Shown: positions 1 through 33,675 of the stretch, piece by piece
Position numbering within the stretch: position 1 is the stretch's first letter
How the letters are laid out: each line of letters starts with the position of its first letter
Source: a virus
DNA length: 33,675 nucleotides
Virus record (IMG/VR): IMGVR_UViG_3300010885_013346
Location: 1 to 33,675 of that record
Direction: 5' to 3' (one strand)
Program-made: the position numbers and the translations under genes
Notes under the pieces: model-generated
Told to the model about the DNA's origin: nothing
Databases searched by the model: none
The model's input: only the letters and a program-made list of their open reading frames with translations

Positions 1-1059
1 AATAGTATATATAAACAAATTGAAGATGAACGTATATATACTAATTTTAATCCAATGGTTGATACAGCTAGATTATCTACAAGAAAAGGCAATATAAATT
101 TCTTAAATTTTCCTTCTGATTCTATTACTAGAAAGTGTTTTAAAGCTAATGAAGGTAATGTAATTATTGTTTGTGATTACGAAGCACAGGAAGGAATAAT
201 ATTAACAGATAAATCTAAAGATGCAGCTATGATGGATTCTGTAATCAATGGAGCTGATTTACATTGTTTATTAACAAAAGCTGTATTTCCTGAATTAGAA
301 AATTTATCTGATGATGAAATTAAAAACAAACATAAAGATAAAAGAAATATATGTAAGGTAGTTAGATTTTTATTTAGTTATGGTGGTAATTCTTATACTC
401 TTCATACAAATGAAGGATTTCCTTTAAAAGAAGCTATTGAAATTGAAAAATCTTTTAAAGAACTCCATAAAGGACTTTATGAGTGGGGAGAAAAAATTTA
501 TCAACAATCAATTAAAACAGGATATATAGAATCCTCTGATGGATGGAAACTTGCTCTTCCTAAATTTGATAAATTTAAAGAATACAAAGAAAAAGTAGAA
601 TCCATTACAAAAGAACAATGGACAATGTATAAACAAGGTAAATTAGATTATAAAAAGAAATTTGATGAAAAAGAAAAAGGAATAGATTATAGTTATATCT
701 ATCCTAGAGCTGTAGATTTTTATAAATCCAAGAAAACAGAAGTAAGCCAATTCTTTAAACTTAAATCTGAATACCAACGTTTGTGTTTAAATTCTCCTAT
801 TCAGTCTTGTGGAGCACATATGATAAAAAGAGCAACACTTTTGTTGTTTGATTGGATAGTAGAAAAAAATTATATAAATAAAGTTTTAATTTGTAATAGT
901 GTTCACGATGAACTTGTTGTTGAATGTTTAGAAGAATTAGCAGAAGAAACAAAAATTGCTGTAGAAAATTGTATGAAAGACGGTGGAAATTACTATTTAA
1001 AAGATTTTAAATTAAATGCAACAGCTAATATAAATAAATCTTGGGGTGAAGCAAAATAA
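1..1059 (+). CDS. polA: Family A DNA polymerase, C-terminal part (5' end outside window)
   Basis: The frame is open from base 1, so this is the C-terminal 352 residues of a larger protein; the first internal ATG is at 55. It holds the family A palm and fingers, which extend DNA at the phage fork. Motif A is VCDYEAQEG (Asp59 of the fragment). Motif B fits RxxxKxxxFxxxYG exactly, with R115, K119, F123, Y127 and G128. Motif C is VHDELVVE, with catalytic D303 and E304. Motif A differs from the usual DYSQIEL: Ser-Gln-Ile is replaced by Glu-Ala-Gln, but the later Glu is kept. Any 3'-5' exonuclease domain would lie upstream and cannot be seen. The family call is firm; the 5' boundary is unknown. Confidence 0.95.
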   Translation, partial: NSIYKQIEDERIYTNFNPMVDTARLSTRKGNINFLNFPSDSITRKCFKANEGNVIIVCDYEAQEGIILTDKSKDAAMMDSVINGADLHCLLTKAVFPELENLSDDEIKNKHKDKRNICKVVRFLFSYGGNSYTLHTNEGFPLKEAIEIEKSFKELHKGLYEWGEKIYQQSIKTGYIESSDGWKLALPKFDKFKEYKEKVESITKEQWTMYKQGKLDYKKKFDEKEKGIDYSYIYPRAVDFYKSKKTEVSQFFKLKSEYQRLCLNSPIQSCGAHMIKRATLLLFDWIVEKNYINKVLICNSVHDELVVECLEELAEETKIAVENCMKDGGNYYLKDFKLNATANINKSWGEAK

Positions 1060-1067
1060 ATTTGTAC

Positions 1068-1217
1068 ATGTCCACATTAATCTTTAAACTTGAACATAAA
1101 AAAATGTTATATAATCTTATGTATAAAGATTCAATTAATTTTTTAAAAAGAAAAAAAGAAAAATTTTCTAACATATTAAATCAACATTACAAAGCCAATG
1201 AAAAAAACAATCAATAG
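1068..1217 (+). CDS. Small hypothetical protein (49 aa)
   Basis: A short ORF fills the gap after polA. It starts at ATG 1068, eight bases past the polA stop, and runs 20 bases into the next gene. The product is very basic and Lys/Asn-rich (for example FLKRKKEKFSN). I recognise no domain. It is supported only by gap filling and the tight packing of neighbouring genes, so it could be a chance ORF in AT-rich DNA. Confidence 0.35.
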   Translation: MSTLIFKLEHKKMLYNLMYKDSINFLKRKKEKFSNILNQHYKANEKNNQ

Positions 1218-1455
1218 AACAAACATTTCTGAACATTTAGTTGAATATCAATTAAAGATGATTGGAAAAACACCCTTAGAAGTTATGGGTGATGACAAAT
1301 GGTATTCTAATAATACCATGACACAAGAACAGCATGATGTGTTTAAAGCATATGCTATTCCTTTATTAAAAAAAGTATTTAAGTTTAACAAAGCTAAAGC
1401 TGAACAAACATTTCAATTTTTTGATTTGCAATTTGGTTTAAGAATTAATCCCTAA
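1198..1455 (+). CDS. Hypothetical phage protein (85 aa)
   Basis: I do not recognise this protein. It starts at ATG 1198 and ends five bases before the next gene. It looks like a small soluble mixed alpha protein: an N-terminal helical stretch, a WYSNNTMTQEQHDVFKAYAI segment in the middle, and a Lys/Phe-rich C-terminus (KKVFKFNKAKAEQTFQFFDL). There are no Cys residues and no membrane segment. Its place between polA and the helicase genes suggests an accessory to replication, but that is inference from position only. Confidence 0.7.
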   Translation: MKKTINRTNISEHLVEYQLKMIGKTPLEVMGDDKWYSNNTMTQEQHDVFKAYAIPLLKKVFKFNKAKAEQTFQFFDLQFGLRINP

Positions 1456-1459
1456 AATT

Positions 1460-1735
1460 ATGAGTTATTTATCTATTGCTATTATATTAGCTATTATCAT
1501 AACAGCAATGTTAGTATTTGCTGTTAAAACTTCTGAAGAACAACCAGAAGAACCTAAAATTCCTAAGTTTCAACCTAGACAAGTTACTATTATAGGTAAA
1601 GAGGTTTACACATCTGGTATAGATCCTATTGAAGTTGTAAAGCCTAAAAGAAAATATAAAAAAAGAAAGTCTAAAAAGAAACCTGTTGTGGAATCTGAAA
1701 AAAGACCTGTTGGAAGACCAAGAATTTCTAAATAA
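1460..1735 (+). CDS. Single-pass membrane protein with basic AT-hook-like tail
   Basis: Residues 4-22 (LSIAIILAIIITAMLVFAV) form one hydrophobic helix at the extreme N-terminus. An acidic Pro-rich linker follows (EEQPEEPKIPKF), then a strongly basic region (KPKRKYKKRKSKKKP), and the end carries RPVGRPRISK, which resembles an AT-hook (GRP core with flanking Arg/Lys). The layout suggests an inner-membrane anchor with a cytoplasmic DNA-binding tail, which might tether phage DNA to the membrane; that role is inference. The leader is AAAATT-ATG. The stop overlaps the next start by one base (TAATG), so the two are translationally coupled. Confidence 0.75.
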   Translation: MSYLSIAIILAIIITAMLVFAVKTSEEQPEEPKIPKFQPRQVTIIGKEVYTSGIDPIEVVKPKRKYKKRKSKKKPVVESEKRPVGRPRISK

Positions 1736-1938
1736 TGAATTGGTTAGAAGATTGGGAATATCCCAATGATCACATATATGCCATGGAAAGACAACATGAT
1801 ATTGAAGTTTCATGGCAACAATGGGAAGAAGAACAGGCAAATAAAAATAGAAAACCTGCAATAATTAAAATAGAAAAACCAAATGAAGTTAATAATAGCA
1901 CCTCAACAGTTCGAGGAGTTCTTCAAGAGAGGTTATAA
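1735..1938 (+). CDS. Hypothetical protein (67 aa)
   Basis: The start ATG shares a base with the stop of the preceding gene (TAATG), a coupling that supports it as real. The product is Trp- and Glu-rich near the N-terminus (MNWLEDWEYPNDH, SWQQWEEEQANK), followed by a Lys/Pro/Asn-rich tail. I know no function. Its last 56 bases overlap the start of the next gene in another frame, so either this C-terminus or the next gene's N-terminus may be slightly mis-assigned. Confidence 0.6.
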   Translation: MNWLEDWEYPNDHIYAMERQHDIEVSWQQWEEEQANKNRKPAIIKIEKPNEVNNSTSTVRGVLQERL

Positions 1939-2509
1939 CCTAGATATAATATATCTGCTAAAGCTGATAGACGAACAATATGATATTTCTCCATTATGTG
2001 AGTCAAGTATGAAAATTGCTTCTGTCTATCAGTCTTTAATAAGAAAAGGGTTAATAACAAAAGATGATGCACTCACAATACTAGGTAGAGATCTTTTAGA
2101 ATTTATAAATAGTAAAGCTACTGGTAAGATTATTAGAAGAAAACCTGCCACAACAGATTTTGAAGAATGGTGGAAAACTTATCCAGGTACTGATTCATTT
2201 GAGTATAAAGGTAAAAAGTTTACAGGTACTAGAGCTTTGAGATTACATAAAGATGATTGCAGATTGAAGTTTGATAAAATCCTATTAGAAGGAGATTATA
2301 CAGCTACACAATTAATTGCAGCTCTTAATTATGAAATCATACAGAAAAAAGAAAGTTCTATTGCAGAAAATGCAAATAGATTAAAATTCATGCAAGGATC
2401 TTCTGTTTATTTAAACCAACGAGCATTTGAACCATTCATTGAACTAATTAATGATGGAGCAATAGTAAATGAAGCTCCACAAAAACCACAAGGAGGTACA
2501 GATATATGA
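1883..2509 (+). CDS. Putative replication initiation/helicase-loader-like protein
   Basis: This 208-residue protein sits directly upstream of the DnaB-like helicase and overlaps it by 4 bases (ATGA). The N-terminal half is helical (FEEFFKRGYNLDIIYLLKLI). Residues around 93-100 hold FEEWWKTYP, which resembles the FWxxYP signature of DnaD-like and other phage replication-initiation proteins; a basic region with KFTGTRALRLHKDDC follows. A job in loading or guiding the helicase is inferred from that motif and the position. The ATG at 1883 overlaps the previous gene by 56 bases. A later Met at 2009 would avoid the overlap but would drop a helical region that looks genuine, so I keep 1883. Confidence 0.7.
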   Translation: MKLIIAPQQFEEFFKRGYNLDIIYLLKLIDEQYDISPLCESSMKIASVYQSLIRKGLITKDDALTILGRDLLEFINSKATGKIIRRKPATTDFEEWWKTYPGTDSFEYKGKKFTGTRALRLHKDDCRLKFDKILLEGDYTATQLIAALNYEIIQKKESSIAENANRLKFMQGSSVYLNQRAFEPFIELINDGAIVNEAPQKPQGGTDI

Positions 2510-3570
2510 GTTTTGAACTATTAAATGCAGAAGTTGAGAAAGGTCTTAATGATATGAATAGAGGAATTCCTATGGGATTTGAAAGACTTACTAAATATGT
2601 TGGTATTCGTAAAGGACTCTATTATTTAATTGGCGGAAATACTGGTTCAGGGAAAACATCTTTTATTGATGATGCTTTTGTTCTTAACCCTGTTGATTGG
2701 GCTATGTCTAAAGAAGGTCTTGCTTCTGGTATAAAAGTAAAAGTGTGGTATAGGTCCATGGAAAGAAGTAGAACTTATAAGATGGCCAAGTGGGTATCTC
2801 GTAAAATATTTTTAGACCAGGGTATTATTATTCCTGTAGGTAAACTTCTTGGTTGGACTGAAAAAATGTCTCAAGATGAACATGATTTGTTTTTACATTA
2901 TAAAGACTATATAGATCAGCTAAGTGAAATAGTTACAATAATTGATGGACCAGAAAATCCTGTAGGTATAGCTAAAGAATTAAAAGCTTATGCTGAAGCT
3001 AATGGTAAAATAGAACAATTAGACAAATGGAACAAAGTATATGTTCCTAATGATCCTAATCAAATTACTATTGTTGTAATAGATCATATTGGTCTTTTAA
3101 AAACTACTAAAGACCAACCTACAAAAAAAGATGCTATTGATAAAATGAGTGATGAACTTAGATTTGCTCGTGATTTCTATGGATATAGTCCTGTAGTAGT
3201 AAGTCAGTTTAATAGAAGTATTTCTAATCCTACTAGATTAAAGAATGGAGATGTTGAACCACAATTAGAAGATTTTAGTGATAGTTCATCTACACAAAAT
3301 GATGCTGATGTTGTAATGGCTTTATTTGATCCTATGAGATATAAAGTAACAGACCCTAGTGGTTATGACTTAGATAAATTAAAAGATCAATATGGTGCTA
3401 AATATTTCAGAAGTGTGAGACTTATTAAGAATAGTTATGGTGCAGATGATCTTAGAATAGGACTTGCATTTTTAGGAGAACTCGGAATATTTGCTGAGAT
3501 GCCTCGTAAAAAAGATATAACCGATGATGATTATAGAAGAATTACAGATAAAAGCTTTTTTCTTAAGTAA
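2506..3570 (+). CDS. DnaB-like replicative helicase (RecA-fold ATPase)
   Basis: A 354-residue protein matching the C-terminal RecA-like domain of DnaB-family replicative helicases, without a full N-terminal primase-binding domain. Walker A is GGNTGSGKT (residues 43-51). Walker B ends at D193 in VVIDHIGLL. A VVSQFNRS segment around 231-238 matches the DnaB Q-loop (SQL/SQF). It would unwind DNA at the fork as a ring. It overlaps the preceding putative loader gene by 4 bases. No intron or intein is seen inside, although a homing endonuclease gene follows directly. Confidence 0.93.
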   Translation: MSFELLNAEVEKGLNDMNRGIPMGFERLTKYVGIRKGLYYLIGGNTGSGKTSFIDDAFVLNPVDWAMSKEGLASGIKVKVWYRSMERSRTYKMAKWVSRKIFLDQGIIIPVGKLLGWTEKMSQDEHDLFLHYKDYIDQLSEIVTIIDGPENPVGIAKELKAYAEANGKIEQLDKWNKVYVPNDPNQITIVVIDHIGLLKTTKDQPTKKDAIDKMSDELRFARDFYGYSPVVVSQFNRSISNPTRLKNGDVEPQLEDFSDSSSTQNDADVVMALFDPMRYKVTDPSGYDLDKLKDQYGAKYFRSVRLIKNSYGADDLRIGLAFLGELGIFAEMPRKKDITDDDYRRITDKSFFLK

Positions 3571-3585
3571 ATAATATCAATAATA

Positions 3586-3617
3586 TTTGGTAGTTTGTAA
3601 AAGATACCGTAACTTTG
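3586..3617 (+). promoter_or_regulatory. Bacteroidota-type promoter for the GIY-YIG gene
   Basis: TTTG (3586-3589), a 20-bp spacer, then TAACTTTG (3610-3617). This matches the Bacteroidota primary sigma factor consensus TTTG-N19/20-TAnnTTTG exactly. The start codon of the homing endonuclease follows at 3635, leaving only about ten bases of leader. It suggests the endonuclease carries its own host-type promoter. Confidence 0.7.
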
Positions 3618-3634
3618 TAATAAAATTTTATATT

Positions 3635-4357
3635 ATGAAGACAGGTATCGTTTACACACTTTCACATCCTACAACTAAAAAAATTGTATACATAGGTAAA
3701 ACAATTACTAAATTAGAAACTAGACTATCTGGTCATATTGTAGATAGCAGAAGGCATAATAGAAAAATTTGTAAATGGATAAATAAATTAACTTCTGAAG
3801 GATTGATTCCATTGATTGAAGAATTAGACTCTTCATATGAAAAAGATTTAGCTAAATTAGAAATATTCTATATTGAGCTATTTAAAACTTGGGGATTTGA
3901 TTTAAAAAATCATACTAATGGTGGAGAAGGATTAATAGGTTTCAATCATTCAGAAAAATCAAAATTATTAATGTCAAAAGAAAGAAAAGGAGAAAAAAAT
4001 GCTTTTTATAATAAAAAACATACACAAGAAACAAAAAATAAAATATCTTTAGCTAATAAAGGTAAAAAAATGTCTGAAGAGTTTTGTAAAAAAAGAAGTG
4101 ACTACATGAAAGCAAATCCTATATCACATGAAACTTATCAAAAAATAGCAGAAATCAATAAAATAAAAATTGGTCAATATGATCTTGATATGAATCTTAT
4201 AAAAATACATGACTCAGCTGCTGATGCATGTAGAGATATGTCTGGATTTTTAACTGGACACATATCTAGTTGTTGTAAAGGTAAAAGAAACACGCACAAA
4301 GGGTTTGTGTGGAAGTATTATGAACTTAAAAACAAATCATATTTTTTAAGAGAATGA
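3635..4357 (+). CDS. GIY-YIG homing endonuclease with NUMOD3/NUMOD1 DNA-binding modules
   Basis: A free-standing homing endonuclease. The N-terminal catalytic domain has GIVYTL (4-9), YIG (19-21), R30, and a Glu in LEIFYIELFK. The middle holds two NUMOD3-type repeats (HSEKSKLLMS and HTQETKNKISLANKGKK). The end is NUMOD1-like (QYDLDMNLIKIHDSAADAC then HISSCCKGKRNTHKGFVWKY). Such enzymes cut an intron-less or intergenic allele and spread their own gene. I chose ATG 3635; an in-frame TTG at 3587 lies upstream but falls inside the promoter. It sits between the DnaB-like and SF2 helicase genes with the only clear host promoter nearby, so it looks like a later insertion. It overlaps the next gene by 4 bases (ATGA). 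Confidence 0.92.
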   Translation: MKTGIVYTLSHPTTKKIVYIGKTITKLETRLSGHIVDSRRHNRKICKWINKLTSEGLIPLIEELDSSYEKDLAKLEIFYIELFKTWGFDLKNHTNGGEGLIGFNHSEKSKLLMSKERKGEKNAFYNKKHTQETKNKISLANKGKKMSEEFCKKRSDYMKANPISHETYQKIAEINKIKIGQYDLDMNLIKIHDSAADACRDMSGFLTGHISSCCKGKRNTHKGFVWKYYELKNKSYFLRE

Positions 4358-4557
4358 GAAAAGAAAAACCAAAAGGATTTGTTCCTCTCTTTAAAGAGAA
4401 GAGCAATGAAGAACAATTCAGATTTGAGAATGATGAATGGGTTAAGACTAACGAAACAATTATTATGTCTATGTGGTTTCAATGGGGAAAACGTGAAGAT
4501 GGATATAAGTATGAAGATGAAGAAGGTTTCACTGTATATGGATATATAAAATCATGA
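4354..4557 (+). CDS. Hypothetical protein (67 aa)
   Basis: A small acidic, aromatic-rich protein (FRFENDEWVKTNETIIMSMWFQW, quoted in part as MSMWFQWGKRED) with a GYKYEDEEGFTVYGYI ending. I do not recognise it. It is tied by ATGA overlaps to the endonuclease gene upstream and to a 30-residue ORF downstream, which supports it being translated. Confidence 0.6.
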   Translation: MRKEKPKGFVPLFKEKSNEEQFRFENDEWVKTNETIIMSMWFQWGKREDGYKYEDEEGFTVYGYIKS

Positions 4558-4646
4558 AGTATGTATTAATATGGGCAGCTTATGAATTCATAAGACCCAA
4601 GATTGTATGGGTATGGTATTATTTAATAAATAAAGGATCACAATGA
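4554..4646 (+). CDS. Micro-protein, hydrophobic (30 aa)
   Basis: A 30-residue ORF from ATG 4554 to TGA 4644-4646. It overlaps both neighbours by exactly four bases (ATGA at each end), strong sign of a translationally coupled gene despite its size. The product is rich in Trp, Tyr, Val and Ile, with two short hydrophobic stretches (YVLIWAAYEFI and KIVWVWYYLI) separated by RP. It could be a tiny membrane-associated peptide; the function is unknown. Confidence 0.5.
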   Translation: MKYVLIWAAYEFIRPKIVWVWYYLINKGSQ

Positions 4647-5716
4647 CAATAAGAGATAAAAGACAATTAGAATTTGCTGATGTATGGTTAAAGAAAAAAC
4701 ATGGAATACTTTTGCTCGCTCCACGCTTCGGAAAAATTAGAACTAGTATTAATGTACTAAGAAAACTTAATCCAAACTCTGTATTAATAGCATATCCAGA
4801 TAATAAGATTAAAGACTCTTGGCAAGCTGATTTTGAGGATTTAGATTATGATGATAGTAATGTAACTTACACTACTCATTTATCATTAAAGAAATATGCT
4901 GATAAAAAGTTTGATCTTGTTATTGTAGATGAGGTGCATTTGCTTTCAGAGGCTCAAATAGAAGTATGTAAGGATTTGTTTAGTAACAATAAACAGATTC
5001 TTGGTCTCACTGGTACATTAGCTAGTGATACAGAAAGAACCCTTGAAGAAGAACTTGATTTACATGTAATAGCACATTATCCAATTGAAAAAGCAATTGA
5101 AGAAGGTGTTATTGTAGATTATGAAATTCATGTTATTAGAGTACCATTAGATAATGTAGTGTTTAATGATTACAAAGGAAAGCTCAAAACTGAGAAGAAA
5201 CATTATGATGGAATATCATGGGTGATTAATAAACTACAAAACAGTGGATCTGATACAATGTTTATGCGTCTTGCAAGAATGCGATTAATTCAATCATCCC
5301 TAGCCAAAACTAATGCTACAAAGGCACTTTTGGCTGCACATAAAGATGAAAGAGTGTTGGTATTCTGTGGTACCACTGCTGTTGCAGATAATCTTGGTAT
5401 TCCTTCCTATCATAATAAGTCTAAAGAAAAACAAATTTTTGAAGACTTTGCTGAAGGAAAAGGTAATCATCTCGCTGTAGTAAAAATTGGTAATACAGGA
5501 GTGACATTTTCAAAGTTAAATAGAGTTATAATAAATTCTTTTGATTCAAATCCTGAAAATCTTACACAAAGAATATTTAGATGTATGGCAATGGATTATG
5601 ATAATTTAGAAAAAAAAGCGTATATTTACATTGTTACTACAACAGAACCCATCGAATTAACATGGCTTTCAAGAGCCTTAGATCTGTTTGACAAAGATAA
5701 AATAAAATACTTGTAA
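4643..5716 (+). CDS. SF2 DNA helicase (UvsW/DEAD-like)
   Basis: A 357-residue superfamily 2 helicase. Motif I is LLAPRFGKIRTS (K31), motif II is DEVH (96-99), motif III is LTGT (residues 122-125), and motif VI is TQRIFRCM (Q309, R313). The motif I residue after Lys is Ile, not the usual Thr/Ser, with Arg-Thr-Ser following. Phage helicases of this type (compare T4 UvsW) remodel branched DNA and help shift origin use. The start ATG overlaps the preceding micro-gene by 4 bases. No extra nuclease or zinc domain is seen. Confidence 0.88.
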   Translation: MTIRDKRQLEFADVWLKKKHGILLLAPRFGKIRTSINVLRKLNPNSVLIAYPDNKIKDSWQADFEDLDYDDSNVTYTTHLSLKKYADKKFDLVIVDEVHLLSEAQIEVCKDLFSNNKQILGLTGTLASDTERTLEEELDLHVIAHYPIEKAIEEGVIVDYEIHVIRVPLDNVVFNDYKGKLKTEKKHYDGISWVINKLQNSGSDTMFMRLARMRLIQSSLAKTNATKALLAAHKDERVLVFCGTTAVADNLGIPSYHNKSKEKQIFEDFAEGKGNHLAVVKIGNTGVTFSKLNRVIINSFDSNPENLTQRIFRCMAMDYDNLEKKAYIYIVTTTEPIELTWLSRALDLFDKDKIKYL

Positions 5717-5741
5717 TCAAAAAGATTATTTTGTATCTTTA
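5711..5741 (+). promoter_or_regulatory. Probable Bacteroidota-type promoter before the Sak4-like gene
   Basis: TTG (5711-5713), a 20-bp spacer, then TATCTTTA (5734-5741), one base off the TAnnTTTG consensus. The next start codon is at 5777. A short inverted repeat, TAATC (5714-5718) and GATTA (5724-5728), lies inside the spacer and could be an operator or a weak terminator for the helicase gene. The -33 element overlaps the end of the helicase ORF. Confidence 0.5.
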
Positions 5742-5776
5742 TATATTAAAAATAAATAATTAAATAAATTAAAATT

Positions 5777-6448
5777 ATGAGTTCGAAATTAGTAGGAATT
5801 GTAGGGGCCACTGGAACTGGAAAAAGTACCTCAATTAAACATTTAAATCCAGAAGAAACGTACATTATTAATGTTGCAAAGAAAGAGCTTCCTTTTAAAG
5901 GATCTGAAAAACTTTACAATGTAGAAAAAAAGAATTACAAAGAAATAGATGATGCTAACGAAATATCTCGTTTGTTAAAAACTATTTCAGACAAAGCTCC
6001 TCACATTAAACAAATAATTCTAGAGGATAGTAATTATGTAATGGGTTTTACAATGCTTGATAAAGCAACTGAAAAAGGTTATGAAAAATTCAGTTTAATG
6101 GCAAAAGACACTGTTACAATGATTAAAACTGCTAGACAGTTAAGAGATGATTTAACTGTTTTCTATTTTTCTCATCCAGATACTATTGAAGATAGTGGAG
6201 AAATTATAGGATATAAGATGAAAACTTCAGGAAAACTTATCGATTCTCAAATTAATCTAGAAGGATTATTTACAGTGGTATTGTATACTAATGTAGAAGA
6301 AAATAAAGATGGAACTGTAAATTATGAATTTGTAACAAATCGTTATAAAAAGATTCCAGCTAAAAGTCCTGATGGAATGTTTGCAGAAACAAAAATACCA
6401 AACAACTTACAACTAGTAGTTGAAACATTAAATGAATATTATAACTAA
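5777..6448 (+). CDS. Sak4-like RecA-fold ATPase (ssDNA annealing/recombination)
   Basis: This 223-residue P-loop ATPase has Walker A GATGTGKS (10-17) and a Walker B-like strand (IKQIILEDSNYV). Its size and order match the Sak4/ATPase_3 family of phage recombination proteins, which promote single-strand annealing and work with the phage SSB. An SSB-like gene follows 14 bases downstream, which fits this pairing. It starts after the A-rich leader AAATTAAAATT with no Shine-Dalgarno. A general AAA ATPase role remains possible, as the Sak4 call rests on the motif, size and neighbour. Confidence 0.75.
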   Translation: MSSKLVGIVGATGTGKSTSIKHLNPEETYIINVAKKELPFKGSEKLYNVEKKNYKEIDDANEISRLLKTISDKAPHIKQIILEDSNYVMGFTMLDKATEKGYEKFSLMAKDTVTMIKTARQLRDDLTVFYFSHPDTIEDSGEIIGYKMKTSGKLIDSQINLEGLFTVVLYTNVEENKDGTVNYEFVTNRYKKIPAKSPDGMFAETKIPNNLQLVVETLNEYYN

Positions 6449-6462
6449 ATTAAATTAAAATT

Positions 6463-7332
6463 ATGCAAATTAGCGGAAAAAAAAGAGAAAACACAGGAAG
6501 TGGTGATTCAGTAAAAAAAGTGGGATTATTAGAAGCTACTGTTGTAGCAATTAATCCATCAATTGAAGAATACAAAGACAAGCTTGGTATTGAACTTAAA
6601 GAAGACAGCAAAGCTGCTGAATATTTAGGTGAAACTAAAGATGGTAATAGTTATCTTCGTGTTGATTTTTGGTTACAAAGAGTTAATCAAGAAGATAAGT
6701 TTAAAGTGTCATTCTTTTTAGAAGATAAAGAAAGAGAAAACAAAGATGGTACTAAAAAACAATATATCAATTCTATTGGTATGTGTTCTTGGGCTGCTGA
6801 TGAAAATGATCTTGCTGACTGGTTTACTAAAGGAAGAGATTTTAGAGTGGCTTATGTAGGTGAAGAAGATTTTTATAACTTCATGCGTGTATGGTTAGCA
6901 GATCTTGATTATCGTGATGTTGACACTGTTTTACAATTAGAATGGAAAAAACTAATGAGAGGTAATGTAAAAGACCTTAAAGATCAAATTGGAGGTGAAT
7001 GGTCTAAATCTGTTGTAGCATTAGCTACAGTGATTGTAAAAGAAAGAGAAGGAGAATCTAAAGAATACCAAGGAATCTATAACAAAGCATTTGTTGGTGG
7101 TTATGCTCTAAAACAATTTAGACTTATTGATTATGGAGATAAAAGAACTCAAGAATCTCTTAAAAACAAAAAACCTAAAGATTTAAAAGCACATGAGAAA
7201 TTTGTTGTAAATATTATAGGTGAATATGGTTGTAAAGACTATTATACATTGAAAGATCTTCAAGATTATAATACAGATGATAACTTAGTTGCTTCTGATG
7301 CATATATATCTGAAGATGGGGATGATTATTAA
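6463..7332 (+). CDS. Single-stranded DNA-binding-like protein with acidic tail
   Basis: A 289-residue protein with a basic start (MQISGKKRENTG), a beta-rich body and a very acidic end (YISEDGDDY). An acidic C-terminal tail is typical of SSBs, where it recruits replication partners. It lies 14 bases after the Sak4-like ATPase and before the primase, the usual place for a phage SSB. I see no classical OB-fold signature I can name, so the family is inferred from context and tail. The leader is AAATTAAAATT. A strong hairpin follows the stop codon. Confidence 0.6.
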   Translation: MQISGKKRENTGSGDSVKKVGLLEATVVAINPSIEEYKDKLGIELKEDSKAAEYLGETKDGNSYLRVDFWLQRVNQEDKFKVSFFLEDKERENKDGTKKQYINSIGMCSWAADENDLADWFTKGRDFRVAYVGEEDFYNFMRVWLADLDYRDVDTVLQLEWKKLMRGNVKDLKDQIGGEWSKSVVALATVIVKEREGESKEYQGIYNKAFVGGYALKQFRLIDYGDKRTQESLKNKKPKDLKAHEKFVVNIIGEYGCKDYYTLKDLQDYNTDDNLVASDAYISEDGDDY

Positions 7333-7351
7333 TAATTATTAATTCTGTAAG

Positions 7352-7385
7352 AAGCCTCATCATTAATTTGGTGAGGCTTTTTATA
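7352..7385 (+). terminator. Rho-independent terminator after the SSB-like gene
   Basis: The inverted repeat AAGCCTCATC (7352-7361) and GGTGAGGCTT (7370-7379) forms a 10-bp stem with one G-U pair and an 8-nt loop; TTTTTATATTT follows. The loop end reads TTAATTTG just before the right arm, resembling the TATATTTG seen in two other hairpins (14374 and 18940). The primase ATG lies 15 nt after the right arm, so this element may combine termination and initiation. Confidence 0.8.
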
Positions 7386-7394
7386 TTTAAAGCT

Positions 7395-8399
7395 ATGAGT
7401 ATACAAGGAAAAAAAAGAATAGGATTATCACCTGATAGTATATTAGAAAAAATATCTGAATATGATATTTATAAAATGTATATGCCTCATCAAAATTGGA
7501 AAATAAATGCTGTTACTCATTCTCCATTTAGAAATGAAAAAAGTCCCTCGTTTATTATTAGTTATAGAAACAATTCTTTAAGATTTATTGATTTTGGAGA
7601 TACTAGTAAAAAAGGTGGATGTTTTGATTTTGTAATGCAGTTATTTGATATACCATTACGTTCAACATTAATAATGATTGATAAAGATTTTGGATTAGGA
7701 ATATATTCTACATCTTCAACAGAAGTATATAAAAAAATTATTTCTAATTATACACAACCTACTGCTACATCTAAACGTGAGTATTTTATTCAAGTTAAAT
7801 CTAGAAAATTTACACATGAAGAATTAGCATATTGGAATGAATATTATCAAGACATAGATGACCTTAGAGCTAACAATGTATATTCAATTGATACTTTATA
7901 TCTAAACAAACAGAAGTTTCCTCTAAAGGACTCTGAGCTTAGATTTGGTTATCTTTATGAAGGACATTGGAAGTTGTATAGACCATTTGCAAGTAAAAAA
8001 GAAAAATGGATGCCTAATAATGTGCCTATTACTATGATGGATGGATTAAACGATATTAAAAATTGTGATGTAGCATTTATTAATAAGAGTAAAAAAGACT
8101 ACATGGTGATGAAAAAAGTATTTCCATGTTGTTGTGCAGTACAGAATGAAGGCTTAGGATGTTTCTCTAAAGAGAACGTTGAGTATCTAAAAGAAAATTC
8201 TGAAAGACAAATTCTCTCTTTTGACGCAGATGAAACTGGTGTAAAAAATTCTCAATTAATAACTAAAAAGTTTGATTTTGAGTATTGTAATGTACCAAAG
8301 ATTTATTTAGGAGAAGGTATCAAGGACTGGGCATTACTTGCAAAGGAGAAAGGACTTAAGACAGTAGAAAAAATACTAAAAGAAAGAAATATAATATGA
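7395..8399 (+). CDS. DnaG-type DNA primase (TOPRIM), zinc ligands missing
   Basis: Primase making RNA primers for the phage fork. The N-terminus has HSPFRNEKSPSFII, the counterpart of CPFHNEKTPSF in DnaG, and GGCFDFV, matching GD-x-FDFV; but the CHC2 zinc-binding Cys/His set is absent. The TOPRIM region includes SFDADETGVKN (compare DxDxAG) and an upstream VAFINKSKKDY where the usual Glu appears to be Lys. I start at ATG 7395; an in-frame TTG at 7368 falls inside the terminator hairpin. It overlaps the next gene by 4 bases. The primase call is good; full activity is uncertain given the substitutions. Confidence 0.82.
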   Translation: MSIQGKKRIGLSPDSILEKISEYDIYKMYMPHQNWKINAVTHSPFRNEKSPSFIISYRNNSLRFIDFGDTSKKGGCFDFVMQLFDIPLRSTLIMIDKDFGLGIYSTSSTEVYKKIISNYTQPTATSKREYFIQVKSRKFTHEELAYWNEYYQDIDDLRANNVYSIDTLYLNKQKFPLKDSELRFGYLYEGHWKLYRPFASKKEKWMPNNVPITMMDGLNDIKNCDVAFINKSKKDYMVMKKVFPCCCAVQNEGLGCFSKENVEYLKENSERQILSFDADETGVKNSQLITKKFDFEYCNVPKIYLGEGIKDWALLAKEKGLKTVEKILKERNII

Positions 8400-8791
8400 A
8401 ATTAACATCAGAAGAACTTAGTGATATAGTAATAGAGAGTCTTTCTCTATCTGTAGTGTTATTAGAAAGATATGAAACAATGAATGAAAATGGTTTGTTT
8501 ACAATGAGATCTAAACAATCTCTTAAAACAGTTATTCCACACATTGAATCATATGTAAGTAAACTTCTTGCTTCTAATCAAGCAGATGAAGAAGAACACA
8601 TGAAAAAAGGTGCTACAGTAGTAGCAGAACTATGTTCAAGAATAGAAAATGCTTTACAAGGAAGAAATGTATTAGACATCTCTTCTAGAAAAACTATTCT
8701 TAAAGATATAGTAGATGAAACAGTTCTTTTTCCACAACAAAAAGAAGAACTTTACGAGAAAATTAGAGATTCAGGAATTTTAGATTATTAA
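8396..8791 (+). CDS. Hypothetical helical protein (131 aa)
   Basis: I do not recognise it. It looks all-helical and acidic, with a Leu/Ser-rich helix near the N-terminus (LSDIVIESLSLSVVLLERYE), a central helix (KTVIPHIESYVSKLLAS) and a C-terminal helix (QQKEELYEKIRDSGIL). The start overlaps the primase stop by 4 bases (ATGA), so it is probably made with primase and might be an accessory to it; that link is positional only. Confidence 0.65.
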   Translation: MKLTSEELSDIVIESLSLSVVLLERYETMNENGLFTMRSKQSLKTVIPHIESYVSKLLASNQADEEEHMKKGATVVAELCSRIENALQGRNVLDISSRKTILKDIVDETVLFPQQKEELYEKIRDSGILDY

Positions 8792-8793
8792 TT

Positions 8794-9015
8794 ATGAGAA
8801 AACAAGCAACATTAAAAGAATTATGTTATGAATATTCTGAAGATGATTTAGATTTAGAACCAACAGAATGGCATTCAGCAAATTGTTTAGTTAAAATATT
8901 TGATGTATATGCTAATGAATTTGCGGAGTGGTCTATAGCAAGAGCTATGGGTATGGATTCTTTCAAATTAAATGATGAAGAATTAGAACAATTTAAAAAA
9001 GAAAAAGGATTATGA
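8794..9015 (+). CDS. Hypothetical acidic protein (73 aa)
   Basis: A short protein rich in Asp/Glu (YSEDDLDLEPTEW) that ends in a charged helix (NDEELEQFKKEKGL). It begins 3 bases after the previous stop with a TTAATT-ATG leader, and its stop overlaps the next small ORF by 4 bases. I know no family for it. Confidence 0.65.
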   Translation: MRKQATLKELCYEYSEDDLDLEPTEWHSANCLVKIFDVYANEFAEWSIARAMGMDSFKLNDEELEQFKKEKGL

Positions 9016-9176
9016 GATGTTCAGACAATGAATTAGAAATGCTTGAAGAAGAAATTCAAGAAAATATTGAGTGGTTATCAACTATAGAGAATGATGACAT
9101 AGAATGTATAGGAATAGAGAACTTAGAAGCTATCCTTACAAGATTTTTTAATAGAAAAATATCATTATCATTATGA
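9012..9176 (+). CDS. Small acidic protein (54 aa)
   Basis: ATG 9012 to TGA 9174-9176, with 4-base ATGA overlaps at both ends, joining the 73-residue gene upstream and the UDG-like gene downstream. The product is strongly acidic (ELEMLEEEIQENIEWL) with a hydrophobic, Arg-bearing end (ILTRFFNRKISLSL). The unknown function may be linked to the UDG-like protein through coupled translation. Small acidic proteins can mimic DNA, but nothing here shows that directly. Confidence 0.6.
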   Translation: MRCSDNELEMLEEEIQENIEWLSTIENDDIECIGIENLEAILTRFFNRKISLSL

Positions 9177-9871
9177 TATGGGAAAAATTTAAAGACAAAT
9201 TTCATTCGAGTTGGCATTCTAAAATACAAAAGTTTATAGAAAGCCCTGAATGTGATGAAATATTTGCTTTTCTTAAATCTAAAAAAGAAGAAGGAATAGA
9301 CATAGCTCCTTCAGCTTTTTGTTTATTTAGAGCATTTAAAGATACAAGTCTTGATGAGTTAAAACTTGTTATAATTGGTGAAAATCCATATAATACATTT
9401 GTAGATGATGTTCCAATTGATACAGGAATATTATTTGGTGCTAACACAAGAATACAACCAAACCTACAAGAGTTTTATGCTGGGATTGAAAATGAAATGT
9501 ATAATGGACTTAATCTTAATATTATTTATGATTATGATTTAGAACATTACACCTCTCAAGGTATACTTATGATACCAAGTAGTTTTACTATTGAAAGAGA
9601 TGCTGAAAAAGGTCATAATAAAATATGGAAACCTTTTATGGAATATATATTAAAAGAAATAATAGCATATACAGGAGTACCAATATTATTTTTAGGAAAA
9701 AGTAAACAATATATGCCAGCAATGGAACAATCAAATTATTGTTATTCTCTTCCTATGCCAGTATTTGGTAATATATGGAATACAGAAGAAGTAATTAAAA
9801 AAATTAATGCTGATATATGGGATACCAATGAAGAAGTAATACTTTGGAGAACTATAGAATTACCATTTTAA
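9173..9871 (+). CDS. Uracil-DNA glycosylase-fold protein with altered active site
   Basis: This 232-residue protein keeps the framework of family 1 UDG. LVIIGENPYN (65-74) aligns with VVILGQDPYH; a DTGILFGAN stretch follows it in place of GLCFSV; QGILMIPSSFTIERDAEKGH matches the QGVLLLNTxLTV-A-H region; and VPILFLGKSKQY matches the LWGK strand. However, the catalytic Asp of GQDPYH is Asn71 and its His is Asn74, and I find no clear HPSPLS loop. Ordinary uracil excision is therefore doubtful. It may have become a DNA-binding or uracil-sensing protein, or have moved its catalytic residue. UDG-like genes are common in phage replication blocks. Confidence 0.72.
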   Translation: MIWEKFKDKFHSSWHSKIQKFIESPECDEIFAFLKSKKEEGIDIAPSAFCLFRAFKDTSLDELKLVIIGENPYNTFVDDVPIDTGILFGANTRIQPNLQEFYAGIENEMYNGLNLNIIYDYDLEHYTSQGILMIPSSFTIERDAEKGHNKIWKPFMEYILKEIIAYTGVPILFLGKSKQYMPAMEQSNYCYSLPMPVFGNIWNTEEVIKKINADIWDTNEEVILWRTIELPF

Positions 9872-9884
9872 AACAATTAAAATT

Positions 9885-10217
9885 ATGGAAAATAGATTAA
9901 TAGAATTAAAAGATTTAGAAATGGGAGATGAGATATTAATATCTTGTCAATCTTTTTTTAAGTATTTAAAGGTGTTAGTAAAACCAACACTTAGTAAAAC
10001 AAAAGTACATTGGCATACAGGTCAACCATTGTATGGAAATATTAAATGTTCTACAAGACAAAATGAAGTGGTTACTTATTCTTATACAGATTCTGTAGGA
10101 AGTGTTCATAACAGAATACAAAAAACATGGATAGTAACATCAGAAGAACATAATAAAATTATATCACAAGATCTTTCTAGAAGACAGATTTGGTTAGTAA
10201 AAAAAGAAACAATTTAA
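9885..10217 (+). CDS. Hypothetical protein (110 aa)
   Basis: Beta-rich protein beginning MENRLIELKDLEMGDEIL, where the segment DLEMGDEILISC resembles the first strands of small SH3-like or Hint-like barrels, too weak for a call. The middle has THWHTG-like His/Trp residues (KVHWHTGQPLYGN). The leader is AAAACAATTAAAATT. Followed closely by another small gene with a similar leader. Confidence 0.65.
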   Translation: MENRLIELKDLEMGDEILISCQSFFKYLKVLVKPTLSKTKVHWHTGQPLYGNIKCSTRQNEVVTYSYTDSVGSVHNRIQKTWIVTSEEHNKIISQDLSRRQIWLVKKETI

Positions 10218-10221
10218 AATT

Positions 10222-10377
10222 ATGAAAGAAAACAATTTAAGAATAGAGGTTTGTGAACATACAAACAAACCTGTTGTTCAAGAGAGATTTGGTGAGGAAT
10301 GGGTATGCATTCACGATGAAACTAGAGAAGAAGAGTTAGAGAACATTAAACAAGTAACAGAACTATTAAAAAATTAA
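10222..10377 (+). CDS. Small acidic protein (51 aa)
   Basis: A short ORF between the 110-residue gene and rIIA, with a TTTAAAATT-ATG leader matching its neighbours and a stop 4 bases before the rIIA start. The product has CEHTNKPVVQERFGEEWVC, with two Cys and one His that could bind metal, and an acidic helical tail (EEELENIKQVTELL). No known family. Confidence 0.6.
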   Translation: MKENNLRIEVCEHTNKPVVQERFGEEWVCIHDETREEELENIKQVTELLKN

Positions 10378-10381
10378 AATT

Positions 10382-12682
10382 ATGATATTAGAAAAACAAA
10401 CAGAAGCAAACGTCCTAAATGATGGACAATCACAAGAATCAATTGGTATGAGCTTAGACTTAGATTCTGCACAAATATTGATGCAGATGTTAAGTAAGAA
10501 TTTATATTCTGATGATATTGGCTCTGCTATCAGAGAATGTGCAAGTAATGCACTAGATAGCCATAGAAGAGCTGGAGTAGACACACCAATTGTAGTTTCA
10601 TTTAAAGCATCTTCATATAACAATTATGAATTTTGTGTAGAAGATTTTGGTATAGGTTTAGATGCTGATGATGTAAGAAACATTATTAGTAAATATGGTA
10701 AGTCTACTAAAAGAAACAGTTCTACAGAATTAGGTATGATGGGCCTTGGTTTCAAGGCTCCTCTTGCATATTCTAGTAGTTTCTACTTTGTATGTAGAAA
10801 AGATGGAATGGAACGTAAATATATGATGTATGAAGGAGAAGATACTAACACTATCGATCTTTTATATGAAAAAGAAACAGAAGAAGTTAATGGTGTTAAG
10901 ATTATTATTCCTGTTAAGTATAATGACAAATGGCAGTTCTTTAAAAAGATAAAAGAACAACTTTGTTATTTTGAAAGTGTATACTTTGATGTACCAGAAG
11001 ATGCTACTATTACTAATGAGTTTGTAATTAGTAGACATCCACATTTTCAGTTCTCTGAACTATCTACAGACACTAATTTACATATCTGTTTAGATAATGT
11101 ATATTATCCTTTAGATTTTGAGAAAATGGGTATTGATAGAATTCAGTTTCCTATAGCTCTTAGATTTTCATTAAGTGATGGATTATATCCAACACCAAAT
11201 AGAGAAAGCATTCGATATACACAAGAAGCTAAACAAATCATTCAAGCTAAACTTGGTCAAGTGGCAGATTATTTTGTTACTAAGTATAATGATGAAATCA
11301 CTGAAGGTAATGACATTAAATCTGTTATTAATCATCTTGAAAAAAATGGACATCATATTGCTATGGCTAATGGTAAAAAACAAAGCATTGTTGCATTTAT
11401 TAGATATGCTCAAGTTCAGCCAATTGTACCAGAGTTAGAGGGAGTTAAATTAATAGATTTTCCTGAGTTGTACAAAAAGTATAGAAACAATATGTTAACT
11501 GATTCATATCCTTCTAAATTCTTATTGAGATATAAAAGAATGCAAAATGTAGATAAACATTATGTATATGGATATAATTTAGAAAACATTTGTAATGGAA
11601 TTTGTAATGTTTGGGTGTACGAAGATAAATTAGCTGGTATAAAGAAAGATTATTTAAGAGTTACATGTGTAGAAAGTGATTATAATTTCTTTGTTAAAAA
11701 AGCTACTCCTATGAAATTAGGTCATCGTAGTAGATTTGATCTTCATACATATTATCATTTATTAAATCTTGGTAGTTTTGCTAAAGAACAATGGAGAGAT
11801 GTGATTAAAGAATATCAATACATAATGTCATTGATTGAATCAAATTTTACAGATCTTGATGAGTTTGTTATACCACAAGAATTTATTGATGGTAAGAAAA
11901 AAGCTAAAGTGGTAAAACTTGGTGTAGCTACAACTAAAAGAACAAAGCTTCAAGGAGAAATTGTTTGTAAAAAAGGTGTACCTTTAATGCGATATAATGA
12001 TGGAAGAAAGTGTAAATTTGATTCACAAATCTATAAGTTAGAGGATCTTGAAAAATCTAAACATTTAAAAGTTTATACTCATCATGATGATTATTTAAAG
12101 CTTGATGCTTTATATGGTATGATGGAAAAACAAAAGATGGAAGTAATAACATTTTCTGCTAGAGAACTTAAGATAGTTGATCAACTAGAAATACACAATT
12201 TAATATCGTACGACAAATTTATGGAAGGAAAAACAGCACCATTTAAAAGAATAGTTACATCAACAGTGATTGATCAATTAATAACTAGATACAGATGGGT
12301 ATTTGACAAAAGAGAAATAATAAAACATACTTCTACTGATTTATTTAATAAACTAGAAACATTAGCTGAATATAGACGTAAAAATTATATCTATACAGAT
12401 AATGAATTAACAACGTCAATGTTAGAAGTGGCTAAAACACATAACTTATTTGATCCTAACATTTATCCAGAATATTTGGAAATGTTAAATATATTAGATA
12501 AACTTGTGTTCTTAAATCCTTTATGTCAAAGAATAGGATATTGTAGTTCTGAAGATCCAATTATAAATGTAATGACTGATCTTTTTAAGTATTACAAACA
12601 TAGAGTAAATTTAAGCCATTATAACATTAGAATCAATGAAGAAGTGTTAACAGAAGAGAACGTTGAACAATTAATAGATTAA
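10382..12682 (+). CDS. rIIA: rIIA-like GHKL-family ATPase
   Basis: A 766-residue protein whose N-terminus is a GHKL (Hsp90/MutL-type) ATP-binding domain. The N box is IRECASNALDSH (E52, N56). The G1 box is VEDFGIGLD (D88, G90, G92). The G2 box is ELGMMGLGFKAPLAYS (G118-G123). With an rIIB-like gene just downstream, this is the phage rIIA partner. In T4, RIIA/RIIB act at the membrane and are needed on lambda lysogens; the mechanism is not settled. The leader is AATTAAAATT. The rest of the protein (about 250-766) has no motif that I can name. Confidence 0.9.
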   Translation: MILEKQTEANVLNDGQSQESIGMSLDLDSAQILMQMLSKNLYSDDIGSAIRECASNALDSHRRAGVDTPIVVSFKASSYNNYEFCVEDFGIGLDADDVRNIISKYGKSTKRNSSTELGMMGLGFKAPLAYSSSFYFVCRKDGMERKYMMYEGEDTNTIDLLYEKETEEVNGVKIIIPVKYNDKWQFFKKIKEQLCYFESVYFDVPEDATITNEFVISRHPHFQFSELSTDTNLHICLDNVYYPLDFEKMGIDRIQFPIALRFSLSDGLYPTPNRESIRYTQEAKQIIQAKLGQVADYFVTKYNDEITEGNDIKSVINHLEKNGHHIAMANGKKQSIVAFIRYAQVQPIVPELEGVKLIDFPELYKKYRNNMLTDSYPSKFLLRYKRMQNVDKHYVYGYNLENICNGICNVWVYEDKLAGIKKDYLRVTCVESDYNFFVKKATPMKLGHRSRFDLHTYYHLLNLGSFAKEQWRDVIKEYQYIMSLIESNFTDLDEFVIPQEFIDGKKKAKVVKLGVATTKRTKLQGEIVCKKGVPLMRYNDGRKCKFDSQIYKLEDLEKSKHLKVYTHHDDYLKLDALYGMMEKQKMEVITFSARELKIVDQLEIHNLISYDKFMEGKTAPFKRIVTSTVIDQLITRYRWVFDKREIIKHTSTDLFNKLETLAEYRRKNYIYTDNELTTSMLEVAKTHNLFDPNIYPEYLEMLNILDKLVFLNPLCQRIGYCSSEDPIINVMTDLFKYYKHRVNLSHYNIRINEEVLTEENVEQLID

Positions 12683-12684
12683 TT

Positions 12685-12792
12685 ATGTATAGTGATTGCT
12701 GTGGAGCATATTCAGAATATGCTGATGACATAGATATATGTCCAGATTGTAAAGAACATTGTGAATTTATAAGTGAAGAAGAAGAAGATTAG
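12685..12792 (+). CDS. Small zinc-ribbon-like protein (35 aa)
   Basis: A 35-residue ORF from ATG 12685 to TAG 12790-12792, two bases after the rIIA stop. Its five Cys fall as CC then CPDC then HC (YSDCCGAYSEY, ICPDCKEHCEF), consistent with a minimal zinc ribbon, and the tail is purely acidic (SEEEED). It is too short for most gene finders. Position between rIIA and rIIB suggests it is co-transcribed with them. A terminator hairpin follows. Confidence 0.55.
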   Translation: MYSDCCGAYSEYADDIDICPDCKEHCEFISEEEED

Positions 12793-12798
12793 TAAAAC

Positions 12799-12822
12799 AG
12801 GGGCAGAAATGCCCCTTAATTT
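12799..12822 (+). terminator. Hairpin, probable weak terminator between rIIA and rIIB
   Basis: AGGGGCA (12799-12805), loop GAAA (12806-12809), TGCCCCT (12810-12816), then TAATTT. A perfect 7-bp GC-rich stem closed by a GNRA tetraloop, in otherwise AT-rich DNA. The U-tract is poor (TTAATTT), so it may be a partial terminator or an mRNA-stabilising hairpin rather than a full stop. Confidence 0.6.
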
Positions 12823-12846
12823 AAAAACAATTAATTAATAAATAAA

Positions 12847-13428
12847 ATGAAAAACAAATTTTTAAAATTAGAATGGTTTAAAGAAACCGCAGAAAGAGCA
12901 ATTGAGAAAGTAGTAGCAAGCAAGCTAGAAAGTCTTATGGAAGAAGACCAACCAGAAACTTCTCCAAGTATTTCAGAAAGACAGTATTTTAGTATGAAAC
13001 TAGTTAATGATACACTTACTGTAGTATTGTTAGATGGAACTATATTAAGTAAACCTGGAGCAGAAGAACAAGATTATTTTAATATTGTAGCTGCTAAAGA
13101 TGAAGATGAAATACGTTATATCATTTCTTCTAGTCAAGTGAGAGAAGATGTTGAAAAAGTAAAAGCTGAACAAGTTAGAATAAAAGCTTTACAACAAGGA
13201 ATTCAATTACTTGGTCAACTTGATGATTTTACTGTAGAAGGAAATAGTGTAACAATGAATGGTACATCTAGAAAACTTCCTCAATTATTAGTAGAAAAGT
13301 TTATTGAAGTAGTTGCTAGAGTATGTACTGAATCTTCTGAAGAAGTACTTTGTGTACAATTAAATCAGGATGATGAGTATACAGCATTGAAAAACTTTTT
13401 TATGTGGTGTTGTTTACCCAAGAGCTGA
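12847..13428 (+). CDS. rIIB: rIIB-like protein, N-terminal part (frame ends early)
   Basis: This 193-residue ORF is the first part of an rIIB-like protein. It ends VEGNSVTMNGTSRKLPQLLV, then DEYTALKNFFMWCCLPKS and stops at TGA 13426-13428. In rIIB-like proteins the F-x(2)-W-x-L segment runs on into a P-rich turn and an L-x-FL helix. Here that continuation (PRAEVAHELYRFLEE) is present, but in the +1 frame from base 13418. Codon 191 is CCC followed by A, so a +1 slip CCC to CCA would rejoin the two ORFs into one 504-residue protein. The start follows AATTAATAAATAAA with no Shine-Dalgarno. Confidence 0.82.
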   Translation: MKNKFLKLEWFKETAERAIEKVVASKLESLMEEDQPETSPSISERQYFSMKLVNDTLTVVLLDGTILSKPGAEEQDYFNIVAAKDEDEIRYIISSSQVREDVEKVKAEQVRIKALQQGIQLLGQLDDFTVEGNSVTMNGTSRKLPQLLVEKFIEVVARVCTESSEEVLCVQLNQDDEYTALKNFFMWCCLPKS

Positions 13429-13429
13429 A

Positions 13430-14362
13430 GTGGCACATGAACTATATAGATTCTTAGAAGAAAATAGTTTTAGAATAACTAGACAAGGATTTGTTGTAGC
13501 TCTTAGAAATGTTGTAACTCTTCATGGATCCCCAGAATTAGTTCATTTTGTAAGTAATACTTATAATAAAGTGAAAGCTGTATGGAAGAAAAACCCAGAT
13601 TATTACACAATATTTTTAGAGGATGGAGAGTATAAACTTATACATGATTCTGCTTTAACAACAATTGAAACTCACACATCTACAATGTGTCAAGAATGTG
13701 ATGGAGAAGGTGGATTTGAAGATTGGGATGATGAATGGGAAGATTGTGATAATTGTGATGGATCAGGAGAAGTTGAACCTTATACATATTCTATAGAAGT
13801 TCCTGTAAATCATGGACAAAGAATTGGTGGGTTAACTGAATTGTATTTAGATCTTCCTAATAGAGAAGAAAATAGATTTACTGATGATTGGACCAAAACA
13901 TTTGATATTCGTATTGGGCAAGTGACTAGTATGCCTAAAGAAGAATGTAACTGGAGTACACAAGATTGTGCTGCTGCAGGATTACACTTCACTGCTGATC
14001 AAATCCATTATGTAGGATGTGGAGACCAATCTGTTATTGTTCTTATTAATCCTATGAAAGTGGTAGGTATTGGACAACATAAAGGTAGATGTTTTGAATA
14101 TCTTCCAATTATGACTGTTCCAAGAGAAGAAGCTACAAGTATATTACATGATGGAATGTTTGATACATTACAATTAGATGAAAGTTATGCTATTCGTGAA
14201 TTAGAGTCTCTTGCAGAAAAAGCTAAAGAAGGATTTGCAGCTGAATCTAGAAAGTATGAATTTAACATGCCAGCTATATCAGCTTTAGAAATTAATGCAA
14301 TTGTTGCCAATCTTAGTGAAATGAAAGCTAAGATAACTAATCGTGTTATTACGATTAAATAA
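13430..14362 (+). CDS. rIIB: rIIB-like protein, C-terminal part (+1 frame)
   Basis: This is the rest of rIIB. The only start codon is GTG 13430, but the matching reading runs upstream without a stop to 13391, and homology-like sequence begins at 13418 (PRAEVAHELYRFLEEN). FRITRQGFVVALRNVV matches the rIIB segment where the protein reads ..it.dG.f.A.r.V. A Cys-rich insert, CQECDGEGG and CDNCDGSGE, resembles DnaJ zinc knuckles. The end has DCAAAGLHFTADQIHYVGCG and VIVLINPMKVVGI, the conserved rIIB C-terminus. It may be made by frameshifting, from the GTG, or not at all if the gene is broken. Confidence 0.85.
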   Translation: MAHELYRFLEENSFRITRQGFVVALRNVVTLHGSPELVHFVSNTYNKVKAVWKKNPDYYTIFLEDGEYKLIHDSALTTIETHTSTMCQECDGEGGFEDWDDEWEDCDNCDGSGEVEPYTYSIEVPVNHGQRIGGLTELYLDLPNREENRFTDDWTKTFDIRIGQVTSMPKEECNWSTQDCAAAGLHFTADQIHYVGCGDQSVIVLINPMKVVGIGQHKGRCFEYLPIMTVPREEATSILHDGMFDTLQLDESYAIRELESLAEKAKEGFAAESRKYEFNMPAISALEINAIVANLSEMKAKITNRVITIK

Positions 14363-14373
14363 TAATTAATATA

Positions 14374-14411
14374 GTTATGCCATGAATATTTTCTTATATT
14401 TGTGGCATAAC
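14374..14411 (+). promoter_or_regulatory. Inverted repeat with TATATTTG element before the HNH gene
   Basis: GTTATGCCA (14374-14382) and TGGCATAAC (14403-14411) are perfect 9-bp inverted arms. The 20-nt space between them ends in TATATTTG (14395-14402), the Bacteroidota -7 consensus, directly against the right arm. The HNH start codon is 14 nt after the right arm. A -33 element is not convincing. It may be a promoter under a palindromic operator, or a terminator joined to a promoter. Confidence 0.55.
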
Positions 14412-14425
14412 TTAATTATAACAAT

Positions 14426-14815
14426 ATGGCAAAGAGAGTATTAGTCCCAAAGATAAGAAATGCAGGAACATTAAGTGAAAGTGCATTCTGGTCTTTTATT
14501 AGAAGTTCTTTAAGAAGAAGAACAATGGTGTGGTTACCTATAAGACAATGTAAGCTAAATGCTAAAAGACCTTATAAAGGAATTAACAAACGTCAAAAAT
14601 TTGAATACAAATGCAATGTTTGTAAAAAACATTTTCCTGAAAAAGAAGTTAGTGTAGATCATATAAAACCTGTAGGAACATTAACATGTGCAGCAGATTT
14701 ACCTTTATTTGTAGAAAATCTTTTTTGTGAAGAACATAATCTACAAACAATTTGCTCTAAATGCCATGATGCTAAAACATTAAAAGAAAAACAAACTAAA
14801 AATAAAACATTATGA
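14426..14815 (+). CDS. HNH endonuclease
   Basis: A 129-residue HNH nuclease. Structural zinc is held by two CxxC knuckles, C63-C66 (CNVC) and C110-C113 (CSKC). The active site is DHI (78-80, with His79), N105 in EEHN, and the CH of SKCHDAKT (His114). The N-terminal third is basic (FIRSSLRRRTMVW). Small HNH enzymes in phages act as homing nucleases, in packaging or in DNA processing; no terminase gene is in this window, so homing or host/phage DNA cleavage is more likely. It has its own upstream regulatory hairpin and overlaps the next small gene by 4 bases. Confidence 0.88.
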   Translation: MAKRVLVPKIRNAGTLSESAFWSFIRSSLRRRTMVWLPIRQCKLNAKRPYKGINKRQKFEYKCNVCKKHFPEKEVSVDHIKPVGTLTCAADLPLFVENLFCEEHNLQTICSKCHDAKTLKEKQTKNKTL

Positions 14816-14970
14816 TAAAGAATATTATAAGTAGAATCACTATGGTAAGAACATCTCAAGAAGGATTTTGGGATCCTGGAGCTAATAAAAAAATATACTA
14901 TTGGCAAGATTATTATTTTGACATATACTTAGCTTCTTCAAAATGGGGAATAAGAATTAAAATTAAATAA
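14812..14970 (+). CDS. Hypothetical protein (52 aa)
   Basis: ATG 14812 to TAA 14968-14970, overlapping the HNH stop by 4 bases (ATGA). The product is basic and aromatic (GFWDPGANKKIYYWQDYYFD). Not recognised. The ATGA junction and its 8-base gap to the next gene support it. Confidence 0.55.
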   Translation: MIKNIISRITMVRTSQEGFWDPGANKKIYYWQDYYFDIYLASSKWGIRIKIK

Positions 14971-14978
14971 ATAAAAAA

Positions 14979-15401
14979 ATGTCATTAGATATATCATTAT
15001 ATAGAAAATACCTTATCAGTTATGATGAAGGTAAAACGCTAGAACCAAGAGAAGAAGAAGTGTATAGTACAAATATTACACACAATCTTGGTACAATGGC
15101 AAGTGAAGCAGGAATATATAAAGCTTTATGGAGACCATTTCAATTAAAAGAAGGATATAATATTTCTGAAAATGATTACAATGCTGAATATGCATTTGAA
15201 GAAGCTAATATAGTGAGAGCACATGAGATAATTGAAATAATCGAAAAAGGACTTGAAGATATGAAAGCAAGACCTGATTATTATAAAACATTTGATTCTC
15301 CAAATGGATGGGGAACTTACAAACATTTTGTACCATTTGTAGCAGAATATTTAATTGCTTTAAAACAATTTCCTGAATCAATAGTAACCTGTGATAGATA
15401 A
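14979..15401 (+). CDS. Conserved phage protein of unknown function (140 aa)
   Basis: This type of protein recurs in many phages. Its hallmarks are NITHNLGTMASEAGIYKALW near residues 32-51 and SPNGWGTYKHFVPFVAEYL near 106-124, with a helix between (EIIEIIEKGLEDMKARP). I know no established role. It looks soluble and globular, mostly helical. Leader AAATAAATAAAAAA, typical of Bacteroidota start sites. Confidence 0.8.
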   Translation: MSLDISLYRKYLISYDEGKTLEPREEEVYSTNITHNLGTMASEAGIYKALWRPFQLKEGYNISENDYNAEYAFEEANIVRAHEIIEIIEKGLEDMKARPDYYKTFDSPNGWGTYKHFVPFVAEYLIALKQFPESIVTCDR

Positions 15402-15403
15402 TT

Positions 15404-15811
15404 ATGGAAAAACAAATAATACTTAATAGAGTAGAATGTAAAGAATGTAAAAAAGTTCTTACATCATATCATAGACATGATTATAAAACATGTGGATGTG
15501 AAAATGAAACAATGGTAGATGGTGGTAATGAATATCAACGTTATGGAGGAAAAGATCTTTCATTAGTTGATGCAACTCCCACTGTATATCTATCAGAAGA
15601 TCATATGATAAATCGTGAATTTGCACATTGGGGAAATAGAGGTAAAGATGGTAAAGCACCACTTTCATATAAATCTGTAAAAGATATGTCTAATGATCAT
15701 TTAGAAAATATCATTAAATATATGGGAGGTAAAATTGCTCCATGGATGGAGAATATTATAATAGATGAATTAACTCATCGTATAACAAATAATATAACAA
15801 TAGATGACTAA
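15404..15811 (+). CDS. Zinc-ribbon phage protein (DUF7695-like N-terminus)
   Basis: The N-terminus has ECKECKKVLTSYHRHDYKTC then GC, a Cys4-type zinc ribbon with the HRHD signature that I associate with the DUF7695 family of phage proteins, followed by VDGGNEYQRYGG. The rest (90-135) is helical (DMSNDHLENIIKYMGG and ENIIIDELTHRI). Function is unknown. It overlaps the next gene by 8 bases. Confidence 0.75.
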   Translation: MEKQIILNRVECKECKKVLTSYHRHDYKTCGCENETMVDGGNEYQRYGGKDLSLVDATPTVYLSEDHMINREFAHWGNRGKDGKAPLSYKSVKDMSNDHLENIIKYMGGKIAPWMENIIIDELTHRITNNITIDD

Positions 15812-16034
15812 TGCAATAACAATTAATAAAGAACCTTCTTTTCATGAAATTTTTCATGAAGGACATGTTGAACATGAAGGACAATATCATCATTTCTGGT
15901 TAGTGCATCCAAAAGGATTAGATGTTAATGGACATAATTACGAAATAGAAATCAGATGGTTTTTTTCAAAAGTACCAAGAGAAGTGAGAGCTTTGTATCC
16001 ACAAATTATAGAAGCATTTAAACAAACATTATGA
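15804..16034 (+). CDS. Hypothetical protein (76 aa), His-rich
   Basis: A small protein with an unusual run of His residues (FHEIFHEGHVEHEGQYHHFW), then HPKGLDVNGHNYEIEIRWFF and a helical tail (VRALYPQIIEAF). The beta hairpin and ending suggest a compact fold. His spacing could bind metal, but this is a guess. It overlaps the previous gene by 8 bases and the next by 4. Confidence 0.7.
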   Translation: MTNAITINKEPSFHEIFHEGHVEHEGQYHHFWLVHPKGLDVNGHNYEIEIRWFFSKVPREVRALYPQIIEAFKQTL

Positions 16035-16198
16035 AAATAATAATATTAGATTTTAGTACAGGAAAAGTACATGTTTATCCTTATGATATAAATGTATGGG
16101 AAGATGCTATTGAACTTATAGAATCTGAAAAAGTAGGATTAAATTCAAATAATTGTCAATGGATGACAATAGATAACTTAAATATACAAATACATTAA
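16031..16198 (+). CDS. Hypothetical protein (55 aa)
   Basis: ATG 16031 overlaps the upstream stop (ATGA). The product, MKIIILDFSTGKVHVYPYD then NVWEDAIELIES and NNCQWMTID, is a form I have seen as a conserved small phage protein; no function is known. It is two short beta strands, a helix and a strand. Confidence 0.65.
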   Translation: MKIIILDFSTGKVHVYPYDINVWEDAIELIESEKVGLNSNNCQWMTIDNLNIQIH

Positions 16199-16200
16199 TT

Positions 16201-16368
16201 ATGAAAACATGGATATGGGAAAACATGCAACTATTTAGTATAAATAAAGAGTTACAGCAATTATTAGATGATAAGATAGTTAAAACTGTTGTATCAATGT
16301 CATTAGTAGCTACAGAAGATCCAAAAGGATCATTGTCATTATATAGTGCAATATTAATCTATAAATAA
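16201..16368 (+). CDS. Hypothetical protein (55 aa)
   Basis: Starts 2 bases after the previous stop with TTAATT-ATG and ends one base before the next ATG. The product has an N-terminal WIWENM segment and a Leu/Val/Ser-rich C-terminal half with a GSLSLYSAILIY end. Not recognised. Confidence 0.55.
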   Translation: MKTWIWENMQLFSINKELQQLLDDKIVKTVVSMSLVATEDPKGSLSLYSAILIYK

Positions 16369-16369
16369 T

Positions 16370-16519
16370 ATGACACATACAATAGTTCAAGGGAATGAAT
16401 GTTATATCTATATGAATGGAAGACTTATTCATAAGACTAGAACAGACAATTCAGAATCAGGAGTTACATTTGATGTAATGGCTTATAGAAAAAATGACAC
16501 ATTAAAATCAATTAAATAA
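16370..16519 (+). CDS. Hypothetical protein (49 aa)
   Basis: ATG 16370 to TAA 16517-16519, filling the gap exactly between two small genes. The product is beta-rich (IVQGNECYIYMNGRLIHKTR) with a basic end. Not recognised; supported by packing only. Confidence 0.5.
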   Translation: MTHTIVQGNECYIYMNGRLIHKTRTDNSESGVTFDVMAYRKNDTLKSIK

Positions 16520-16521
16520 CT

Positions 16522-16743
16522 ATGAATAAAAAAATAGAAAGTTACACACGTCAAAGTGTGTTTACAGAACTAAAAGAATTCTGCCATTTATCTAAAGAAG
16601 GTTCATTTATAGAGATGACTGAATGGAAAAATGGTGAAGGAGTAGATATAGTTATTGCTTCATTTCAAGATAGATCAATACAATTAACTTTTGGAGAATT
16701 ACAAGCAATTAGAAATTTAACAAATAAAATTTTAGAACAATGA
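16522..16743 (+). CDS. Conserved small phage protein (73 aa)
   Basis: Contains EMTEWKNGEGVDIVIAS then IQLTFGELQAIRNLTNKIL, a pattern I recall from small proteins in many phages (TEW-NGEG-D followed by ISLT-GEL-AI). No function is established. It overlaps the nuclease gene downstream by 4 bases (ATGA), so the two may work together. Confidence 0.7.
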   Translation: MNKKIESYTRQSVFTELKEFCHLSKEGSFIEMTEWKNGEGVDIVIASFQDRSIQLTFGELQAIRNLTNKILEQ

Positions 16744-17792
16744 TAAAAGGAACAGCAAAGACAGAAGCTCAATATAGAGCTGTGGTCATGGATTCATCTA
16801 GTAGTCTAAAAGATTTTTCTACAGACAGGAAAAAATATTATAAAAAATATTTTTTAAAAGAAAAAGTAGAAGATAAAGAAACATCAGCAGCTAATATGGG
16901 AAGAATTGTGGAAACGATTTTGATGGAGCCACATTTATTTGATGATAAGTTTTATATGTCATCTTGTGCATCTACACCAACAGGACTTATGTTAGATTTT
17001 GTTGAAGCATTATATAAGCATACAAAAGATGGTACAGATGAATTTGGTGTAGTTAAAACACCTATGAATGAATTATTAGAATCAGCATATAGAGATTCTG
17101 GATTTAAGATTAAATACGAAGCTGTAATCAATAAGTTTATAGGAAGTGATGCTGAGATATATTATAATGAAATAAGACGTGTTAGAACTCTTAATTTAAC
17201 TGTAGTTAACACTATGGAGATATCTATTGCTGAAAAGATTGTAGAACAACTTAGAATTAATAGTACAACAGCTCCAATTGTTAATCTTGTAAACAGCTCT
17301 AGATATGAAATCATAGATCAAATGCAAATAGAAGGTTACGAAATAGATGGTCATCCATTTAAATCTATGTTGGATAAAGTGGTGATAGATCATAAAGAAA
17401 AAACTATACAACCATATGATTTAAAATGTACATGGAGTGTAGAAAACTTTTATGAAGAATATTACTTGTACAGAAGAGCATATATTCAAGCTTATTTATA
17501 TTATCATGCAATGTTACATTTATCAAATGATGAAAATAGTGAATATTACGGATATAAAGTAGAATATTTAAAATTTATTGTATGTGATAGTACAAACTAT
17601 TATCAACCATTAATTTATACATTAGATGATGAAGATATGAATGATGCATATAAAGGATTTGGACATAAAGGAAGAACTTATCCTGGTGTAGAAGGATTAA
17701 TACAAGCATTAAAATGGTGTTTATCTACAAACACATGGAATATAAGCCATAAAAATTATTTATCTAATGGAATAGTAAACATTAAGGGATAG
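16740..17792 (+). CDS. PD-(D/E)XK exonuclease (RecE/RecB/Cas4-like)
   Basis: A 350-residue nuclease. The core is FKSMLDKVVID (D212), then YDLKCT (D227, K229), giving the D-x(n)-D-x-K active site of the PD-(D/E)XK fold. A helix with YRRAYIQAYLYYHAM follows, like the Y-x-Q-x3-Y motif of RecB and Cas4 nucleases. The N-terminal part (SSLKDFSTDRKKYYKKYF, NMGRIVETILMEP) matches phage exonuclease VIII-like proteins. It probably resects dsDNA ends for recombination with the RecA-like and Sak4-like proteins in this window. It ends with TAG two bases before the next start. Confidence 0.82.
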   Translation: MIKGTAKTEAQYRAVVMDSSSSLKDFSTDRKKYYKKYFLKEKVEDKETSAANMGRIVETILMEPHLFDDKFYMSSCASTPTGLMLDFVEALYKHTKDGTDEFGVVKTPMNELLESAYRDSGFKIKYEAVINKFIGSDAEIYYNEIRRVRTLNLTVVNTMEISIAEKIVEQLRINSTTAPIVNLVNSSRYEIIDQMQIEGYEIDGHPFKSMLDKVVIDHKEKTIQPYDLKCTWSVENFYEEYYLYRRAYIQAYLYYHAMLHLSNDENSEYYGYKVEYLKFIVCDSTNYYQPLIYTLDDEDMNDAYKGFGHKGRTYPGVEGLIQALKWCLSTNTWNISHKNYLSNGIVNIKG

Positions 17793-17793
17793 C

Positions 17794-18360
17794 ATGGAAG
17801 TAAAAAAGAATATAACTAGTATCTTTATGGTGCCTACTCTCAAGGTACCTAAAGATGCTCTTAGAGGAAATGGATTTATTAATGCGTATATAAAAGATGC
17901 TGATAATGAAAATGGATATGAAGAATGTATTTATTTATTATTTAAACCTATAGATATAGATAAGTTTAGAGAGTTTTTAGATAGTGAATATGAAAGAACA
18001 AAAAGTATAATAGAAGATTATGATTATCCGGATGGATATGTAGTGATTGTTTATCAACTAAATGAAAAATATAAAAAAGATTTTAGTTTAATTAAACAAG
18101 GTAAGTATTCTAAAACATCACTTGATTTTCAAAAGATTTTTCCAAAAGTAATTAAAATTATTAGAAATGGATTACATAGAGATGAGATATCTCTTCAATA
18201 TAGAATTTTTAACAAATCTGATGATTTAATAGAATTTTGGGAAAATAAATTAGGAATAACATTTGACCCTGAATATGAAGTATGGGAAGGGTGGGATGAA
18301 AAAAAAGAAATATTACAAATCAATAAATTAAAACAATTATGTGTAACAGAGAAATCCTAG
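17794..18360 (+). CDS. Conserved phage protein of unknown function (188 aa)
   Basis: Shows the pattern FMVPTLKVPKDALRGNGFIN, then YLLFKPIDIDKFREFLDSEY, DGYVVIVYQL and KQGKYSKTSLDFQKIFPKV. I know this set as a conserved phage protein family with no assigned function. It is mixed alpha/beta and soluble. It follows the nuclease gene by 1 base, so it may belong to the same recombination operon. It overlaps the next gene by 22 bases. Confidence 0.72.
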   Translation: MEVKKNITSIFMVPTLKVPKDALRGNGFINAYIKDADNENGYEECIYLLFKPIDIDKFREFLDSEYERTKSIIEDYDYPDGYVVIVYQLNEKYKKDFSLIKQGKYSKTSLDFQKIFPKVIKIIRNGLHRDEISLQYRIFNKSDDLIEFWENKLGITFDPEYEVWEGWDEKKEILQINKLKQLCVTEKS

Positions 18361-18536
18361 AAGTAATTATAGAAGAAGTGGGTAGTGAAAAAGCTGCAGA
18401 ATTTTGTAGATTAGTAAGTCTTATGTATGACATTAGATATAATGCATGTAAACATGAAGAACCATTAACTGAATATGACTATGAAAGAGAATGGTGGGCA
18501 TTAGCAGGAATAGAACTAAATAAAAAAATACAATAA
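18339..18536 (+). CDS. Hypothetical helical protein (65 aa)
   Basis: Starts inside the previous gene (22-base overlap) and ends one base before the next. Contains two short helices with Cys residues (SEKAAEFCRLVSLMYDIRYN) and an acidic C-terminal part (YDYEREWWALAG). Function is unknown. The overlap is normal for this densely packed phage. Confidence 0.6.
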   Translation: MCNREILEVIIEEVGSEKAAEFCRLVSLMYDIRYNACKHEEPLTEYDYEREWWALAGIELNKKIQ

Positions 18537-18537
18537 T

Positions 18538-18927
18538 ATGACAGGTATAGAACTTTTACAAAAATATCCATTATCTGCTAAGATAATAAAAGATTGGTTT
18601 CTTGGACAAATGATAGAATCATTAAAAAAAGAAACTATAGATGAAGAATTTAAAACCTTCATGAGAGAACAAGGTATAGATGATGATAAAATGGGAACAT
18701 TAATTGATGTTAATCCACGTATGCTCCTAGATGTTTACGATGATAATAAAATCTTTATAGAAATACTTATATATCCAAATGAAGAATTTACTTGTAAAAT
18801 AGGTAATCAAGCTACTACTATATCTTGGAAAACAAGAAAAGAAGCAGAGTTATTTGCTGTAGAAGCTGCATTTGAAATCTTAGAAAATAAATTAACACCA
18901 ATTGATTTACCAAAATTAGAAGAATAA
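18538..18927 (+). CDS. Hypothetical protein (129 aa)
   Basis: An acidic protein with an N-terminal helix (AKIIKDWFLGQMIESLKKE), a middle part with MLLDVYDDNKIFIEILIYP (strand-rich), and a C-terminal helix rich in Glu and Ala (KEAELFAVEAAFEILENK). Not recognised. Its stop lies 12 bases before the hairpin at 18940-18966, so it is probably the last gene of its transcript. Confidence 0.65.
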   Translation: MTGIELLQKYPLSAKIIKDWFLGQMIESLKKETIDEEFKTFMREQGIDDDKMGTLIDVNPRMLLDVYDDNKIFIEILIYPNEEFTCKIGNQATTISWKTRKEAELFAVEAAFEILENKLTPIDLPKLEE

Positions 18928-18939
18928 TTAGGAATAATA

Positions 18940-18966
18940 AGGGAGATGAATTATATTTGTCTCCCT
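18940..18966 (+). promoter_or_regulatory. Inverted repeat with TATATTTG element before the 112-aa gene
   Basis: AGGGAGA (18940-18946) and TCTCCCT (18960-18966) are perfect 7-bp arms. The 13-nt loop ends in TATATTTG (18952-18959), touching the right arm, as at 14374-14411. The next ATG is 15 nt after the right arm. AAATTTTAAAA follows, so it could also act as a terminator for the 129-residue gene. Arms differ from the 14374 element in sequence, but the layout is the same. Confidence 0.55.
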
Positions 18967-18981
18967 AAATTTTAAAACATT

Positions 18982-19320
18982 ATGAGAGAAAATAAAGAGT
19001 TTAATGATAAGTATGATGCTTATTTAGAGAAAGATCATGGAGGTATGGAAATACAAGTTCCAGCTGTACTTACATATGTAGATCAAATATTTAATGATCT
19101 TATAAAAATTCCTGATTTTAAATATCAACAAATTAAAACTAAATATGGATTGGCAAGAGTGTATACTAACCTTGATGATCTTATACCATTTGTAGGAAGA
19201 ATTATAAACCAAGAACTTGAAGAAAAAATAAACTTTATTCTTAAAGTGGAATTTGAAGTAGAAAATAGATTAGCAAGTTTAAACCTAGATAAAGATGGAA
19301 AAAGTATTCAACCAATATAA
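18982..19320 (+). CDS. Hypothetical protein (112 aa)
   Basis: A soluble mixed protein with an N-terminal charged stretch (MRENKEFNDKYDAYLEKDHG), a hydrophobic segment (VPAVLTYVDQIFNDLIKIP) and a helical, Glu-rich end (INQELEEKINFILKVEFEVE). Not recognised. It is the first gene after the hairpin with TATATTTG, so may head a new transcript. Confidence 0.6.
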   Translation: MRENKEFNDKYDAYLEKDHGGMEIQVPAVLTYVDQIFNDLIKIPDFKYQQIKTKYGLARVYTNLDDLIPFVGRIINQELEEKINFILKVEFEVENRLASLNLDKDGKSIQPI

Positions 19321-19324
19321 AAAT

Positions 19325-19543
19325 ATGTTAGTGGTACATAAAAAGTATCAAGGACATGTTTGTGGGTATAATGATAGTCATATAATTCTTGCTGTTGAAA
19401 CTGAAGATAATAAAAACTTCTGGAGAAAACTACAAAATCCACGTATAATGGATGAATACAAAGATGTTAAATATAGATATATTTTTGAAGATGAATCAGA
19501 ACTTATAAAACAACATAAATATGACATTAACTCAAATATCTAA
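19325..19543 (+). CDS. Hypothetical protein (72 aa)
   Basis: I choose ATG 19325, five bases after the upstream stop with an A-rich leader. An in-frame ATG at 19295 would extend it by 10 residues into the previous gene. The product is beta-rich at the start (MLVVHKKYQGHVCGYNDSHI) and ends in charged residues. Not recognised. It overlaps the next gene by 23 bases. Confidence 0.6.
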   Translation: MLVVHKKYQGHVCGYNDSHIILAVETEDNKNFWRKLQNPRIMDEYKDVKYRYIFEDESELIKQHKYDINSNI

Positions 19544-19841
19544 AAAATATAATATAAAAACAGATGCATTAAGAAGAAGAGCAGGAAAATTAAAACTTGT
19601 TAGAATTAATGGTAATTATACAGAAGAACAAGTTAATTTAATAAACTATCCTGTTAATAAATCTTATTTACCTAAAAATAATAAACTATCTTTAAACACT
19701 ATATTATTAATATATGAGTATAAAGAAAAGTTTCCTTCTCTTTCTCCAGAAATAATAGCAGATATGTTTTGTATAAATCAGATAAAAGTTATAGATCTTT
19801 TTTTAAAAGAATTTATAATAGTACCATCTAAAATTAATTAA
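19521..19841 (+). CDS. Putative helix-turn-helix protein (106 aa)
   Basis: The N-terminus (MTLTQISKKYNIKTDALRRRAGKL) reads as a helix-turn-helix with DALRRRAGK as the recognition helix, and NGNYTEEQVNLI follows like the wing of MerR-like or phage helix-turn-helix domains. The C-terminal part is another helical block, LSPEIIADMFCINQIKVIDLF, which may be a second helix-turn-helix. It could regulate phage genes or bind DNA in replication; the assignment rests on pattern only. Confidence 0.6.
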   Translation: MTLTQISKKYNIKTDALRRRAGKLKLVRINGNYTEEQVNLINYPVNKSYLPKNNKLSLNTILLIYEYKEKFPSLSPEIIADMFCINQIKVIDLFLKEFIIVPSKIN

Positions 19842-19859
19842 TTTTTGTATATTTACATT

Positions 19860-20045
19860 ATGAAATTTAGAAATATAATGAGAAATAAAGATTATATAGA
19901 AAATATAGACTACTATCTTGAAGAGGGTAGAGTATATTTTACTGAGAAATACCTCAAAGAAAGAGGTGAATGTTGTGGACTAGAACATTGTAGACATTGT
20001 CCATATACAAAGAAAGAAAAAGGTAATGTTGATTTAAAAAAATAA
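19860..20045 (+). CDS. DUF5522-like Cys-rich small protein (61 aa)
   Basis: I use ATG 19860; a TTG at 19845 is in frame but less likely. It contains VYFTEKYLKERGECCGLEH, then CRHCPY, the set of Cys residues and the order (FTEKY-K-RG-CCG-xx-CRHCPY) of the DUF5522 family, which I associate with Bacteroidota and their phages. It probably binds a metal ion through its four Cys. Function unknown. The window's strongest terminator lies after it. Confidence 0.7.
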   Translation: MKFRNIMRNKDYIENIDYYLEEGRVYFTEKYLKERGECCGLEHCRHCPYTKKEKGNVDLKK

Positions 20046-20076
20046 TTTCTTTTCTGTTTTTTAATTGTTGAGAAGG

Positions 20077-20101
20077 CCCAAGAGAAATCTTGGGTTTTTT
20101 T
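20077..20101 (+). terminator. Strong rho-independent terminator
   Basis: CCCAAGA (20077-20083), loop GAAA (20084-20087), TCTTGGG (20088-20094), followed by seven T (20095-20101). The stem is perfect and the tetraloop is GNRA. An outer inverted pair, GTTGAG (20067-20072) and CTCAAC (20105-20110), encloses it and could form a longer stem. It separates the genes before it from the recA-like operon. Confidence 0.9.
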
Positions 20102-20111
20102 ATCCTCAACC

Positions 20112-20170
20112 TATTTTTCCTAAAAACAGATAAAAAGTAACTATTTTTCACTAACAATACTTATTTTTCC
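20112..20170 (+). repeat. Three phased TATTTTTC direct repeats upstream of the recA-like gene
   Basis: TATTTTTCCTAA at 20112, TATTTTTCACTAA at 20142 and TATTTTTCCTAA at 20162. The spacings of 30 and 20 bp are whole helical turns. They sit between the strong terminator and the recA-like start at 20207, in the only sizeable non-coding stretch (20046-20206). An AACAATTAAA-type repeat (three copies) lies just before the start codon. They could bind a regulator, bend the DNA, or mark a promoter or origin. Confidence 0.6.
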
Positions 20171-20206
20171 TAAAAAAACAATTAAAACAATTAAAACAAT
20201 TAAATA

Positions 20207-21292
20207 ATGGCAAAAAAAGCAGTGGTTAAAGAAACTAATAACAAGTTTCAAGAAGCAATGGATAAGTTAAATAAAACTTATGGTGTTGGATCAATTTTAG
20301 CATTAGACTCTAAAGTGGGAGGAGATTATGATGTTATCAGTACAGGTAGTATTGGTTTTGATCATATTACTCTTGGTGTAGGAGGATTTGTAAAAGGTAA
20401 ACTCTATGAACTAATGGGATGGGAAGGTACAGGTAAATCTACAATATGTGGACATGCTGCTGCTGAATGTCAAAAAGCAGGAGGAACTGTTCTTTATATA
20501 GATGGTGAACATGCTGTTGATAAATCTTATTTTAAGAAATTAGGAGTGGACACAACTAAAATGTTAATTGCTCAACCATCATGTGGTGAAGAAGGATTTA
20601 ACATTGCAATGGAAATGATTAATACTGGAGAAATTGATCTTGTAATCATTGATTCAGATAGTTCTTTAATTCCTAAAAAGATGCTTGATGGTGATGTAGG
20701 AGACTCTACAATCGGTAGAAAAGCTTTATTGAACAGTAATGCTTATCCAAAACTTAAAGGAGCTTTATCACAGCATAATGTATGTGTAATAGTGATTAGT
20801 CAATATCGTGAGAAGATTGGTGTTATGTTTGGTAATCCAACTACTACTCAAGGAGGACATGCTCTTAAATTCTATAGTGATGTAAGAATAGAAGTGTCTA
20901 GAACTTTAGCTAAAGATGGTGATGTAAACTATGGTAATATTACTAAGTTAAAAGCTATCAAAAATAAAATGTCTCCTCCATATAGAAAATCAGAGTTTGA
21001 AATAGTATATGGTGTAGGTATAGATAGACTTGCAGAAATGATGGAACTTCTTAATGAGTTTGATTTAGGACGTAAATATGGTAAAACAATGACAGTAGAT
21101 GGAACTAAATATGATCTTGAAGAATTCAAGCAACTTGTAATTGATAATCCAGAGTTCTATGATGAACTAAAAGATAAAATAATTGCTAAAATTAATCAAA
21201 CTGATATTCCTGTAGAAGAAATAGAAGTGATTGATGAAGAGGAGGTAAAATTACCAGAAGAAGGTGTTAACTTATTTACTACAGAGTTATGA
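20207..21292 (+). CDS. RecA/UvsX-like recombinase
   Basis: A 361-residue strand-exchange ATPase. The Walker A motif is GWEGTGKS (71-78) and Walker B is LVIIDSDSS (D149). The start of the RecA core is GVGSILALDSKVGG, and the L2 DNA-binding loop is MFGNPTTTQGGHALKFYSDV, the best-conserved part. The RecA C-terminal region is reduced and ends in an acidic tail (EEIEVIDEEEVKLPEEG). It pairs phage DNA during repair and recombination-dependent replication. It follows a long leader with phased repeats and a strong upstream terminator, and overlaps the next gene by 4 bases. Confidence 0.94.
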   Translation: MAKKAVVKETNNKFQEAMDKLNKTYGVGSILALDSKVGGDYDVISTGSIGFDHITLGVGGFVKGKLYELMGWEGTGKSTICGHAAAECQKAGGTVLYIDGEHAVDKSYFKKLGVDTTKMLIAQPSCGEEGFNIAMEMINTGEIDLVIIDSDSSLIPKKMLDGDVGDSTIGRKALLNSNAYPKLKGALSQHNVCVIVISQYREKIGVMFGNPTTTQGGHALKFYSDVRIEVSRTLAKDGDVNYGNITKLKAIKNKMSPPYRKSEFEIVYGVGIDRLAEMMELLNEFDLGRKYGKTMTVDGTKYDLEEFKQLVIDNPEFYDELKDKIIAKINQTDIPVEEIEVIDEEEVKLPEEGVNLFTTEL

Positions 21293-21483
21293 TAGATAAA
21301 GTGGTTGAAGCTGTAAGAGATGATTTATTACAAAGATCTCAAGTAGGAATTAAAAAATATAATACTACACTTGAAAGAACTGACCTTAACCTTAAAGATT
21401 GGTTACAACATTCTTATGAAGAATGTTTAGATATGGCTAATTACTTAAAAAGATGTATAATAGAATTAGAAAATAAAATATGA
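21289..21483 (+). CDS. Conserved small phage protein (64 aa)
   Basis: Contains LLQRSQVGIKKYNTTLERTD then DWLQHSYEECLDMANYLKRC, a well-conserved phage pattern sometimes placed near MazG-like/dATP-dGTP diphosphohydrolase families because of the EEcLD helix. Its ATGA overlap with the recA-like gene supports co-expression. Function is not established. Confidence 0.72.
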   Translation: MIDKVVEAVRDDLLQRSQVGIKKYNTTLERTDLNLKDWLQHSYEECLDMANYLKRCIIELENKI

Positions 21484-21758
21484 GACAATCATTAGGAAAA
21501 CAATTAAGTCCTATTTTAGTAGAAATAGAAGATACATTATTAGAGTTTCATGAACATAAACCTGGATTCGATGATGAAGGGTTTAGAGCTTCAATTTATA
21601 TTTTTCAAAGTGCTATACTTGATAAAATGTGGGAGTTTCAAGAAAAAGAAGATATTTCTTTTGAAGTAAGAAGTGATATGGCACAAAAATGTGGAGAGTC
21701 TATAAGAAGTTTAGTTAAAACTTTTACTAATATAGATACATTTAATCTTTATAAATAA
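21480..21758 (+). CDS. Hypothetical protein (92 aa)
   Basis: Starts with an ATGA overlap. Helical, acidic and soluble (SPILVEIEDTLLEFHEHKPG, RASIYIFQSAILDKMWEFQE, GESIRSLVKTFTNID). I recall similar small proteins in other phages near RecA genes, but have no function to offer. Confidence 0.65.
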   Translation: MRQSLGKQLSPILVEIEDTLLEFHEHKPGFDDEGFRASIYIFQSAILDKMWEFQEKEDISFEVRSDMAQKCGESIRSLVKTFTNIDTFNLYK

Positions 21759-21764
21759 TATAAT

Positions 21765-22070
21765 ATGAAAAGTTACAATGAATTAGAAGCTCTTGTTATA
21801 GCATGGGCTACGCAGAAAGGTATCATAGAGAATGGTACAACAATAGCACAAGCTGGTAAAACCATGGAAGAATGTTCAGAACTTATGGTAGCTATTGCAA
21901 GACATGATGATGATGAAATCATTGATGCTCTTGGAGATATCCTTGTTACAATCATTATTCAAGCTGAGATGCAGGGATTAAAACTTACAGAATGTTTAGA
22001 AAGTGCATACAATGTAATTTCTAAACGTACAGGGGTTATGAAAGATGGACAATTTCACAAGGATAAATAA
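21765..22070 (+). CDS. MazG-like nucleotide pyrophosphohydrolase
   Basis: This 101-residue all-alpha protein has the MazG pattern: EECSE (35-39, with E36-x-x-E39), then EIID (51-54) and GD (57-58), together the EXXE...EXXD metal site. It probably hydrolyses nucleoside triphosphates to monophosphates, a clean-up or nucleotide-pool step common in phages. It ends with a TAATG overlap into the next gene. Its closeness to the RecA-like and small dUTP/dATP-like neighbours fits DNA metabolism. Confidence 0.85.
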   Translation: MKSYNELEALVIAWATQKGIIENGTTIAQAGKTMEECSELMVAIARHDDDEIIDALGDILVTIIIQAEMQGLKLTECLESAYNVISKRTGVMKDGQFHKDK

Positions 22071-22363
22071 TGAATAATTTTGATTTTCCTCAGATGTGTA
22101 CCAAGTGTCAAGGATATAAAACTATGCCCTACACTTGGAACAGTACATTTCCAGCAAAGATGTGTACATGTATAAGTCCTACAAATTCTCTATCATGGGA
22201 ATGTTCTAGATGTGGAAAGATAAATGCTCCATGGAAAAGCTCTTGTGATTGTACACCACCAACTAACAACTTTCCATATGGTAATCCAATCCCTGTTGCA
22301 GATGGTACAGTTACTCAAGGTTATCCTATAGTTAATACTTTAACAAATACAAATGAAGTGTAA
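22070..22363 (+). CDS. Cys-rich zinc-ribbon protein with Pro-rich tail (97 aa)
   Basis: Holds CTKC (10-13), then C-T-C, then WECSRCGKINAPWKSSC with DC, enough Cys for two zinc ribbons (RanBP-like C-x2-C...C-x-C order). The C-terminal third is Pro/Gly/Asn-rich and probably flexible (PTNNFPYGNPIPVADG). DNA, RNA or protein binding are all possible. The start shares a base with the MazG-like stop (TAATG) and it overlaps the next gene by 11 bases. Confidence 0.7.
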   Translation: MNNFDFPQMCTKCQGYKTMPYTWNSTFPAKMCTCISPTNSLSWECSRCGKINAPWKSSCDCTPPTNNFPYGNPIPVADGTVTQGYPIVNTLTNTNEV

Positions 22364-22769
22364 AACATGTGGAAAGAATGCAGATTCAGAACTGTGTTTT
22401 AAATGTAAAGTTAGAAAACCCTTATCATCATCTGGTAAGGGTTTAACTAAAAGAAGTGTAAAAATATTTACAGGAGTACAATCAGCAAAATCTTTTGAAA
22501 AATCTTTATCATTAAAAGAATTCTTTCTATCTATATGGAAAAAGAGACCACATAAATCAGAAGTGAGTGGTGCATATCTTAGTAGTGAACCTATGTCTAC
22601 ATACTTCCATCATATACTTCCAAAAGAAAAATACCCTGAAGCTTGTTTAGATGAAGAAAATATAGTAATTTTGTCTCTCTTAGAACATTCTAATGTTGAA
22701 AATGATATGTTTAAATATCCAGAAGTAAATAAAAGACGTGAACAATTAAAAATTAAATATAACTTATGA
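22353..22769 (+). CDS. Putative NinG/HNH-like nuclease with zinc ribbon
   Basis: The N-terminal residues form a Cys4 ribbon (MKCKTCGKNADSELCFKCK). The C-terminal half has SEVSGAYLSSEP, then TYFHHILPKEKYPE, then ENIVILSLLEHSNVE, the H-H-x-n-N-H layout of the NinG/Rap-like and HNH nucleases (FHHILPK with downstream EH). Such proteins cut recombination junctions or act as HNH nucleases, which fits the recA neighbourhood. I put it near NinG/HNH, not proven. It overlaps the next gene by 4 bases. Confidence 0.65.
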   Translation: MKCKTCGKNADSELCFKCKVRKPLSSSGKGLTKRSVKIFTGVQSAKSFEKSLSLKEFFLSIWKKRPHKSEVSGAYLSSEPMSTYFHHILPKEKYPEACLDEENIVILSLLEHSNVENDMFKYPEVNKRREQLKIKYNL

Positions 22770-23023
22770 GTAATATAGAAGTACTTAAGTTCAGTGCAAA
22801 TTGGTGCGGACCTTGTAGAGTGTTAGCTCAAACATTAAAAGATGTAGAAGGAATAACTAACATCGATATAGATAAAGATCATGAAACTCCAGCTAAATAT
22901 GGTGTAAAAAGTGTTCCTCTTCTAGTTTTTTTAAAAAATGGAGTGGAAGTACATAGACAATCTGGTAATATGCCATTAAAAATGTATGAACAAATATTAG
23001 ATGAAATTAACCTTAATAAATAA
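22766..23023 (+). CDS. Thioredoxin-like protein
   Basis: An 85-residue thioredoxin fold with the active site WCGPC (13-17) and the cis-Pro region KSVPLLVF. It lacks nothing essential but is at the short end for the family (usual size about 105). It may reduce phage or host proteins such as ribonucleotide reductase, or like T7's host thioredoxin serve a polymerase; neither is shown here. The start overlaps the previous stop by 4 bases (ATGA). Confidence 0.92.
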   Translation: MSNIEVLKFSANWCGPCRVLAQTLKDVEGITNIDIDKDHETPAKYGVKSVPLLVFLKNGVEVHRQSGNMPLKMYEQILDEINLNK

Positions 23024-23038
23024 TTAAAAACAATTAAT

Positions 23039-23317
23039 ATGAAAAACCAATTTATTTACAAAGCTACAATAGCTGAGAAGGAGTTTAAAGCTTCCTTCAA
23101 CCTAGAAAAGGTGATTAGATCTTTAACCAATGAAGATGGGTCTATCATTGTTATTCTAGATGATTTCAATGAAAGAGTTACACAACAACCAGACATTGAT
23201 CTTAAAACTAACAAATTTAAAGGCTACAAAAGTGTACGTGAAACTGTTCAATCAGAGATAGTATTATCTGCTGAAGATGGTGCACGTTTTTATCAATCAA
23301 CTGAATATAGATCATAA
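23039..23317 (+). CDS. Hypothetical protein (92 aa)
   Basis: Beta-rich start (FIYKATIAEKEFKASFNLEK), then a helical stretch with DGSIIVILDDFNERVTQQP and a C-terminal SEIVLSAEDGARFYQ. Not recognised by me as a named family. It follows an AATTAAAAACAATTAAT leader shared with other genes here, and overlaps the GroES-like gene by one base. Confidence 0.65.
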   Translation: MKNQFIYKATIAEKEFKASFNLEKVIRSLTNEDGSIIVILDDFNERVTQQPDIDLKTNKFKGYKSVRETVQSEIVLSAEDGARFYQSTEYRS

Positions 23318-23601
23318 TGGGAAAATTATTAGGAAACAGAGTTTATTTGGAACTTCCAAAGAAAGAAGAAAGCAAACTTGTTGTAGATGAAAATACAAAA
23401 GAAGCTTTAGAAAAAGAAATGATTAAAAAAATGTACAGTCTTACAGTACATAGTGTAGGTACAGCAATTACAGATCCAGATCTTGTTGTGGGATGTAAAG
23501 TGTTTGTTGATCCTTCAGCATTAAGTAAAGCTTTAGTTATTCCTAGAGAAGACATGAATGTATTATTAGTATCTATATTTGATATAGTTGAAATACTATA
23601 A
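23317..23601 (+). CDS. GroES-like co-chaperonin (putative)
   Basis: A 94-residue protein with the beginning MGKLLGNRVYLEL, a mobile-loop-like middle (KEESKLVVDENTKEALEKE), then VHSVG and GCKVFVDPSALSKAL, then a LLVSIFDIVEIL end. The order (GNRV near the start, VG-x-KV, and a LLV-x-x-DI ending) resembles GroES/T4 gp31, which caps GroEL to fold capsid proteins. Sequence similarity is modest, so the assignment is from the layout. Strong alternative: unrelated beta-rich phage protein. Confidence 0.5.
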   Translation: MGKLLGNRVYLELPKKEESKLVVDENTKEALEKEMIKKMYSLTVHSVGTAITDPDLVVGCKVFVDPSALSKALVIPREDMNVLLVSIFDIVEIL

Positions 23602-23603
23602 AT

Positions 23604-24293
23604 ATGATTTCAGTACTTACCATAACTTATAAAAGGTCACATCTTCTTGAAGAAGCTATTGAATCATTTTTGAAACAAGAACTTCCTCCAGAATGTGAAA
23701 TGGTAATAATTAATGATAACCCTGAGGTTGATTATGTATATGATCACCCCAGGGTTAATATTATAAACCATAAAGAAAGATTTCCTTCTATAGCTGCTAA
23801 ACTTGAATGGGGATATAAACAGTGTAAATATGATTACATATATAGACTGGATGATGATGATTTATTAACTCCTTGGGCATTAAATAATGCAAAAATAGAT
23901 ATACAAACCAATCCTGGATTTGAAATATATAGAAGTGAAGGAATGTATTTCTTTATGAATAATATATATAAGAAAGAAAGTTCTAACATTAATAATGGAA
24001 ACATTTACACTAAAACTTATTTAAATAGAATTAAATTTCCTGATAAAAGTGGTGATGAAGATGTTGATATTACATTTGGACATAATGCTACTATATATGA
24101 ATCTAAATTAAAACATACAATGATATATAGATGGGGCATGAATACATTTCATATATCAGGATTAGGTCAAGTAACTAATCAAGTTATATTAGACCATGCA
24201 GATAAAGTGTTAGATAATACAAAAGGAGAAATAATTCTTCATCCTCATTTTAATAATGATTATTATGAACAAATAAAAAAGCCACTTAAATAG
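23604..24293 (+). CDS. Glycosyltransferase family 2
   Basis: A 229-residue GT-A enzyme. It starts MISVLTITYKRSHLLEEAIE (nucleotide-binding start of GT2), has VIINDNP, and the metal-binding DxD is RLDDDD (83-86). The C-terminal His/Trp-rich part (YRWGMNTFHISGLG) would form the acceptor site. It could modify phage DNA, virion proteins or host surface sugars. It is the last gene on the rightward strand and runs into the bidirectional terminator, whose sequence includes its TAG stop at 24291-24293. Confidence 0.88.
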   Translation: MISVLTITYKRSHLLEEAIESFLKQELPPECEMVIINDNPEVDYVYDHPRVNIINHKERFPSIAAKLEWGYKQCKYDYIYRLDDDDLLTPWALNNAKIDIQTNPGFEIYRSEGMYFFMNNIYKKESSNINNGNIYTKTYLNRIKFPDKSGDEDVDITFGHNATIYESKLKHTMIYRWGMNTFHISGLGQVTNQVILDHADKVLDNTKGEIILHPHFNNDYYEQIKKPLK

Positions 24294-24306
24294 TGGCTTT
24301 TTTTTA
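24275..24306. terminator. Bidirectional rho-independent terminator between convergent arms
   Basis: A-run then GCCACT (24281-24286), loop TAAAT (24287-24291), AGTGGC (24292-24297) and a T-run from 24298 to 24305. The A-run on the left gives a T-tract on the other strand, so it stops transcription in both directions. It lies where the rightward replication arm meets the leftward virion arm and overlaps the stop of the GT2 gene and of the minus-strand Lys-rich gene. Confidence 0.9.
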
Positions 24307-24480
24307 TTTTGCTAAACTTTTTTTCTTCATAGGTTGTTGAGCAGAAGTTCTTCGTATTTTATCATCCATAGATTTATTCTGTGAAAATGGTTTATCCTTC
24401 TTAGGAATTCCCACTTTAGGTGCATTTCTTGGTGCTCCAGATTTCTTAGCTTCACCAAATGTTGTTTTCTTAACAGCCAC
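24304..24480 (-). CDS. Lys-rich small protein (58 aa), GTG start
   Basis: This gene lies on the minus strand from GTG 24480 to TAA 24306-24304. The product is basic: VAVKKTTFGEAKKSGAPRN, then KVGIPKKDKPFSQNKS and ends QQPMKKKSLAK. It is the last of a run of Lys-rich genes and overlaps the stop of the one before by 11 bases. No ATG is available in frame near the beginning, so GTG is the best start. Function is unknown; the composition fits a DNA- or capsid-associated protein. Confidence 0.5.
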   Translation of the reverse strand: MAVKKTTFGEAKKSGAPRNAPKVGIPKKDKPFSQNKSMDDKIRRTSAQQPMKKKSLAK

Positions 24481-25015
24481 CCTTGCAAGTTTTCATTTTA
24501 CCACCAGATTTAGCTTTTATAGTGCCACCATCTTTTTTATATCCCATTTTATTTCTAACAGGTGTAGGAAGTTTTCCAAGACCAACTTTATCAGAAGGAA
24601 CAGATTTTAAAGAAGTACCAGCTTTAGCTTTTTTTATAGTACCACCAGTTTTCTTTTTAGGGTTTTGTCCTTCCCATCTACCTTTTTCTTCATATTGATT
24701 TTTACCTTCATATTTAGCTCTAAGAGGACTAGGTTTAAAACCTGCTTTACCCATCTCAAATCCTTTTTTGTAATCAATACTATCTTTTTTAGTAGCTGGA
24801 GTATTAATATCTCTACCTTCTTCTTTATTAGTTGCAGATCTAGCTAATCCTAAGTTTTTATATGTAGGATTATTTGTAGGTTTTTTAGTAGTTTCAGAGG
24901 TGGTGGTACCATTAGCTGCTTTCTTAACTGTACCACCAGCTTTTAATGTACTTCCTTTAAATGGGCCTTTCTTCTTAACAAGAGGACCATTTGGAACTTT
25001 AGTAATATTTGCCAT
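24470..25015 (-). CDS. Lys/Gly-rich protein with short repeats (181 aa)
   Basis: Very basic and low in complexity. Short repeats recur: GGTVKKAANG, GGTIKKAKAG, GGTIKAKSGG. A segment ATKKDSIDYKKGFEMGKAG is shared, in a changed form, with the 162-residue protein two genes upstream (TKKDSADYKRGYDYG), so the two are paralogs. It ends in Cys-rich GKMKTCKGGC. I recall such proteins from Bacteroidota phages, with no proven role. It may be packaged in the virion or bind DNA; that is inference from charge and location. Confidence 0.7.
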   Translation of the reverse strand: MANITKVPNGPLVKKKGPFKGSTLKAGGTVKKAANGTTTSETTKKPTNNPTYKNLGLARSATNKEEGRDINTPATKKDSIDYKKGFEMGKAGFKPSPLRAKYEGKNQYEEKGRWEGQNPKKKTGGTIKKAKAGTSLKSVPSDKVGLGKLPTPVRNKMGYKKDGGTIKAKSGGKMKTCKGGC

Positions 25016-25017
25016 AA

Positions 25018-25431
25018 TTATTTATTTTTAGATATTTTACGTAGTGTTTTAGCAAGAGCTTTACGTTTAGGAGTGCAGGTAGCTTTAGTTTCTGGAGTGC
25101 AATATCCCTTATGTTTAGGGTTTATTGCTTTCTGAATCCATTTACCATCTTTAGCTTTTACAGTACCTCCATTTTTTTTAAATTTAGTAGGACCAAGAGG
25201 TTTTTTATTTCTAAGTTTATCAGCAAGAATAATATCTTTGCTGCCTGATTGCATTAATGGATTATTTAAAGAATTATATCCTTTTAAACCACTTATTGAT
25301 AATGTAAGATTATCAGCAAATTTATTTCTACCAGATGAAGTTAAAGAATCTGCAGTATTCATTCTTTTTACATATTCTTTATTTTTTCCACCATTTTGAG
25401 CTTTCTTAATAGGTTTCTTAACTGTAGCCAT
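25018..25431 (-). CDS. Lys-rich protein with CTP-x-CTP C-terminus (137 aa)
   Basis: Begins MATVKKPIKKAQNGGKNK, similar to its upstream neighbour (MATMKKVIKKAQAG), and has GGTVKAKDGKWIQKAINP. The end, GYCTPETKATCTPKRKAL, is a two-Cys motif that I have seen at the end of many phage proteins. Mostly helical between. Starts 2 bases after the previous stop in the same operon. Function unknown; a virion or DNA-binding part is plausible. Confidence 0.7.
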   Translation of the reverse strand: MATVKKPIKKAQNGGKNKEYVKRMNTADSLTSSGRNKFADNLTLSISGLKGYNSLNNPLMQSGSKDIILADKLRNKKPLGPTKFKKNGGTVKAKDGKWIQKAINPKHKGYCTPETKATCTPKRKALAKTLRKISKNK

Positions 25432-25433
25432 GA

Positions 25434-25922
25434 CTATTTCTTTTTAGACATTTTAGCTCCACATTTAGCCATCTTTGTAGCTCCAAGTGGTTTATCCTTT
25501 GTTAAAGAAGCTTTTCCTTTAGCACCAGATAATGTTTTATTTTGAACAGCTGTGAATGCTCCTTTAGGATCTACAGAACCAACTCTTTTGTTGGAGGCTT
25601 TAAGTCCAGTTAGACTTCCACCATTTTTTAATTTTATTTTTTTCATGGGACGTTTATCCTCTCTACCTTCTAAATTTCCAGCAGACCATCTAGGATTTTC
25701 AAAAATACCTTGTAAAGTATTTTTAGGTTTTTCTACTCCATAATCATACCCTCTTTTATAATCAGCACTGTCCTTTTTAGTATTAGCATCTTTAAAAACA
25801 TCCATGTACGTTCCTTTAGGTTTATTTTTTAATACAATAGTACCTTTAGGTTTTTTTGTTGCAGTTTTATCAATAGCTGTACCAGCTTGTGCTTTTTTAA
25901 TTACTTTTTTCATTGTTGCCAT
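25434..25922 (-). CDS. Lys-rich repeat protein (162 aa), paralog of the 181-aa protein
   Basis: Begins MATMKKVIKKAQAGTAID and contains TKKDSADYKRGYDYG, the shared block with the 181-residue protein, plus IKLKNGGSLTGLKAS. It ends in MAKCGAKMSKKK. Net charge is strongly positive; no fold is clear. The first codons overlap the end of the preceding minus-strand gene by 26 bases. Confidence 0.7.
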   Translation of the reverse strand: MATMKKVIKKAQAGTAIDKTATKKPKGTIVLKNKPKGTYMDVFKDANTKKDSADYKRGYDYGVEKPKNTLQGIFENPRWSAGNLEGREDKRPMKKIKLKNGGSLTGLKASNKRVGSVDPKGAFTAVQNKTLSGAKGKASLTKDKPLGATKMAKCGAKMSKKK

Positions 25923-26112
25923 AGCGTTTAAATGTTATATTGGGTTTTACAATAAGATCTTTATGACAATATTGCCATAATTCTCCAGTTTGATTAATTA
26001 TTATTGTATAGATGGTGTCTGTTTCTGTTCCAAACTCGGTAATAATCCAGATAATCCCATCTCCCTTGGGTGTTATAACATCTATTCTATTTTTTGGTTC
26101 ATATATTCTCAT
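25897..26112 (-). CDS. Hypothetical protein (71 aa), beta-rich
   Basis: A short strand-rich protein (RIYEPKNRIDVITPKGDGII, then TIYTIIINQTGELWQYCHKD). Its form, a small beta barrel of alternating strands, resembles conserved small phage proteins, but I have no function to give. It is the first gene after the hairpin at 26137-26161 on this strand. Confidence 0.65.
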   Translation of the reverse strand: MRIYEPKNRIDVITPKGDGIIWIITEFGTETDTIYTIIINQTGELWQYCHKDLIVKPNITFKRYGNNEKSN

Positions 26113-26136
26113 AGAGAAGAGCTTTTGTTTGAAAAC

Positions 26137-26161
26137 ACCTGTTATTCGTCTCCCAACAGGT
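26137..26161 (-). terminator. Hairpin, probable terminator on minus strand
   Basis: ACCTGTT (26137-26143) and AACAGGT (26155-26161) with an 11-nt loop. Read on the minus strand it lies just after the 82-residue gene and is followed by GTTTTC. The stem is short and the T-run weak, so it may only partly stop transcription. Confidence 0.5.
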
Positions 26162-26169
26162 ATGTTTAG

Positions 26170-26418
26170 TTATTGAACTATTTCCATTGTAGAAGCTTCT
26201 TCTTCTACCACTTCCTTAATAACATCAGATTCAACACCTGCTATCATTAATTTTTCAATCACTTCGTTAGTTTTTAACATTAATTGAAAGCGTGCTGCTT
26301 CTTCTGATGATAAATAAGCTCTAACAGTGTTAAGAATAAGACCAAAGTCTTGCCCTGTTAATGTAAAAGTGTCTTCAGGTGTCCAAGTGTAACGTTTAGT
26401 AGTGTCGTAAATTGCCAT
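26170..26418 (-). CDS. Conserved phage protein (82 aa)
   Basis: Begins MAIYDTTKRYTWTPEDTF, then LTGQDFGLILNTVRAYLSSE and a long helical part with AARFQLMLKTNEVIEKLM, ending acidic. I recognise the YDTTKRYTW and GQDFGLILNTLRA pattern as a small virion-operon protein of many phages, with no function known. The leader is AATTAAAACCAATTAAATT, close to other leaders here. Confidence 0.75.
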   Translation of the reverse strand: MAIYDTTKRYTWTPEDTFTLTGQDFGLILNTVRAYLSSEEAARFQLMLKTNEVIEKLMIAGVESDVIKEVVEEEASTMEIVQ

Positions 26419-26465
26419 AATTTAATTGGTTTTAATTATTAATCAGTAAAAGTAAATAATGTTTT

Positions 26466-26753
26466 TTAATTATCCAAATTTATTTCAAACGAAATTACAG
26501 AAGTTGTTTTAATACTTTTGCTCATATTAAGTCTTATATGAAATAAATTACAAAATTTAAGTATTTCTTCTATAAGCATGTTATTGTACTTAGGAAGACT
26601 TGCTGCTATTCTGAACTTATAATTATCTGTATTTTTTGTAATTTCTAGACTACATAACTCATCAACAGATTCAATCACTCCAATGAGTGATGCAAAAAAG
26701 ATTTCATCATTATCTTGCATCACCTTTGGAAAATGTTTTCTGTTTATTTGCAT
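26466..26753 (-). CDS. Hypothetical protein (95 aa)
   Basis: Strand-and-helix protein with FFASLIGVIESVDELCSLE, FRIAASLPKYNNMLIEEIL and an end rich in Ser/Thr/Val. Not recognised. Its ATG overlaps the stop of the ferritin-like gene by one base, so it is in the same operon. Confidence 0.65.
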   Translation of the reverse strand: MQINRKHFPKVMQDNDEIFFASLIGVIESVDELCSLEITKNTDNYKFRIAASLPKYNNMLIEEILKFCNLFHIRLNMSKSIKTTSVISFEINLDN

Positions 26754-27016
26754 TATGATAAAGTTAATCTATATTTTATTTGTGCAATACTACCACTTAG
26801 AGATTGACTGATGTTTTCTATATCAGGCATATTTGATGACTCTCCATATTCTTCAAGTTGTTTAGCAAACTCAATTATTTGAGATGCTAGTACAGTAGAT
26901 GCTCCTGTAGAATAATCTTTTATAGGATCTATTTTAAAAGATTTAATTCTTTTACCTTGATAACCCATTATTTTTTCTACAATTTCATCTTTTAAAGAGA
27001 ATAAAAGTTCATACAT
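26753..27016 (-). CDS. Ferritin-like/DUF5856-like protein, part after an in-frame stop
   Basis: The only ATG-started ORF here is 87 residues from 27016, but homology-like sequence extends upstream in the same frame through 27118 (LTYFHLQAHLLHWQTFGGFE then HTALGEM). With that part, the protein reads like the ferritin-like phage family I know as DUF5856: an H-W-Q helix, an ALGEMYELL helix, then MGYQGKRIKSF, and a C-terminal helix ending YRLTLS. Starting at 27016 would lose the first helix with its conserved HWQ. The in-frame TAA at 27119-27121 separates this from a short 5' part. It could be a broken gene or a readthrough product. Confidence 0.7.
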   Translation of the reverse strand: MYELLFSLKDEIVEKIMGYQGKRIKSFKIDPIKDYSTGASTVLASQIIEFAKQLEEYGESSNMPDIENISQSLSGSIAQIKYRLTLS

Positions 27017-27178
27017 TTCTCCTAAAGCAGTGTGTTCAAATCCTCCAAAGGTTTGCCAATGGAGGAGATGTGCCTGTAAATGAAAATAAGTTAGCTTTCC
27101 AGCTATAGTTTCTAATGTTTAGCTAGAACTTCCTTTTGATTCCATCATTTCTTCTGGAAATAGTGATTTTAATACCAT
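27017..27178 (-). pseudogene. 5' part of the ferritin-like gene, interrupted by TAA
   Basis: On the minus strand ATG 27178 opens MVLKSLFPEEMMESKGSSS, then TAA (27121-27119), then the same frame runs TLETIAGKLTYFHLQAHLLH on to the ATG at 27016. There is no ATG, GTG or TTG in frame between the TAA and 27016. A single change TAA to TTA (Leu) or CAA (Gln) would restore one 141-residue protein. Whether it is a mutation, an assembly error or readthrough cannot be told from sequence alone. Confidence 0.65.
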
Positions 27179-27195
27179 GTTATTTAAATTTTAAA

Positions 27196-27372
27196 TTATA
27201 AAGGTAATGTAGTTGTAGTGGTAGTTGTATAATTACAACATTCATATGCTGTAATTTCTTGCCATTTACCAACTTTAGGTTTACTTCTTCTTAGAATTAA
27301 ACTTCCTGCTACTAAACGCCCTTGTCCATCAAATCTAACAAATGCTTTTAAAGGTCTATTATTTATTGTCAT
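27196..27372 (-). CDS. Stand-alone ECC-ending module with Thr tail (58 aa)
   Basis: A short minus-strand gene, ATG 27372 to TAA 27196-27198. The product is RPLKAFVRFDGQGRLVAGS, then RRSKPKVGKWQEITAYECC, then seven Thr and LPL. It is a separate copy of the N-terminal module of the two larger proteins upstream (27384-27794 and 29102-30784). With only the module and a Thr linker, it may be a leftover of a recombination or a small virion part. Confidence 0.7.
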   Translation of the reverse strand: MTINNRPLKAFVRFDGQGRLVAGSLILRRSKPKVGKWQEITAYECCNYTTTTTTTLPL

Positions 27373-27383
27373 TGTTTTATAAT

Positions 27384-27794
27384 TTAATCAGCTACAACAG
27401 TAAAAGTTAATGTACCTGTAGGACATAATGCTATTTTTTGTGTTTCAGTCATTACTAATTGAATAATATTACCACTAGGGTTTGTAAACACTCCTAATAC
27501 ATTAAATGTATCATTTAATATAGCAACTAATGATGCAATAGTAGTAGAATCACTAGGTGTAAATAAATAATGTATTTGTGTATCATTGCAAAAAAGTTTT
27601 AATGTTACATCAGTAATTGTTGGAGATGGTACAGTATAAAATAATGTTATATCAGTACAACATTCATATGTTTGTACTTCGATCCATTTACCTACTTTAG
27701 GTTTATTACGTCTAAGTACAGTACTTCCTGGTACAATTCTACCAGTTCCATCAAAGCGAGAATACGCTTTTAAGTCACGTTTGTTTGGTGTCAT
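27384..27794 (-). CDS. Virion protein with ECC-ending N-terminal module (136 aa)
   Basis: Begins with the module KRDLKAYSRFDGTGRIVPGS, RRNKPKVGKWIEVQTYECC, then a beta-rich domain (ITDVTLKLFCNDTQIHYLF, then VVAD end). The C-terminal part is unlike that of the 560-residue protein. It probably adds a small domain to the same virion site. The 67-bp upstream gap carries no clear feature. Confidence 0.7.
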   Translation of the reverse strand: MTPNKRDLKAYSRFDGTGRIVPGSTVLRRNKPKVGKWIEVQTYECCTDITLFYTVPSPTITDVTLKLFCNDTQIHYLFTPSDSTTIASLVAILNDTFNVLGVFTNPSGNIIQLVMTETQKIALCPTGTLTFTVVAD

Positions 27795-27861
27795 TTTTTT
27801 TGTTTTTATTTATTATTAATTAATTTTAACAAGGATTATTTAATGTTGTAAGTCCTATTTG

Positions 27862-29091
27862 CTAATAGGTTTTTCCTCCACAATATAATGTTTTATTTGA
27901 ACTTCCTCCATTTAATGTTTTATATTCAATAGATGAAAGATTTACAACAGTTTTTGGTAATGTATTGTCCCACCATTCAATTCCTAATTGAGTTGCCACT
28001 TCATCTATTCTACAAGCCCATCCATATATTGTATTTCCATTAGCATCTTCACCTCCAGCAAAATTTAATCCTATCACTTTGATAGTTCCATTAATGTTTG
28101 CTAGTAATAAAGATCCTGAATCTCCAGGTCTAACTGGATTAAAACATTGAGGAACTTGAGCAGTTGGTGTAGCTAGATCAGGTTTAACAAATACAATGCA
28201 ATTAGTAAATACACATTGAGTAGGAACTCCTTGTAATTTATAATTAACTAATGTATTTCCACCAACTTGATAAATAGTTAATGGACATAAGGAACCCCCT
28301 TTTGGGCCTGTTGTTCTTCCTGAACTATATAATTGTGGATTTGTAGAATATAAATTATTGATTTCTTCTGTTGTAGCAAATGGAGGATTTTGTGTTAATG
28401 ATAAACCAATTTGTTCCCAAGAAGAGTTTAAATCAATTACGTTTGCATTTAATGAAAATATTGCACCATCCACTTTATTTATTCCTGTACCAAATTTTAC
28501 AATTGGTACATATCTTAAACTTTGACCAATTATATCAGTAGAGTTAGGTATATTTGGTTCAGTATTTTGATAAATAACATTAGTAGGAGTGTATTCATTT
28601 TTTAATAAACCACTTTGATTTCTTTCCGATGTATAAAATGCATCTTGTATAGTTACGTGATTATTTGTAAGACCTACAATAGCTCCACTTTGAGTGTGTT
28701 TAACTAAACAAGCTATTGTTCCTCTTGATGGATATTGATTAGATGTTGTTATAGATAGAGCTCCTTTAATTGGTCTTGTATAAGTCCTATTAGGAATAGA
28801 ATTTGAACCATTGTCTTCACCACATCCAATATTACAAACAAGTGAATTAACTGCAAAGATTTCAACTATATCAGTTTTAATTACATCTTCACCTATTTGA
28901 ATTTCTAAAGGAATTATTTCTTCTGGAGATAAACTAGCAATAGGTTTTTTTTCTTTTAATTGATAAATTATTGCTGAGTCTCCAGTAGTTTTTCCATTTG
29001 AAATCTTAGGACCAAAACCAATAGATATAGCATGAGGATATAAATCTCTTAATTCATCTATTTTATTTAATATTTCATTAGTTAATTTCAT
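27862..29091 (-). CDS. Trypsin-like serine protease
   Basis: A 409-residue secreted-looking or virion-borne protease of the trypsin fold. The three catalytic residues are visible: His145 in GLTNNHV, Asp208 in NKVDGAIFS and Ser325 in RPGDSGSLLL. The order, H then D then GDSGS, is typical of chymotrypsin-like enzymes. There is no N-terminal signal peptide (MKLTNEILNKIDELRD). It lies between two module-carrying virion genes. It may cut virion proteins in assembly, remodel tail proteins, or attack host surface proteins. Good fold and triad; role is inference. Confidence 0.88.
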   Translation of the reverse strand: MKLTNEILNKIDELRDLYPHAISIGFGPKISNGKTTGDSAIIYQLKEKKPIASLSPEEIIPLEIQIGEDVIKTDIVEIFAVNSLVCNIGCGEDNGSNSIPNRTYTRPIKGALSITTSNQYPSRGTIACLVKHTQSGAIVGLTNNHVTIQDAFYTSERNQSGLLKNEYTPTNVIYQNTEPNIPNSTDIIGQSLRYVPIVKFGTGINKVDGAIFSLNANVIDLNSSWEQIGLSLTQNPPFATTEEINNLYSTNPQLYSSGRTTGPKGGSLCPLTIYQVGGNTLVNYKLQGVPTQCVFTNCIVFVKPDLATPTAQVPQCFNPVRPGDSGSLLLANINGTIKVIGLNFAGGEDANGNTIYGWACRIDEVATQLGIEWWDNTLPKTVVNLSSIEYKTLNGGSSNKTLYCGGKTY

Positions 29092-29101
29092 ATTGTTTTT
29101 A

Positions 29102-30784
29102 TTATGGAGTTATTCCTGTAAAATATGTAAACATTGTATTTACACCTGCTATTGTTGTTGTAGTAGTGGTTGTTGGAAAAAGTGTTGTTGTTGATGTAGT
29201 TACCACAGGATCATTTTCACACCCTAACCATATTGGTCCACCATTTCCACAATTTGTACCTGATATTGTTATTTGAGTATAATTAGATGGAGCAGTTATA
29301 ACAAACTCTCCACTTCCTGCACCATAAAATATTGCATCAGATGTATATAATTCATTTCCAATAATGTCTACATAACAACTTGTATTAGCTGTAATAGTTG
29401 GTGTACCACCATTTGTTGTAAATCTAAAATCATCATTCCCATCTAATAGTGCAAGTCTAAATGGAATATTATTAACTGGAACTGGAAATGTTAATGTATA
29501 ATCAAATGCTGGAGTATTTAATGAACAACCTGTTATATTTCCATAAGTAAACATAGTAGGTGTACTTCCTACAGAAACTCCGCTACATTCAAAAGTTGCA
29601 TTAGAAACTAATGCAGGTTTAGTACCTTGAAAAATAACACTACTAGCTTGAACAATCATTCCTGCGTAAGTAAAATTAACTGGACCAATGTATGGTCCAT
29701 CAAAAGTTTCTCTTAATCCTGGTAATGATGTGGAAGTACAATTAGGAGCAAATGATTTAAAATTTACATTTGAACAACCCGTTGATGCCCAAAAAGTTTG
29801 TGTATTAGAGTTTCCTAAATTACTTTTTAATAAAGTAATACCATATTGTGGATTTTGATTAACTTCATATATATTAGAAGTTTCTGGATTAACTAAATAT
29901 ATAATTCCATTCCATCCAAATAAATCAAATACTTTTCTTCCAGTGTAACCACTAGTAAAATCAATTGTATTTTGTACACGAATTGTACCAATGTTAGTTA
30001 ACCAATTTGTATTAATATCAGAACTAGGTAATCCTACATATTGTGTGATATAATTACCAACATTACTAGCATCAGTTAAGAAATTTTGTCTACAACTAAT
30101 TATTACATTTCCTGAATTTGTATAAATAATACCAGTAATTTTTAAAGTTATACCATAAGTATTAGTAAAAGATATATTTTTAACAGCTATTGCATTATTA
30201 TTTAAAATTGTAAAAGATGGACTACTTATATCCCAATAACCAACAAATATTTGATTAGTATCATTATACTCATATCCTAATAATATAGTTGTATTATTTA
30301 TTGCAGCAATTACACTTGGTTGATTTTGATTAGAAGCAAAGTTACTAACAGTAATATTTCTAACAAACGAAAGACTTAATGTTTCTTGTAATATATCCCA
30401 TTCTTTAATTGTATTTAAACCATCACCAATCCATAATTTATTATTTGTAGAAGCTTGCATTGAAATTCCTGTAGGTGTAAGAAAATCATTTGGTACTAAT
30501 ATACTAGTAGTTGTGTTTGTTAAAACATCATATACATCTATTGACCCTACTACATTTATATTTCTAGACCACACACAAGGTGATGCACTTGGAAAAAATA
30601 ATGTAGTAGTTGAAGTGGTAGTAGATGGAGTTATTGGAGTAATACAACATTCATATGAATTAATTTCTTTCCATTTACCTAATGTGGGTTTATTTTTTCT
30701 ATATATAAGACTACTAGGAACATCTCTCCCAGATCCATCTATTCTGATATAAGCTTTTAAAGATTTTAAAGTGGGAGTATTCAT
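29102..30784 (-). CDS. Thr-rich tail/adhesin protein with ECC-ending N-terminal module (560 aa)
   Basis: The N-terminus (residues 8-48) is the shared module: LKSLKAYIRIDGSGRDVPSS, then KPTLGKWKEINSYECC. A Thr/Ser linker follows (TPSTTTSTTTLF). The next part reads like repeated beta blades (VYDVLTNTTTSILVPN, LWIGDGLNTIKEWDI), perhaps a propeller. The C-terminal third is beta-rich with FRLALLDGNDDFRF and ends with TTSTTTLFPTTTTTTT. It is probably a tail or receptor-binding protein. It lies just upstream of the protease gene on the same strand. Confidence 0.75.
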   Translation of the reverse strand: MNTPTLKSLKAYIRIDGSGRDVPSSLIYRKNKPTLGKWKEINSYECCITPITPSTTTSTTTLFFPSASPCVWSRNINVVGSIDVYDVLTNTTTSILVPNDFLTPTGISMQASTNNKLWIGDGLNTIKEWDILQETLSLSFVRNITVSNFASNQNQPSVIAAINNTTILLGYEYNDTNQIFVGYWDISSPSFTILNNNAIAVKNISFTNTYGITLKITGIIYTNSGNVIISCRQNFLTDASNVGNYITQYVGLPSSDINTNWLTNIGTIRVQNTIDFTSGYTGRKVFDLFGWNGIIYLVNPETSNIYEVNQNPQYGITLLKSNLGNSNTQTFWASTGCSNVNFKSFAPNCTSTSLPGLRETFDGPYIGPVNFTYAGMIVQASSVIFQGTKPALVSNATFECSGVSVGSTPTMFTYGNITGCSLNTPAFDYTLTFPVPVNNIPFRLALLDGNDDFRFTTNGGTPTITANTSCYVDIIGNELYTSDAIFYGAGSGEFVITAPSNYTQITISGTNCGNGGPIWLGCENDPVVTTSTTTLFPTTTTTTTIAGVNTMFTYFTGITP

Positions 30785-30793
30785 TTATATATA

Positions 30794-31807
30794 TTAATAA
30801 TTTAAATTATATTTATTTTTTATTTCATTTAGCTTAGTGGTATAAAACCATGTGCAAAACTTTTGTGAGTGTTCATTATTAAGAATAACATCTAAATAAG
30901 GATCTTTTGTAGGATCTGTACCCATATGATATTTTCCTTTATAAAAAGCAGAATACCCATTTCCTGTTTCAGAAACTATTCCTGCATTATGAAGAATAGG
31001 ATATGTTTCTAATTTTATAATTGGATCTGTAGCCCATGCAAAATCTAACTCTTTAACCACTTTACTTTCTTTATTAAAGAACCAAAGATTAAATTGTACT
31101 GCCCAGAGATCTGAGCACCAACTTTGTATACCACTATTTTCATCTTTAAAATAACTTCTATTCATTTGTTGAAGATACATTCTTATTTTAAGAACATCTG
31201 TTTCAACTTTTTTCCAAAATGATGCATCTATATCTTTTAATATATATTGTACACCTCCTGTATTAGTGTTATTATCTATTACAACTTGTTTATCAATTCC
31301 AACTATATCACAAACTCCTTTTAAGAAATCTATTGATTTAGCTTCTTCTAATTTCTCAGGAAGTACATCTCTATACTTACTTTCAAAATATGAATAATTT
31401 AAATAAGAGTTAGCATCACTAACATAATTTATGTCATCTTCTAATAACGTATTAATATTCATGTTATTTGTCCAAAGAATATCACAGTCAGTGTATACTA
31501 TTGTTCTATCTTGTAGTTCTGGAAAAGCTTCAAAATGTTGCCAAAGAATATGAGGTCTTAATATAGGAATGTAAATTCCTAAAAACTGTTGAACTCCTTT
31601 ATCTTCATATACAAATATATTTAATTTTGGATAACATTCTTTTAATTTATCCCAGCTAGTATTGTAAGCTCTTCCTTTAGGATTATATAAAAGAATATGT
31701 ATTTGTTCTTCTTTAAATCCTTGTTCTAAACAAGATTCTATATACAAATGGTTTTGCCACACAAAGTATGTATCTGTAGGTTGGCATGTGATAATTATTG
31801 GTTTCAT
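30794..31807 (-). CDS. GT-A fold glycosyltransferase (337 aa)
   Basis: The metal-binding DxD is DCDILW (D107, D109) after RTIVYT, typical of GT-A enzymes that use UDP-sugars. Other parts: MKPIIITCQPTDTYFVWQ, then a region with WQHFEAFPEL, and an end with HNAGIVSETGNGYSAFYKG. Its place among tail genes suggests that it modifies virion glycans or host surface sugars, but this is inference. The second GT in this window (the other is 23604-24293). Confidence 0.75.
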   Translation of the reverse strand: MKPIIITCQPTDTYFVWQNHLYIESCLEQGFKEEQIHILLYNPKGRAYNTSWDKLKECYPKLNIFVYEDKGVQQFLGIYIPILRPHILWQHFEAFPELQDRTIVYTDCDILWTNNMNINTLLEDDINYVSDANSYLNYSYFESKYRDVLPEKLEEAKSIDFLKGVCDIVGIDKQVVIDNNTNTGGVQYILKDIDASFWKKVETDVLKIRMYLQQMNRSYFKDENSGIQSWCSDLWAVQFNLWFFNKESKVVKELDFAWATDPIIKLETYPILHNAGIVSETGNGYSAFYKGKYHMGTDPTKDPYLDVILNNEHSQKFCTWFYTTKLNEIKNKYNLNY

Positions 31808-31832
31808 TATGTAGTTTGGTTTTAATTTATTT

Positions 31833-32123
31833 TTAATGTCCTAAAAAGCTATGTTTTGGGTTATTTACAACTATCTCATTATCTCCAAAATCAATTTCTT
31901 GTTCAGACATAACATCGTAATGATACCCATCTGCAAATATAGGGGTAATTCCATCAACTTCCATACTTAAACATATTTTTCCAATTTCTACAATTGCTTG
32001 TATTCCTTCTCCATAACATAGAGTTTCTTCTTCATCAAATGTTTGTTTTACATAAACATTTCTTTCTAGTAAATCAGATATTGCTGTTTCTTTATCTGTG
32101 TATTTTAATTTTGATATTTTCAT
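31833..32123 (-). CDS. Conserved small phage protein (96 aa)
   Basis: Starts MKISKLKYTDKETAISDLLE, then ETLCYGEGIQAIVEIGKICL, and DGYHYDVMSEQEIDFGDNEI. This set occurs in small phage proteins next to tail genes; I know no function. It lies 4 bases after the tail-fibre stop, so the two are co-transcribed. Confidence 0.72.
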   Translation of the reverse strand: MKISKLKYTDKETAISDLLERNVYVKQTFDEEETLCYGEGIQAIVEIGKICLSMEVDGITPIFADGYHYDVMSEQEIDFGDNEIVVNNPKHSFLGH

Positions 32124-32127
32124 AATA

Positions 32128-33366
32128 TTATGTTGTTAAGGCTATACATTCTGTATCTGTTAAAGATGTTGTAAATAAGTACATTCCATAAATTTTAAAA
32201 TCGGGAGAGCTAACTAATCCAATTTGATTCAAATTATTAGATGTAAAAGTATTAACAGAAGTAGATGAATAAACTAAAATTCCATCAATATATAATTTTA
32301 AGTTATTTGGAGCATATTTAACTGCTATTTTTTTTATTGTATTTATACTTAAATTTGCTCCTGTATAATTTAAAGATGTTCCAGCAGAAGACATATAATA
32401 AAGTCTAAAAGAAGAATTAGAAGTATCTAATCCAATAATTACTCTATTACTAGCAGTACCATCTGAAAGACCAATATACTTAGATGGGTCAATTACGGTA
32501 TTTGCTGAAAATTGAATAAATAAAGTTCCTTCTGTTTGACCTATTAACGAACTAATTCCAGTTTTAACAAAACTATCTGCATTTCTTGTTACAATTCCAG
32601 TAGTAGTTGGGATGTAAGAAGTTGGATATGTTCCTAATTCAAATTGAGAACCAGCCACTCTAATTGTAAAATCATAAGTAATTCCAGAAAAAGACCATTG
32701 AATTATTGGTTGTGCATAAGCTGTTCCTACTTGTTGAATATTAGCTGAATAAATATATCGAGTTAAAGTACTTGTTAAATTAAAAAGAGTTCCATTATTA
32801 TCAGATATAAAAGCATTTAATGAATCTCTATTAGATATTACTAATTGTAATTGAGGTGCTGTTCCAGATATTAATTTTATATAAGAAGAAAATGTAATAT
32901 TATTTCCAACTACAGCAGATTGAATTGCTCCACTTTCATTTACAAGCCTATATTGCCCAGAATTAACACCTTGATACCTAATATCAATATAAGTTAATCC
33001 ATTTTCAATACCTGTTCCTACTATAGTTCTTGTTGTTAATGAACCACCACCACCACCTTGCGCCCAATTAGTAGGCAAAGTTCCTGGAGTACCTACAACA
33101 GCACCTTGCATTGTACTATTTCTAATTGAATTAATCCTCTGTGGTTCTAACAATAAACTAGGACAACCTCCAACACTATCATAATTTAATCTTGGAACAC
33201 CAGTTAGTACATTTTCAATATTTCCTAATGAATTTATTTGAGTTGCTCCAGTAGCTCTTGTAAAATCTAAATCTCCAGTACCATTATTGGGAACAATAGA
33301 ATATGTTTTATTTGCTTTTACAGCATTTGGTGTATAAATTAAAGATGCTTTTGTAAGTAAACTCAT
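32128..33366 (-). CDS. Tail-fibre-type protein with LamG/ConA-like C-terminus (412 aa)
   Basis: The N-terminus has LDFTRATGATQINSLGNIEN, then PRLNYDSVGGCPSLLLEPQR, a tail-fibre start found in several phages. The middle (about 85-260) is a beta-sandwich-like domain. The C-terminal part (residues about 275-412) has GTLFIQFSAN, IKKIAVKYAPNNLKLYIDG and FKIYGMYLF, the pattern of LamG/concanavalin-like lectin folds. It would bind sugars on the host surface. Its ATG overlaps the stop of the 50-residue gene upstream by one base. Confidence 0.8.
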   Translation of the reverse strand: MSLLTKASLIYTPNAVKANKTYSIVPNNGTGDLDFTRATGATQINSLGNIENVLTGVPRLNYDSVGGCPSLLLEPQRINSIRNSTMQGAVVGTPGTLPTNWAQGGGGGSLTTRTIVGTGIENGLTYIDIRYQGVNSGQYRLVNESGAIQSAVVGNNITFSSYIKLISGTAPQLQLVISNRDSLNAFISDNNGTLFNLTSTLTRYIYSANIQQVGTAYAQPIIQWSFSGITYDFTIRVAGSQFELGTYPTSYIPTTTGIVTRNADSFVKTGISSLIGQTEGTLFIQFSANTVIDPSKYIGLSDGTASNRVIIGLDTSNSSFRLYYMSSAGTSLNYTGANLSINTIKKIAVKYAPNNLKLYIDGILVYSSTSVNTFTSNNLNQIGLVSSPDFKIYGMYLFTTSLTDTECIALTT

Positions 33367-33518
33367 TATATATTATTTAAGGCGGTTAATGTTGCTGTTT
33401 GACAAGCTTCTGCTGAATAAACTCCTGAATCAGATGCAACTCTAATTTTAAATGCTGAAATTAATCCAGCTACACTTACCCCACTTTGTCCTTGTCCACA
33501 ATGTAATAATGTTAACAT
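33366..33518 (-). CDS. Small virion-type protein (50 aa)
   Basis: ATG 33518 to TAA 33368-33366, overlapping the tail-fibre ATG by one base (TAATG). The product is MLTLLHCGQGQSGVSVAGLI then SAEACQTATLTALNNI. Not recognised. The exact junctions on both sides support it. Confidence 0.6.
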   Translation of the reverse strand: MLTLLHCGQGQSGVSVAGLISAFKIRVASDSGVYSAEACQTATLTALNNI

Positions 33519-33519
33519 A

Positions 33520-33675
33520 TTATGCGTAAGTTAAATTAAGAATTACATCTCCAGCTCCAACAGCTCCAGTGTCTGAATCAGCACTACCACTTGTTATAGC
33601 AAGAGCAATTCCAGCAGAAAAATTAACTCCTATTGTAAACCCTAAAGCAACTCCAGCTCCTTGTGTGTTAGCTGG
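33520..33675 (-). CDS. Virion structural protein, C-terminal end (5' part outside window)
   Basis: A minus-strand frame open from the right edge to TAA 33522-33520. The 51 residues seen are Gly/Ala-rich: ANTQGAGVALGFTIGVNFSA, then ITSGSADSDTGAVGAGDVIL and end NLTYA. I recognise the ending as that of a conserved virion or tail-associated family; the role is unknown. The start and full size cannot be seen. Confidence 0.7.
   Translation of the reverse strand, partial: PANTQGAGVALGFTIGVNFSAGIALAITSGSADSDTGAVGAGDVILNLTYA

What the first reader, a model, noticed from the sequence alone, without database searches (positions are those of the whole stretch)
14374..14411. Inverted repeat enclosing a -7 promoter element at a fixed distance from a start codon
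Perfect 9-bp arms with TATATTTG abutting the right arm, 14 nt before the HNH ATG. The same plan appears at 18940-18966 (7-bp arms, 15 nt before ATG) and, with TTAATTTG, at 7352-7379 (10-bp arms, 15 nt before ATG). Arm sequences differ, so it is the layout that is kept. A likely meaning: a terminator for the upstream gene fused to a promoter for the next, giving insulated units.
Basis: partly seen in the sequence, partly recalled or inferred. Interest (0 to 1): 0.65.

Follow-up and report, generated by a model that had tools for sequence, protein, structure and literature searches.

The report
Phage promoter nested inside RNA hairpin
In this uncultured crAss-like phage, two genes are preceded by a switch-like 60-base element in which a bacterial-type promoter sits inside an RNA hairpin that only read-through transcripts can form, so the gene is probably expressed only from its own promoter, a design known from phage T4 and here kept in many relatives through matching changes in the two arms.

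Summary
The layout is real at two of the three sites named (14373-14412 before the HNH gene, 18940-18966). The third (7352-7379) is an ordinary terminator whose TTAATTTG loop is not kept in relatives.

In about 150 related crAss-like loci, TAnnTTTG flanked by complementary arms, the right arm abutting it, is far above chance (arms of 9 bp or more: 26 against 0.0 in shuffles) and specific to that word. At the HNH site, and in relatives at a ribonucleotide reductase-like gene, arm sequences differ but pair; wobbles are G.U (20, 27, 45) and almost never A.C (0, 3, 2), pointing to RNA of the coding strand. The box has a T[T/A]G element 19-20 nt upstream: a Bacteroidetes sigma-A promoter. The predicted start lies in the right arm, so only read-through RNA folds.

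Best reading: a promoter nested in a read-through-specific hairpin that insulates the downstream gene. In relatives' reductase sites it has a terminator's U-tract; at the window's two sites the U-tract is weak and the stem base lies 13-15 nt before AUG, so ribosome occlusion, as in T4 genes e, soc, 49 and I-TevI, is at least as likely. No RNA data exist. New variant of a known kind.

The parts
14372..14374 (+). Putative -33 element (TAG) 20 nt before the -7 box, at the outer edge of the left arm
   Evidence: T[TA]G at spacing 19-20 found in 27 of 37 distinct orthologous stems here and 8 of 8 at the second site; intergenic TAnnTTTG boxes in this phage group show TTG at the same spacing
14373..14389 (+). 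Left arm of the RNA hairpin before the HNH gene (first 10 nt pair perfectly as DNA, 17 with G.U as RNA)
   Evidence: covariation on 20 orthologs
14395..14402 (+). -7 box TATATTTG of a sigma-A (Bacteroidetes) type promoter
   Evidence: consensus from PMC9723704 and PMC7366714
14396..14412 (+). Right arm of the hairpin; contains the predicted transcription start (14407)
   Evidence: start position inferred from the -12 to -5 placement of the box (PMC9723704)
14426..14815 (+). Downstream gene: HNH endonuclease (PHROG 1985, Pfam HNH)
13430..14362 (+). Upstream gene: RIIB-like protein
18929..18931 (+). Putative -33 element (TAG) of the second site, 20 nt before its -7 box
18940..18966 (+). Second nested hairpin (12-bp RNA stem, 3-nt loop) with -7 box 18952-18959 and predicted start at 18964
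18982..19320 (+). Gene downstream of the second site, no family match
7346..7385 (+).

Best explanation
The element is a host-type (sigma-A, Bacteroidetes) promoter nested inside an RNA hairpin that only upstream-initiated transcripts can form. RNA reading through from the upstream gene carries both arms and folds into a 10-17 bp stem just before the start codon; RNA begun at the nested promoter starts inside the right arm (about the fifth base after TTTG), has no left arm and is unstructured. The hairpin therefore shuts off the downstream gene on read-through RNA, by termination where a U-tract follows and by keeping the ribosome off the start region where the stem base is close to AUG, and the gene is expressed only when its own promoter is used. 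Shown here: the layout, the compensatory change of the arms, the G.U bias that assigns pairing to coding-strand RNA, the -33/-7 signature, and the predicted folding of read-through but not of own RNA. Inferred: the start site, that read-through RNA exists, which of the two blocking modes acts, and that timing (early read-through, perhaps by the virion RNA polymerase, against later host-polymerase initiation) is what it serves.
For: Arms associated with exactly this word and register, 1-3 sites in each complete genome against almost none for control words. Covariation at the HNH site in 20 orthologs: 97.7% of cells paired, 6 pairs with changes on both sides, 28 such cells, none of 500 shuffles as high, slid controls 21-49% paired. 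At the reductase-like site in relatives own halves score 26.9 against 18.5 +/- 0.8 for swapped halves, maximum 20.6 of 200. G.U against A.C: 20:0, 27:3, 45:2. -33 T[TA]G at 19-21 nt in 35 of 45 stems, and TTGG followed by 19-20 nt and the -7 box in 25 of 32 reductase leaders. Read-through RNA folds at z -6.2 and -2.9, own RNA at z +1.8 and +0.4. U-tract nearly invariant at the reductase site. T4 precedent with demonstrated function (PMC3014915; PMC2988022).
Against: No RNA data for any of these phages. At the window's two sites the tail is close to random and the stem contains neither AUG nor a Shine-Dalgarno, so both blocking modes are unproven there. Fourteen of 71 HNH-site orthologs have a different order: a TAAATTTG/TAACTTTG box at the stop codon and a hairpin after it, which would lie in the gene's own 5' leader. 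Part of the G.U excess could come from strand-biased C-to-T change (GC skew about +0.2). At the reductase site the -33 TTGG lies in the last codons of the upstream gene, so its conservation may be partly coding. Sequences are related, so shuffle counts are not probabilities.
Confidence: 0.62

Rival explanations
1. Terminator only: the hairpin is an intrinsic terminator of the upstream gene, packed onto the same bases as the next promoter to save space; translation is not involved.
For: U-tract after the stem at the reductase-like sites in relatives (ATTTTT nearly invariant; tail mean -4.1) and at the HNH site of distant relatives (-4 to -4.9). Stem base 20-34 nt from AUG at the reductase site, too far for ribosome occlusion.
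Against: Window sites have weak tails (-2.83, -2.06; random -2.35) and, at the HNH site, the hairpin is held at 13 nt or less from AUG in most lineages.
Confidence: 0.3
2. T4-type translational timing only: read-through RNA continues, but its hairpin keeps the ribosome from the start codon; the nested promoter makes translatable RNA later.
For: Same logic as T4 genes e, soc, 49 and I-TevI and of Aeh1 mobE, several of them endonuclease genes as here; stem base 13 nt from AUG in the close clade and 3-8 nt in some relatives; weak U-tract at the window's sites.
Against: No sequestered Shine-Dalgarno or AUG; the window's stems end 13-15 nt upstream, at the edge of a ribosome footprint; does not explain the reductase sites with U-tracts and long leaders.
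Confidence: 0.25
3. Operator: the inverted repeat is a binding site for a dimeric repressor over the promoter.
For: A palindrome over a promoter is the usual sign of an operator; TGTCRCA recurs at the HNH site in many lineages.
Against: At least 33 distinct left arms at one orthologous site; changes are compensatory and the tolerated mismatches are G.U, almost never A.C, which DNA-binding symmetry would not produce.
Confidence: 0.06
4. DNA hairpin or cruciform promoter for the phage's virion RNA polymerase, as used by the unrelated N4 virion polymerase.
For: The group encodes a relative of the phi14:2 virion RNA polymerase, and early plus replication genes of phi14:2 are reported to be made by it (PMC10136315).
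Against: The -33/-7 pair is the host sigma-A signature; a template-strand or double-strand DNA hairpin would tolerate A.C on the coding strand as much as G.U, which is not seen; stems and loops vary widely in length.
Confidence: 0.05
5. Hairpin as a 3'-end or 5'-end stabiliser of mRNA, with the promoter merely fitted in.
For: Hairpins with and without U-tracts are common between genes here; in 14 HNH-site orthologs the hairpin would lie at the 5' end of the gene's own RNA.
Against: Does not explain why the right arm begins exactly at the -7 box and why the start falls inside it.
Confidence: 0.12

Closest known systems
T4 late promoters inside translation-blocking hairpins (genes e, soc, 49, I-TevI; Aeh1 mobE)
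   Same: A promoter lies inside an inverted repeat just before a start codon; upstream-initiated RNA forms the hairpin, RNA from the nested promoter lacks the 5' arm; several of the controlled genes are endonucleases (PMC3014915, PMC2988022).
   Different: Promoter is a Bacteroidetes sigma-A type and not a T4 late promoter; no Shine-Dalgarno or AUG in the stem; the stem is often followed by a U-tract; found in crAss-like phages, also at a ribonucleotide reductase-like gene; arms turn over quickly by compensatory change.
Intrinsic (Rho-independent) terminators
   Same: Stable RNA hairpin between genes, with U-tract at the reductase site of relatives and at site 2.
   Different: Weak U-tract at the window's two nested sites; the stem is built around a promoter.
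Bacteroidetes sigma-A promoters (TAnnTTTG at -7, TTG/TTTG at -33)
   Same: Both boxes and their spacing (PMC9723704, PMC7366714).
   Different: Spacer and start region are constrained to pair with each other.
N4 virion RNA polymerase hairpin promoters (from general knowledge)
   Same: A promoter with an inverted repeat in a phage that injects an RNA polymerase.
   Different: Box is the host type; pairing is conserved as coding-strand RNA.

Membership tests
T4-type promoter-in-hairpin translational switch | Promoter positioned so that its own RNA cannot form the hairpin | tested here: met
   Box at 14395-14402, predicted start 14407 in the right arm; own RNA folds at z +1.8, read-through RNA at z -6.2. 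The start itself is predicted, not mapped.
T4-type promoter-in-hairpin translational switch | Hairpin sequesters the Shine-Dalgarno and/or AUG | tested here: not met
   Stem ends at 14412 and 18966; AUG at 14426 and 18982 lies outside. Occlusion at 13-15 nt remains possible but is not this feature.
T4-type promoter-in-hairpin translational switch | Upstream-initiated early RNA is poorly translated, late RNA well | not testable with these tools
   No expression data for these phages.
Intrinsic terminator | GC-rich stem directly followed by a U-tract | tested here: inconclusive
   Met at site 2 and at the reductase-like site of relatives (tail means -4.87 and -4.1); weak at 14413 (-2.83) and absent at 18967 (-2.06); random -2.35.
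Bacteroidetes sigma-A promoter | TAnnTTTG with TTG-like element 19-21 nt upstream | tested here: met
   TATATTTG at both sites with TAG at 20 nt; TTG enriched at this spacing in 263 intergenic boxes, not in 2622 coding ones.
Repressor operator | Arm sequence conserved among orthologs | tested here: not met
   33 distinct left arms among 37 stems; compensatory change.
DNA hairpin promoter (N4 type) | Pairing conserved as DNA of the template strand | tested here: not met
   G.U on the coding strand 20, 27, 45 against A.C 0, 3, 2.
Crassvirales | Crass-type portal, terminase and virion RNA polymerase homologs | tested here: inconclusive
   The window itself has a primase about 30% identical to crAss-like ones. 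A complete relative has portal PHROG 6547, terminase PHROG 6681 and a 3712-aa protein matching the phi14:2 RNA polymerase subunit at 22.5%, E 1e-24. No tree was built.

The most novel reading that the evidence does not exclude
The nested hairpins separate two transcription programmes in crAss-like phages: read-through RNA made by the injected virion RNA polymerase is cut off or silenced at each hairpin, and the host polymerase restarts from the promoter inside the same hairpin, so one 60-base element hands a gene from one polymerase to the other.
Probability: 0.2. Interest if true: 0.75.

Novelty: new variant of a known kind. Interest (0 to 1): 0.55.

Why it matters
Transcription control in crAss-like phages, among the most abundant viruses of the human gut and also common in water, is almost unmapped beyond the finding that an injected polymerase makes the early genes. 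This element names concrete promoters, start sites and RNA structures that can be tested, suggests how single genes inside the replication operon (an HNH nuclease, a ribonucleotide reductase) get their own timing, and shows the T4 design in a phage lineage whose presumed hosts do not rely on Shine-Dalgarno sequences. It is also a compact natural terminator-plus-promoter part for Bacteroidetes genetics.

Tried and rejected
(1) Site 2 as a third member: rejected, loop box not conserved. (2) Generic sigma-70 and terminator scans: fewer promoter-like hits than shuffles, uninformative. (3) Chance in an AT-rich genome: rejected by word controls and shuffles. (4) Operator and DNA hairpin: disfavoured by arm turnover and G.U bias. 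(5) Known RNA families: no Rfam match in the window. (6) Search of cultured crAss-like phages phi14:2, crAss001, crAss002 and of Flavobacterium phage Fpv1: counts no higher than control words; one well-placed candidate in crAss001 only. (7) Fixed-column pair count at the reductase site: weak because stems sit in different registers; the swap test was used instead. (8) Literature search for promoters or terminators in crAss-like phages found nothing on this; the phi14:2 polymerase paper itself was not held. (9) First exact-pattern search of the window's own record failed through a typing error in the pattern and is not evidence.

Full report
What the window is. The record is a 33.7 kb linear IMG/VR fragment, 25-30% G+C, with DNA polymerase, helicases, primase, RIIA/RIIB-like proteins, HNH nuclease and a UvsX-like recombinase on the + strand and tail and other genes on the - strand beyond a convergent terminator at 24275-24303. 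Its primase is about 30% identical to those of crAss-like phages. Related complete or near-complete genomes are 110-118 kb; one carries portal and terminase families and a 3712-residue protein that matches the catalytic virion RNA polymerase subunit of Cellulophaga phage phi14:2. No near relative is in the cultured-phage collection.

The observation. Two of the three sites are as described: 10-bp perfect arms at 14373-14412 around TATATTTG, ATG 13 nt after; 7-bp arms at 18940-18966, ATG 15 nt after. With G.U pairs the RNA stems grow to 17 and 12 bp and include most of the -7 box. The third, 7352-7379, has a strong hairpin and U-tract, but its TTAATTTG is present in 12 of 90 orthologs, none of them below about 70% identity of the upstream protein, while 59 of 90 match a pattern for GAAA-type loops. 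It is a terminator between an unassigned 289-aa gene and the primase gene.

More than chance. Two scans of viral contigs with RIIA and primase gave 155 related loci. In these, the right arm starting exactly after TAnnTTTG is 64 times 7 bp or longer (4.2 in shuffles) and 26 times 9 bp or longer (0.0); ten control words give 2-8 and 0-3. These contexts are related and mostly orthologs of three or four sites. In six complete genomes there are 11 nested sites, 1-3 in each, against 0-2 over all six genomes for each control word.

Conserved as paired RNA. At the HNH site 20 orthologs of the close clade pair in one register at 97.7% of cells, with changes on both sides at 6 pairs and in 28 cells, above all 500 shuffles; sliding the partner by one to three columns drops pairing to 21-49%. 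All non-Watson-Crick standard pairs are G.U (20 cells, about nine independent events by eye); A.C never occurs, U.U six times. Across all orthologous stems the count is 27 G.U to 3 A.C. In relatives the same design precedes a gene whose protein begins MDLGL and continues ...KKVLPSMRA; I name it a ribonucleotide reductase (class II type) from general knowledge of that family, as the family scan failed on coordinates. There own halves pair far better than swapped halves (26.9 against 18.5 +/- 0.8) and G.U exceeds A.C 45 to 2. A coding-strand RNA is what fits; a DNA hairpin on the template strand, a cruciform or a protein operator does not. Strand-biased mutation could explain part of the excess.

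A host-type promoter. Intergenic TAnnTTTG boxes before genes in this group carry TTG 19-20 nt upstream; coding ones do not. This is the sigma-A signature of Bacteroidetes (PMC7366714), with the box at -12 to -5 in Flavobacterium psychrophilum (PMC9723704). Of 45 nested stems 35 have T[TA]G at 19-21 nt. The -33 element thus sits at the 5' foot of the hairpin, the left arm fills the spacer, the -7 box is at the top of the 3' arm, and the start falls inside the right arm at about 14407 and 18964. RNA from there has no left arm and no stable fold (z +1.8 and +0.4), whereas read-through RNA does (z -6.2 and -2.9).

How it most likely works. Read-through RNA from the upstream gene folds next to the start of the downstream gene; RNA begun at the nested promoter does not. 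Two blocking modes are open. Termination: supported at the reductase sites (ATTTTT after the stem nearly invariant) and at HNH sites of distant relatives, but weak at the window's own sites. Ribosome occlusion: stem base 13 nt from AUG in the close clade and down to 3-8 nt in some relatives, as in T4 genes e, soc, 49 and I-TevI and Aeh1 mobE, where the late promoter lies in the region of the 5' strand so that late RNA escapes the structure (PMC3014915; PMC2988022). Unlike T4, neither Shine-Dalgarno nor AUG is in the stem. Either way the downstream gene is insulated and depends on its own promoter. In phi14:2 early and replication genes are reported as transcribed by the virion polymerase and late ones by the host (PMC10136315), so the element could mark a change of polymerase; this is inference.

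Exceptions and limits. Fourteen of 71 HNH-site orthologs have a TAAATTTG or TAACTTTG box at the stop codon of the upstream gene and a hairpin after it, which would put the hairpin in the gene's own leader. In at least seven relatives another HNH gene sits between the two arms; in those read in full the arms remain complementary across an insert of roughly 500 nt. Cultured crAss-like phages show no excess, with one well-placed candidate in crAss001. No RNA-level data exist for the window's group, and no function has been tested.

Verdict. It works like T4's promoter-in-hairpin switches and, in relatives, like a terminator fused with a promoter; strict membership in the T4 kind fails on the sequestered ribosome site. 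New variant of a known kind.

Noticed in passing
L118, L015, L048, L018, L027, L053, L046 (between the RIIB and HNH genes): A second HNH gene of about 135-140 codons is inserted between the two arms of the hairpin; the arms stay complementary across the insert (with G.U pairs), and the insert brings its own TGTCRCAA repeats and TATCTTTG-like boxes. It looks like a mobile endonuclease cassette aimed at the hairpin promoter.
   Followed up: partly
L166/L047, L050, L053-L055, L058, L063, L064, L067, L132, L142, L155 and others: The same nested promoter-hairpin, with strong U-tract and nearly invariant TTGG at -33, precedes a ribonucleotide reductase-like gene in relatives.
   Followed up: yes
L061, L066 and L042, before the reductase-like gene: In L061 an HNH-like gene follows the hairpin promoter, and in L061, L066 and L042 the reductase gene no longer has the hairpin promoter directly in front of it.
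   Followed up: no
L142, L059, L065, L066, L069, L061, L063, L071, L148, L064, L077, L051, L037, L039 after RIIB: A TAAATTTG or TAACTTTG box overlaps the RIIB stop codon and a hairpin with arms such as CCCAGGGA follows: the reverse order of promoter and hairpin.
   Followed up: partly
crAss001 (NC_049977), about 35085-35150, before gp40: Cultured phage with a similar nested layout: 14-nt arms TAAAACCCTTGTAA / TTGCAAGGGTTTTA around TATATTTG. A candidate for a direct test, not significant by itself.
   Followed up: partly
window 7346-7385: Terminator-like hairpin between a 289-aa gene and the primase gene with AUG only about 10-17 nt downstream and no evident promoter in between, conserved in relatives with tight loops: probably partial termination that sets the ratio of the two proteins.
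   Followed up: partly
window 20170-20210: Repeats of about AATTAAAAC directly before the UvsX-like start codon; similar A-rich repeats precede other genes in relatives.
   Followed up: no
window 5721-5740: A shorter, G+C-poor inverted repeat (AAAGAT / ATCTTT) around TATTTTG, 37 nt before the ATG at 5777.
   Followed up: no
L175 (G010 about 20029-20090): A further nested site with -33 TTTG at 20 nt (CCCTCTG TAAGTC TATATTTG CAGAGGG) before a 56-residue membrane-like protein, seen in one genome only.
   Followed up: partly
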